47,839 nt of DNA. It comes from Elusimicrobia bacterium RIFOXYA2_FULL_39_19. Its GTDB lineage: Bacteria; Elusimicrobiota; Endomicrobiia; CG1-02-37-114; XYA2-FULL-39-19. The stretch lies in NCBI GenBank assembly GCA_001800285.1, contig MGVC01000038.1, positions 1 through 47,839 on the forward strand, written 5' to 3'. The notes under the pieces are model-generated. The model searched no databases and was not told the DNA's origin. It saw only the letters and a list, made by a program, of their open reading frames with translations. Below, piece by piece: positions 1 to 47,839 of the stretch. Every line of letters begins with the position of its first letter. The stretch's first letter is position 1. The translations under genes and the position numbers were made by a program.

Positions 1-37
1 CTTAATGCGCCGTTCCATGAAAAGAGCAAAGCTAATC

Positions 38-184
38 TTAACAGCCTACAGCGAGAATTTGCTTTCGGCTAATTTGGACAGTAATGAATTCATTTAGGTT
101 ATTAATATTATCTTGAATAGGTTCAATATAATCAATTAATTCTAACTTTGGTTCAGTATTCGTTTTTTGTATGTCAGTATTCAT
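38..184 (-). CDS. Small hypothetical protein, 48 residues
   Basis: I do not recognise this short reading frame. It starts three bases after the stop of the methylase-tail fragment (TAA, TAA, then ATG) and reads MNTDIQKTNTEP at its start and ISRKQILAVGC at its end. It is hydrophilic, with no membrane segment or Cys/His motif. The tight spacing suggests it was co-transcribed with the restriction-modification remnant, and small helper ORFs are common behind such genes. No strong ribosome binding site is visible. It may be a real small protein, a decayed fragment or a chance frame. Confidence 0.25.
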   Translation of the reverse strand: MNTDIQKTNTEPKLELIDYIEPIQDNINNLNEFITVQISRKQILAVGC

Positions 185-187
185 TTA

Positions 188-340
188 TTATACACTCTTT
201 GCTTTGCTGATTCGGTTCCAAACAAAGCAACAGATGGCGCGGTAAACCTCTTTGCGTTCATTGGATGTCAGGGTTAAGGAATCAAAGACAATTTTGTCCA
301 GTTCTGCGCGATCTGACAATGGTTCCTGTTTTTCAATCAT
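188..340 (-). pseudogene. C-terminal tail of an Eco57I-type DNA methylase/restriction protein
   Basis: The 50-codon frame contains LDKIVFDSLTLTSNERKEVY followed by RAICCFVWNRISKAKSV. From memory this matches the last 35-40 residues of Eco57I-like (type IIG) N6-adenine methylase/restriction proteins, which end in a LDxIVFDxLGL(T/S)xxERxEVY helix pair. Nothing of the methylase body (no NPPY motif) is present: an in-frame TAG lies five codons upstream of the ATG, and the sequence before that belongs to another gene. I read it as a relic of a restriction-modification gene at the edge of the sugar cluster. Family assignment rests on motif memory; no search was possible. Confidence 0.5.
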
Positions 341-398
341 GATTTTAGAAATCTATAAGTGCTATTAATCAAGTCTGATACTCCTTGTTCAAAATTCT

Positions 399-1076
399 TC
401 AAGGTTTTCCACCACCTTCAATAAATCCTACCATGTCAATTAACTTTGCCTTTGTATATATATATTTCGTAGATTTCTCAGTAGTAAAATCAATAGTTTG
501 AATATGAAATCCGTCAATATCAGATTTGTTACTATTATAAAAATTCGCTATAACTTCCAGTGATTTCTTATTGAATGTATATATCCCCATTCCACGCCTG
601 AATAGTTGGTCAAAAGCAGGAACACACCCAAATACACCCATCATAATCTTTGATACTAAAGTATCGCTTGGATTGTTTTCATTACCAAGCAGATCCTTTA
701 TAGTTTTCTTAGTATTCAATAATAATTGAATCATTGAATTGTCATATTTATCAACATCTATTGTCCATACCCTATTGTCTATTTCTGTAATACCTTTAAT
801 CAATCCTTTAAAATTTGTTATGCTCTTGTATTTAAGAAGGAATGACGAACCTCTATACATTCCCCAACTTGCCAAATAACTTGCGATTTGGAGACAACTA
901 TTCTGCATATTAGCATTTGTTGCGAGTTGTTCTATAGAATTATCTTTATAAAACTGGCGGAAATAATTAAAACAATAGTCGAAAGAGGCATAACGATTAT
1001 TAGGTTCTCGTAATTTAAGGAAAGCCTCTATATTTCCTTTTACATTACCCATAAACTGTTTCTGATTCCTTTTCAT
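399..1076 (-). CDS. Conserved hypothetical protein (YLASWGMYRGSSFLL family)
   Basis: This 225-residue cytoplasmic protein has no signal peptide and no membrane segment. It carries the stretches RYASFDYCFNYFRQF near the N-terminus and ASYLASWGMYRGSSFLLKY in the first third. I associate the second motif with a widespread bacterial hypothetical family of about this length, so the gene is probably intact. No catalytic motif is evident and I do not assign a function. It lies on the same strand as the restriction-modification tail and is separated from the glycan cluster by a repeat-rich spacer. It probably belongs to the accessory/defence side of the boundary rather than to sugar catabolism. Its protein is noticeably richer in Asn, Lys and Ile than its neighbours. 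Confidence 0.6.
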   Translation of the reverse strand: MKRNQKQFMGNVKGNIEAFLKLREPNNRYASFDYCFNYFRQFYKDNSIEQLATNANMQNSCLQIASYLASWGMYRGSSFLLKYKSITNFKGLIKGITEIDNRVWTIDVDKYDNSMIQLLLNTKKTIKDLLGNENNPSDTLVSKIMMGVFGCVPAFDQLFRRGMGIYTFNKKSLEVIANFYNSNKSDIDGFHIQTIDFTTEKSTKYIYTKAKLIDMVGFIEGGGKP

Positions 1077-1234
1077 AACAATGCAATTGATGTCAGGTTT
1101 GACTTGCTTACTGCCTTACACTTCATCGCTCCATCGCTTTCTCTCTCTGCTTTCGCACTTCACCCGTCCCGCCTTGTCGTCCTCGGGCATTCCGCTAAAT
1201 CCTTGCAAAGCCCCGGGGACCTTATTTGTCGTAG

Positions 1235-1254
1235 ATTCCCGTTTTCACGGGAAT
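1235..1254. repeat. Dispersed ATTCCCG...CGGGAAT palindrome
   Basis: A 7-base inverted repeat (ATTCCCG / CGGGAAT) encloses the loop TTTTCA, inside the wider string GTCATTCCCGTGAAAACGGG on the minus strand. This is very like the 'CGTCATTCCCG...CGGGAATC' dispersed intergenic repeat seen at high copy in many bacterial genomes. Only one copy is visible in this window. It could form a hairpin at the end of the GH36 transcript. Confidence 0.6.
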
Positions 1255-1291
1255 GACATTTTCTCTGTCGTTCTTAGCCCGCCGCTTTTTT

Positions 1292-1308
1292 GCGGGAACT
1301 TGTCCCGC
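1292..1308. repeat. Inverted repeat GCGGGA-N5-TCCCGC
   Basis: Two perfect 6-base arms flank the loop ACTTG. It sits 37 bases beyond the ATTCCCG palindrome and shares its GGGA/TCCC core, so the two may belong to one composite repeat element. There is no T-run on either side, so a plain intrinsic terminator is not clear. Confidence 0.45.
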
Positions 1309-1347
1309 TCTGGAGGGATCGCTGCCTTTTACTGCCTTTGCTTCTCG

Positions 1348-1361
1348 ACTTCGCTCGAAGT
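1348..1361. repeat. Inverted repeat ACTTCG-CT-CGAAGT
   Basis: A near-perfect palindrome with 6-base arms and a 2-base centre lies about 20 bases past the GH36 stop codon. Sequences of the form CTTCGACTTCGCTC are common dispersed intergenic elements. It may form a small hairpin behind the GH36 gene; no following T-run is seen on the minus strand. Confidence 0.4.
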
Positions 1362-1381
1362 TTATAAACCAGGATTTGCAG

Positions 1382-3649
1382 TTAGCCTGCTTTTATTTTT
1401 ATTTTGTTTTCTTTTTTCAGGTTCAGCTTAAGTTCAACTATGCCTTTTTTGGCTTTTAAACCTTTAGGCTTGAAATTACCCGGCAGGGCAATATATATTT
1501 TCCCGGTTTTTCCGGCAAACTTTTTTACTTTTAATTCATATTCTTTTAACTGTTCGTTGTAGGCTGCAGCGCTTAGCTCTACCGCGCCCTGGGTGATATG
1601 AATATCCGTACCTACCACCTGCGGGACATCTGCAACAGGCGTAACACGTAAAAGAACAACACTTCTTGCCGGTACATTTCTAATTTCTATTTCATTCTTA
1701 TGAATACCCATGTATTTTTCTTTCCAGAAATCAAAAACATGGTTAGATTCTGCGTTTACCCCTAATTCCTTAAAATCCAATTTAAATGTTTTTTTGTCTT
1801 CTGAATGATTGAACAAACCGACCACATTATAAGAAGCATGACCAAGCTTTAATGAAAGGTTATACACATATGGTATTCTTTCCTTCATAAAATTTAGCGG
1901 TTCTGCGGTACTGGTGTGCGGAATTAATACTTTATCAAGAATTTTTTTTCTTTTAGGCGCTAATGTTAAAGGATTATCGCTCCAGATTGAATTTCCTCCG
2001 CTCATCGATAAAAGAGAAGCCCAAAATATTGCTTCATTTTCCGATAAATCCGAATTGTCACCTTCCTGTCTTACGACAATATAATCCGGATCGTTATGCC
2101 AGACTTTTCTGTTTAAAAAAAACATATTTAAAGTACTTGGGATTCCTTCAATTATAGGACAGGGTCCTGTGTAACCGCCTTTTCTTCCGGATTTTTTCCA
2201 ACCCCATTTTGCACCTATATCCTCACCTACTCTCATAGCATTTACAACACCAATGCTCGGGCTAAATGCCCCGCCGATAAAATATGTATCGTCACCTATT
2301 CCTTTTCTAAATGCTTCTATTCCCATTCTATAAGCTTTGGCTTTTGATACTTTTTTATCGTATAAAATGCCATCCATAAACGCGCCTACTACAGCACCGT
2401 CAAATTTTATATATTCATACCCGTATTCTTTGGTCCATTTACGGCCTAATTCTTCCATCCAGTTAAGTGCTCCTGGATGCGAACAATCAAGGATGTATCC
2501 AACTTCGCCAAAATGGTTTATCTCTCTGGGTTCATCTTTTTCGTTTTTCATTAACCAGTCAGGATGTTCTTTTGCCATGTCGCTTTGTTTGCTTACTAAA
2601 AATGGTGTCATCCATATACCGGGCTTAAACCCGTATTTTTTAACCTGGTCTGCAAACCACTTGGGGCCGTGAGGAAACTTTTCGTTCCATTTATCCCAGT
2701 CTCCCTTGAAAATCTGATAGCCTGAATCAATCTGGATGTATTCAAAAGGATATTCAGCTTTATTTTCTGACATATGTTTTACCATGGCAAGTATGTTTTT
2801 TTCTGTTGTTTTTTCCCGATATTCTTTACCGGCAAAATAAACAAATGGGGACCAGGCAGAAACAGTTTTTTCTTTTATAAGCGGTTTGTTTTCAGCTGCC
2901 AGTATATCTGAATAGCAACTGATGCCCTGTTTGTTCTTATCTATAAAGTTCAAATACAGCCTTTCAGATTTACATTCAGCACCATTTTCAATATAAATAC
3001 CATCACCTATGTTTGAAGCCCTGAATTCTTCTGCAAAATCTACGCTTTTATGAGTATTTACATAGATTTCTCCAATAAAATCTTTTACTGTCACAAACCC
3101 CGCTGTAAGACAGTTATCTGAAAATGCATCTTGTATTATTGTAAAAATGTAGCTCCTGAAGTATCTTTTATTACTGTGAATGATATCTTCTTCTATGTTA
3201 ACGGCTTTTACTGGATATGAAGTAAAGGGCACTTCAAGAAAATTCCACCAGATGTCTTTCTTGCTTATATAAAACTTCCCGTTTTCACTTGAAAGAAATG
3301 AAAATAAATCAATCCTGTCAAGCCTTATTGATTTTCCGCTGTTATTTCTTATTTTAGAACTTATGAAAAAATGAGATTCATTTTCCGGAAGCTCTATTGT
3401 AACTTCATATTCCACAGAATCATTATTTTTAACAGATATAATTGCATTATTATTTTCTATTCTTATATCTTTTTTCAAGTTTGAATTGGTTTTTAATGAA
3501 CTAATACACCCTGATTCATCTTTATAAAACACCTGAGAAAAACACCTGTCAAAAAGCGCCCTGTCGTTTTTTATATCCCATCCCGAAATACTGCCGTCTT
3601 CTGCAACAACTACTTTACAAACATCGTTTTGCAACACATAATCCTGCAT
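1382..3649 (-). CDS. GH36-family alpha-galactosidase (melibiase-like)
   Basis: A 755-residue cytoplasmic glycoside hydrolase; no signal peptide. The N-terminal half is a beta-sandwich. The TIM barrel starts near residue 295 (YIQIDSGYQ, then GFKPGIWMTPF). The GH36 catalytic pair is in place: Asp417 in YIKFDG matches the nucleophile motif K-x-D, and Asp477 in MRVGEDIGAKW is the expected acid/base. A beta-rich domain rich in Lys and Gly follows from about residue 650 to the end. The family hydrolyses terminal alpha-galactosides such as melibiose and raffinose; close relatives act on alpha-N-acetylgalactosaminides, so sugar specificity is open. The start has a good AGGGGGA ribosome binding site. 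It is the last gene of the cluster, and a repeat-rich spacer follows. Confidence 0.85.
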   Translation of the reverse strand: MQDYVLQNDVCKVVVAEDGSISGWDIKNDRALFDRCFSQVFYKDESGCISSLKTNSNLKKDIRIENNNAIISVKNNDSVEYEVTIELPENESHFFISSKIRNNSGKSIRLDRIDLFSFLSSENGKFYISKKDIWWNFLEVPFTSYPVKAVNIEEDIIHSNKRYFRSYIFTIIQDAFSDNCLTAGFVTVKDFIGEIYVNTHKSVDFAEEFRASNIGDGIYIENGAECKSERLYLNFIDKNKQGISCYSDILAAENKPLIKEKTVSAWSPFVYFAGKEYREKTTEKNILAMVKHMSENKAEYPFEYIQIDSGYQIFKGDWDKWNEKFPHGPKWFADQVKKYGFKPGIWMTPFLVSKQSDMAKEHPDWLMKNEKDEPREINHFGEVGYILDCSHPGALNWMEELGRKWTKEYGYEYIKFDGAVVGAFMDGILYDKKVSKAKAYRMGIEAFRKGIGDDTYFIGGAFSPSIGVVNAMRVGEDIGAKWGWKKSGRKGGYTGPCPIIEGIPSTLNMFFLNRKVWHNDPDYIVVRQEGDNSDLSENEAIFWASLLSMSGGNSIWSDNPLTLAPKRKKILDKVLIPHTSTAEPLNFMKERIPYVYNLSLKLGHASYNVVGLFNHSEDKKTFKLDFKELGVNAESNHVFDFWKEKYMGIHKNEIEIRNVPARSVVLLRVTPVADVPQVVGTDIHITQGAVELSAAAYNEQLKEYELKVKKFAGKTGKIYIALPGNFKPKGLKAKKGIVELKLNLKKENKIKIKAG

Positions 3650-3692
3650 TTTATCCCCCTTTTTTATTTGTTACATCCGTTATTAGTTAAAT

Positions 3693-4475
3693 TTAACTTA
3701 TAAATTCTTTAAAATTATCAGAGAATATAAGTTTTTTTTGTTTATTATTTAATCCAAGTTTTGTAAACAACCTGTTATCTTTATTAGTACTTCCTGTAGG
3801 AACTGTATCTGCGGGAAAAGATGAATCACTCCCCCAGATAAGCGATTCCGGGCCCACTAAAGCCAATGCTTTTTTTACCGCATCTTCCCTGTAATTATCA
3901 GGTGTGCCCGGAGTTAAGTCTATATAGGCCTGTTTATTATCCGGCCTCATGCGCTTAATTTTCTGTACAACAGCAATACATTCATCTGTCCAGGGCCAGC
4001 TTATATGAGCCAGCGCAAATTTGACCTTTGGAAATTGATAAAGAATTTCATATTCTGCAGGCCGGCAGAATCTTGAAGTGTCACCTTCTGTCCATAATAT
4101 GCCGGAATGAAAAAGAATAGGTTTATTTAATTCGCTTATTTTTTTATAAACAGGCAAAACTCTTTTATCCCAGGGAAACCAACCGTCCGGGATAATTTTA
4201 AAACCTTTAATGCCTTTTTCTTTCACTGCCCAATCCAATAAACCCATTATTTTTGGATAAGTCGGGTCTATAAAAGCAAAAGGAATAATCCTGCCATTGG
4301 CTTTTTTTGAAATTTCAGAAAGCCGGCTGATATACTCTTTTACTTTACTCCCTTTTTTGTTTGGATTTTCAGAAAACAAACATGCAATATTGGTCTTTTT
4401 TTTGTCTAATATTTTACTAATTTCACCAACATTTACATTACCTTTCACGTGAACATGACAATCAACAACCTTCAT
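3693..4475 (-). CDS. Metal-dependent amidohydrolase (amidohydrolase_2 family)
   Basis: A 260-residue soluble TIM-barrel hydrolase. The metal-binding HxH motif is at the very start (DCHVH, His7 and His9), a further His lies in LAHISWPW (His157), and the late Asp is in LIWGSDSS (Asp217). These match COG2159-type amidohydrolases, which act on lactones, decarboxylate ring acids or open cyclic amides. In a sugar cluster a sugar-lactone or uronate role is possible but not shown. The start has a GGAGG site seven bases upstream, inside the end of the DMT exporter gene (14-base overlap), so the two are translationally coupled. An apparent stub of a second copy lies just upstream of the exporter. Confidence 0.75.
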   Translation of the reverse strand: MKVVDCHVHVKGNVNVGEISKILDKKKTNIACLFSENPNKKGSKVKEYISRLSEISKKANGRIIPFAFIDPTYPKIMGLLDWAVKEKGIKGFKIIPDGWFPWDKRVLPVYKKISELNKPILFHSGILWTEGDTSRFCRPAEYEILYQFPKVKFALAHISWPWTDECIAVVQKIKRMRPDNKQAYIDLTPGTPDNYREDAVKKALALVGPESLIWGSDSSFPADTVPTGSTNKDNRLFTKLGLNNKQKKLIFSDNFKEFIS

Positions 4476-5352
4476 TTTTTGCCTCCGGATTTTTACAATT
4501 ACTTTCTTTTTCTACCAGCAACAATAAACAAGAACCAAGTACAATCACCATGCCAATGATACCTTTCACTGAAACAAATTCTCCAAAAATAATAATACCG
4601 ATAAAAATATTTAATACCGGGCTTAACATTTCAAGAATAGACCCCGTAGAAACTGAAAAATATTTATATGAATACGTGCAAAGAAGCTGGCCGACAGCTG
4701 CGGTTATGCCGATAAGCAGCAATATGACACCGCCTGAAATTCCAATCTTGCAAGGAATAATATTGGCAGGTATTATAACCAGCCATATGCCTATAGCACA
4801 CTGCGCAAAAAATATTGCATAAGACGAATCTGTATCATGCAGTTTTTTAAGCGTTACCAAAGCAATACCACTGATACAGGCGCCCAAAATTGCCACGAGC
4901 TCATATACCCCGATATTTGAAAACCCCTCCCCCTTGCTGGTCGAAATCAGAAATATTCCGATGAAAGAAATAAAAATCAGCAGCCATTTGCTAAAAGGGA
5001 CTTTTTCTTTTAAGATAAGAACGCTGCCAATCGTTGCGAAGATAGGAAAAGAATAGCCCAGTACGGTTGCCTTGGCGAGGCCAATTTTGCTTATTGTAAG
5101 ATAGAAAATAAATACCGAAAGGCCGCTTAAAAGCCCTCTTAAGAATAATATTTTTCCGTTGTTAAATGTAAGGTTTATTTTTCCGATAATTGCAGCTGTC
5201 CCCAGTAATGAAAACCCTATCACAAACCGGTACAAAGCCGTTTTATAAGAATCAATGTACGACACATAACGAACCATCCCAGCCATGGCCGAGAAAAATA
5301 TACTTGACAAAATTATTGCAGTAATGCCTTTTAGATAATCATGTTTTATCAT
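4462..5352 (-). CDS. EamA/DMT-superfamily membrane transporter
   Basis: About 296 residues with ten hydrophobic segments in two similar halves, as in EamA (drug/metabolite transporter) proteins, which export or exchange small metabolites across the inner membrane. The GTG at position 5376 also opens the frame, but it has no ribosome binding site. The ATG used here (MIKHDYLKG) follows directly after the amidohydrolase stub, whose TAA ends four bases before it, with a GGAG about 11 bases upstream. It overlaps the downstream amidohydrolase by 14 bases, suggesting that the pair handles one metabolite. Substrate cannot be inferred. Confidence 0.8.
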   Translation of the reverse strand: MIKHDYLKGITAIILSSIFFSAMAGMVRYVSYIDSYKTALYRFVIGFSLLGTAAIIGKINLTFNNGKILFLRGLLSGLSVFIFYLTISKIGLAKATVLGYSFPIFATIGSVLILKEKVPFSKWLLIFISFIGIFLISTSKGEGFSNIGVYELVAILGACISGIALVTLKKLHDTDSSYAIFFAQCAIGIWLVIIPANIIPCKIGISGGVILLLIGITAAVGQLLCTYSYKYFSVSTGSILEMLSPVLNIFIGIIIFGEFVSVKGIIGMVIVLGSCLLLLVEKESNCKNPEAKNEGC

Positions 5353-5356
5353 TTTT

Positions 5357-5416
5357 TTAAATTTCTCCAATGTCACTTTTCAAATGAATGTGACAATCAA
5401 TAACTTTTAATTTCAT
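5357..5416 (-). pseudogene. Vestigial N-terminal stub of an amidohydrolase
   Basis: This 19-codon frame reads MKLKVIDCHIHLKSDIGEI and then stops. It aligns residue by residue with the start of the full amidohydrolase downstream (MKVVDCHVHVKG...VGEI), including the HxH metal motif. It overlaps the end of the GH127-like gene and the long start of the EamA gene. The simplest reading is a former amidohydrolase copy cut down to its first residues when the transporter gene arrived, or by a partial tandem duplication. The DNA has diverged, so it is not recent. It may now serve only to couple translation into the transporter. Confidence 0.6.
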
Positions 5417-7370
5417 TTTTTACCCACGGGAATATTGTAACACGTAATTTTGAGCATCCATAAGGCACAAGAGTAACAATTTCTGTTTTTTCTTTTGAAT
5501 ACTTTTTTAATGATTTAGGGTCAGGCAATTGCGATGTGAAAACAAATTTCCCTTTAAAACTCTTTTTTATTATTTTTACATCATCCCACTCTGTCCTGAC
5601 AACCTTTTTTTTATGTTCCATTTTCCAATCATGTATTCTTTTTACGGGAACACGCAACTCTATAGGGGCGGTATGTATGCTCCAGGGATTATTAGTGAAG
5701 GGCTTATTAATTATCTTTATATCCTCTACCGGATTGTTTTTATCAAGGCATAAAGCATAATTCCAGGCACTTTTAGGGTACAGGTTCCATGCGGGATATT
5801 TTTTATTTGACCTTTTTTCATTTTTTTCAATTTTCCAGTCTTCTTCAATCTTCAACGAATAAACAAGAGGGCCTCTTTCAATTCCAATACCGCCCTTTGG
5901 CCATCTGGTTAACTTTATATCCATAGGCAAAACCAGGCTTATCAGGTCATTATTATTGAAATTCTGAGTTATATTAACAAACAATCCGCCGCTTATACCT
6001 GATTTAAATATTTTTCCGTTATAAATTATATCTGCTTTTTTACACCACCCGGGTATACGCAGGGTAAATGTAAATCTAACCTTATCTGAAGTTTTTATTC
6101 TGAAATTAATCTTTTCAGAAAAAGGATAATTTGTTTCTTCAATAATAGTTACTTTTTGATTATTCCTGCCAATTCCTGTAGAAATTTTGCTCGGCCCGTA
6201 CATTAATGCTGTCAATCCATTGGTTTTATCCTTCATCCACATTTTTGATACGTAGTTTGGCATAATCCTGTTAACTTCACCCGGGCAACACTCAACAGAA
6301 GGTACGGGCATATAGGCCATATCATTGTTGCCTCTTAGATAAAGATTGTGGTTTGAAGTTCTATCTGCAATAACCTGGTTCGGGCATGAAAAATACTGCA
6401 GCGCCTTAAAGTCGCTGCGTACAGCCCCGGGAGCCGCATTAAAGCAGGCACGTTCAATTTTATCTGCATACTCCGTTTTACCTGTTGCAGTCAAAAGATA
6501 CCCCACGCTCCATGAATAATCAGCAATATCGCAAGTTTCATGTGAATCAAGAGGATCTTTGCCTTCTAAATATTCACTTGAACTGCATATTCCATCAATG
6601 AGCATATGGTCCCTATCAATTTTATTGTAAGCATTTATAGTTGAATTAAGATACTTTTTCCTGCCGGTATAGGCATACAGGATTGCACCAAGTTTTGCTG
6701 TTTCGTTATAGGTAACTCCGTGTTCATTAGGACGTTTGTCTGACAGAAGATTCTTTAATGAGGTAGGACAATCAGGCAAATTTCTGTTATATTCACTGTA
6801 TTCCTTCTCAGCATACTTCAATAAACGTTTATCTTTTGTTTCTCCATAAAGCCATAAAATGATTTCCAGATTACAAATATCTCTCCATTTTGAGTGAGGA
6901 AATTTGTTGGAAAGGTAATGTTTCTTAAGGGCACTTAATATCTTTTTATTTTTACTTGCTGAATATTCAGCAATAAATGTCCTGAAAAAAACTGCATGAG
7001 ACCAACGCCAGCGGTCATATTCTTTTGTTGATTTAAGGAATTTCGGCCCCAGATATCCGTCTGAGTCAGGATGAGCCAAAACATAATTAATATATTCTTT
7101 TGCTTTATTTATGAGAAATTTATCTTTTAAAAGATAACCGCAGCGAATCATCCCGTCGATCCAGTAGCCAGTCTGTTCATACGGATACCAGCTATGACTG
7201 TGTATCTTTTCTGATAAATCAGACGATTTCCATATTCCGCTGTTAAAAGGATACCCCACCTTATCCAAATATCCAGTTAGTCCGTTTCTCTGGTTTTGCA
7301 GATACTGATACAGCCATCCTTCGGGTTTAATTGAAACAATAGGCAATTCATATAATTTTGAATAATTCAT
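5397..7370 (-). CDS. GH127-like (DUF1680) beta-L-arabinofuranosidase-type hydrolase
   Basis: A 657-residue cytoplasmic protein with an (alpha/alpha)6-barrel profile. The zinc-thiolate catalytic site of GH127 is visible: the ETC motif (Glu278, Cys280, in DSHETCDIADY) and the CC pair (Cys361, Cys362, in VECCPGEVNR). Their spacing of about 80 residues is close to that in the characterised HypBA1 enzyme. GH127 and its relatives GH142 and GH146 remove beta-L-arabinofuranose through a cysteine nucleophile. The C-terminal part is a beta-sandwich with LRIPGWC and GPLVYSL motifs typical of DUF1680. Exact linkage is unknown. Its 3' end overlaps the amidohydrolase stub, and a MarC-family gene lies 11 bases upstream. 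Confidence 0.8.
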   Translation of the reverse strand: MNYSKLYELPIVSIKPEGWLYQYLQNQRNGLTGYLDKVGYPFNSGIWKSSDLSEKIHSHSWYPYEQTGYWIDGMIRCGYLLKDKFLINKAKEYINYVLAHPDSDGYLGPKFLKSTKEYDRWRWSHAVFFRTFIAEYSASKNKKILSALKKHYLSNKFPHSKWRDICNLEIILWLYGETKDKRLLKYAEKEYSEYNRNLPDCPTSLKNLLSDKRPNEHGVTYNETAKLGAILYAYTGRKKYLNSTINAYNKIDRDHMLIDGICSSSEYLEGKDPLDSHETCDIADYSWSVGYLLTATGKTEYADKIERACFNAAPGAVRSDFKALQYFSCPNQVIADRTSNHNLYLRGNNDMAYMPVPSVECCPGEVNRIMPNYVSKMWMKDKTNGLTALMYGPSKISTGIGRNNQKVTIIEETNYPFSEKINFRIKTSDKVRFTFTLRIPGWCKKADIIYNGKIFKSGISGGLFVNITQNFNNNDLISLVLPMDIKLTRWPKGGIGIERGPLVYSLKIEEDWKIEKNEKRSNKKYPAWNLYPKSAWNYALCLDKNNPVEDIKIINKPFTNNPWSIHTAPIELRVPVKRIHDWKMEHKKKVVRTEWDDVKIIKKSFKGKFVFTSQLPDPKSLKKYSKEKTEIVTLVPYGCSKLRVTIFPWVKNEIKSY

Positions 7371-7381
7371 ATTTCTTTTAA

Positions 7382-7974
7382 CTATCGACTAAAATAATCC
7401 GAAATAATACTAATAACTCCCTTTCTAAAAAGCATTACCCCGATAGCCGCTAAAAGCAAACTGGCTATTTTTGAAAGAATTTCTATAAAAGCTTCGCCAA
7501 AAATCTGTTTTATGTAATCAGCATTGATAAATATTATGCCCGCCACAACCATGTTTGCAAAAAATGAGATAATAACTATCGGCCAGCTGTAAAGGTCTAC
7601 CAGAATAAGCAATGTTGAAAGCACACCCGGCCCTATAAGTAACGGCGTTGCCAATGGCACAGCGGCAAGATGTTTAGTAATTGCGTGGTACTGTTCTTTG
7701 CCAATAAGTGTGATAATAGAAAGTATAAAAAGCAAAGCTCCGCCGGCAATCATAAAATCCGGAGTAGTTATGCTTAAAAACTCAAATATGGCTTTTCCTA
7801 CTAATATAAAGGAAACGCCCAGGAGAAAAGCAAAAAATATGGATTTTCTTATAATCTTTTTTACTTCTTTAAAATCCATGTCTTTGGTAAATCCTAAAAG
7901 CAAAGGCACCGTACCCAATGCATCCACCGCCACAAAAAGCGGTATAAATGTAAGAAAAAATACTTTTGTTGTCA

Positions 7975-7975
<1 letters not shown>
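7382..7975 (-). CDS. MarC-family (UPF0056) integral membrane protein
   Basis: A 197-residue, six-segment membrane protein. The N-terminal FIPLFVAVDALGTVPLLLGF and the middle GGALLFILSIITL and PLATPLLIGPGVLSTLLIL segments are the usual MarC signatures. The family is found in the inner membrane and its function is unsettled; an old link with multiple antibiotic resistance has not held up. The ATG overlaps the stop of the GH1 gene (TAATG), so it is co-translated with a beta-glucosidase and followed by a GH127-like enzyme. A transport role connected with sugars is only a suggestion from position. Confidence 0.85.
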
Positions 7976-9360
<1,385 letters not shown>

Positions 9361-9363
9361 TTA

Positions 9364-10734
9364 TTATATTTTTACAGCATTGTTTTTTATAACTTCTTTG
9401 TACCAGAGCGCGCTGTCTTTTAATATTCTTTTCTGGTTATTTTTGTAATCCACATAAATCAATCCGAAACGTTTATCGTATCCAAAAGCCCATTCATAAT
9501 TGTCCATAAGAGACCACACAAAATACCCCGCCAGGTTTATGCCGTCTTTAAAAAGCCTGTGCGCCGAAGCAACATGGCTTTTGAGGAATTTAACACGGAC
9601 CTTGTCATGCACGCGGCCGTCTTTTGACACAACATCGTTAAATGCAGCGCCGTTTTCTGTAATGTAAAACTTTTTTACCTTATAGTTTTCAGATATGAAT
9701 TTTATCCCGTAATAGGTACATTCCGTATTTATATCCCAGTCCATTGATGTTTTAGGATGGTTTTTTGGGTAGGGCGCTTCGCGGTAATTGAGCTTTCCAT
9801 CTTTATAAAAACCTTCTACCAATTCGCCAAAATATACGTTTAACCCATAGAAATCTATGGGAGTTGAAATGATTTTCATTTCTTTTGGTGTTATAGCAGG
9901 CACGTTTTTGCCATAGTTTTCCCATGCCTGGGTTGGATAGCTGCCGTTAAAAATAGGCTCCAGCCACCAGCCGTTAGAATCCCAGTTTCTGGAATCTTCA
10001 TAAGCAAGTTTCAAGGCTGCTAAATCTTTTTTTGATTTTGTTTTTGGTATCATAAGCCCCGAATTGTGCGCCAGGCCGACTTCGCATTTCTTTTTTGTAT
10101 TTGCCCGTATTGCCAGTACACCCAGCCCATGAGCAAGCATTAGGTTATGCCTTACCTGATTTACAGTTTTTACATCTTCTTTTGCTCCGGGCGCCTGGCT
10201 GCCTTTTTTATAACCCGCGTCTGAAGCACAAATCATCTCGTTTTGGGTCATCCAGTGCGTTACCCTGTCCGAAAAATGTTTTGTAAATTCCTTTGCATAG
10301 TCAGCAAAAGCATAGGAAGTAGCTTTGTTTCTCCAGCCGCCTTTATCTTCCAGTTTCTGCGGCAGGTCCCAGTGGTAAAGCGTAACAAAAGGCGTTATAT
10401 CGTTTTTTAATAGTTCATCAATAAGCCTGTCATAAAAATCCAGGCCTTTAGGATTTACTTTCCCCGCACCGTTTGGGAATATTCTGGGCCAGGAAACAGA
10501 AAGCCGGTACGCATGCAGTCCTATCTGCTTGATTAACTCAACATCTTCCTTATATTTATGGTAATGGTCACAGGCAACATCGCCGGTTTCCCCGCGGGCT
10601 ATTTTACCGGGTGTATGGCTGAACCGGTCCCAGATGGATTCGCCCTTACCGTCAGCTTTCCAGGCGCCCTCAATCTGGTAACTTGCTGCTGCCGCGCCCC
10701 AGATAAATTTTTTGGGAAATTTACAGTTTGTCAT
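9364..10734 (-). CDS. GH1 beta-glycosidase (second tandem copy)
   Basis: A 456-residue GH1 paralogue with FIWGAAAASYQIEGAW near the start, acid/base Glu166 in MTQNEM and nucleophile Glu360 in YITENGAAF. The Phe of the usual TFNE motif is Gln here, and the 300-loop (YFGELVEGFYKDGK) differs from the sister copy, so the two enzymes may prefer different aglycones. The start overlaps the cupin stop (ATGA) and has a GGAG site. Both copies look intact, so this is a functional duplication rather than decay. Confidence 0.9.
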   Translation of the reverse strand: MTNCKFPKKFIWGAAAASYQIEGAWKADGKGESIWDRFSHTPGKIARGETGDVACDHYHKYKEDVELIKQIGLHAYRLSVSWPRIFPNGAGKVNPKGLDFYDRLIDELLKNDITPFVTLYHWDLPQKLEDKGGWRNKATSYAFADYAKEFTKHFSDRVTHWMTQNEMICASDAGYKKGSQAPGAKEDVKTVNQVRHNLMLAHGLGVLAIRANTKKKCEVGLAHNSGLMIPKTKSKKDLAALKLAYEDSRNWDSNGWWLEPIFNGSYPTQAWENYGKNVPAITPKEMKIISTPIDFYGLNVYFGELVEGFYKDGKLNYREAPYPKNHPKTSMDWDINTECTYYGIKFISENYKVKKFYITENGAAFNDVVSKDGRVHDKVRVKFLKSHVASAHRLFKDGINLAGYFVWSLMDNYEWAFGYDKRFGLIYVDYKNNQKRILKDSALWYKEVIKNNAVKI

Positions 10735-11177
10735 AGTTTTGCTTTCTCCTTGTCAATCATTTTTGCTTCGCCGTTGTGTAAATCTTTTTTAACAAGTCTT
10801 TTTATTTTTATGTATTGTGCATGAGCACTTTTCTTGTTTTTTAAAACCGGCTGTGAATAATCATTGATAAACAAATATCTTAAAGAATTATTCTTATCAG
10901 CAATTATCTTATGTTCAGTATCGTAGGGTATTTCTACTACCATGTTTTTACTGACACGGCAGCGTTTTTTAGCATCCAGCACAAGCCAGCCGTTACCATC
11001 AAGAATAAAAAACACCTGCCTCCAGGCTTTATGCGCGCAGGAGTAGGAAACCCCGCCGGTTTTAATTTCTACAATACCGCCGCCTAACCTGCCGATTTCT
11101 CCTGCCGGCAGGCAGTGATAGCATATACAGCTGGGCCGGATATCTTTTTTGCTGTTTTTAAAAACTTTTTTAAACAT
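10731..11177 (-). CDS. Small cupin-domain protein
   Basis: A 148-residue soluble protein with a single cupin barrel. The core VFFILDGNGWLVLDAKKR, then VEIPYDTEHKI, matches the two cupin motifs in a reduced form. The first-motif histidines are partly missing, so metal binding is doubtful. The N-terminus has SCICYHC, which is unusual. No helix-turn-helix is attached, so it is not an AraC regulator. Stand-alone cupins beside glycosidases may be sugar isomerases, epimerases or sensors. It is coupled by a 4-base overlap to the downstream GH1. Confidence 0.6.
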   Translation of the reverse strand: MFKKVFKNSKKDIRPSCICYHCLPAGEIGRLGGGIVEIKTGGVSYSCAHKAWRQVFFILDGNGWLVLDAKKRCRVSKNMVVEIPYDTEHKIIADKNNSLRYLFINDYSQPVLKNKKSAHAQYIKIKRLVKKDLHNGEAKMIDKEKAKL

Positions 11178-11188
11178 ATTCCTCTTGT

Positions 11189-12817
11189 TTACGAGTAAAA
11201 CAAAGTTTCCATTACGCCATTTTTCAGAATATAACCTGATTTATCAATTTTCAGCCAGTCAAAACCTTTTAAATCTGATTTCCTTGCAGCCATTTGCTCT
11301 GCTTTGTGTGCTAAAGAATTTTTTTTCATTTTTCTGTAAGTTTGGGCTATCATTTCCCAGGCCTGGGCATCATCAGTTATTGATTTTCTGCCGACACCAA
11401 GGTTTTTTGGATATTTCAGCATGTCATTAAAACATTCCAGCGCTTTTTTATAATTCTTCTTTGCCAGATATCTTTTTCCCAGGTTCATGTAAGCCTTATT
11501 ATAAATTGTTTTGGTTATAGATACCCGTTCCGGCATGGCAAACCGGTTATTTAAAAGCAGGCTTATTGCTTCTTCATACTTTCCTGTATCAGTAAAAAAT
11601 CCTGCCTGTCTTTGAATTAAGTCTGTTCTGGTTTTCAGGATTTGTTCCGGCACGGATTCAAACAACATTTTTCTTTTTTTTGTCATTGCGCACTGTTCAT
11701 ACAGAATATCAAGCTCATAATAAAGCCTGAAATCTGTCTTGCTTGTACACTTTAATGCTAACTCATAATACTTAATGGCGGTTTTGGTATCTTTATTAAC
11801 TTTCCAGTACGCTAAGGCTATATTTCTGTAAGCCAGGACAAAAGATGGATTTAATTTTATGGATTGCTGCCAGTTATCAACAGCAGATTCAAGCCAAACT
11901 TTTGAAAAATACAGGTTACCAAGATAATAATAAGCATTGGCGTCAGATTGAGTTTTGTTTAATGCATCTTTCAAAACATTAAAACTTTCAAGCCGGTTTG
12001 GAAAAACATAGTCAGTACTGCATTTTGATGCTTTATAATACATATTAAGGCTTTTATTGTACTCACTAAGTTTTCCATAATAATAACCCGCGTAATAATA
12101 AACTAGCGGGTATGAGCCTGATATTTGCCAGTCCTGCATGTACATTGAAAGTACGTCAATTGCTTCAGTATAAAGATTAAGTGCCGCGTATTTTATGGCC
12201 AGTTCAACATATAGCTCTGGGTCATCTCTTAACAAATGCTTCAAAGCGCTTTTGTCCGAATTTTTGCGGGTAAGAAAATATTTTTCTGAAAACATAATAT
12301 AGTTTATTGAGTCATTTTCCAGTAAAATGCGCCCGGCTTCAAAGGCGTGAGACTTATTTCCAAGTTTCCTGTGCGCTATTGCCTTTGCTTCCAGAGAAGC
12401 TGTAGCCTTATGATCAACAGAAATAGATTTTTCAAAGTATTCCAGTGCTTTTTTATAATCTTTTCTTTTTGTACAAAGCAACCCCTGCATATAAGGGCTG
12501 ATTGATGCATATTTCGGAATGTTTTCTATAACGGAAAACTCTTTCTGCGCCAAAACAGGATTGTTCAGGTTTAACGCCACGACACCCATATAGTAATGAC
12601 CATCTGAAATACTATTGTCCTGTTTTAGGACTATTTCCAGTTCTTTCCGGGCCTGTTCATATTTTCCCATTTTTGCCAGAAAAATGGCTAATGAAAAACG
12701 CGCCGGCAGGCTGTCAGGGTTTTGTTTTACGGCCTCTGTATAACTTTGTTCGGTTTGAAAATGTTCATTTCTTAATTCGTGATATATTCCGTTTATATAA
12801 TAATTTTCCTGTGTCAT
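11189..12817 (-). CDS. Tetratricopeptide-repeat protein (C-terminal partner of the DUF5107 gene)
   Basis: A 542-residue cytoplasmic protein made almost entirely of TPR helices; examples are YEQARKELEIVLKQ, YKKALEYFEKSISVDH, AVDNWQQSIKLNPSF and YKKALECFNDMLKY. No catalytic motif is seen. Its ATG follows the stop of the DUF5107 gene with no gap (TAAATG). DUF5107 proteins normally carry a TPR region of this size on the same chain, so this gene is best read as the C-terminal half of a split two-domain protein. It probably remains a partner of the upstream product, perhaps holding an oligomer or substrate complex together. Confidence 0.8.
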   Translation of the reverse strand: MTQENYYINGIYHELRNEHFQTEQSYTEAVKQNPDSLPARFSLAIFLAKMGKYEQARKELEIVLKQDNSISDGHYYMGVVALNLNNPVLAQKEFSVIENIPKYASISPYMQGLLCTKRKDYKKALEYFEKSISVDHKATASLEAKAIAHRKLGNKSHAFEAGRILLENDSINYIMFSEKYFLTRKNSDKSALKHLLRDDPELYVELAIKYAALNLYTEAIDVLSMYMQDWQISGSYPLVYYYAGYYYGKLSEYNKSLNMYYKASKCSTDYVFPNRLESFNVLKDALNKTQSDANAYYYLGNLYFSKVWLESAVDNWQQSIKLNPSFVLAYRNIALAYWKVNKDTKTAIKYYELALKCTSKTDFRLYYELDILYEQCAMTKKRKMLFESVPEQILKTRTDLIQRQAGFFTDTGKYEEAISLLLNNRFAMPERVSITKTIYNKAYMNLGKRYLAKKNYKKALECFNDMLKYPKNLGVGRKSITDDAQAWEMIAQTYRKMKKNSLAHKAEQMAARKSDLKGFDWLKIDKSGYILKNGVMETLFYS

Positions 12818-14137
12818 TTACTTTGCCCTCCCGGTTAAAGAGAAGTTGTACCTAATTACCTCTGCCCCCGAAGGCATTTTTATTGAAAAAACAAAATCTT
12901 CATTTCCACATTTTTTCGGGATATTTATAACTGCCGCAAAAGGTTTAAAGGGAGTGATGCGGTAGGTTCGTTTAAAAATTGTTTTTCCTGCAACAAAGAG
13001 TGCCAGCCTGCCGTCTTTCATGTCAAATGTTGTGTTAACGTAAAGTTCAATTTTTGACGTGCCTTTTCTTATAATGTTTACAGCAGCATTTTCATTTGCA
13101 AACCTGAAACCTTTCATTTTCTTTGGGGCATACCAGTACTGATTCCAGGAATCATGTGTAAACGGTTTTAAAAACCTGAATTCGCCTTGTGTCTCTATAG
13201 GGCCGCACTGCACTTCACAGTATTGGCCGGATTTATCTGTAAGCGTAGATGTCCTTAAATCAGCATCTTCAGTAACACCCCAGCTCCATATTTTTCTGCC
13301 GGGTACTTTCTTATGGTCAGCCACATGAATTATACCATGGTCAAGATTATGATGATAAAGCCCGAAAAAATCGTCTGAAAGCATGTAAGCAAACAGCGAG
13401 TAACGCATGTGAATATTTTTGTTCCAGCTTAAATCATTGCCTTTGTAAATCGGCCACGGGAAAACAACCAGGTCATTTACATCAATACTGCCGTGTTTAA
13501 AAGCATGTTTCATGGATTCCGGAAAAATGTACTGGGTTTGAGGAGTTAAAGGAATGGCAGTATTAGTCCAATAATAATATGGATGCGGGAATGGAGTATT
13601 GTTTAATATTTTATTTTCCAGCTTAAGATATGACTTATCCTTATAAAGAGTTATTTCTACTATCCATTTCATGCCGGTAATACGGTCGGTATCTCCGACA
13701 ATTATGCTTTTACTGCCGTCTTTATGAAAAACAGCATTGCAGGTTACCTTTGAAAGAGATGTAACATTATGGCTTCTTGGAAAATTATGTTCTATGCCGA
13801 ACGCACACCAGGCGCCGCGCACTGAAACAAGGGCCGGCTTCATACAATCATTTGTATAAAGCAGTTCTTTTTTAAGTGTTTTGTCGTACATAGAATACAC
13901 GTGCCCGCCAAGCTCCGGAAGCACTGTTACTTTAAGATACTTGTTTTCAAGCACAAGAGCTCTGTAGGTTTTGTCTTTAAGAACATGCCCAAGATTATCC
14001 TGAAGTGCATAAGGATAAATATAACCCGCCCCCACCGTTATATCTGTAAAATAGGGAGGATATGGATCATCAGAGCCCATTTCATAAGTTGGAATAACTA
14101 CTTTCTCGTCACTATACTCAACTGGTTTTTCTGTCAT
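12818..14137 (-). CDS. DUF5107-domain protein, glycosidase/mutarotase-like beta-sandwich
   Basis: A 439-residue cytoplasmic protein. The start VVIPTYEMGSDDPYPPYF and the segments ALVLENKYLKVTVLPELGGH and GAWCAFGIEHNFPRSHNV are the hallmarks of DUF5107, a supersandwich domain resembling aldose epimerases and the N-terminal domains of several glycosidases. Its biochemical activity is not established to my knowledge. The conserved EHNFP and PYYYWTNTA stretches could line a sugar pocket. Family members are usually about 1000 residues with a C-terminal TPR; here the TPR part is a separate adjacent gene. AAGGA site before the ATG. The TAG-free junction suggests fission by a single stop/start pair. 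Confidence 0.75.
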   Translation of the reverse strand: MTEKPVEYSDEKVVIPTYEMGSDDPYPPYFTDITVGAGYIYPYALQDNLGHVLKDKTYRALVLENKYLKVTVLPELGGHVYSMYDKTLKKELLYTNDCMKPALVSVRGAWCAFGIEHNFPRSHNVTSLSKVTCNAVFHKDGSKSIIVGDTDRITGMKWIVEITLYKDKSYLKLENKILNNTPFPHPYYYWTNTAIPLTPQTQYIFPESMKHAFKHGSIDVNDLVVFPWPIYKGNDLSWNKNIHMRYSLFAYMLSDDFFGLYHHNLDHGIIHVADHKKVPGRKIWSWGVTEDADLRTSTLTDKSGQYCEVQCGPIETQGEFRFLKPFTHDSWNQYWYAPKKMKGFRFANENAAVNIIRKGTSKIELYVNTTFDMKDGRLALFVAGKTIFKRTYRITPFKPFAAVINIPKKCGNEDFVFSIKMPSGAEVIRYNFSLTGRAK

Positions 14138-14150
14138 TTGTTTTTCCTTG

Positions 14151-16478
14151 TTATTTGATCAAATACAGACCTGTTTTGCCGTGTGATAGTGTAATTTTCA
14201 ATTTACTGCCTGCTATTTTTATTTTTTTATTTTTTACCATTTCAAGCGCATAGGAATATTTTTTATTTTCTGGAAGGCTGATTAATCTTTCTGCATTGCT
14301 TCGCGAACCATGTACCATAAGAATGCTTTCATTTGCCAGAAATACGTCATCTGTTTCGCTGTAAATATGAACTCCAGCCAATCTGGCAATTTCCCTTAAA
14401 ACAACCGCAGAAATACTATTGCTTCCTATATATATAGACCGCCATTTATTGAATTTCTTTGTTGCAGCTGCCGGTAAATTATTACTGGAATATACGCCTA
14501 TTAATTCGGCTTCCTTATCTACAGGAATAAATAGGGGCCCTATCCCAAATGCCGGGGAGAACAACATTGTGTTTTCAGTTGAATCGTACGTTTCTCCTGA
14601 ATCAAGATACCTTACTGCCCTGCCAAAAGTTGTGCCCACAGGTAGTTTTGAATTTAATTTATAATCAGATTTTCCGGAACTTACTTTTAAATGAAAAGAA
14701 CTACCATAATCAGCAAACTTTTCAACAAATTTCTGAGCTTCAGGAAGGACTGTTATATCAAAAACACCTTTGTCATCAACAAGCTCGTACTTTATACCTG
14801 TTAACTCTTGCATATTTTTGATATTGAATTGCCCGGCGGATTTGTCTGGGTTTACCACTCCGGCGCCATACATAAACAAAACAGTTCTGGAGGCGCTCTT
14901 AATTTTTTCAAGAGTTTTTCTATCATCATTAGAAAGAACCTGGCAATTTAAAACTATTACAAGTTTGTATTGTGACAGAGGAAAATCAGGTTTTTTCAAA
15001 TCATCATGCAGATAAATATCAACAGGCGCCCCGACACGAAATAATTCCTGCGTTAAAAACCTGTCCACAAAAGCATTAGAAAGGCGTGCATTATCGTTTT
15101 GATAATTCATAGATTCTTCATCCACAAGTACGGCAATTTGCGCAACACTTCGCCTGTTGGACTGCCAGCTCAATTCAAATATTTCCTGCATTTTTTCCAA
15201 ATACTTCAAATACGTAGGATGATTATACCAGCAATAGCTGAAATCGTACCACCAGCCATAACTGCCGGTGATTATATTATTTGCCAGGTCCCGGGTTAAT
15301 AATTCCAATGTTTCTTCTACACTGTTGGATCGAGTCCATCTGCGTAATTGCCGTCCCGGAGCACTAAAACGATCCTTTTTGTCTCTTCCATAAAAATAAA
15401 TATCTTTATTGTACGGCTTGTTGTTAAAGGTTCTAATGTCGTCTTCGGAAAAAAATAATTTGTTATGCAAATGCATTGAACCGGTTATAGTATGTTCTGG
15501 AGTAAACTGTCCTGCACCGCGTGCATCATAAATAGGAGGCCCTGCAGTAAAATCCACCAAAGGGCTTTCTATAACTTTTTTCCAATGATGGGTACCGGGC
15601 CCGCTGTGCGCCAGGGGTTCATGAAAAAAACCGACTATTGAATTTCCTTTACTTGCATTTTTTACCGTTTTCGCACAGGCAATCATCATGTCTGCAATTT
15701 CAAGTGCTTTACAGTTTAAAACATCTATTACTTTCTTATCTTTTATAGGATCCCGCCAAATACCGATTTTTCCTCTTTCTATTTCTTCAGTAGTCGGAAT
15801 CTTAACTTTTTCAAAATTAATCTTAGGGTCACCCCAGGCCTTTTGAAGGCCGGCAGTTGTTGAATATTTATTTTTTAAGAATTTTTTAAAAGCATTTTTC
15901 ATTGCAGGGGAGTAATCAAACCCAAGTTCTTCTTCAACCCAGAACCATTCTTCGCACTCGCCGGATTCAATAAAAAAACCTGCTATACGGTTTGCATAAG
16001 GCCTGCTTTGTGCAAATTTCACATATGCTTTTATGAATTCACAAACTTCTTTTTCGGCAATTTCTGAAGCATAAGAAAATATGGCTGAATCACTGTTGCA
16101 GTTTACTTTGGCTCCGGGAGGGTTCCCTTTTCTTTTGACAATGCCGTCTTTTGTCCACACACATTCTCCGGGATATTTCTTGGCCCAGGCTGGCGCAATT
16201 GTGGTATATACTGAAAGTATTATGTAATGATCCGGGCCAAAAGCAAGAATTCCTTTAAGCTTTTCGTCCAGCCTTTTAAAATGTTCTTCCCAACTTTCAA
16301 CACCATCCCATTTTTGGTCATAAAAAAATAACCTGTAGCCGCAATCATAAAGGGATTTCATATATTTCAGATTATAGTGATACTGACAGCGGTAGGTCAT
16401 AGGCGTTATTAATTTACCATTAACAAATAATGCCGGTAATCCGTTATGCTTTTTAATTTCTGATTTTGCTAGATCCAT
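14151..16478 (-). CDS. GH42-like (clan GH-A) glycosidase, copy A
   Basis: A 775-residue cytoplasmic protein with a TIM barrel (about 1-420), a Rossmann-like glutamine-amidotransferase-type middle domain (about 430-620; DIYLHDDLKKPDFPLSQYKL) and a C-terminal beta domain, the layout of GH42 beta-galactosidases. Comparison with its paralogue in this cluster leaves two shared carboxylates: Glu177 in GECEEWFW as the likely acid/base and Glu345 in LFFSEDDIR as the likely nucleophile. It is too divergent for me to give a substrate; beta-galactoside or another beta-glycoside is the family expectation. It is the last gene of the mirrored GH42-like/URO-D-like block. Confidence 0.65.
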   Translation of the reverse strand: MDLAKSEIKKHNGLPALFVNGKLITPMTYRCQYHYNLKYMKSLYDCGYRLFFYDQKWDGVESWEEHFKRLDEKLKGILAFGPDHYIILSVYTTIAPAWAKKYPGECVWTKDGIVKRKGNPPGAKVNCNSDSAIFSYASEIAEKEVCEFIKAYVKFAQSRPYANRIAGFFIESGECEEWFWVEEELGFDYSPAMKNAFKKFLKNKYSTTAGLQKAWGDPKINFEKVKIPTTEEIERGKIGIWRDPIKDKKVIDVLNCKALEIADMMIACAKTVKNASKGNSIVGFFHEPLAHSGPGTHHWKKVIESPLVDFTAGPPIYDARGAGQFTPEHTITGSMHLHNKLFFSEDDIRTFNNKPYNKDIYFYGRDKKDRFSAPGRQLRRWTRSNSVEETLELLTRDLANNIITGSYGWWYDFSYCWYNHPTYLKYLEKMQEIFELSWQSNRRSVAQIAVLVDEESMNYQNDNARLSNAFVDRFLTQELFRVGAPVDIYLHDDLKKPDFPLSQYKLVIVLNCQVLSNDDRKTLEKIKSASRTVLFMYGAGVVNPDKSAGQFNIKNMQELTGIKYELVDDKGVFDITVLPEAQKFVEKFADYGSSFHLKVSSGKSDYKLNSKLPVGTTFGRAVRYLDSGETYDSTENTMLFSPAFGIGPLFIPVDKEAELIGVYSSNNLPAAATKKFNKWRSIYIGSNSISAVVLREIARLAGVHIYSETDDVFLANESILMVHGSRSNAERLISLPENKKYSYALEMVKNKKIKIAGSKLKITLSHGKTGLYLIK

Positions 16479-16509
16479 AACTATTACATCTCCTTTATTA
16501 TCTGATCTT

Positions 16510-17586
16510 TTATTTTTTTACTGATAGTTTTTCTACCATTTTTATCAGCGCTTGCGCTTCCTGGTCTGTTTTGCCGGTAAACCCGCCGGAAATGAAAAGC
16601 CCTTCCGGTGAAAGCTCCTGCAATAATATTTTTATTTCGTTTTCATCTTTAGGATAAACTATGATGCTTCTTTTATGCTCCTGTATTTTTTTAAGCATTG
16701 GAAGCCAGTTTGAAGGAGAGGGTTTTCCCGCGCCCTGCTGCCACTGGATTGCCTTAATCTGGGGTATTTCAAGCAGCCTGTCAAGAAATTTTATTTCATC
16801 CGGGCCGTCAAGATGCCAGACAAGATAGTCATAGTATCTGCCCATTTGTTCAATTTCCGGAATAACCAGTTCTTCAAATAGCGGCGGCGATATCAATACG
16901 CTGAAATCACACTGTATGGCTTCGGTTTTGCCGGGCGCCCACATCAGCCAGGTATTATCTCCATGAAAATATTTGCTGTACAAACTATATTGTTCCTGGT
17001 GATATTTGTTTCTAAATTTTAATAACCGGTCTCTTGCTTTTATTATCGTCTCTTTATTGTCAATCACATCAAATACAAGCTCCTGGGAACCCCTTAAAAC
17101 CGAAAATATTGTAAAGATATCTCCGTAATCAGGAAATGACGGAATACAATTATTCTGTTTTGCTTTTTCTATGGTAATTTCAAATAACTTTTTGCTTCTT
17201 TTCCACCAGATATTTTCCGGGTCAAACTCAATTTTGAATTCATCCCAGTTGTCTATTTTATGTTTGTACCACGTAGTGCTTTCTCCAAACTCCATCTCAC
17301 CGCCAAGGTACCCGGCTATAGTCATCGGCGTGCCCCGGTTTCCAAAGAGATGGTGGAGCACAGGCAGGGCTTCGCCATAATGTTGTGTTGCTTTTGTCTG
17401 TTTTATGAAACAATCAACCATCTTTTCCATATCCGGCTCTTGCTCCGGTGAAATCCAGCAAGCATTGGCTACACTTCTTGGTTGTTCCTGTTTTATAATT
17501 CTAAAATCTATGCAGGCCCTGTCAATTATTTTGCCCTGCCACCAGGCAGAAATTCTTTCCAGTTGTTTGTCATATCCTTTTAACAT
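16510..17586 (-). CDS. URO-D-like protein A (uroporphyrinogen decarboxylase/methyltransferase superfamily)
   Basis: About 358 residues, cytoplasmic. The motif VWHLDGPDEI (His258, Asp260) followed by LLEIPQIKAIQWQQGAGKP is a pattern I associate with a subgroup of COG0407-type URO-D-like proteins found in sugar-degrading bacteria. The superfamily contains haem-pathway decarboxylases and zinc methyltransferases (MtaA, CmuA). The H-x-C...C zinc ligands of the methyltransferases are not present here: the position is H-x-D and no late Cys follows. Neither haem genes nor a corrinoid protein is nearby, so the activity is unknown. The ATG is chosen because a GGGGGA lies directly before it; a TTG one codon earlier is possible. 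Confidence 0.65.
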   Translation of the reverse strand: MLKGYDKQLERISAWWQGKIIDRACIDFRIIKQEQPRSVANACWISPEQEPDMEKMVDCFIKQTKATQHYGEALPVLHHLFGNRGTPMTIAGYLGGEMEFGESTTWYKHKIDNWDEFKIEFDPENIWWKRSKKLFEITIEKAKQNNCIPSFPDYGDIFTIFSVLRGSQELVFDVIDNKETIIKARDRLLKFRNKYHQEQYSLYSKYFHGDNTWLMWAPGKTEAIQCDFSVLISPPLFEELVIPEIEQMGRYYDYLVWHLDGPDEIKFLDRLLEIPQIKAIQWQQGAGKPSPSNWLPMLKKIQEHKRSIIVYPKDENEIKILLQELSPEGLFISGGFTGKTDQEAQALIKMVEKLSVKK

Positions 17587-17620
17587 CAATCCCCCGGTAA
17601 TACCAATATATTATGCTGTA

Positions 17621-18745
17621 TTATTTCCAGCCGGTTGCTTTTGCCAGCAAACCGCAATATTCCAAAAATTCTTTCCAGTTTACGTCATTGGGTATGCCGT
17701 GGTCACAACTGGGAATAAAACCGCCGTCTTTTATAACAGGAATCAGGTTTTGTATTTCATCCTGAATAATTTTCCCGCCTTTTGCCATGGCGCGTTTATC
17801 AACCCCGCCTGTGTAAGCCATTTTTTTGCCGAACATCTGCCGGAATTTATTCATATCACAGCCGGCGGCAATTTCCATAGGGTCGCATTCATTTATGCCG
17901 CATTCAATCCAGACCGGGATAAGTTCTGCAATATAGCCGTCAGAGTCAACACCATAAACCGGGCAGCCGCTTGCTTTAATAATTTCATTCCACTGGCTGT
18001 AGCAGGGGCTTAAGAATTCGCGGGTCATGGCAGGAGAAATCATAGCTTTTTGTTTGTAGGCCATATCTTCTGATATATGCACATAATCCAGTTTTACGTA
18101 AGGTACTACTTTTTCTAAAAGAGCTGAAACATAATCTTTCCAGAAAATTACCATGTCTTTGACAAAATCCGGGTCTTCAATAAACAGCATGCAAAGTTTT
18201 TCAAATCCCAGCCATTCCCGCAGCTGCCAGAAAGGCCCGGAAAACTCAAACCCTAATACATAATCCCTGTTTTGCGCTTTTTTGCCTTCTTCTTTAATAT
18301 TTTCAGGAATTCTGGAAGGTTCATTTGGATTATAACGGAGTTTCATGGCTTCCCAGTCTGCTCTGCTTTCTACCGGACACTTTAGCCAGCTTCTTGTAAC
18401 AAAATCTATGGGGTCTCTTAAATGAGCAATGGTAAAATCATTGGAAATTTCACAGATGTTGCCTTTCCAGTCCTGCACTATCTGGGAACGATCTTTCTTT
18501 TCAATAACTTTCTCTTCAAACTCAGGAATCATTCTTTCTTCAGCCCAAATGTCAGCTTTAGTAAATTTCGGCTGAGGTTCAATGCCCAGTTTTTCTCTTG
18601 CAAAATCTATATAGTTTTTATTTTCCGGTAATCCCTGGGTATTCCAGTTCTTTATTGTAGATTCTCTTGCATTACCGGGCTTAAAAGGCACTTTATCAGG
18701 CTTTCCAAAAAGCATTGTTTCTAAATAACGTTCCCGTTCGTTCAT
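17621..18745 (-). CDS. URO-D-like protein B
   Basis: About 374 residues, cytoplasmic. The start MNERERYLETMLFGKPDKVP and the end TGGVDKRAMAKG then FIPSCDHGIPNDVNW are standard for the uroporphyrinogen-decarboxylase superfamily. Where zinc methyltransferases have H-x-C this protein has VDSDG (Asp267, Asp269); it keeps a late Cys347 beside His349. True UroD enzymes are shorter and sit with haem genes, so a haem role is unlikely. It shares its family with the next gene and lies between two GH42-like genes, suggesting a modified-sugar role (demethylation or decarboxylation) that is not demonstrated. The ATG has GGAGGAAT before it; a GTG ten codons earlier overlaps the previous gene. Confidence 0.7.
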   Translation of the reverse strand: MNERERYLETMLFGKPDKVPFKPGNARESTIKNWNTQGLPENKNYIDFAREKLGIEPQPKFTKADIWAEERMIPEFEEKVIEKKDRSQIVQDWKGNICEISNDFTIAHLRDPIDFVTRSWLKCPVESRADWEAMKLRYNPNEPSRIPENIKEEGKKAQNRDYVLGFEFSGPFWQLREWLGFEKLCMLFIEDPDFVKDMVIFWKDYVSALLEKVVPYVKLDYVHISEDMAYKQKAMISPAMTREFLSPCYSQWNEIIKASGCPVYGVDSDGYIAELIPVWIECGINECDPMEIAAGCDMNKFRQMFGKKMAYTGGVDKRAMAKGGKIIQDEIQNLIPVIKDGGFIPSCDHGIPNDVNWKEFLEYCGLLAKATGWK

Positions 18746-18756
18746 ATTCCTCCGCG

Positions 18757-21027
18757 TTAACCTAAATGGTAACACTTTGTTTCAAATTTATTTATTTTGA
18801 TTTTAAATTCTTTGGTTTTGCCGATAGCCTTATTACTGAAAGCATCAGCCACTTTTGTTTTTGACGGTAATTTTATAGTTCTTGTACCTGCACTGTCATA
18901 AGACCTGACTGCCGCCATACGGCTGTTTGCAAAAACCAATTCACCGCTATCAACATATGTATGCACGCCGGAAGCGCGCAAAATAGCATTTAACAATTCC
19001 CACTGCACATAGTTAGAACCTATATATACGCTGGTCCAGTTTTTCATTTCTTTAATAGCCGCACCAATAAACGTTGGGCTTGGTTTATTAAATTGCGTAG
19101 GAATTAATAATTCCTGAGAATTCATTAGGTTATAATTATTTTCTCCCGGTAGAGGCATCATTTCGGCAACATAATAAGCAAGAGGAATTGCATTCTGGTC
19201 ATCTACCGTCAGTACAGGATTAATACATATAAAAGGATACAAGTCATATTTACCCATGTTTTTGCTTCTGGGCTTATTCCCTTTTCGCAATTCGTTAGTA
19301 ATACCAAAAAATCTGCCGGCGCCATAAAGTTCACATATTTTATGTTCACCCGGCAATGACATCATTACAGGGGTGAACTGGCCGCACCGCTCAAGAAAAT
19401 TTATACCTGTAAGCATTTTCATGTTTTCGGTACTATAAATTGAACCTTGTGCTTTAGGCAGCCCAAAACCTGAAGCCCAATAGAAAACCAATGTTCTGTT
19501 TTTGCTTTTTAGTTTTTCTACAGCTTCCCTTTCTTTTTCATTTAATACTATACAATCAATAAAGAATGCTGTTTTAATTCTTTCCAGTGGAAAATCAGGG
19601 TGAAGGACATCTTCTAGATTATATACTTCATACGGTGCACCCATTCTGGGGAATGTATAATACATTCCCATAGAAATAGCCAAGGTAGTGTTTCGGGGCC
19701 AGTTGGGCATATAATATTCTGATTGTTCGCTAACAAATACTGCTGTTTGAGCAACGGACGATGGTTTTTGGGCCCGGTGATACTTATCAATGGCCTGGAG
19801 TTTTTTTAATCTCGGCCAATAAACCTTGCTTTTAAACCACTGTTTCTGGAAATCCCACCACCAGGCATAAATACCTTCAACAATATTTTTGCAGGAAACA
19901 TGAGTGATTACTTTTACATATTCTTCAGCTGTATTAATTTTTGAACGAGGATTTTTTGATTCCTTCGCCATTGGCGGGGTATCTTCTTCCTGAAACCAGA
20001 CTTTATTATTCAGGTGAATTGAGGCAACCAGTGAATGGCTTAATTTTGAGGTCTGTAAATCATGGTTTGCTTCCGTAGATGACGGGCCGGAAATAAAATC
20101 TACATAAGGAGATTCTATTACTTTTTTAAATGGGTCGGTAAAATGTTCACAGTCCAGCAAATGTTCACAGAAAAATCCTGTTAAAAGGTCCGGCCTGCGT
20201 TGTTTTGCCGCTGTTGGGCCTGTCAATATCATGGCTAAGTGTTCTTCTGCGGCAAATTCATACCAGTCTACCGAAGCACGGCCGTTTGGCGTACCGGTAT
20301 CCTGCAGCCAGCCGCGCTGAGGGTTAGTAATTGCTTCTTCCGGCATTAAAGCTTTTTCTATAGTTAAACCGGGCTTGCCGTAGCTTTTTGAAAACACTTC
20401 ATCGGTTTTATAACGTTTTGTCAGCCACTCGTGATATTTTTTCAGCATTCCCGGGGAATATCTTTCTGAATTGAAGTTATACCATTCCTGCGCTCTGCCG
20501 CCTTCAAAAAACATACCTATTACCCGGTCCGGGTCCGGCAGTGATTCAATAATATCTATATGAAAGTTTGCCTGCTTTTTTTGTTCCTCTTTGATTCTGT
20601 CGCTATAAAGCGAAAAATATGCAGTTTCCCTTACTTCAGCTGCTTCTATATGATAATTTAAATCCGGCCCTTCAGGATTGTCCCATGGAGCATCTTCTGG
20701 ATGTTCTTTTATATGTTTGTCAGAAATTGAAAGATAGTATCCTAAAATTATGTATATATCCGGCGCCATGGAAAACATAGTACAAATGCGTTTTCTAACT
20801 TCATCAGCATAGGTTTGCCAGGACATAGAACCATCCGGAGGCATAATGCGTGTCATAAAAAACAGCTTATGGCCTGCATCCACAAATTTTTTCATATATT
20901 TGAAATCTTCGTGGGCGCGGTTGCGGTATAAAATGGTAGGTAATTCTACGCCGTCAACAAAAATACGCGGCACTCCATTAACTTTTCTGATTTCCGGTTT
21001 AAAGTGTTTTCTTTGATATTTTGACAT
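18757..21027 (-). CDS. GH42-like (clan GH-A) glycosidase, copy B
   Basis: A 756-residue cytoplasmic paralogue of copy A, with the same order of parts: NGVPRIFVDGVELPT at the start, a TIM barrel, a middle domain (EVYNLEDVLHPDFPLERIKT) and an end strand region. The paired carboxylates are Glu181 in RAQEWYNF and Glu347 in VWFQEEDTP. Sequence drift from copy A is large, so the duplication is old and the two probably have different substrates. Good AAGGA site. It lies between the M28-like and the URO-D-like genes. Confidence 0.65.
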   Translation of the reverse strand: MSKYQRKHFKPEIRKVNGVPRIFVDGVELPTILYRNRAHEDFKYMKKFVDAGHKLFFMTRIMPPDGSMSWQTYADEVRKRICTMFSMAPDIYIILGYYLSISDKHIKEHPEDAPWDNPEGPDLNYHIEAAEVRETAYFSLYSDRIKEEQKKQANFHIDIIESLPDPDRVIGMFFEGGRAQEWYNFNSERYSPGMLKKYHEWLTKRYKTDEVFSKSYGKPGLTIEKALMPEEAITNPQRGWLQDTGTPNGRASVDWYEFAAEEHLAMILTGPTAAKQRRPDLLTGFFCEHLLDCEHFTDPFKKVIESPYVDFISGPSSTEANHDLQTSKLSHSLVASIHLNNKVWFQEEDTPPMAKESKNPRSKINTAEEYVKVITHVSCKNIVEGIYAWWWDFQKQWFKSKVYWPRLKKLQAIDKYHRAQKPSSVAQTAVFVSEQSEYYMPNWPRNTTLAISMGMYYTFPRMGAPYEVYNLEDVLHPDFPLERIKTAFFIDCIVLNEKEREAVEKLKSKNRTLVFYWASGFGLPKAQGSIYSTENMKMLTGINFLERCGQFTPVMMSLPGEHKICELYGAGRFFGITNELRKGNKPRSKNMGKYDLYPFICINPVLTVDDQNAIPLAYYVAEMMPLPGENNYNLMNSQELLIPTQFNKPSPTFIGAAIKEMKNWTSVYIGSNYVQWELLNAILRASGVHTYVDSGELVFANSRMAAVRSYDSAGTRTIKLPSKTKVADAFSNKAIGKTKEFKIKINKFETKCYHLG

Positions 21028-21038
21028 TTATTGTCCTT

Positions 21039-22607
21039 TTATTTTATTTCTAATGCTATATAACCTGATTTAGTCAAAAAATTAAATATTTCGACAAGTT
21101 TTTCGTACTTAATGTTACTTTTCATTTCGTTTTCTACAAGCTGATGTATTTCTTTCAATGTTCTTTTCCCGTTACTATAAAACAAAGCCAGATTCAGCCA
21201 TTCAGGGCTTATCCACCACGGCGAAAACCCAAAAATATTTTGATAGTCTTTAAATTGTTTATCATTTAAATTATCAAAACCTATATAACCCTTAAATTTT
21301 TTTAATGGAAACATTTCTTTTGCGTTAGCCGCAGTATAAATATAAGTTCCTATAACACCTGCAATTTCTTGTGCTGTTTTCTGCGAAATTGTGCTCATCG
21401 TATCCAGTGTGGTGTGCCAGCTGTAAGCTGAACCTCTTACAAGTGCAAGCATAGGACAGTTAACCAGCGGGTCATCTGCAGGATTATCATTAATACAGTA
21501 AGGTATTATTTCATAAGGTTTTTTAAGAGTTTTAAGCACTTTAATAAATAACTCTTCTGCAAAGCGCGGACCTGACCCGGGTGTTGCACACAAGGGGAAA
21601 ATGTACTTTCCCTTTTCTCCTATGGAATCCAGTGTAATTGCAGATACTGTATTTTTAATTCTATCCGGATACTTATAAATGTACGCCTGCATTCCCCTGG
21701 TTTCAAAAGACAACAGAAACCTTATGGTTTTATCCGGCACAGGCAGTTTTTTTTCTTTTATTAACTTGTTTAAACTGTTAAAAACCTCCAGTAGTATGGC
21801 GCTGGAGAGGGCATTATCATTGGCGCCCTGTTCAAAGGAATGAGCATCAACAAGAATTTCCCTGTTTGTTTTACCTTTAATTACCGCCGTCGGCATGTGA
21901 ATTTTGCCTGTTTCTATTTTTGTATTTATTATTGCGTGAACAAATACTTTTTCGCGCCTGCTAAGAATGTTTCTTATTTTTTCACCCTGGGACGGTGTTA
22001 TGGCAAAACCCCATATTTTTTTATTATAGAAAGGATTTATCGTAAAATTGTGCCAGTTTACGGCGTTTTTATTTTTTTGTGCCTCATTCCCTCCCGTTGC
22101 CTTGCTGATTTTATCCGTAACAAAACCTACGGCACCTTCTTTTTCCAATTGTATAACATCAACATCAGTGCCTATAAATGAACCAAATACAACTTTTCCT
22201 TTTTTGTTTTCTTCTTCAATGCTGACAAGTTCACCCGTAAATCCTTCCGGGCTTGTTGGGGCTGAATATAATATCAGGTTATTGGGAACTTTTTTGTAAT
22301 CAGCAATAGTTTCTTTGGATGGTGAGGTGACTTGGAGCGTTCCGCTGATTGCTGTCCAGTTTTTAGGCAGGCAGATACCGCCGAATGAGGTTTTTCCGTC
22401 AGCAGGAAAAGAAAGCAATTCCGGGTTAGCCAGCCCCTTCTCTTGGAGCTCCCTTTTACACCACGCGTGTACTTTTTCATATTTATCAGATGAAGAGTAA
22501 CGGCATCCTTCCCAGAAAGTACGGGTATATGCCATTATGGCTTTGCCTGAAATCCTTTTTGAAAGAAGTTTATGTAAACGTTGGATATTTGTACCATTAT
22601 TTTTCAT
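21039..22607 (-). CDS. M28-family zinc peptidase-like protein with PA-type insert
   Basis: A 522-residue protein without a signal peptide. A PA-like insert lies near residues 95-235, the M28 fold follows, and a winged-helix-like end (GKRTLKEIHQLVENE) closes it. Metal ligands can be placed: His256 and Asp264 (DAHSFEQGANDN), Asp327 (TLDSIG) and His398 (YSWHTT). The catalytic Glu302 is kept in SFETRG, but the second Glu of the usual EE pair is Thr303. It may hydrolyse amide bonds of amino sugars or peptides; a cytoplasmic peptidase in a glycan operon is odd. The ATG used lacks a good ribosome binding site; see the 4-codon stub upstream. Confidence 0.7.
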   Translation of the reverse strand: MKNNGTNIQRLHKLLSKRISGKAIMAYTRTFWEGCRYSSSDKYEKVHAWCKRELQEKGLANPELLSFPADGKTSFGGICLPKNWTAISGTLQVTSPSKETIADYKKVPNNLILYSAPTSPEGFTGELVSIEEENKKGKVVFGSFIGTDVDVIQLEKEGAVGFVTDKISKATGGNEAQKNKNAVNWHNFTINPFYNKKIWGFAITPSQGEKIRNILSRREKVFVHAIINTKIETGKIHMPTAVIKGKTNREILVDAHSFEQGANDNALSSAILLEVFNSLNKLIKEKKLPVPDKTIRFLLSFETRGMQAYIYKYPDRIKNTVSAITLDSIGEKGKYIFPLCATPGSGPRFAEELFIKVLKTLKKPYEIIPYCINDNPADDPLVNCPMLALVRGSAYSWHTTLDTMSTISQKTAQEIAGVIGTYIYTAANAKEMFPLKKFKGYIGFDNLNDKQFKDYQNIFGFSPWWISPEWLNLALFYSNGKRTLKEIHQLVENEMKSNIKYEKLVEIFNFLTKSGYIALEIK

Positions 22608-22673
22608 ATTTTTAAAATCTTCATTGATACTGATTTTGTTAATATTTTTTATCTTGGGTGTATGGCTTTTTCT

Positions 22674-22688
22674 TTAAAAGCGCGACAT
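22674..22688 (-). other. Four-codon ORF with strong Shine-Dalgarno in front of the M28-like gene
   Basis: AAGGAG sits about seven bases before an ATG that reads M-S-R-F and then TAA. Past that TAA the same frame stays open for 22 codons and joins the M28-like gene at its ATG. Either a nonsense change has cut off the original N-terminus, or this is a leader peptide that lets ribosomes reinitiate downstream. The good ribosome site belongs to this start, not to the annotated one. Confidence 0.4.
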
Positions 22689-22854
22689 TATATTTCTCCT
22701 TCTAAACAGTGTACTTAATTACTGGACAGATGTAATTATCACTCCTTGTCAGCGGAAAACAGTATTACAGCCCATCGTATTATTGGTGGAATGATACTTT
22801 AAGAGAAGTTTTTGCAAATCCAGAGATACAACTTCCAGATTTTTCATTGAGGTT
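22689..22854. other. Intergenic gap between the AAC(3)-like and M28-like genes
   Basis: No gene is assigned. The plus strand holds a start-less open stretch (SGKQYYSPSYYWWNDTLREV...) that runs on into the AAC(3) gene. It has no ribosome binding site, so I do not call it. No hairpin followed by a T-run is visible. Confidence 0.4.
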
Positions 22855-23709
22855 TTATTTGAGATTCAGTTCACGGATCAGGGAATCAATCTTTGTATTT
22901 ATTCTTTCTCTGTCTTTCAGAACCGATTGTTTGCTTTCATAACAGAAAGTGCAATCCGGCATATCGCAAAGCAGTACTGCAGGATTATCTTTCAAGGCAT
23001 TTAATACAACCTGCATTATATCCCTGATTTTTATCATCAGGACTGTTGCTTCGCCGATTTTTATTTCTTTTATTTTTCCTGAATTCATAAGAATTCTGTT
23101 AATTTTTGACTCCGGTACGTAAAAATCCCTGTGGCCGCCGGGTTCATTTGGGAAAGTAACTTTTTTAACATTGTTTTTCAGATCTACCAGAGCTGCTATG
23201 CCCTTACGTGATGCTATATATGAAAGCCCCAGCCAGTCTTCGGCAACATGGTTTGTGGTATTAGGGTTTAACCCGCAGCCTAAAAACAAAACTGTAGCAT
23301 CCAAATCTATAAATTTCTTAAACGCACTTTTTCTTCCGCACGGACTGTCTGTAGGCTTATGATCCTTTAAAACATAATCAGCTTTCGGACCCAGTGCACA
23401 GACTGCGTGGGTAGGGTGAATCCCTCTTTTTACGCCTTTTTTAAACCTGAAATACTCGGTAATTACGCCGACTTTTGAAGTGCTTCTAAGCGGGTGAAAC
23501 GGAGGGTTTACGCCTATAAGTGATACTGTATTTGTAGGCATGCAGACCGTTCCGGTTTTGCCTGCAGCTTCAAGAAGCGCATTGATAACCGTATCTGCGC
23601 CGCCGGCTACTTTGCCGAAACTTTTCAAAGAGGAATGCACAAGGAGCACATCCCCCTTTTTAACACCCAATGACTTTAAACCGGCTGTTATTAATTGTTT
23701 ATTGAGCAT
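22855..23709 (-). CDS. AAC(3)-family N-acetyltransferase
   Basis: A 284-residue cytoplasmic protein of normal family length. Motifs in order: LLVHSSLKSFGKVAGGADTV, HPTHAVCALGP, SPCGRKSAF and FLGCGLNPNTTNHVAE, with His154 and Glu157 as the candidate catalytic pair. AAC(3) enzymes move an acetyl group from acetyl-CoA to an amine, classically the 3-amino group of aminoglycosides. Here the gene is wedged between an M28-like gene and a GH2-like gene, so an amino-sugar substrate from the glycan is more likely than drug resistance. It lies two bases after the GH2 stop. There is a Cys-rich end (LLCDMPDCTFC). Confidence 0.8.
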   Translation of the reverse strand: MLNKQLITAGLKSLGVKKGDVLLVHSSLKSFGKVAGGADTVINALLEAAGKTGTVCMPTNTVSLIGVNPPFHPLRSTSKVGVITEYFRFKKGVKRGIHPTHAVCALGPKADYVLKDHKPTDSPCGRKSAFKKFIDLDATVLFLGCGLNPNTTNHVAEDWLGLSYIASRKGIAALVDLKNNVKKVTFPNEPGGHRDFYVPESKINRILMNSGKIKEIKIGEATVLMIKIRDIMQVVLNALKDNPAVLLCDMPDCTFCYESKQSVLKDRERINTKIDSLIRELNLK

Positions 23710-23711
23710 AA

Positions 23712-25490
23712 TTAAGACCTATTTAATTTTTTTTCCAGGTCGTCCCATCTTTTGTAAAGATCCTGAACTACTTTGTAAACCAGTTTGGGCCTGCGGAAAG
23801 TGTCCACGATGCCTTTGAGATTATATTCTCCGGGCCTTTTAAGGTACTGGTAATTTTTTTTGCGGTTTCTCATGCCCAGGTCAAGGAATTTTAAAAAGTA
23901 TTTGTTTTCAGACTGTTTCATTACCCTGAAATCCATTAAATGCCATATACATTCCCCGCTTAGATAATCTCTTTTTATTACATCATCACCGATTTTCTGG
24001 ATATATTCTGCCTGAAATTCTTCGGACCACATTACTTTTTCCCTTGAATGAAGGCCGTAGATAGAATCCGCTCCATGTGAAGTAAAAATTATAGGTTTGT
24101 TCGGGAATTTTTTGTGAACTCTGTCTAAAAATATCCCTGGCGCGGTAAAAGGCATATCGTTATACCACGCATCAAAAGTGTTAACACCCATTACATCAAC
24201 GTATTTGTATGATTTGTCTTTATCAAGAGCCAGCGCTGCATGTAGTAACAGCCTGGTGTCATCCAGTTCACGGGCCAGTTCGGTAAGTTCTTTCATAAAT
24301 TTCATGCCGGGGACCGTTTCTGTTTCACATTCTATTGCCAATCCCCAGAAAATAATGCTGGGGTTGTTTCTGTCACGCATTATCAGCTCTCTTAACTGCT
24401 GTTTTGCCAGCTCAAGCATTTTTTTATCTGCAAGCTGAGGCTTCATAAGGAAAGCGTTGGGAATTTCTTCCATAACAAACATACCTATATTATTAGCAAC
24501 TTCAATTTCTTTCGGGTCATGCGGGTAATGCGCAAGACGGATCATGTTGGCATTTAAATCTTTTGCCAGCTGGTAGTCTTTGTAAATGGCGCTCTGAGGA
24601 ATGGTTCTGCCGAATTGCGGGTGATCTTCGTGACGGGAAACACCATGAATTTTTATAGGCCTGCCGTTAAATAGTATTTGAAGACCCCTGGTAGAAATTT
24701 CTCTTATACCCATATCAATGCTTAGTTTATCTATTGCTTCACCGTATTTTTTTACAGACACATGCACCTTATAAAGGTACGGGTCTGAAAGTTCCCATAA
24801 ATGCGGTTTATCAAGTTTGAAATCCAATTCAGTTTTACCTGAAGCATTGGATTTTACGGATAAATTCATTGATTTTTCTGCTACCTGTTCAAGTTCCTTG
24901 TTGCAAATTGCTACTGTAACCGTAACATCCTGATTTGATGCAAGTTTATTGGTACATTCAACTATCGCTTTTATTCTGCCGTCGATTTTTGTTTTTACAT
25001 AAATGTCGCTGCAGTAAACCTTTCCCGTAGCAAGCAGACGGACGTCGCGTACAATACCGCTGTAATTAAACCAGTCAGAACCCGGTACAGGCATGGTTGT
25101 TTCACTTAATCTGCTGTCAACACGCACAGCCAGTATGTTTGGTTTGCCAATTTGTACGACCTTAGTGATATCAAAATTAAATCTGGTAAACCCGCCGGTA
25201 TGTTTACCCAGGTACTTTCCGTTAAGCCAGACTTCACTATAGTAATGGACAGCTTCAAATATAATGTCAATTTTTTTGTTTTTCATATCTTGCGAAACGT
25301 GAAATTTATTGAAATACCAGGCTACGCCTTCATATCTGAAATATTTCGGGTCCTGCAGGTTCCAGCAGCCGGGAACATAATGGTCACCAACTTCTTTTGG
25401 GGCTTTTTCAAACCATTTTTTTGCTTTACCTATTTCTTTTTCGTCTGTGATAAAACTCCAGAAACCGTTTAATAATGCTTCCTGTCTCAT
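23712..25490 (-). CDS. GH2-family beta-glucuronidase/galactosidase-like protein with altered active site
   Basis: A 592-residue cytoplasmic protein laid out like E. coli beta-glucuronidase: jelly-roll (about 1-160; YEGVAWYFNKF, VWLNGKYLGKHTGGF), Ig-like domain (160-265) and TIM barrel (270 onward; HGVSRHEDHPQFGR, LAHYPHD). The acid/base position reads FWGLAIECETE: Glu387 is kept, but the conserved Asn before it is Ile. The nucleophile motif (ITEYGAD in family members) reads FTSHGAD, with Ser471 in place of Glu. The DNA codon is TCA, so this is not a one-base misread. The enzyme is therefore probably inactive as a retaining hydrolase or uses another mechanism. GGAGGG site; first gene of a sub-run ending at the M28-like gene. 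Confidence 0.8.
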   Translation of the reverse strand: MRQEALLNGFWSFITDEKEIGKAKKWFEKAPKEVGDHYVPGCWNLQDPKYFRYEGVAWYFNKFHVSQDMKNKKIDIIFEAVHYYSEVWLNGKYLGKHTGGFTRFNFDITKVVQIGKPNILAVRVDSRLSETTMPVPGSDWFNYSGIVRDVRLLATGKVYCSDIYVKTKIDGRIKAIVECTNKLASNQDVTVTVAICNKELEQVAEKSMNLSVKSNASGKTELDFKLDKPHLWELSDPYLYKVHVSVKKYGEAIDKLSIDMGIREISTRGLQILFNGRPIKIHGVSRHEDHPQFGRTIPQSAIYKDYQLAKDLNANMIRLAHYPHDPKEIEVANNIGMFVMEEIPNAFLMKPQLADKKMLELAKQQLRELIMRDRNNPSIIFWGLAIECETETVPGMKFMKELTELARELDDTRLLLHAALALDKDKSYKYVDVMGVNTFDAWYNDMPFTAPGIFLDRVHKKFPNKPIIFTSHGADSIYGLHSREKVMWSEEFQAEYIQKIGDDVIKRDYLSGECIWHLMDFRVMKQSENKYFLKFLDLGMRNRKKNYQYLKRPGEYNLKGIVDTFRRPKLVYKVVQDLYKRWDDLEKKLNRS

Positions 25491-25536
25491 TTGACCCTCC
25501 TGGGCAAGGACCTATCTAAAATTGAGTCCGATATTT

Positions 25537-26538
25537 TTATTCTTTCCAATTCAATATTACTTGCAACACTGTATTTCCCTGTTTTTCAACCAATTCGTAA
25601 ACATCCTTGATCTTTGAAGATGGAAAATAATGCGTTATCATAGGTTTGGTTATTATTTTCTTTTGAAATATCAGATTTGCGGCAAGCTTGTAGTTTTCCC
25701 TGTAGGTCCATTTAAGATAATCCGTGCTTTCTTCAATCCACGGGCCCCATACTGAAGAAGACATAACATTTAATTCCTTCATAAAAAAATGTTCACCCAA
25801 AATATTGAACGGAAGAATGTCGTGATGGCGCGCTAAAATAACCATTTTACCCTGGGTTTTTACTATTTCCAGCCCTTGCTTCAGCGCATTTGCGTTACCG
25901 CTGGCTTCAATAACTATATCAATTTTTTTGCCGTCGTTTGCCGCTGAAAGTTTTTCCTTGAAATCCGGATCTAACGGACTCAAGGCATAATCCGCACCAA
26001 CTTCTTCTGCGATATTTAACCGTTGCACTATCGGGTCTATCGCTATAGTTTTACAACCAGATGTTTTTGCGCATTGCAAAGCCAGCATACCCAGTAAGCC
26101 CTGGCCCATTACTGCTACCGTGTCGCCCATTGCTGGAGCAGCCCGATGCAGGCAATTTACTGCAGTTGTAGCGTTCGTAATAAAAACTGCATCATCGTAG
26201 GAAACATTATCAGGAAGTTTTGCGAACAGAGATTTGTTATTTAACACCACATATTCGGCGTGCGGCATAGTTGAAGCAACCCTGTAGCCAACCTTTATAT
26301 TTTCAACTTTATTGCCTGCTTCTACAACCTCTCCCGCGCACATATAACCAATACTCATCGGATATTTATATCTTCCGGTTTTAAATCCTTCGTGTGTTCC
26401 TTTATATAAACTTAATTCCGTCCCACTACTGATACCTGAAACCATGTTTTTTACCAAAAATTCTTCCGGACCTGGTTTCGGAACCTGTTTTTCTTCAATT
26501 TCAACAAGATTCGTCGCTTTTACCGTTATTACTTTCAT
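25537..26538 (-). CDS. MDR-superfamily (zinc-independent) dehydrogenase
   Basis: A 333-residue NAD(P)-dependent oxidoreductase of the medium-chain family. The Rossmann motif VAVMGQGLLGMLALQCAKTSG is present. The catalytic-zinc ligands are not: the usual CGICGTD is SGISSGTE and the GHE motif is SIGYMCAGEV. This resembles the BchC-like or 'bi-domain' group rather than true zinc alcohol dehydrogenases. In sugar clusters such enzymes oxidise a polyol or sugar hydroxyl. It overlaps the Gfo/Idh/MocA gene by four bases, so the two dehydrogenases probably act on the same intermediate. Confidence 0.8.
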   Translation of the reverse strand: MKVITVKATNLVEIEEKQVPKPGPEEFLVKNMVSGISSGTELSLYKGTHEGFKTGRYKYPMSIGYMCAGEVVEAGNKVENIKVGYRVASTMPHAEYVVLNNKSLFAKLPDNVSYDDAVFITNATTAVNCLHRAAPAMGDTVAVMGQGLLGMLALQCAKTSGCKTIAIDPIVQRLNIAEEVGADYALSPLDPDFKEKLSAANDGKKIDIVIEASGNANALKQGLEIVKTQGKMVILARHHDILPFNILGEHFFMKELNVMSSSVWGPWIEESTDYLKWTYRENYKLAANLIFQKKIITKPMITHYFPSSKIKDVYELVEKQGNTVLQVILNWKE

Positions 26539-27557
26539 AATGATAGCTTCTTTCCTGTTTTTGATGATTCGTAAATTTTCATAATTATCTCAAGAGATTT
26601 TTTTCCTTCAATTCCGTTCACCAGAGGTTCCCGGTTTTCCCTTACTGCCGTTATCATATCTTCCAGCTGCCTGCGGTGCGGAATACCAAACATTACCGCT
26701 TCCGAACTATACTTTTTAATTTCAAATATTTCTTTTTTATCAAGAAACTCACAATAATTAATTTCAGGCCATTCAGAACCTTTTAAAATTGCCGATCCGT
26801 TTGTTCCGTGAATTTCTATTCTCTGGGATAAATCAGGATAGACAGAAGTGGTTCCTTCAATAACACCATAGGCCCCGTTTTTAAATTCAAGAATTGATAC
26901 CGCGGTGTCTTCCACCTCAATGCCTTCATGCCTTAAGGCTCCGGTTAAACCCTGGATGCTTTTAACGGGACCGATAAACCATTGCAGTAAATCAATGCCG
27001 TGTATTCCCTGATTCATCAATGCGCCACCGCCATCTCCTTTTTTAGTGCCTTTCCAGGAAGATTTTTTATAATATTCCGGCGCCCGATAAAATTTCATAT
27101 ACAAATCAGCCAGTATTATTCTGCCTAATTTACCTTCATCAAGCAGTTTTTTCAGCCTAATGCATTCATCTGCAAACCTTAACTGAAATATTATGCCAAG
27201 TTTTACATTATTATTTTTGCACGCATTTATCATTTCATCCGCTTTTTCAAGCGATATGTCCATTGGTTTTTCTACTATGACATGTTTTTTGTTTTTCGCC
27301 GCGTCAATTGTTATATCAGCGTGAGTGCCGCTAGGGGTGCAGATACTGATGATTTCTATGTCGGGTCTTTTAAGCATTTCCCGATAATCAGTATAAGTAT
27401 GCTTAACACCGTATTTTTCAGAAAATATCTTTGTTTTTTGTGCATCCCTGCCTGCTACTGCCACAAGCTCCGCACATTCAATTTCTTTTATATACTTTGC
27501 ATGCGTCTCAGCAATAATCCCGCAACCAACTAAACCAATTCCTGTCTTAGAAACCAT
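26535..27557 (-). CDS. Gfo/Idh/MocA-family oxidoreductase
   Basis: A 340-residue NAD(P)-dependent dehydrogenase. The Rossmann site is GLVGCGIIAETH and the family lysine is Lys97 in EKPMDI. The second half has a typical alpha/beta domain with GDGGGALMNQGIHGIDLLQW, which carries the putative active-site His residues. The family oxidises or reduces sugar hydroxyls, including 3-keto-glycoside chemistry. It lies between the GH36-like gene and the MDR dehydrogenase. The start has a GGGAG site. Substrate not deduced. Confidence 0.85.
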   Translation of the reverse strand: MVSKTGIGLVGCGIIAETHAKYIKEIECAELVAVAGRDAQKTKIFSEKYGVKHTYTDYREMLKRPDIEIISICTPSGTHADITIDAAKNKKHVIVEKPMDISLEKADEMINACKNNNVKLGIIFQLRFADECIRLKKLLDEGKLGRIILADLYMKFYRAPEYYKKSSWKGTKKGDGGGALMNQGIHGIDLLQWFIGPVKSIQGLTGALRHEGIEVEDTAVSILEFKNGAYGVIEGTTSVYPDLSQRIEIHGTNGSAILKGSEWPEINYCEFLDKKEIFEIKKYSSEAVMFGIPHRRQLEDMITAVRENREPLVNGIEGKKSLEIIMKIYESSKTGKKLSL

Positions 27558-27570
27558 TAATATTATCTCC

Positions 27571-29889
27571 CTACTTCTTCTTTTCTATCAACTCTACCAG
27601 TAAAAAACCTGTAAAATCAATATTCATAAACGGGTTGCTTCCTTTGATATCCGGATATTTTACATTGTTGGCATAATCATAGACCTTGTAGGTTTTGTTC
27701 TTTTCCAGGCCCCTGAATTCCACTTTGCCTTTAAATTTCGGGTCAAATTGCTGTTTCATTTTCTGGTAATGCTTGGAAACAAACGCTACTTCCTGCGAAC
27801 CTTTTTTGCCGTCAAATTCCAGGTACTGCTCCATACCGCCCCAGGGTTCAACTAAACCGTCCGGTTCGCTGGCATAGAAGGAATAATATAGTTTTCCGTT
27901 TTGTTTGATTACATGGGTTTCAGGTTTATCATAAATTAAATCATAGAGATTTAAGTACTCGCCTTTGGAAAGCATTTTTTCGTTATAAATACCTATCCAT
28001 TTTTTCCAGTATCCTACTTTTTCTGGTGTAACCGGGTCATTTTTAAAAGCCAACGCGCCCTGTTTCTCTTTCTGAGCTGTTTTGTCTTCGCCTTTTAAGT
28101 TATACCTGGTTCCTGGGATAGCGCCTACTCCTACCTGTGAAGCAAAATCTCTGCCATTATCAATAATTTCTATGTGATCTCCGTATATTGCAGCCCTGGG
28201 ACCAATAACAGCTTTCATAGCTTTTGTAAAACTTCTGGTTATCCAGGAAGTCCACGGGTCGCAGGTGGTTGCCTGATTTTGCCACTGTAATATTGTATAA
28301 ACAGACATCGTTCCACAGGGGCAGGTTTGAATAACTGCATCAGGATTTATACTTATTGCGGTTTCATATATAGTCCGCATTAATTCATCAAACTTTTCCG
28401 GGGCATCTTCCGGGTAGGGATGATTATGTTTCTCATTATAACAATTCGGGCAGATATAAATAGCATCTTGTTTGAAACCATCTATTTTCCAATCAAGAAA
28501 CATCTTTTTTGTCAGCTCATGAAAATGCTTTAAAACCCTGTTGTCCATGGAACAACCGAAGAAATAGCCTCTTTTGGTTATTTCTTTTTTTCCATCAGGG
28601 CGTGTGATAAATGCATCCGGATTTTCTGCTGCGAATTTTGAAACTTTATGATAAGGATGTTTTGCTGCTTCTACGCTGGCATCAGGATAATCCTTTAAAA
28701 ATGCCTGCACATCCGAAATTCCGTCAAACATACCTGGGACAGTCCATAACTGAACCTTGAAACCTTCTTTGTGAAGCATTTCAATAAACTTTTTAAACCC
28801 TTCTTCCCCTCCAGGATACATATCTTCCCTGGGGACCCAGTCACCTACATTGTCAAACCACCTGTCATCTATCGTTATCCATTTAATTCCTATTTCTTTT
28901 AATGAAGGAAGCAGTTCCAGAATATCTTTCTGAGTAAAATCCCTGCTATAACCCCAGGAACACCAAGATGGTTCATAACTAGCATTGGTGCCTTCCGGAA
29001 AATGTAGGCCCTGGTTTTTTATCATTTTAGAGTAGGTGGAAAGAGCTCCGAAATAATCTGCCTGGTCAAGAATTATGGCAGATTTAATGGTGGTATAGTA
29101 GGAATTTTTTGTTATTTTTTCTCTGGTCTTGTAATTAAGGTTCATTGTTACAATTTTATCTTTTTCTACTTTAACTGGGATGTAGCAAAGTTTAAACTTT
29201 GTTTCTATGTGACATACTCCGACACCCACATTTTTCTGCCATAAATAGCACACCGGAATGCCGCCGCCATAACCTGGCATTGTGCCCCATCTATAATCAT
29301 TTCTGGCACCACCGCCATCATGGGTATTATATATTCCCATATAATTATCTTTTCTGAAAGTTTCGTTTAATTCCTGGATAGCGTGTTCGCGTATTTCTCC
29401 GCTGCCGAAATATCCACAGAAATCATATGAGTTTTTAGTTTTTGCAGTTGCTTTTGCATCAAGCACCAGGCTATTCATAAATATTCTATCTATGTTATAT
29501 TCCCCGTCTCCATCAACGGAAAACACTCCGCGCATAACTATGGCCTTGGGATGGTCTTCAAAAAACTCAAATATGAGTTTCATTTTTACTGGAGTATTTA
29601 GAGAGTTTTTATCAACTGCTTCAACCGTATACCTTATACCCTTCCCCAAATAGTCCATTACGTCTTCTTTTATTACAGATTTTTCAAGAAGATGAAAACC
29701 GGAAACTTCTTTGCCATTAATTATTGCATAACAGACCGGTTTTGCATATTTTGAATTTTTATCATTAATACATGTTGTTACCCATTTTTTACCGTTAAAA
29801 TACTGCGGTACTGCATACATGTTTTTATTTATGTTTAATTTTACTTTAGGTGTAGATAGAACTGTGCCGTCAAATTTTTCTGCTGCCAT
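27571..29889 (-). CDS. GH36-like alpha-galactosidase/raffinose-synthase-type glycosidase
   Basis: A 772-residue cytoplasmic protein. The barrel begins near residue 300 (EPSWCSWGYSRDFTQKD, then WITIDDRWFDNVGDW). The nucleophile candidate is Asp475 in GFKQDAIY, and Asp544 in TTCDPWTSW is the likely acid/base. The layout resembles the raffinose-synthase/Sip1 branch and plant-type alkaline alpha-galactosidases more than bacterial AgaA. It may hydrolyse or transfer alpha-galactosyl groups. It sits directly behind the transporter and begins the intracellular enzyme run. AAAGGAG site. It is distinct from the GH36 gene at the far end of the cluster. Confidence 0.8.
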   Translation of the reverse strand: MAAEKFDGTVLSTPKVKLNINKNMYAVPQYFNGKKWVTTCINDKNSKYAKPVCYAIINGKEVSGFHLLEKSVIKEDVMDYLGKGIRYTVEAVDKNSLNTPVKMKLIFEFFEDHPKAIVMRGVFSVDGDGEYNIDRIFMNSLVLDAKATAKTKNSYDFCGYFGSGEIREHAIQELNETFRKDNYMGIYNTHDGGGARNDYRWGTMPGYGGGIPVCYLWQKNVGVGVCHIETKFKLCYIPVKVEKDKIVTMNLNYKTREKITKNSYYTTIKSAIILDQADYFGALSTYSKMIKNQGLHFPEGTNASYEPSWCSWGYSRDFTQKDILELLPSLKEIGIKWITIDDRWFDNVGDWVPREDMYPGGEEGFKKFIEMLHKEGFKVQLWTVPGMFDGISDVQAFLKDYPDASVEAAKHPYHKVSKFAAENPDAFITRPDGKKEITKRGYFFGCSMDNRVLKHFHELTKKMFLDWKIDGFKQDAIYICPNCYNEKHNHPYPEDAPEKFDELMRTIYETAISINPDAVIQTCPCGTMSVYTILQWQNQATTCDPWTSWITRSFTKAMKAVIGPRAAIYGDHIEIIDNGRDFASQVGVGAIPGTRYNLKGEDKTAQKEKQGALAFKNDPVTPEKVGYWKKWIGIYNEKMLSKGEYLNLYDLIYDKPETHVIKQNGKLYYSFYASEPDGLVEPWGGMEQYLEFDGKKGSQEVAFVSKHYQKMKQQFDPKFKGKVEFRGLEKNKTYKVYDYANNVKYPDIKGSNPFMNIDFTGFLLVELIEKKK

Positions 29890-29920
29890 TTGTTTCTCCT
29901 TTGATGTTTTTGGTTATTTT

Positions 29921-30088
29921 CTAATCTAATCGGAAGAAAGTTTTTTTAAAAATACGGTTTGTAATCAAGAGAATTGTATTAGTGTTTCGTTTTTCTGAGG
30001 AATTGCCGCTGTTAAAAGTAGATATAAACTCTTCGGTAAGAGGATTGTCAAGAATTGTAGCTGCGCTTTTAAAATCTGTTTCTAACAT
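29921..30088 (-). CDS. Small hypothetical ORF in the permease-to-GH36 gap
   Basis: A 55-codon frame (MLETDFKSAATILDNPLTEE at its start) on the transcribed strand, in the 239-base gap between the second permease and the GH36-like gene. I do not recognise it. No good ribosome binding site precedes it. The N-terminal half looks like coding sequence, while the Asn/Thr/Lys-rich end does not. It may be a small real gene, a relic, or chance. Confidence 0.3.
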   Translation of the reverse strand: MLETDFKSAATILDNPLTEEFISTFNSGNSSEKRNTNTILLITNRIFKKTFFRLD

Positions 30089-30128
30089 TTTACACCAAAT
30101 CTATATTATTACAGGATTATCCTGCAGA

Positions 30129-30965
30129 CTAGCCTTTCATACCGGACATAACTATGCCCTTTACGAAGAAACGCTGATTAAATATGTATAGAAGTATTAC
30201 TGGAAGTAAAATTATCATCGAACCTGCCATCAATAACGGCCAGTCTGTTGTATACTGTCCGGTAAAATACGCCAAGCCTACAGGCAGGGTCATTTTTTCT
30301 GGTGAATTTAGTACGATTAACGGCCACATAAAGTCATTCCAGGCACCCAGAAAAGTAAATGTGCCAAGAGTTGCCAGTGCTGGTTTTGATAAGGGAAGAA
30401 TTATACGCCAATAAATACCTACGTGCGAACAGCCGTCAATGGTCGCTGCTTCTTCCAATTCTTTCGGTATGGCAAGAAAGAACTGTCTGAAGAAGAAAGC
30501 CCCCCCAGCATGGAATATACCCGGAATAATCAAAGCTTTATATGTATCAATCCATCCAATATTTTTAAGTAAAATAAATACTGGTATCATAGTGACTTGT
30601 CCTGGAATCATCATCGTACCAAGATATGTTAAAAACAACTTGTCCCTGCCTGGGAACTCAAGTCTTGCAAAGGCATATCCGGCCATCGATCCTGTAAGCA
30701 ATGATCCAAAGGTTAAACAAGCTGAAATAAAAATGCTATTAAGGAAAAATCTGCCAAAAGGAGCCGCCTGCCATGCATGTGCGTAGTTTTCAAACACTAT
30801 TGGATTTGGAATCCATTTTGGCGGGAAAATAAAAACATTTGCCGGTTCTTTAAGTGATGTTGATAACATCCATATAAATGGCGCTATCATTGTCAAACCG
30901 AGCAAAATCATGAAAGTATACATGACTGTTTTTTTTAGGATACCGGCAATTTTTTTACTATGCAT
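30129..30965 (-). CDS. Carbohydrate ABC transporter permease (MalG/UgpE type)
   Basis: A 278-residue inner-membrane protein with six hydrophobic segments. The EAA loop, which docks with the ATPase, is clear near residue 175 (EELEEAATIDGCSHVGIYWR). It ends with the GIVMSGMKG tail common to MalG-type subunits. It pairs with the adjacent MalF-type permease and the lipoprotein to import an oligosaccharide. No ATPase is encoded within the window, so an MsmK/MalK-like subunit must come from elsewhere. Confidence 0.92.
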   Translation of the reverse strand: MHSKKIAGILKKTVMYTFMILLGLTMIAPFIWMLSTSLKEPANVFIFPPKWIPNPIVFENYAHAWQAAPFGRFFLNSIFISACLTFGSLLTGSMAGYAFARLEFPGRDKLFLTYLGTMMIPGQVTMIPVFILLKNIGWIDTYKALIIPGIFHAGGAFFFRQFFLAIPKELEEAATIDGCSHVGIYWRIILPLSKPALATLGTFTFLGAWNDFMWPLIVLNSPEKMTLPVGLAYFTGQYTTDWPLLMAGSMIILLPVILLYIFNQRFFVKGIVMSGMKG

Positions 30966-30990
30966 ACATTCCTTTAAATAAATTCATTTA

Positions 30991-31875
30991 CTAATAATAA
31001 TAATTTTTACCACCAGCATATTTCCACTGAATCATTGTAACTGTAAAAACAATAAAAAACAGAAACCATGAAATTGCCGATGCATAACCCATTTTAAACT
31101 GCTGAAATGCGTTTAAATATATTGAATACACTACCGTTGTAGTAGAACCCATAGGGCCACCCCCGGTCATAACATATGGTTCACTGAATACCTGAAAAGT
31201 ACCCATTACACCGGTAATTATAAGATAAAAATTAGCAAAAGAAAGCATAGGTAATGTTATGTGCCAGAATTTTTGCCATGGAGATGCACCATCAATGTTT
31301 GCAGATTCATATAATTCTTCAGGTATTCCCTGTAATGCAGCAAGATAAATTAGCATCTGGTAGCCTACACCCTTCCATAAACCGAATATAATTAATGCTG
31401 GTTTTGCCCAGGTTGTATCACGAAGCCAGTTTGGAGGGGTATGAACACCTATATACTTAAGGAAAGCATTTAAAATCCCGTAATCACCATTATATATCCA
31501 TTTCCATATTAATGCACAGGCAACACCGGAAGATATCACCGGAAAGAAATATATGGTCCTGAATATTCCAACTGCTTTTATTTTTTGATTTACAAGGATT
31601 GCCAAAAACAATGCTGCTGCTAAATCTATTGGAATAGCCAGAACAAAATAAAAAGTGTTGTAAACATAGTACCAAAAATCCTGGTCATTAATCATTTTTA
31701 TGAAATTGTCAAAACCAACAAATTTTGCCGGTGTAATAATATCCCATTCCATGAATGCCAGTACAAAAGATGCTACTACAGGAAATAAAGTAAAAACAAA
31801 GAACCCTAAAATCGGAGGCCCTAAAAAACTGTACCCTATAAATATTTTATTAAGTACTTTCTTGTTTATCTTCAT
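30991..31875 (-). CDS. Carbohydrate ABC transporter permease (MalF/UgpA type)
   Basis: A 294-residue inner-membrane protein with six hydrophobic segments. The EAA loop lies near residue 195 (ELYESANIDGASPWQKFWHI). The GGPMGSTTTVVYSIYLNAF region is typical for sugar permeases. The ATG lies inside the stop of the binding-protein gene (4-base overlap), and the second permease follows after 25 bases, the standard order for this importer class. Confidence 0.92.
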   Translation of the reverse strand: MKINKKVLNKIFIGYSFLGPPILGFFVFTLFPVVASFVLAFMEWDIITPAKFVGFDNFIKMINDQDFWYYVYNTFYFVLAIPIDLAAALFLAILVNQKIKAVGIFRTIYFFPVISSGVACALIWKWIYNGDYGILNAFLKYIGVHTPPNWLRDTTWAKPALIIFGLWKGVGYQMLIYLAALQGIPEELYESANIDGASPWQKFWHITLPMLSFANFYLIITGVMGTFQVFSEPYVMTGGGPMGSTTTVVYSIYLNAFQQFKMGYASAISWFLFFIVFTVTMIQWKYAGGKNYYY

Positions 31876-33179
31876 TTTTGAGTTTTCTTTTCTCCAATAA
31901 GCTTATTTAGCTGATCCTGCACCATCTTTGTATATGTAGCTATATCATACTTTTTTAAAAGCACGCCGTCAATATTCTTTGCCCAAACTATCTGGTCTAC
32001 TTCTGACCAGCTTATGTCCGGGTGCAGGTATTCTTTAAACGGATATGCGTAGGCCATTGTTTTTATATAAGCTGTATTGTCTTCATTTGGAAAATTGGGA
32101 TCTTTTTTTAGAAATTCCATTTCTGCTAGTTTCTTTATTGGAGGCACACAGTCTCCCTGAGCCATCATGTATTTTACTACTTCTTCGCTGCAGAAATATT
32201 TTATGAATTCATAGGACTGCTGAGGAAACTTGCACTGGCTTGAAATAACCCAGGCATGAGTTGAAATTGGTGATATTCTTATTTTTCCTTTTGGTAATTC
32301 ACAAACCCCAAAGTTAACCTTTGCTTTTCTAAAACTTACGGTATACCATCTTCCCCCTACAAACATACCTGCTCTTCCACCTTCAAATATTTCATAACTA
32401 CCCTGATCCGACGAATCTTTTAAATCAGGAATTACATGATATTTCAAAATCATATCTATAAGGAACTGAAGGCCCGCTCTGCTTTCCGGGGTATCATATA
32501 CACATTTTGATTTATCTTTGTTCCAAAGGCTTCCACCCCATGCTTTCACAAAATAGAGTACATCATTATCGTATAATGCGGCACCAAACTGTTTTACAAT
32601 ACCTCTTTCATCTTTAATAGTCATCTTTTTTGCTACTTCTAAAAATTCATTCCAAGTCCAATTACCTGAAGGATATTTTATTTTTGCTTTATCAAAAAGG
32701 TCTTTATTGTAATATACAACCGAAGGGCTCATGCTGTCTGTAAATGAATATATCTTTCCGCCCCAGGTAAATTCTTCAAGTATAGCAGGGTAGTACATAT
32801 TAACATCTAGTGATTTGTCTTTTTCAATAAAAGAATCTAATGGAACTATAGCATTTCTTTTAATAAATGAAGGGAGGTTCTGGGCCTCTAGAGAAAACAC
32901 ATCAGGCGCTGTATTTGAAGCAAACATTGTCAATAATTTCTGACCATAAGCCTGACCGCTTACAGGTTCAAACCTAATTTTAATATTTGGATTTTTGCTT
33001 TCAAAATTTCTGCATACTTCTTCAACAAGTTTATTGTAGTTTAAATCCGCTCCGCCGATTACAAATCTTAGCGTGACTACTTCATTTTCAGTTTTTAGAG
33101 CATTTTTATTGCCACATGAAACAAACAGAACACCTGCCACCAATACCGACAATATCACTATTATTGCTCTTTTAAACAT
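31872..33179 (-). CDS. Sugar ABC transporter substrate-binding lipoprotein (SBP_bac_1 type)
   Basis: A 435-residue exported lipoprotein: N-terminal signal MFKRAIIVILSVLVAGVLFV, then the lipobox ending at Cys22 (LFVSC-G). The mature part has the class-1 binding-protein pattern (VEEVCRNFESKNPNIKIRFE; AGMFVGGRWY). It captures an oligosaccharide in the periplasm and passes it to the two permeases. GGAGG lies seven bases before the ATG. The 137-base gap upstream is a natural place for a promoter, but I see no convincing -10/-35 pair. Substrate unknown. Confidence 0.93.
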   Translation of the reverse strand: MFKRAIIVILSVLVAGVLFVSCGNKNALKTENEVVTLRFVIGGADLNYNKLVEEVCRNFESKNPNIKIRFEPVSGQAYGQKLLTMFASNTAPDVFSLEAQNLPSFIKRNAIVPLDSFIEKDKSLDVNMYYPAILEEFTWGGKIYSFTDSMSPSVVYYNKDLFDKAKIKYPSGNWTWNEFLEVAKKMTIKDERGIVKQFGAALYDNDVLYFVKAWGGSLWNKDKSKCVYDTPESRAGLQFLIDMILKYHVIPDLKDSSDQGSYEIFEGGRAGMFVGGRWYTVSFRKAKVNFGVCELPKGKIRISPISTHAWVISSQCKFPQQSYEFIKYFCSEEVVKYMMAQGDCVPPIKKLAEMEFLKKDPNFPNEDNTAYIKTMAYAYPFKEYLHPDISWSEVDQIVWAKNIDGVLLKKYDIATYTKMVQDQLNKLIGEKKTQK

Positions 33180-33316
33180 ATAAATCCTCCGAAGTATAAG
33201 TTTATTGTTTTTGTAATATTTATAACTATATTTAACCCAAAATTATTTATCTTTTTTTAAAAATGAGGTTAGTTTCTCAATTCGGGCAGTGAATGTTTAT
33301 TGAAGATAAAACCAAA
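33180..33316. other. Intergenic gap before the sugar-binding lipoprotein gene
   Basis: A very AT-rich gap. Apart from the ribosome binding site, the minus strand shows a weak 4-base stem (TGAG/CTCA) followed by TTTTT that could end the upstream operon, and a TATAAA/TATAGT-rich stretch where a promoter would fit. Neither is strong enough to call separately. Confidence 0.3.
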
Positions 33317-34570
33317 TTATTTTCTTATAATGCAAACCTTTTTTGTATCGGTTAAGCCCGGTGCTTCTATATGAACCAAGTAAATACCGCTGGCAACTAT
33401 ATCTCCACTATCGTTTTCTCCACCCCAAAATACAGTCTGTAACCCGGCATTTTTAAATTCACCCGGAATAAGCGTACATACCAATACTCCAGCTTGATTA
33501 TATATCTTCATTGTTACTAAACCATCAGCAGCAATGTAATAAGCTATTTCAACCCGATTTCCATCTTCCGGTAAACAAATATTATCTACTGGTTTTAATA
33601 CACCGGTGTTTACGCTACCTAATGGAGTAAAAAGTGTTCCTGATCCATCCTTTCCTCTAAATACTTGTATTCTGCTGTTATAATTGTCTGCTACGTATAT
33701 ATTGCCGGATACTTTATCTATTCCTATACCACCTGATGTGCCGCCTCTGGCAAAATTGAATTCACCTTTTCCTGAACCATAAGGCCCGCCAAATTGTGTA
33801 AGATAATTACCTTCCTTATCATAAACATGAACACCTTGTGTTGATCCAAGTAAAATATATACCTTATTATCAGGCCCTATATCGATATCAATAGGTCTGC
33901 CGCTGGCGAAAGTAACGCTTGCCCAAGCACCTGACGTATCAACCCCATCAGTAGTACATCTCCTTACACCATCTGAAATACAAACATAAAGCGTTGTACC
34001 ATCTAAAGTTATTCCTCTGATATCCGAGCTAAAAGTCCAATCTGAAACGTAGGCGCCAGTCACTTTGTCAAGTTTCGTTATTTTTCCTGGATTATCGTCG
34101 CCTGAATCACCAACGTACATATAATCAGAATCAACAGCAATACCTTGAATACTGTAAAACATTCCGGGAGTTATTTCTGATTGAGTACTACGGCAAAGTT
34201 CTATTGAACTACCACCGTTTTTAGGGGTTTTTATTATAAGATTCTCTTCCGGTGTTTTCAAGTAATCAAGAACTGTAGAGTAAACATAATCATCGTCCAT
34301 AGCAATAAAGAAATAATCACCAGGAAGAACATAAGTATTTACCACAGCCCCTGTTCCGTCAAATTCTACCATTCTTTCAGAGTATGCATCAGTCATAAAC
34401 ACATGTTTATTACTGCCGTCAACTACAACATCCATGGGGCGTATGGTAACAGCCGGGTCAACCCAGGAAAAAAAACATTCATATTCTGTATAAGAAAAGA
34501 CAGACGGGCTGAAACAAACAAGTGAAATTAAGGATAAAAACAAGTGTAAAACAATTTTATTTTTTTTCAT
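33317..34570 (-). CDS. Secreted NHL-type beta-propeller protein with FlgD-like C-terminal domain
   Basis: A 417-residue exported protein. The signal peptide is about residues 1-26 (ending SVFS). The body is a six-bladed-propeller type with repeats such as VVDGSNKHVFMTDAYSERMV and GNIYVADNYNSRIQVFRG. The last ~80 residues are a FlgD-like Ig domain (VTMKIYNQAGVLVC, then ASGIYLVHIEAPG...KKVCIIRK), the type of C-terminus that acts as an export signal in type-IX secretion and occurs widely in candidate phyla. It may bind glycan or cell surface. Last gene of the envelope block. Confidence 0.75.
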   Translation of the reverse strand: MKKNKIVLHLFLSLISLVCFSPSVFSYTEYECFFSWVDPAVTIRPMDVVVDGSNKHVFMTDAYSERMVEFDGTGAVVNTYVLPGDYFFIAMDDDYVYSTVLDYLKTPEENLIIKTPKNGGSSIELCRSTQSEITPGMFYSIQGIAVDSDYMYVGDSGDDNPGKITKLDKVTGAYVSDWTFSSDIRGITLDGTTLYVCISDGVRRCTTDGVDTSGAWASVTFASGRPIDIDIGPDNKVYILLGSTQGVHVYDKEGNYLTQFGGPYGSGKGEFNFARGGTSGGIGIDKVSGNIYVADNYNSRIQVFRGKDGSGTLFTPLGSVNTGVLKPVDNICLPEDGNRVEIAYYIAADGLVTMKIYNQAGVLVCTLIPGEFKNAGLQTVFWGGENDSGDIVASGIYLVHIEAPGLTDTKKVCIIRK

Positions 34571-34573
34571 TTT

Positions 34574-35746
34574 TTATAACCACGCTGTGAACCTGAATCC
34601 ATAGTAATAATTTGTGTTATCTCTATAGTTGTTTGATGAATCTTCCATGTTATAAGACATATCAAAAGTAACCTGAAAATGCTTCATAAAATTATAAGTG
34701 AGATCCGGATTAATGCTCATTATACTTCTGGTAAGCTCATCTGAATTAGGATAATTTCTTATCATTTGTTGTATAGAAATACCAAAATCGTAGACCGGCC
34801 TATCTCTTACCTCAAGCTCTGTTCCCATATAAAACCTTGCACCGGTAGCATTATAACTATAAAAAACATTCTTCCTGTTATATGTTTCATAACGCGGCTC
34901 AAACGAAATAGCTACATTCTCACGCAATTGATAGTTTACTCTTGGGTAAAACAGCATCGTTTGGTAATCATTAGCACGTATATTATTTTCCTGGTTTTGA
35001 GTTATTCCTTTATTCAAGCCGAACCTGTTTGTTATCTGAACGTTAAAACCAAGTGAAACTTTTGAATTTACCGATCTGCGCCATTCTCCCGCAGAATTGA
35101 CATAACAATAATCAGAATAATCAGAGGTACCATTATAATTGTAGTTATAAAAGTATGTATAGAACCTCTTGTATTCATTTAATTCAAGGGCCTCATTAAA
35201 CTCATAGCTGCTATTTATATCAAAATAAAAACCATCATAATGGGCAATATAACCTGTTACAGGGCCAGGAGTAGTGCTTGATGAACGTTTAAGACTATTA
35301 TAGTTTTTATGTTCACCTTGAATAGTTAATCTTATATTTTCATCACCACTATACCTTTTTATTAATGTATAACCAAAACCGTCTGTTTTATAATTTATTA
35401 GACCTTCCAACCAAGATGCATCAAGAGCTTTATTATTCTCATTCTGTAAAAAGAATACTGCAGAAAAATTTGGAAATGCATCTGGAAAAATGTTTTCATA
35501 TTTATAACCTACGGCGATGTCTTCAAGAGTGCTTCTTGATTTTTCATTAGCTTCCACTTCCCAGTCTTCAAGACTTGTATTTGGTGTAGGGTATTTGTAA
35601 ATGTCTACAACAACACCATTACTGTATTCAAGCATAAGGTGTTTTGATTCACTGAATGTACCGCCTGTTAACGGGTTACGCATCCTTGCCTGAGCAAAAC
35701 TGACTAATAAAAAGGTAATAGAAAATAATATTGTTATTTTTTTCAT
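34574..35746 (-). CDS. Outer-membrane beta-barrel protein, unknown specificity
   Basis: A 390-residue exported protein with a signal peptide (MKKITILFSITFLLVSFAQA). The mature chain is made of alternating hydrophobic/polar segments rich in Tyr, Asn and Phe, and ends in an aromatic strand (YYYGFRFTAWL) typical of an outer-membrane barrel. It has no TonB box or plug domain. A porin or an anchor/gate partner of the neighbouring PorV-like protein is possible. It overlaps that gene by four bases and lies four bases before the propeller gene. Confidence 0.65.
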   Translation of the reverse strand: MKKITILFSITFLLVSFAQARMRNPLTGGTFSESKHLMLEYSNGVVVDIYKYPTPNTSLEDWEVEANEKSRSTLEDIAVGYKYENIFPDAFPNFSAVFFLQNENNKALDASWLEGLINYKTDGFGYTLIKRYSGDENIRLTIQGEHKNYNSLKRSSSTTPGPVTGYIAHYDGFYFDINSSYEFNEALELNEYKRFYTYFYNYNYNGTSDYSDYCYVNSAGEWRRSVNSKVSLGFNVQITNRFGLNKGITQNQENNIRANDYQTMLFYPRVNYQLRENVAISFEPRYETYNRKNVFYSYNATGARFYMGTELEVRDRPVYDFGISIQQMIRNYPNSDELTRSIMSINPDLTYNFMKHFQVTFDMSYNMEDSSNNYRDNTNYYYGFRFTAWL

Positions 35747-36753
35747 TTAAATCTCATGGTTAATGAAATTTTGCTTGTATTGCCTAATTCTCCCATCGCA
35801 TTATTTGCATAATCAAACTGATAACCTTTAACATTAAAACCTATTCCATAAGCCATAGAGTCAAGGTCATAGCCGGTCTTATAACCAAATCTTACAGCTA
35901 TGAGTTTTGCATACCAGTATTCAACACCCATATGGATTTTCACGCTTCCTTCAACTATCGGGTTTACAGCTTCTACGCTGGTTACATAACTGTTAAAATA
36001 ATCCCCGCCTTTATAAGAAACTCCCAACCTTATATTTTTGGGTATTGGTTCGGCCCTATATAGATACTGAACCGGTGTACCAAGATTCTGAAAAAGCATG
36101 CCAAAACTGATATTTTTCTTATTCTGCATCAATAAACCCAAATCAAAAGCATAACAATGTGAAGAATATTGTTCAACAAGAGTAGTTGAAAGAAACTTAA
36201 AACTAAGGCCGTATCTTAAAGTCCAGTCTTTGAAGCTTTTATACTTCGTGCTGTACGACCAGCTAACCGCTGTATCTGACTGCGCTTTAAGGGTTTTTGA
36301 AATTCTTAGAGGAGAATTAAACTCAAAGTTACCGCCATCAAGCATGGTAACACTTACACCGTATGCGTTATTGCTTCTTTTGCTGGGTTTTACATATCCA
36401 AAAAAGTAATCTTTAGAATCAATTAATCCCTGGTTTAACATCGTTCCTAATTCCGGTGTTTTTATGGTAGATAAAGCGGCCGGGTTCCAGAGAACGCCAT
36501 TTACATCATCACTTACTGCGGTATAGGCGTCTCCCATACCCATGGGCCTGGCACCCATGCCATGCGAAAGGATAGTGTCTACAGAAGAACCTGCGCCAAT
36601 TGCATAAGACAGCGCATTTAAACCAAACATTAGAGTTATTGTTAAGAAAATTAATAAAGACTTGTTTGATTCTCTATAGTAAAGGAAGGGAGATGTTTGG
36701 ATTGCTGTCTTGAGGCTTTTTTTAACCTGAAATTTTGAAAGAAGAAAAAACAT
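35743..36753 (-). CDS. PorV/PorQ-family (UPF0164) outer-membrane protein, copy A
   Basis: A 336-residue exported protein. The hydrophobic signal core (LLIFLTITLMFGLNALSYA) starts only near residue 33, so the N-region is unusually long or the true start is later. The mature N-terminus GARPMGMGDAYTAVSDDVNG followed by LWNPAALS is the classical PorV/PorQ/UPF0164 signature, and the barrel ends KISLTMRFK. PorV and PorQ are outer-membrane barrels that handle exported cargo in type-IX secretion; many phyla without a full system have copies. A strong sigma70-like promoter lies just upstream. Confidence 0.85.
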   Translation of the reverse strand: MFFLLSKFQVKKSLKTAIQTSPFLYYRESNKSLLIFLTITLMFGLNALSYAIGAGSSVDTILSHGMGARPMGMGDAYTAVSDDVNGVLWNPAALSTIKTPELGTMLNQGLIDSKDYFFGYVKPSKRSNNAYGVSVTMLDGGNFEFNSPLRISKTLKAQSDTAVSWSYSTKYKSFKDWTLRYGLSFKFLSTTLVEQYSSHCYAFDLGLLMQNKKNISFGMLFQNLGTPVQYLYRAEPIPKNIRLGVSYKGGDYFNSYVTSVEAVNPIVEGSVKIHMGVEYWYAKLIAVRFGYKTGYDLDSMAYGIGFNVKGYQFDYANNAMGELGNTSKISLTMRFK

Positions 36754-36810
36754 GTTATGATTACTTATTTCCCTTTATTTTTTAAAAACAATTCTTTCTG
36801 ATGTTTAATT

Positions 36811-36839
36811 ATATTATATTTATTGCAAATTAAAGTCAA
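36811..36839 (-). promoter_or_regulatory. Sigma70-type promoter of the PorV-like copy A operon
   Basis: TTGACT, a 17-base spacer, then TATAAT-like TAATAT on the minus strand, 58 bases before the PorV-like start. This is the best promoter I see in the window. The TTTGACATT motif lies three bases upstream of the -35 box. Confidence 0.6.
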
Positions 36840-36842
36840 GCT

Positions 36843-36851
36843 AATGTCAAA
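36843..36851 (-). promoter_or_regulatory. TTTGACATT motif upstream of PorV-like copy A
   Basis: An exact 9-base word that also occurs upstream of the second PorV-like gene. Its position just before the -35 box would suit an activator. Confidence 0.3.
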
Positions 36852-36881
36852 ATATTTTCAAATGTAAAACTACACTACGAT

Positions 36882-37784
36882 TTAGAACTTAGCTGTAAAA
36901 GAAATCCTGTTTACGTTGCCAAGCACACCCATGGGTCCAAAACCCATATCAAACTGATAACCGGTTACATGAATACCTATACCGGCAGTATAAGATTCTA
37001 AACTATAACCCGTTTTAAAACCAACACGTAAAGCTAATAATTTTGCATACCAGTATTCTGCGCCGAGGTGAACTTTTACTTCTTCTTCAAAAGGTTTTAC
37101 AACTTCTCCGGATACAGTAACATCGCTTAGGTATGAATCTTGCATTTTATAGGCAACGCCTGCCCTGATGTTCATGGGAAGCGGGTCTGTTTCTTCAAAA
37201 TACATAATGCCGGAACCTATATTTTGAATAAGAAAACCAACAGACGTTTTTTCTGATTTAGTAAGCACACCAAAATCTAAAGCATAAGTATTGGCGCTGT
37301 ATTTTTCTATTAATGTAGAAGACAGGTACTTAAATGAAGCACCCACGTTCCAGGCTGATGACTGGCCGGTTATAAAATCCTTTTTTGCCACACTTAAAAC
37401 TACCAGGTTATCGGTCTGAGCTTTAAGCATTTTTGTTTCGCTAACAGTATTTAATTCAAAAGATCCGCCATCATACATCATAACGCCGCCGCCAAATACC
37501 AGGGTTGAACCTGGATATGCAAAGGCCATTGATGTATAAGTATTATCTACAAAACCTGAAAGGTGCATGGCGCTGAATTCCTTTTTTGTCATATTTGCCA
37601 TACCTGACGGGTTCCAGTAAATTGCATTAGCATCATCACTTATAGCAGTGAAAGCTTCACCCATTCCCATAGCTCTTGCACCGGTTGTTTGGCTGAGCAC
37701 CGGAGCCCCGCTGACCCCAAAACAGCTGGAATAAAAGAGAGTGGAACAAATTGCAGATAAAAAAACGATTTTTAAGTTTTTCAT
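36882..37784 (-). CDS. PorV/PorQ-family (UPF0164) outer-membrane protein, copy B
   Basis: A 300-residue exported protein. The ATG is set at MKNLKIVFLS because AGGAGG lies about nine bases before it; a start nine codons earlier would give a poorer signal peptide. The mature start GARAMGMGEAFTAISDDANA and IYWNPSGMA are diagnostic for the family. It is a clear paralogue of copy A (shared ALDFGVLTKSEK/LDLGLLMQNKK and IGIHVTGYQFD ends). The second gene of an envelope run, it probably works with the secreted FlgD-CTD proteins on either side. Confidence 0.87.
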   Translation of the reverse strand: MKNLKIVFLSAICSTLFYSSCFGVSGAPVLSQTTGARAMGMGEAFTAISDDANAIYWNPSGMANMTKKEFSAMHLSGFVDNTYTSMAFAYPGSTLVFGGGVMMYDGGSFELNTVSETKMLKAQTDNLVVLSVAKKDFITGQSSAWNVGASFKYLSSTLIEKYSANTYALDFGVLTKSEKTSVGFLIQNIGSGIMYFEETDPLPMNIRAGVAYKMQDSYLSDVTVSGEVVKPFEEEVKVHLGAEYWYAKLLALRVGFKTGYSLESYTAGIGIHVTGYQFDMGFGPMGVLGNVNRISFTAKF

Positions 37785-37853
37785 AAACTTCTGCCTCCTG
37801 AAAACTGTCATTTATTTTTTTTGTTAATTCAATATTCCTGTGTTTCCAATACT

Positions 37854-37882
37854 ATTATAGGTTATATGCTTAAAATAGGCAT
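37854..37882 (-). promoter_or_regulatory. Weak promoter candidate for PorV-like copy B
   Basis: A perfect TATAAT (37854-37859) is present but the -35 region (ATGCCT at 17-base spacing) is poor. TTTGACATT lies just upstream, so activation by a regulator would fit. Confidence 0.3.
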
Positions 37883-37888
37883 CAATTC

Positions 37889-37908
37889 AATGTCAAATTA
37901 GTGTCAAA
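37889..37908 (-). promoter_or_regulatory. Two TTTGACA motifs upstream of PorV-like copy B
   Basis: TTTGACATT (exact match to the copy A site) and TTTGACACT are spaced 11 bases apart, one turn of the helix, as expected for a dimeric regulator. Confidence 0.3.
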
Positions 37909-37921
37909 TTCTGGGACACTA
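37899..37921. repeat. Inverted repeat TAGTGTC-N9-GACACTA
   Basis: Perfect 7-base arms with a 9-base loop, lying between the end of the large beta-helix gene and the PorV-like start. It overlaps the second TTTGACA motif, so it may be an operator or a hairpin ending the upstream transcript; no T-run follows on the minus strand. Confidence 0.5.
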
Positions 37922-37964
37922 TTTTATTATAGCAAATTTTCTTTATCGTCGAAATAGTTAAAGA

Positions 37965-40322
37965 TTATTTAACAATACATATCTTTGTTGTTGATACCCT
38001 GCCGGCCTGTTTGAATCTTAATATATAAATTCCAGCGGGTACTATATTGCCGCTGTTGTCAGTACCGTTCCAATTGCATGAGTGAGCCCCGCTGGTGATA
38101 AATTCATTTGAAATAATTGTTTTTATAAGACCACCATTTAAATCATAGAGGTCAAGAGTACCTACCCCCGGAGTAGTAACTGAATAAGTAATAGTCACTT
38201 CACCGTTTTCAAGCGGTTTAAACAGGTTGTTTTTCAAAGTTACTCCACTATTCCCCTGAAAAGTACCTGTAAAATCAATAGAGGGCATAGCTGCCGACGG
38301 TATAGCCACTATACGGCTTAAAGGTGTAAATACCCAGTTTTGTTTATCAGGTACTACCGTATAATTACCTGGTACAAGAGAAGTAAATTCATATTTGCCC
38401 ATTGAATCTGTTAGTGCATTAGTTACATAACTGCCTGTTAGAAAAACCTGTGCTTCCTTTATAATAGAAGCATCATTGTCTTTTATAGTACCGCTTATGC
38501 TGTAAACAGTACCATTGTAAGTACCTGTAAAATTCTGATTTGAAGCATTACTTTCTAAAGGACTATAGGGATAATTTAACGGAGTAAAATCCCAATAAGC
38601 TAATGAAGGAGCGACTGTATAAGTACCGGTACTCAGATTGATGAATGCATAATAACCGGATGAATCCGTTAAAACTGTTGTATTTTCAAGGCCGTTTAAA
38701 GTTACGGCTACAGAACCAATCCCTATGTTTGATGAATTCCTTACATAACCGCTTATATTACATAATACCAGAGAACCCGCATATTGCCCGAAATAGTTCT
38801 GGTTTGTTTCATCTGAAATCAGATTATAGGTTCTTTGCGCAGGGCTTAAATCCCAGCCTGTTTTAACTGGAATAATAGAGTAGGACCCGGTTGAAAGATG
38901 AGTAAATTGGTAATAACCGCTGTTGTTTGTTGTTGTGGCTGCACTCAAAAGCCCTGTTAAATTAACGGTTACTCCTATGATTACTGTACTACTATTGTCT
39001 TTCACGTAACCGCTGATACTGTAATACTGAGCAGGCTCACCGTATTCATAACAACCAATATCATAACCGTTTTCACCAGGCCGGCTTTTACCGCTTATGT
39101 CATCTGTCACATCATTTAGTGTAGCCCCTATATTTTTTGCCTGTGAGTTTGAAGACAGCCGGAAATCTGTAGTACTCACATCAACAAAAATAACCGCGGG
39201 GGCAACGCTGATAGTATTTGTATCTTTATGCACATTTGACTGCCAGCTGCCCAGAGAATAATCCTGGCCTGTATCATTATTTGAAACAATATATCCTCCG
39301 CTGTTGTTGTAGATTATGTTATTATCCATGATAAGGCCAACCAAACTGCTGTTATAAACCTCCACTGCGGAACCTCCGGAATTTCCTGAAATAATTATGT
39401 TATTCATAACGATGCAATCGGAGGAATTATCTTCAATACCCATAGCTCTGCTTCCCATTCCGGACTGGCAGTATATTGTATTGTTTAATATCTTATTTCT
39501 TCTGGCGCCGTCTGCACCGTCAATCTGAAAAAAAGCCAGCCCCTGAGCATAATTGTTGTAAATCAGATTATTGCGCACAATACTGTCCTGTACGCCATCC
39601 AGGCTTATAGCCGCTCCGCCATGTCCGTTATTATTTCCGTATATAACATTTTTTTCTACTAAGGCTCCAGTTATTATGCCATCGCCTCCCATATTGATAT
39701 CCGCATTCATATGAATACCGGAACCGCGATTATTATGGCTTCTGTTTCCCCTGATTATAGGATAATCACCGCTGTTACTGAAATAAATACCGTGACTGCT
39801 CTGGTTGCCGTAACATTCATTATTTTCAATGGTTATGTAATTACAAAAAGCGGTAAAAATACCCATATCGCCATTATCAAAACACACACAATTTTTAATT
39901 GTCACATGATCTGAAGAAGCAGGGTAAACAGAATACCTGTTTCCGCCTGTTATACGAAACCCGTCAATTATTATGTAATCACTGTTATCAATATCTACCC
40001 CGGCATTACTGCCTACGCTGGTAACATCTATCAAAACATTGGTACCGTTGGCTTTCAGGGTAATCGGCAATAATACAGTACCATTCATATCCGAAATAAC
40101 CACATGTTCCTGATAGGTTCCGTCACTGATAAGGGCTGTATCTCCGGGTTGGAGATTATCCACAGCATGCTGGATTGTTTTCCAGGGTGAGCCTGAAGCT
40201 CCGGTATTGGTATCTAAACCGGAAGTTGAAACATAATATGTAGCGGAATTAATTTGGGCAGGGTAAAGCGTGAAGAAAAAAACAAAAATCACCAAACAAA
40301 CAGCATAGGGCTTTATTTTCAT
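37965..40322 (-). CDS. Secreted right-handed beta-helix protein with three carboxypeptidase-regulatory-like repeats and FlgD-like C-terminus
   Basis: A 785-residue exported protein. The signal peptide (MKIKPYAVCLVIFVFFFTLYP...) is followed by YYVSTSGLDTNTG (DUF1565-like start) and a parallel beta-helix to about residue 430 (repeats such as DYIIIDGFRI, DHVTIKNCVC, NYITIENNEC). Three carboxypeptidase-D-regulatory-like repeats begin near 430, 519 and 611 (each SISGYVKD-type start and SGYYQF/GKYEFTSL core). A FlgD-like end occupies about 694-785 (TKICIVK tail). Beta-helices of this kind are polysaccharide lyases, epimerases or structural surface proteins; no lyase residues can be picked out. It overlaps its upstream paralogue by one base. 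Confidence 0.8.
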   Translation of the reverse strand: MKIKPYAVCLVIFVFFFTLYPAQINSATYYVSTSGLDTNTGASGSPWKTIQHAVDNLQPGDTALISDGTYQEHVVISDMNGTVLLPITLKANGTNVLIDVTSVGSNAGVDIDNSDYIIIDGFRITGGNRYSVYPASSDHVTIKNCVCFDNGDMGIFTAFCNYITIENNECYGNQSSHGIYFSNSGDYPIIRGNRSHNNRGSGIHMNADINMGGDGIITGALVEKNVIYGNNNGHGGAAISLDGVQDSIVRNNLIYNNYAQGLAFFQIDGADGARRNKILNNTIYCQSGMGSRAMGIEDNSSDCIVMNNIIISGNSGGSAVEVYNSSLVGLIMDNNIIYNNSGGYIVSNNDTGQDYSLGSWQSNVHKDTNTISVAPAVIFVDVSTTDFRLSSNSQAKNIGATLNDVTDDISGKSRPGENGYDIGCYEYGEPAQYYSISGYVKDNSSTVIIGVTVNLTGLLSAATTTNNSGYYQFTHLSTGSYSIIPVKTGWDLSPAQRTYNLISDETNQNYFGQYAGSLVLCNISGYVRNSSNIGIGSVAVTLNGLENTTVLTDSSGYYAFINLSTGTYTVAPSLAYWDFTPLNYPYSPLESNASNQNFTGTYNGTVYSISGTIKDNDASIIKEAQVFLTGSYVTNALTDSMGKYEFTSLVPGNYTVVPDKQNWVFTPLSRIVAIPSAAMPSIDFTGTFQGNSGVTLKNNLFKPLENGEVTITYSVTTPGVGTLDLYDLNGGLIKTIISNEFITSGAHSCNWNGTDNSGNIVPAGIYILRFKQAGRVSTTKICIVK

Positions 40323-41542
40323 TATTTATTACGCATTTTTTTCCAGTTACTTATATATTTTTCAGCATTAATATTAATTTCATCAACCACATTTGAGGCC
40401 TTATCCTGTGAACTGAATTTTTGCCAGGCATTTAAATCATAAATTTTGCCTCTGACATTGTTTTCCAGCGCGTAATGGCGCCAATAGCCGCTTTTACCAT
40501 CCATTGCCTTAGTATCTGTCACTTCAACAATATTATCTGCAGTTTTGCTGTTATAAAAAATATTGTTATCTGAAACTACCGTACCAGCGATATCCGCAGC
40601 CAGTTCTATGGCTGAGGGCCCATCGGTGGCAAATACATTGCCTCTAATCAGGCATCCGGCAGAACCGTCTACTATTGAAAGCGCAACCTGATTTGGAAAA
40701 TCCTGCCCCTGTGAATAATAGACAGTATTGCCCGAAACCAAATTTGATTTAGAACCTTCCGCCGCATCTATTTTAAATAAAACAATACTTCCGCCGAAAT
40801 TATCGCAAAGAAAATTATTTCTTATAACCGAGTTTTGTACCCCGTCAAGATTAAGCGCAAAAGCTTCCGGGCTATCAGTATTATTTCCGCAAATTACGTT
40901 GTTTTCTATCAGGGCATTTGTAATAATGCCGTCCCCTCCCATATTTTTATCTGCATTGAGCTGTATACCCGCGTCACTGTTATCATGGCAGTAGTTATTT
41001 CTTACTATAGGCCAGTCCCCGCTGTTGCTGACATATATTCCGTGTGATTCACGGGTATCATGCACTTCATTATTCTCAATAAGCAAGTAATTGCAAAATC
41101 CTGTTAATATACCCAGGTCCCCGGTGTTTGAAATTTCACAGTTTTTTATGGTAATAGAGTCTGAATTTACTATAAATATTCCTCTTCCTGAAACACCCTG
41201 TATTTTAAATCCGTCAACAACAATATTGGAACAATTATCAATTACCATGCCGTTTTTAACTCCGGTAATTATAACTTTGTTTCCGGCTGCTTTGATAGTA
41301 ACTGACTTTTTTTCATCAAAATCAATTGTTTCCTTATAAACGCCGTCTTTTACAATTATCACATCGCCCGGCTGAGCTTTATAAATAGCATTGTTTATTG
41401 TTTCTTTTTGAGTAACATAATATTCTTTTGCCGTTAATTGTGAAATAACCATAAAAATCACCAAGCTCACATGCAAAACTATTTTATTTTGTCTCATAGC
41501 AGCCACCGTCATATCCTTTCCCTGTCGAGGGGTTAATTTCAT
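40322..41542 (-). CDS. Secreted right-handed beta-helix protein, short paralogue
   Basis: A 406-residue exported protein. Its helix repeats match those of the long paralogue (GDGIITNALIENNVICGN; LDGVQNSVIRNNFLCDN). The regulatory-like repeats and FlgD-like end are absent. The signal sequence lies near residues 16-38; MRQNKIVLHV may be the real start, with M11 also possible. The start used has GGAG seven bases upstream, located in the stub gene. Glycan-acting lyase or epimerase is likely; a binding role is not excluded. Confidence 0.75.
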   Translation of the reverse strand: MKLTPRQGKDMTVAAMRQNKIVLHVSLVIFMVISQLTAKEYYVTQKETINNAIYKAQPGDVIIVKDGVYKETIDFDEKKSVTIKAAGNKVIITGVKNGMVIDNCSNIVVDGFKIQGVSGRGIFIVNSDSITIKNCEISNTGDLGILTGFCNYLLIENNEVHDTRESHGIYVSNSGDWPIVRNNYCHDNSDAGIQLNADKNMGGDGIITNALIENNVICGNNTDSPEAFALNLDGVQNSVIRNNFLCDNFGGSIVLFKIDAAEGSKSNLVSGNTVYYSQGQDFPNQVALSIVDGSAGCLIRGNVFATDGPSAIELAADIAGTVVSDNNIFYNSKTADNIVEVTDTKAMDGKSGYWRHYALENNVRGKIYDLNAWQKFSSQDKASNVVDEININAEKYISNWKKMRNK

Positions 41543-41763
41543 TCCAAATCTCCAATACTTATATTTTCTACATAAGTACCGTCATTTATCAGCACCGTAT
41601 CACCTTTTTTTATTGAGTCAACTGCATATTGAATTGTCTGCCAGGGAGATGATTGTGTTCCGGGATGACTGTCTAAACCTGCAGGGGAAACGTAATAGAC
41701 GGCAGAATTAAGAAAGGGGATGAAAAACAAAAAAGCAAAGATAAGAATAAGTAATTTCTTCAT
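41539..41763 (-). pseudogene. Truncated N-terminal stub of a secreted beta-helix protein
   Basis: A 74-codon frame with a signal peptide (MKKLLILIFAFLFFIPFLN) and YYVSPAGLDSHPGTQSSPW, closely similar to the first part of the 785-residue paralogue, that stops at IGDLE just where the beta-helix should begin. Its TGA overlaps the next ATG (ATGA). It is a decayed third copy. It may still supply the ribosome entry for the short paralogue. Confidence 0.7.
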
Positions 41764-41786
41764 AAATTTACTGTTTTTTTTAAACT

Positions 41787-43712
41787 TTATTTCAAACGCC
41801 CGGTCATAAGTTCATAAAGAGCACCGATAACCATAGGCCTGAAATAATCTCCGCCGCATTCAATATGGTTCCAGGACATGCCGCAGGATGCTTTTCTGTC
41901 TTCTACATCTTTTATTACGCGTAAAGCTTCTTTTTTCATGCCCATAATATACAAATGAACGGCAAAAGCAAATTCAATGCCAGTCCAGGGTTCATACTGC
42001 TGAAAACAAACCTTTTTATTGTCCTTATAGCCGCCGTTAATATAACACCACCCTTTTTCACCGGGTGTTGAATATTCTTTCATGTACCCTGAATCCATTT
42101 TCTTTCTGTTTTGTTTCAGGCAGATTTTTAAATGCGATTCTATCATACTTTCAGGAAGTATATGCCCCAGCCCGGATAAAACGCAGAACCAGTCTCCGGA
42201 AAGCGCGTCAAGCAGGCTTGCCTCATCTTTTATTTTACCGTCATTCCATAAGATAAAGTGTTTCCCATTCCAGAGCTTCTTTATCATATTTGTTTTAACT
42301 GTTTCAAAATCTTGTTTACACTTATTGGATAGTTCATCATCTCCCATAATCTTTCCGGCTTCCATGCCGACTCTCAGCGTTGCAAGCCACAATCCTGAAA
42401 GATAGGCACTTGCGCCTTTCCAGTCCCAGGCATCAAATGTTTGGTCTGGCCCGGAAATATCCGGCAGTAAATCTCCGTCTGTATCAAGCCCGTAAACTCC
42501 AAGCAGGGCTTTTTTAAGGCTCGGGTACATTTCCCTCAAAAATTCCTTGTCTTTCCACAAGTAGTAATTTCTATAAACCATTAAACAAAACTGCATGTTC
42601 ATATCTTTCCTGCGGTATTCATCTATTCTATTGAACGTACCTGGAAAGTAATGTGCAATCCAGCCGTCTTCCTTCCTTTGAAACCCAGCTGTCAGCCTTA
42701 TGGCAGATTTTTCCAGTTCAGGAAATAAATTAACGTACAACCAGGACCCGTAATAAGCCACATCTGTTGTCTGCAAACCGCAACAACAACAGCTGCCTTC
42801 CCAAACTCCAAATTTTTTATCTTTTGTCAACCAGCTTTGTTTAACAAAGCAGGAAAACTGCTCTGCATAGCTTTCTTTTAAATATTGCGGAAGTTTGCTT
42901 TTAAAGATACTGTTATAAAACTTTTCTGTTTTATTTTTCAGCATCTGTTTATTTTTTATTACATAATCCATCACTTCTTTGGCAGAGCTGAAATAGTTGC
43001 TGTAATAATGCCCCATATTGCTGTCATCCCAATCCTTAAAATCCGGGTAATGCCATGTAACAATTATTTCATTATTTATGTTTCCTTCAAAATAAGCCCC
43101 CGCATAATACTGCCCCTTGTATTTGCTTTTGTTGAATGGTTTACCCGGAATTTTATTACGGCTTACCATAGTATTAAGCCCCGTAAATTCTTTTTCATCA
43201 AAAAACACTTTTCCTTTTGGGCTGTACAACTGTATTTCACCTTTATCGGATTTCAAAAATGAAAATTGATTTTCTGCCTGTGCATCACAGAACGAATCAG
43301 AAGAAAACAGCATACATAATTTACCCTGGCCTTTAACCCTACACATAAAGGAAGGAAGAGAAGAGTTTTTCACATCTCCGGGTATAAAAAATGACATGAA
43401 CTCAATTTCTACCGGCAGGCCGGGGAAACTTAGTTTAACCTTAGGAAATTCACCGGTATATTTAATGGATTTTACGCCCTTAATTACCCGCCCGGGAATA
43501 ACATGTTCATCTAAACTTAAAACATAGGTTTGTTTTTTATGCTCATATAAAAACAACATGTCCAGCTGTTTGTCTGTAAGCCAGTCATTGAAAATATGAT
43601 TTGTATAATATTTGCCGTCAGGCCTTGCTTCAAAACCGCCTGCACCTATACCGCCGACATAAACACCGCTTCTTGCTTTACTTCTTGATGATTGATTAGA
43701 ATTTATTCGCAT
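41787..43712 (-). CDS. GH116-like glycosidase (GBA2-like beta-glucosidase family)
   Basis: A 641-residue cytoplasmic protein without a signal peptide. An N-terminal beta-sandwich is followed by an (alpha/alpha)6 barrel. The family motifs are visible: FGVWEG (Glu305, likely nucleophile) followed by GLQTTDVAYYGSW, and GPDQTFDAWDWKGASAYLSG (Asp423, Asp427; one is the acid/base). GH116 includes glucosylceramidases, beta-glucosidases and beta-xylosidases. Four consecutive cysteines (308-311) lie next to the nucleophile, which is odd. The gene sits just upstream of the beta-helix stub. Substrate could be a beta-glucoside or xyloside. Confidence 0.75.
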   Translation of the reverse strand: MRINSNQSSRSKARSGVYVGGIGAGGFEARPDGKYYTNHIFNDWLTDKQLDMLFLYEHKKQTYVLSLDEHVIPGRVIKGVKSIKYTGEFPKVKLSFPGLPVEIEFMSFFIPGDVKNSSLPSFMCRVKGQGKLCMLFSSDSFCDAQAENQFSFLKSDKGEIQLYSPKGKVFFDEKEFTGLNTMVSRNKIPGKPFNKSKYKGQYYAGAYFEGNINNEIIVTWHYPDFKDWDDSNMGHYYSNYFSSAKEVMDYVIKNKQMLKNKTEKFYNSIFKSKLPQYLKESYAEQFSCFVKQSWLTKDKKFGVWEGSCCCCGLQTTDVAYYGSWLYVNLFPELEKSAIRLTAGFQRKEDGWIAHYFPGTFNRIDEYRRKDMNMQFCLMVYRNYYLWKDKEFLREMYPSLKKALLGVYGLDTDGDLLPDISGPDQTFDAWDWKGASAYLSGLWLATLRVGMEAGKIMGDDELSNKCKQDFETVKTNMIKKLWNGKHFILWNDGKIKDEASLLDALSGDWFCVLSGLGHILPESMIESHLKICLKQNRKKMDSGYMKEYSTPGEKGWCYINGGYKDNKKVCFQQYEPWTGIEFAFAVHLYIMGMKKEALRVIKDVEDRKASCGMSWNHIECGGDYFRPMVIGALYELMTGRLK

Positions 43713-43814
43713 TTTTACCCCTGGAAATCCGTTTTACAAAACCGTGCAGTTAAACACCCTGATTCGTTTCACCACTGGTTAAAAATAGTTTTTTAGAAAC
43801 ATCTCAATATGAAT

Positions 43815-45065
43815 TCAATTTACATTCCTTTTTTTTAAATCAGCTATCTTTACTTTTCTGCCCGTTTTTATGCTTATATTGGCCGCATCGCCAATAAGGA
43901 CGGCATTGATGGCTTCTTCAAGCGTTGCCAGGTCACTATTATTTTTACCGCAGAACAAATCTTCCCTTAATAACGGGTCCGCCCCGCCATGCCCGCCTTT
44001 CGCTTTTTTTGGTTTTATTTCTTTTGCACCTTCATTAATAAGATAAAGATGAAATTTCTCACCGCAATATCTATTAAAACCCGGGATAGTTATGCTTCCC
44101 GGAACGCAGTCCGCAGTATCTGTTTCGGAATATTCCAACCGCCCTTTAGTCCCTTCAATTATAATTTCAACCCCTTCATAAGTGGAGTAAGCAAGAAGCG
44201 AAAAATTGACCTGCACTCCGTTTTTATAGTTATAAACCACATTAGCCGCGTCTTCTATGTCAATTTCCGGATCAAAGACGCAACCGTCTCGTATATAAGA
44301 ATTTCCGTCAGCCTCAGCATCAAAATAGAGCTTTTTTGCATCTGTGTTAGATGAAAAGTCTGCATAGAACTCGCAGTATTTTTTATGTTTGCATCCTAAA
44401 CATCTTTTTGACCTGAATTTGCCGTTTTTTCCGTATAAACGCAAAGCACCTTTAGCAAATACTTCATCCGGCTCTGATTCTACAAACCAGTTAATAACAT
44501 CAAAGCAATGGCTGGCTTTATGTATAAGAAGCCCGCCTGAATTTTTCTTTAACCTGTGCCAGCGCCTGAAATAATCCGCGCCGTGGCGACGGTCCAGCTT
44601 TTCATTGAATGCTACGCTTAATATTTTTCCCAATTGGCCGCTGTCAATTATTTCCTTAATCTTCATCATTGCCGGCTGATATCTTACATTATGGGTAACA
44701 ACGACTTTTTTTCCTGTTTCTTTTGACGCTTTCAATATCTGGGCGCATTGTCTCGCGCTTATACATAACGGTTTTTCCGAAATTACATTTTTGCCGGCAT
44801 GAAGGGATTTTTTTATATAATCAGCGTGGGTGGTATCTTTTGTGCAGACAATCACTGAATCAACATCCAGTTCTTTTAAGGCCTTATTAAAATCAGTATA
44901 TACAGGCAGATTAGCGCCGAGGATTTTATTAGCACCTTCAAGCCTCAGCCGGCTGTTGTCAAACAACCCGGCTAATTTAGCTGTTTTCTTAAAATCCTTC
45001 AGCAACGGCCTTGCAAACATACTCAAACCCCGGTTTCCCGGCCCAGCCAATAAATATTTAATCAT
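43815..45065 (-). CDS. Gfo/Idh/MocA-family oxidoreductase with a Cys cluster
   Basis: A 416-residue NAD(P)-dependent dehydrogenase, longer than the usual 340-390. The Rossmann site is LLAGPGNRGLSMFAR, and the family lysine is Lys98 in EKPLCI. A short insert carries CLGCKHKKYC (Cys222, Cys225, Cys231), which looks like a small zinc or iron-sulfur site. Oligosaccharide 3-dehydrogenation is one known role of the family. It overlaps the SGNH hydrolase by four bases, so the two probably act on one sugar. GH116-like gene follows after about 100 bases. Confidence 0.8.
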   Translation of the reverse strand: MIKYLLAGPGNRGLSMFARPLLKDFKKTAKLAGLFDNSRLRLEGANKILGANLPVYTDFNKALKELDVDSVIVCTKDTTHADYIKKSLHAGKNVISEKPLCISARQCAQILKASKETGKKVVVTHNVRYQPAMMKIKEIIDSGQLGKILSVAFNEKLDRRHGADYFRRWHRLKKNSGGLLIHKASHCFDVINWFVESEPDEVFAKGALRLYGKNGKFRSKRCLGCKHKKYCEFYADFSSNTDAKKLYFDAEADGNSYIRDGCVFDPEIDIEDAANVVYNYKNGVQVNFSLLAYSTYEGVEIIIEGTKGRLEYSETDTADCVPGSITIPGFNRYCGEKFHLYLINEGAKEIKPKKAKGGHGGADPLLREDLFCGKNNSDLATLEEAINAVLIGDAANISIKTGRKVKIADLKKRNVN

Positions 45066-45631
45066 AATATTTTCCCAATCCTTCCTGCTATGTAAGCGGC
45101 CTGCAGTTTTCTTATTTCAGATTTAAAATGCACATGATCACAAAATAAATTATTTCCAAGGTTTTTCGTAAACTTATAAAGGTCAATTGTTTGAATTTTA
45201 TTTTCTGCCATCACTTTGTCCGCCACCCTGTTGTAAGTCAACACATCTTTATTGAACCTGCTGAAATCCTTAACTATTCTGTTGTGCCTTTTATCATCAA
45301 CGGGCGTTATGCGCACCCAGATAACAATTCCAGCTTTTTTAAGTTCCGACAAAATTTCTTTGAGATTCTTTTCGTACTGCTTTATCGGTACCTGCTTTTC
45401 TGTTTTCCCTTTATTGAGCTTTATATCGTGCAGCCCGCAATTAAACAAAATGATATCATGTCTCAATAATTTGTTTTTATTGTTTTGCACAAACTTCAAT
45501 ACATTAATACTATCTTCGCCGTTGCCTTTTATGCGCGAATAACCGCATTTATCCTTAAGCATTTCCTTAAGATAAGGGCCGTAATGCATTGAAATACTGT
45601 CACCGATAACAAATAGTGGTTTCTTTTTCAC
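45062..45631 (-). CDS. SGNH-family hydrolase (GDSL-type esterase)
   Basis: A 189-residue soluble protein. Block I GDSIS is near the N-terminus (Ser12). A GNGEDS and a NCGLHD stretch follow. The C-terminal catalytic pair is Asp165/His168 in CDHVHF. Such enzymes remove acetyl or other ester groups from sugars or lipids. No signal peptide, so it works in the cytoplasm. The start is GTG with AAGGAAG before it. It is coupled to the Gfo/Idh/MocA gene, suggesting de-esterification before oxidation. Confidence 0.8.
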   Translation of the reverse strand: MKKKPLFVIGDSISMHYGPYLKEMLKDKCGYSRIKGNGEDSINVLKFVQNNKNKLLRHDIILFNCGLHDIKLNKGKTEKQVPIKQYEKNLKEILSELKKAGIVIWVRITPVDDKRHNRIVKDFSRFNKDVLTYNRVADKVMAENKIQTIDLYKFTKNLGNNLFCDHVHFKSEIRKLQAAYIAGRIGKIL

Positions 45632-45690
45632 TTCTTCCTTTCTAATACCCCATGCTACTTGATAGGAAAAGTTTGGGGTATCCTTCCTTT

Positions 45691-47667
45691 CTATTTCTTA
45701 AAAATCAGTTTCATGGCATTTTTATAGTACATTTTTTCCAGCACTTCTTTCGGTAAATCCAGGCCGTCTGCCAGATAGCAGCCCTTCCCGTAATAATACT
45801 TTCCTTCAGCGTCGTTATAAAGAGCCAGCGGTATATTTCTTGTATTAGTTTCATAAAATAGCCTGAACCTGTTTTGGAAAACAACCATTTCATCCGCGTC
45901 GTGCCCGTCTTCCTGGTCAGTGCCGTAAAGAATCCGGTCCTGGTATTTCACAAAAAAATCTTTTAATTCCTGAACATTCGGGAATTGAGACATCTCGCCC
46001 AGCCGGGCTGAACTGTCTACATAATAATTCGGGTAGGTATCCAGCATATAATATAAATAGACAAGGTTTTCCGGTTTGTCTCCCATGTGCGCGCTGATAA
46101 AAATTGTTTTCGGATTTTTACTGACTATATTTTCCAGTTCCCTCATAAGCGATTCTTTTTCCGGCACGCCAGATTTATCGTGAACTCCGTCTTTTCTCCA
46201 GAATGAATCCGGGTCGCCGGCGTGTATGAGTATCGGGATACCCAACTGCCCTATTTTTATCCAAATCGGGTCAATCCTGGCGTCATCCATGGGAATTCTT
46301 TTCCCGAATTTATCCTTTCTGCTCATGAATGCCGCCTGATGGATTTTTACACCTAAAGCACCTTTTTTAACCGCCTCATCCAAAAACTTTATTGTTTTTT
46401 CAGAAAAATCCGGTTCTTCAATATTTTTAAAATCAATACGTACAAAAGAAATAAATCTTCCCGGATATTTTTTCTTAAATTCATCTATTTTATTTAGCTG
46501 TTTCTCGTAGGCGCTCCCCTTTCCTAAATCTACCATCATCTTAATCCCGACTCTATCCATTCCTTTAATAAGTGTATCGGCACTATTTGGATTTATATGG
46601 CTATGCGCATCTATTATGGGAATTTTTCTTTTTTTCATATTTGTAAACATTTCAGGGTCGAATTGATTAAAGTCCGGCCGGGGCGTAATATAAAAATCCT
46701 GAGTCCTGTCAAATACTTTTGTATTCGTTACGGGGTCTTCAACACTAAATTTCAGGGTATATTGCCCATCATTTTTAAGTTTATAGTCCATGCTGATTAT
46801 TTCACTGCTTTTTTTCTTTATGATAAATTGTTTGTCGGTTTTTGTAATGTTTTTTTCGGAATCAATTATTTCTAACTTCGCTGTCAGGGTTTTGTCTTCA
46901 TCACTTGTATTTTCCATTTCCGTTTCAATCTTATCTGACAAAATATAATTTCTGCCAAAAAAGAAATCCCGTGCGGTAACAGCAGAAGATAGCTGTATCC
47001 CTTTTAGAACACCAAACCTTGAGGGGTTATGGGGGCTGCCGTAGGTAGGAGACCAACAAGTGCTTTCATACGGTTCAGCTTTAGCCCTGAACAAATTTAA
47101 ACGAAAACTATTTTTATTAATGAAAGTAAAGTTACTAAAAGGAATTGCCATTTCTGCGACCCAGCAATCCTTTTCAATTGATGTTTTGACTTTAAAGTTA
47201 CAATTCCAGTTATTATTGAATACGCAGTGTCCGAATACAATCTGGTCATAAATTGCACCCTTCGGATTAATTATTATGTGGTAAAAATCTTTCTGCTCAT
47301 TGGCAGGATCAAGGAATACTTCTACCGAATCATCTTCCCAGAGAGGGCCGTCACGCTGGGCTTGTTCGGCCACCAAATCTTTAAGACCTGCATCAAAACA
47401 TTTAAACGCAATATATAGGTTATTGTCATCATAAGAAATATAAGCAATGGTTTTCTGTTCAACTGTTTTTTCACCGTCTGATTGCATAAAATCACCAGTT
47501 TGAACTGAAGTTTTCCAGGCTTCATCAGTAAGCTTGCCGTCAATTACCGGGGCTGAAATTGCTTTCGAAATACCGATTTCAGGAACCGGTGTTTCTGCCG
47601 CCGCTTCAGCTTTTACCCAAACAAACGAAAACAATAAAACACTTAAAAAAAATAAATTATAAAACAC
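45691..47667 (-). CDS. Secreted CBM9-like/amidohydrolase fusion protein
   Basis: About 658 residues counted from a GTG start with GGAGG five bases upstream; this choice gives a clean signal peptide (MFYNLFFLSVLLFSFVWVKA). Residues about 28-220 form a CBM9-like domain (APVIDGKLTDEAWKTS; DDSVEVFLDPANE). A beta linker follows. From about 350 comes an amidohydrolase: His355 and His357 in IIDAHSHIN, His527 in ISAHMGD and Asp584 in YGTDQED. The family cuts lactones or cyclic amides; exported and tethered to a carbohydrate domain, it may act on a sugar lactone or ester outside the cytoplasm. A longer frame runs upstream. Confidence 0.75.
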   Translation of the reverse strand: MFYNLFFLSVLLFSFVWVKAEAAAETPVPEIGISKAISAPVIDGKLTDEAWKTSVQTGDFMQSDGEKTVEQKTIAYISYDDNNLYIAFKCFDAGLKDLVAEQAQRDGPLWEDDSVEVFLDPANEQKDFYHIIINPKGAIYDQIVFGHCVFNNNWNCNFKVKTSIEKDCWVAEMAIPFSNFTFINKNSFRLNLFRAKAEPYESTCWSPTYGSPHNPSRFGVLKGIQLSSAVTARDFFFGRNYILSDKIETEMENTSDEDKTLTAKLEIIDSEKNITKTDKQFIIKKKSSEIISMDYKLKNDGQYTLKFSVEDPVTNTKVFDRTQDFYITPRPDFNQFDPEMFTNMKKRKIPIIDAHSHINPNSADTLIKGMDRVGIKMMVDLGKGSAYEKQLNKIDEFKKKYPGRFISFVRIDFKNIEEPDFSEKTIKFLDEAVKKGALGVKIHQAAFMSRKDKFGKRIPMDDARIDPIWIKIGQLGIPILIHAGDPDSFWRKDGVHDKSGVPEKESLMRELENIVSKNPKTIFISAHMGDKPENLVYLYYMLDTYPNYYVDSSARLGEMSQFPNVQELKDFFVKYQDRILYGTDQEDGHDADEMVVFQNRFRLFYETNTRNIPLALYNDAEGKYYYGKGCYLADGLDLPKEVLEKMYYKNAMKLIFKK

Positions 47668-47839
47668 TTTTTCCTCCAAATTATAAATATTAATTATTTT
47701 TTTGAATACTAACCTGCTTTTATCCCATGCCGGCTCATCTATTTTAACATCAATCTTAACGACAGTGTTTAATTTACAGTGAAGCAATATAGCATCTGCT
47801 TCATCTTCGGCAAAAACCGCCGAAGAACATCCCCTGTCG
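47668..47839. other. Upstream edge of the cluster; open frame runs off the window
   Basis: The minus-strand frame of the CBM9-like gene stays open all the way to the window edge (...VVKIDVKIDEPAWDKSRL...). Another minus frame reads TGDVLRRFLPKMKQ and stops about 100 bases before the GTG; it could be the end of an upstream gene. A perfect 8-base stem (TCTTCGGC/GCCGAAGA, 47804-47826) has no T-run. The edge cannot be resolved here. Confidence 0.3.

Follow-up and report, generated by a model that had tools for sequence, protein, structure and literature searches.

Members of the URO-D superfamily that move methyl groups with the help of small corrinoid proteins are the closest described systems to the genes analyzed here. 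The methylcobalamin:coenzyme M methyltransferases MtaA and MtbA (structure 4ay7) are TIM barrels of this superfamily that carry an HxCG motif and transfer methyl groups with a small corrinoid protein. A further set, represented by VdmB, OdmB, MtvB and CdmB, also falls in the UroD superfamily, acts with a corrinoid protein and an ATP-dependent activator, and occurs as several paralogues per genome; in the accessible portions of these reports the substrates are methoxyaromatics or chloromethane, and a linkage to glycosidases is not described (PMC10418091, PMC13222342). S methyltransferases of the superfamily are reported to have His-Cys-Cys zinc ligands and O methyltransferases to have carboxylates in place of Cys or lack the ligand (PMC10418091), replacement of Cys by a carboxylate is seen in the O-type enzymes among the UroD O-demethylase MTI proteins (PMC10418091, PMC13222342), and zinc is not required by some members (PMC13222342). 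Finally, in the clostridial type 1 mlp clusters a single corrinoid protein and an activator are encoded together with several UroD-like proteins; the His-Cys-Cys site there suggests S or Se chemistry, and the clusters are not sugar linked (PMC10418091).

The locus described below lies in a draft Elusimicrobiota genome (3.09 Mb, 86 contigs, 98% complete), on a contig of 47,839 nucleotides that we call the window. Its central block consists of two URO-D-superfamily genes, UA and UB, between two glycosidase-like genes, GHx1 and GHx2. Glycans of plants, algae and microbes commonly contain methylated sugars and, to our knowledge, the described route for removing sugar methyl groups needs oxygen (P450). 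Within the literature searched, for which journal coverage was incomplete, we found no description of sugars being demethylated by corrinoid enzymes and none tying URO-D genes to glycosidases or to polysaccharide demethylation.

Organization of the locus

The four co-directional genes are complete open reading frames, tightly spaced on the minus strand as the original prediction had described them (Table 1). The UB reading frame as listed covers 17621-18775 (384 aa) and opens with a GTG that overlaps GHx2. However, the true start is very probably the ATG at 18745, because a GGAGG precedes it and homologues begin at the equivalent Met; with this start the overlap with GHx2 would vanish, leaving an ordinary tight operon. 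The operon goes on with DUF5107 and TPR genes at one end and with an M28-like gene at the other, and a second DUF5107 homologue (L039, 5816-7171, 27% identical) follows another UB-type URO-D gene on contig C28 of the same genome. A promoter scan of the region gave results at chance level only, and a terminator scan gave results about one standard deviation above chance.

Table 1. Features of the locus and of its proposed partner gene (window positions unless a contig is named).
Feature	Position	Strand	Length	Description
DUF5107 protein	12818..14137	-		Same gene run; Pfam DUF5107, E 3e-58
GHx1	14151..16478	-	775 aa	GH42-like putative glycosidase of clan GH-A type (Pfam)
UA	16510..17589	-	359 aa	URO-D superfamily, HxDG motif; putative corrinoid-dependent methyltransferase
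UA H259-L-D261-G262	16804..16815	-		Columns matching the HxCG-type motif of related URO-D-like proteins
UB	17621..18745	-		Start corrected; URO-D family, DxDG motif; putative corrinoid-dependent methyltransferase
UB D277-S-D279-G280 (DxDG)	17936..17947	-		Same columns as HxCG of the paralogues
UB Shine-Dalgarno-like GGAGG	18749..18753	-		Read directly in the sequence
GHx2	18757..21027	-	756 aa	GH42-like putative glycosidase, paralogue of GHx1
Peptidase M28-like	21039..22607	-		Directly upstream, same gene run; Pfam, E 8e-11
ABC sugar importer	30129..33179	-		Two permeases and a solute-binding protein; BPD_transp_1 twice, SBP_bac_1 (Pfam)
Small corrinoid protein	G000:C28:12949-13587			Stand-alone, MtaC type; directly before a HACG-type URO-D gene

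The surroundings form a large glycan cluster (1382-43712) that contains GH36-like, GH127, two GH1, GH2, GH31/36-like and GH116-like genes besides the GH42-like pair, together with Gfo/Idh/MocA and Zn dehydrogenase genes and the ABC importer. An Antibiotic_NAT (AAC(3)-like) gene at 22855-23709, in the midst of these sugar genes, scores far under the curated resistance-model cut-offs and probably codes for a sugar or metabolite acyltransferase.

Two GH42-like putative glycosidases

The bracketing genes had been called GH42-like, a description that stands by Pfam for GHx1, where the GH42 match narrowly exceeds the cut-off (25.0 bits against 21) and a GH42M match is weak and under its cut-off. GHx2 has no Pfam match and takes the name only through its relationship to GHx1: the two proteins are 28% identical across their full length (E 6e-90), which identifies them as true but old paralogues. 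All 12 aligned homologues keep residues E181 and E347 of GHx2, a pattern that a retaining glycosidase would show, and these are putative catalytic residues. These features liken the pair to glycoside hydrolase family 42, from which it differs in that GHx2 falls under detection and that no characterized relative was found; a PDB sequence search with GHx1 gave no match.

Family, predicted fold and motifs of UA and UB

The assignment of both middle genes to the URO-D superfamily is upheld by two different kinds of evidence. UB matches Pfam URO-D in part (E 7e-7, profile positions 131-332 of 346), whereas UA matches no Pfam URO-D model and shows no similarity to UB by BLAST. The placement of UA rests on profile-profile comparison and predicted fold, since its profile found nothing convincing among PDB sequences and single-protein PDB sequence searches returned nothing useful. 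Specifically, the UA and UB family profiles align with an hhalign probability of 98%. The AlphaFold model of UA (pLDDT 95.7) has MtaA (4ay7, E 7e-10) as its best PDB fold match, followed by UROD and MetE, and that of UB (pLDDT 90.0) matches UROD (2inf, 4e-10) and MtaA (4ay7/4ay8, 1e-9) about equally. The UB-family profile finds MtaA first among PDB sequences, with UROD also found, and both models have the URO-D/MtaA/MetE TIM-barrel fold. The likeness to MtaA and MtbA would extend to methyl transfer with a small corrinoid protein. The differences are the HxDG or DxDG found here in place of HxCG, an identity of only about 12%, and coenzyme M, which is not expected in this setting. UA is also too distant from VdmB, OdmB, MtvB and CdmB for detection by BLAST or Pfam.

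Residues H259, D261 and G262 of UA are invariant across 65 aligned homologues, and the HxDG that they form aligns with DxDG of UB in the profile alignment. Paralogues in the same genome show HSCG or HACG in these DxDG columns, and the Cys that serves MtaA as third metal ligand has no obvious counterpart in UA. The occurrence of HxDG and DxDG for HxCG fits the rule of Cys-to-carboxylate replacement published for UroD O-methyltransferases (PMC10418091), and both motifs are compatible, as judged from sequence, with an O-type site.

The nearest relatives of UA (44-47% identity) come from other phyla, namely Zipacnadia, Verrucomicrobiia, Omnitrophota and one unclassified bacterial record, and several paralogues share about 30% identity with UB. 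Scanning genome_contigs with the UA sequence alone returned nothing; an alignment query was needed, and it yielded 421 confirmed UA-like stretches. A separate UB-type URO-D gene of the host (L043, 10211-11290; C20, 43211-44290), full length and with a VDTDG motif, contains two in-frame TGA codons. Selenocysteine or recoding was considered for it, but the aligned homologues, inspected by eye, have neither Cys nor Trp at these positions, and it is more probably a decayed gene or an assembly error.

Corrinoid machinery in the host and across phyla

The URO-D-like genes had been described as having no methyltransferase partner. This is correct for the window, which holds neither a corrinoid protein nor RACo, but does not extend to the genome, where a stand-alone corrinoid protein and a second copy of RACo, the reductive activator of corrinoid proteins, are encoded elsewhere. 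The corrinoid protein on C28 carries DxHxxG...SxL...GG and is encoded in trans to UA and UB. One of the two RACo genes is inside the CODH/ACS operon (C44), so the second, which is outside it on C84, is without that job.

When a fixed sample of 150 Elusimicrobiota genomes was surveyed, URO-D-like genes were present in eight and RACo in 20, with RACo in seven of the eight genomes that have URO-D-like genes. A second RACo occurs in the host (G000) and in G003, G067, G069, G075 and G077, and these same six genomes hold both URO-D-like genes and a stand-alone corrinoid protein; in G062 the apparent pair is two pieces of one gene. The other RACo-bearing genomes have a single RACo, and in nearly all other genomes of the sample the corrinoid domain is within a long MetH-like frame. 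Fisher tests gave 2e-6 and, for URO-D-like genes against a second RACo, about 2e-9, values that ignore relatedness among six genomes drawn from roughly two clades. The URO-D-like match of G001 is weak and this genome has no stand-alone corrinoid protein, and the URO-D-like match of G107 is marginal. A stand-alone corrinoid protein is also present in G121 (C16, 13613-14239), where neither URO-D-like genes nor a RACo match were detected.

Across phyla, RACo was present in 49 of the 50 UA-bearing genomes tested. Background frequencies cover two phyla, Elusimicrobiota and Chloroflexota; in the latter RACo occurs in 88 of 251 genomes and in all six that carry UA, one of which is the centre of the sample. 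This genome-level association is a correlation among related clades. At the level of loci, an Anaerolineae contig (L127, 8011-12868) carries a UB homologue, a corrinoid protein, a UA homologue and RACo consecutively, 12-17 bp apart. A row of genes in Neomarinimicrobiota (L084, 1909-9119) contains UA, an epimerase, GH2, MtaB (E 6e-160) and a corrinoid protein, that is, a methanol-type methyltransferase inside a sugar operon. Within Elusimicrobiota, the corrinoid protein gene of G067 stands in a row with a true GH42 gene (E 7e-42) and a URO-D gene of the HCCG type, and in G075 a UB-type DCDG gene adjoins a corrinoid protein and a sugar-isomerase-like gene. Such cases directly link the gene families, corrinoid machinery and sugar genes, and they are a minority: a corrinoid protein lies within 10 kb of UA at two of 80 loci and RACo at two of 80, so direct linkage is rare. 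In an archaeal record, a Thaumarchaeota-labelled MAG (L128, 2046-5122), RACo is divergently adjacent to a UA homologue. Overall the comparison gives the corrinoid link good support, and we consider it likely that UA and UB are corrinoid-dependent methyltransferases.

Sugar genes around the URO-D-like genes

Seven of the 11 URO-D-superfamily genes in the host genome are beside a glycosidase, esterase or sulfatase gene. These are UA and UB (GHx), one gene on C12 (GH42-like), two on C69 (AXE1; GH94), one on C8 (GH2) and a second UA on C20 (sulfatase). A GH78 gene is present on the same contig as two URO-D-like genes. From other genomes we collected 102 genes close to UA and on its strand, in nearly every case no more than two genes away, and the commonest among the families listed are URO-D (6), sulfatase (5), GH4 and ABC permeases (4 each), GH2, an ABC-independent sugar-binding kinase domain and FtsX (3 each), and GH38 and GH42M (2 each). 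For a distant control we took 102 genes of the same contigs that lie at least six positions off, and among the families listed for it none of glycosidases or sulfatases appeared two or more times. Since the control consists of shorter proteins on either strand and each listing covers 25 families, the comparison indicates an enrichment and not an exact ratio. The direct neighbours of UA's closest relatives (L059, L061 and L062) are not sugar genes where checked.

The original prediction had suggested an undescribed sugar step in which methyl or carboxyl groups are removed. Its methyl branch fares well, given the URO-D genes beside glycosidases, the enrichment around UA and the corrinoid machinery in the genome; its carboxyl branch received no support. 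The neighbourhood suggests a methylated sugar as the substrate of UA and UB, an identification that we put forward tentatively and with some reserve.

Alternative readings of the block

The mirror symmetry had been attributed to an old duplication of a glycosidase and URO-D-like pair. GHx1 and GHx2 are indeed paralogues, but theirs is the only paralogy in the block that BLAST detects; UA and UB fall into separate subfamilies, and a tandem event would be expected to leave the order GH-U-GH-U. Recurrence of the neighbourhood, which had been proposed as a check, was sought at 80 UA loci and 16 Verrucomicrobiota GHx loci, and the exact GHx–UA–UB–GHx block was found at none of them. No UA locus has a GHx relative, and although such relatives are present in 80 of 289 Verrucomicrobiota genomes, none of the 16 GHx loci has a URO-D-like neighbour. 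A duplication of the pair is thus highly improbable, and by sequence the symmetry is an assembly of four genes. Even less credible is a role for UA or UB in haem synthesis as a porphyrinogen decarboxylase. The Pfam match of UB, which might suggest it, is partial, and the nine URO-D matches in the genome reach only 86.6 bits at best, this best one being partial as well. RQAGR, which we take to be the N-terminal signature of true URO-D, is absent from both proteins, and we rejected an identity with uroporphyrinogen decarboxylase (HemE) on the lack of a full-length match and of this signature.

Two other readings carry more weight. UA and UB could work without a corrinoid protein, through direct decarboxylation, elimination or isomerization of a sugar or sugar acid at a carboxylate-bound metal, with RACo reflecting a shared anaerobic lifestyle. 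Such a role would agree with the absence of an adjacent corrinoid protein at most UA genes, with a fold that also resembles the decarboxylase URO-D and with the different ligand set of DxDG. It is nevertheless improbable in view of the near-universal presence of RACo in the UA genomes tested, the joint occurrence within Elusimicrobiota of URO-D-like genes with a second RACo and a stand-alone corrinoid protein, and the L127 operon. Alternatively, the corrinoid chemistry may be as we propose and the methyl donor may be an aromatic aglycone that bears a methoxyl group and is released by the glycosidases, as from a methoxyphenyl glucoside. This is a serious rival for the substrate, given the two GH1 genes in the window and the activity on aromatic methyl ethers of the UroD-superfamily O-demethylases named in the papers cited here. 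We still regard it as unlikely, if slightly less so than the non-corrinoid role, as the sulfatase, AXE1, GH94, GH2 and GH42-like neighbours of the URO-D-like genes, with a GH78 gene sharing a contig with two of the latter, suit polysaccharides, and no aromatic-degradation genes were found among the Pfam-scanned proteins of the window.

A proposed route for sugar demethylation

We therefore lean, by a modest degree, towards UA and UB being corrinoid methyltransferases of a cytoplasmic sugar-catabolic operon that demethylate sugar-derived substrates by way of the corrinoid protein encoded in trans. The ABC sugar importer would be a possible entry route, and the imported glycan would be opened by GHx1, GHx2 and the other glycosidases of the cluster to give an O-methylated (or methoxy-bearing) substrate. 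UA, UB or both would pass the methyl group to Co(I) of the C28 corrinoid protein, which the dedicated second RACo on C84 would keep reduced by repairing oxidized cobalt. The methyl group would presumably end in the Wood-Ljungdahl branch, to which the CODH/ACS operon on C44 belongs. One corrinoid protein and one activator may be common to several substrate-specific URO-D-like methyltransferases, each placed next to the genes that supply its substrate. Sharing of this kind would account for the lack of an adjacent corrinoid protein at most UA and UB genes. UA and UB may be two substrate-specific enzymes for two methyl groups, or else partners of which one works on the donor side and the other on the acceptor side; either division of labour is compatible with the L127 operon.

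If this route operates, the cell would demethylate the sugars, or sugar-linked compounds, on which it feeds and need no oxygen to do so, and in anaerobes the methyl groups of glycans would supply one-carbon units and acetyl-CoA. A broader proposal, which we offer as a possibility and with a little more caution than the substrate itself, is that many uncultured anaerobes demethylate O-methylated sugars with a large set of substrate-specific UroD-like methyltransferases (the HxDG type, which Pfam URO-D does not match, plus the DxDG type), each lying next to the glycan enzymes that provide its substrate and all sharing one trans-encoded corrinoid protein and RACo. This would constitute an anaerobic counterpart to the oxygen-dependent P450 demethylation of methylated sugars. 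It would also account for the many 'uroporphyrinogen decarboxylase family' genes in glycan operons, giving a function to a large and mostly misannotated group.

Two other URO-D-like loci of the host have unusual sugar genes nearby. Downstream of the second UA on C20, two reading frames (L044, 10553-13012 and 13014-14897) look like fusions, one of a solute-binding protein with an ABC permease and the other of a GH42-like stretch with an ABC permease. On C8, near another URO-D-like gene, a 161-aa piece (L042, 13246-13731) is 80% identical to a GH1 of the window (7975-9336) and is a truncated second copy of it.
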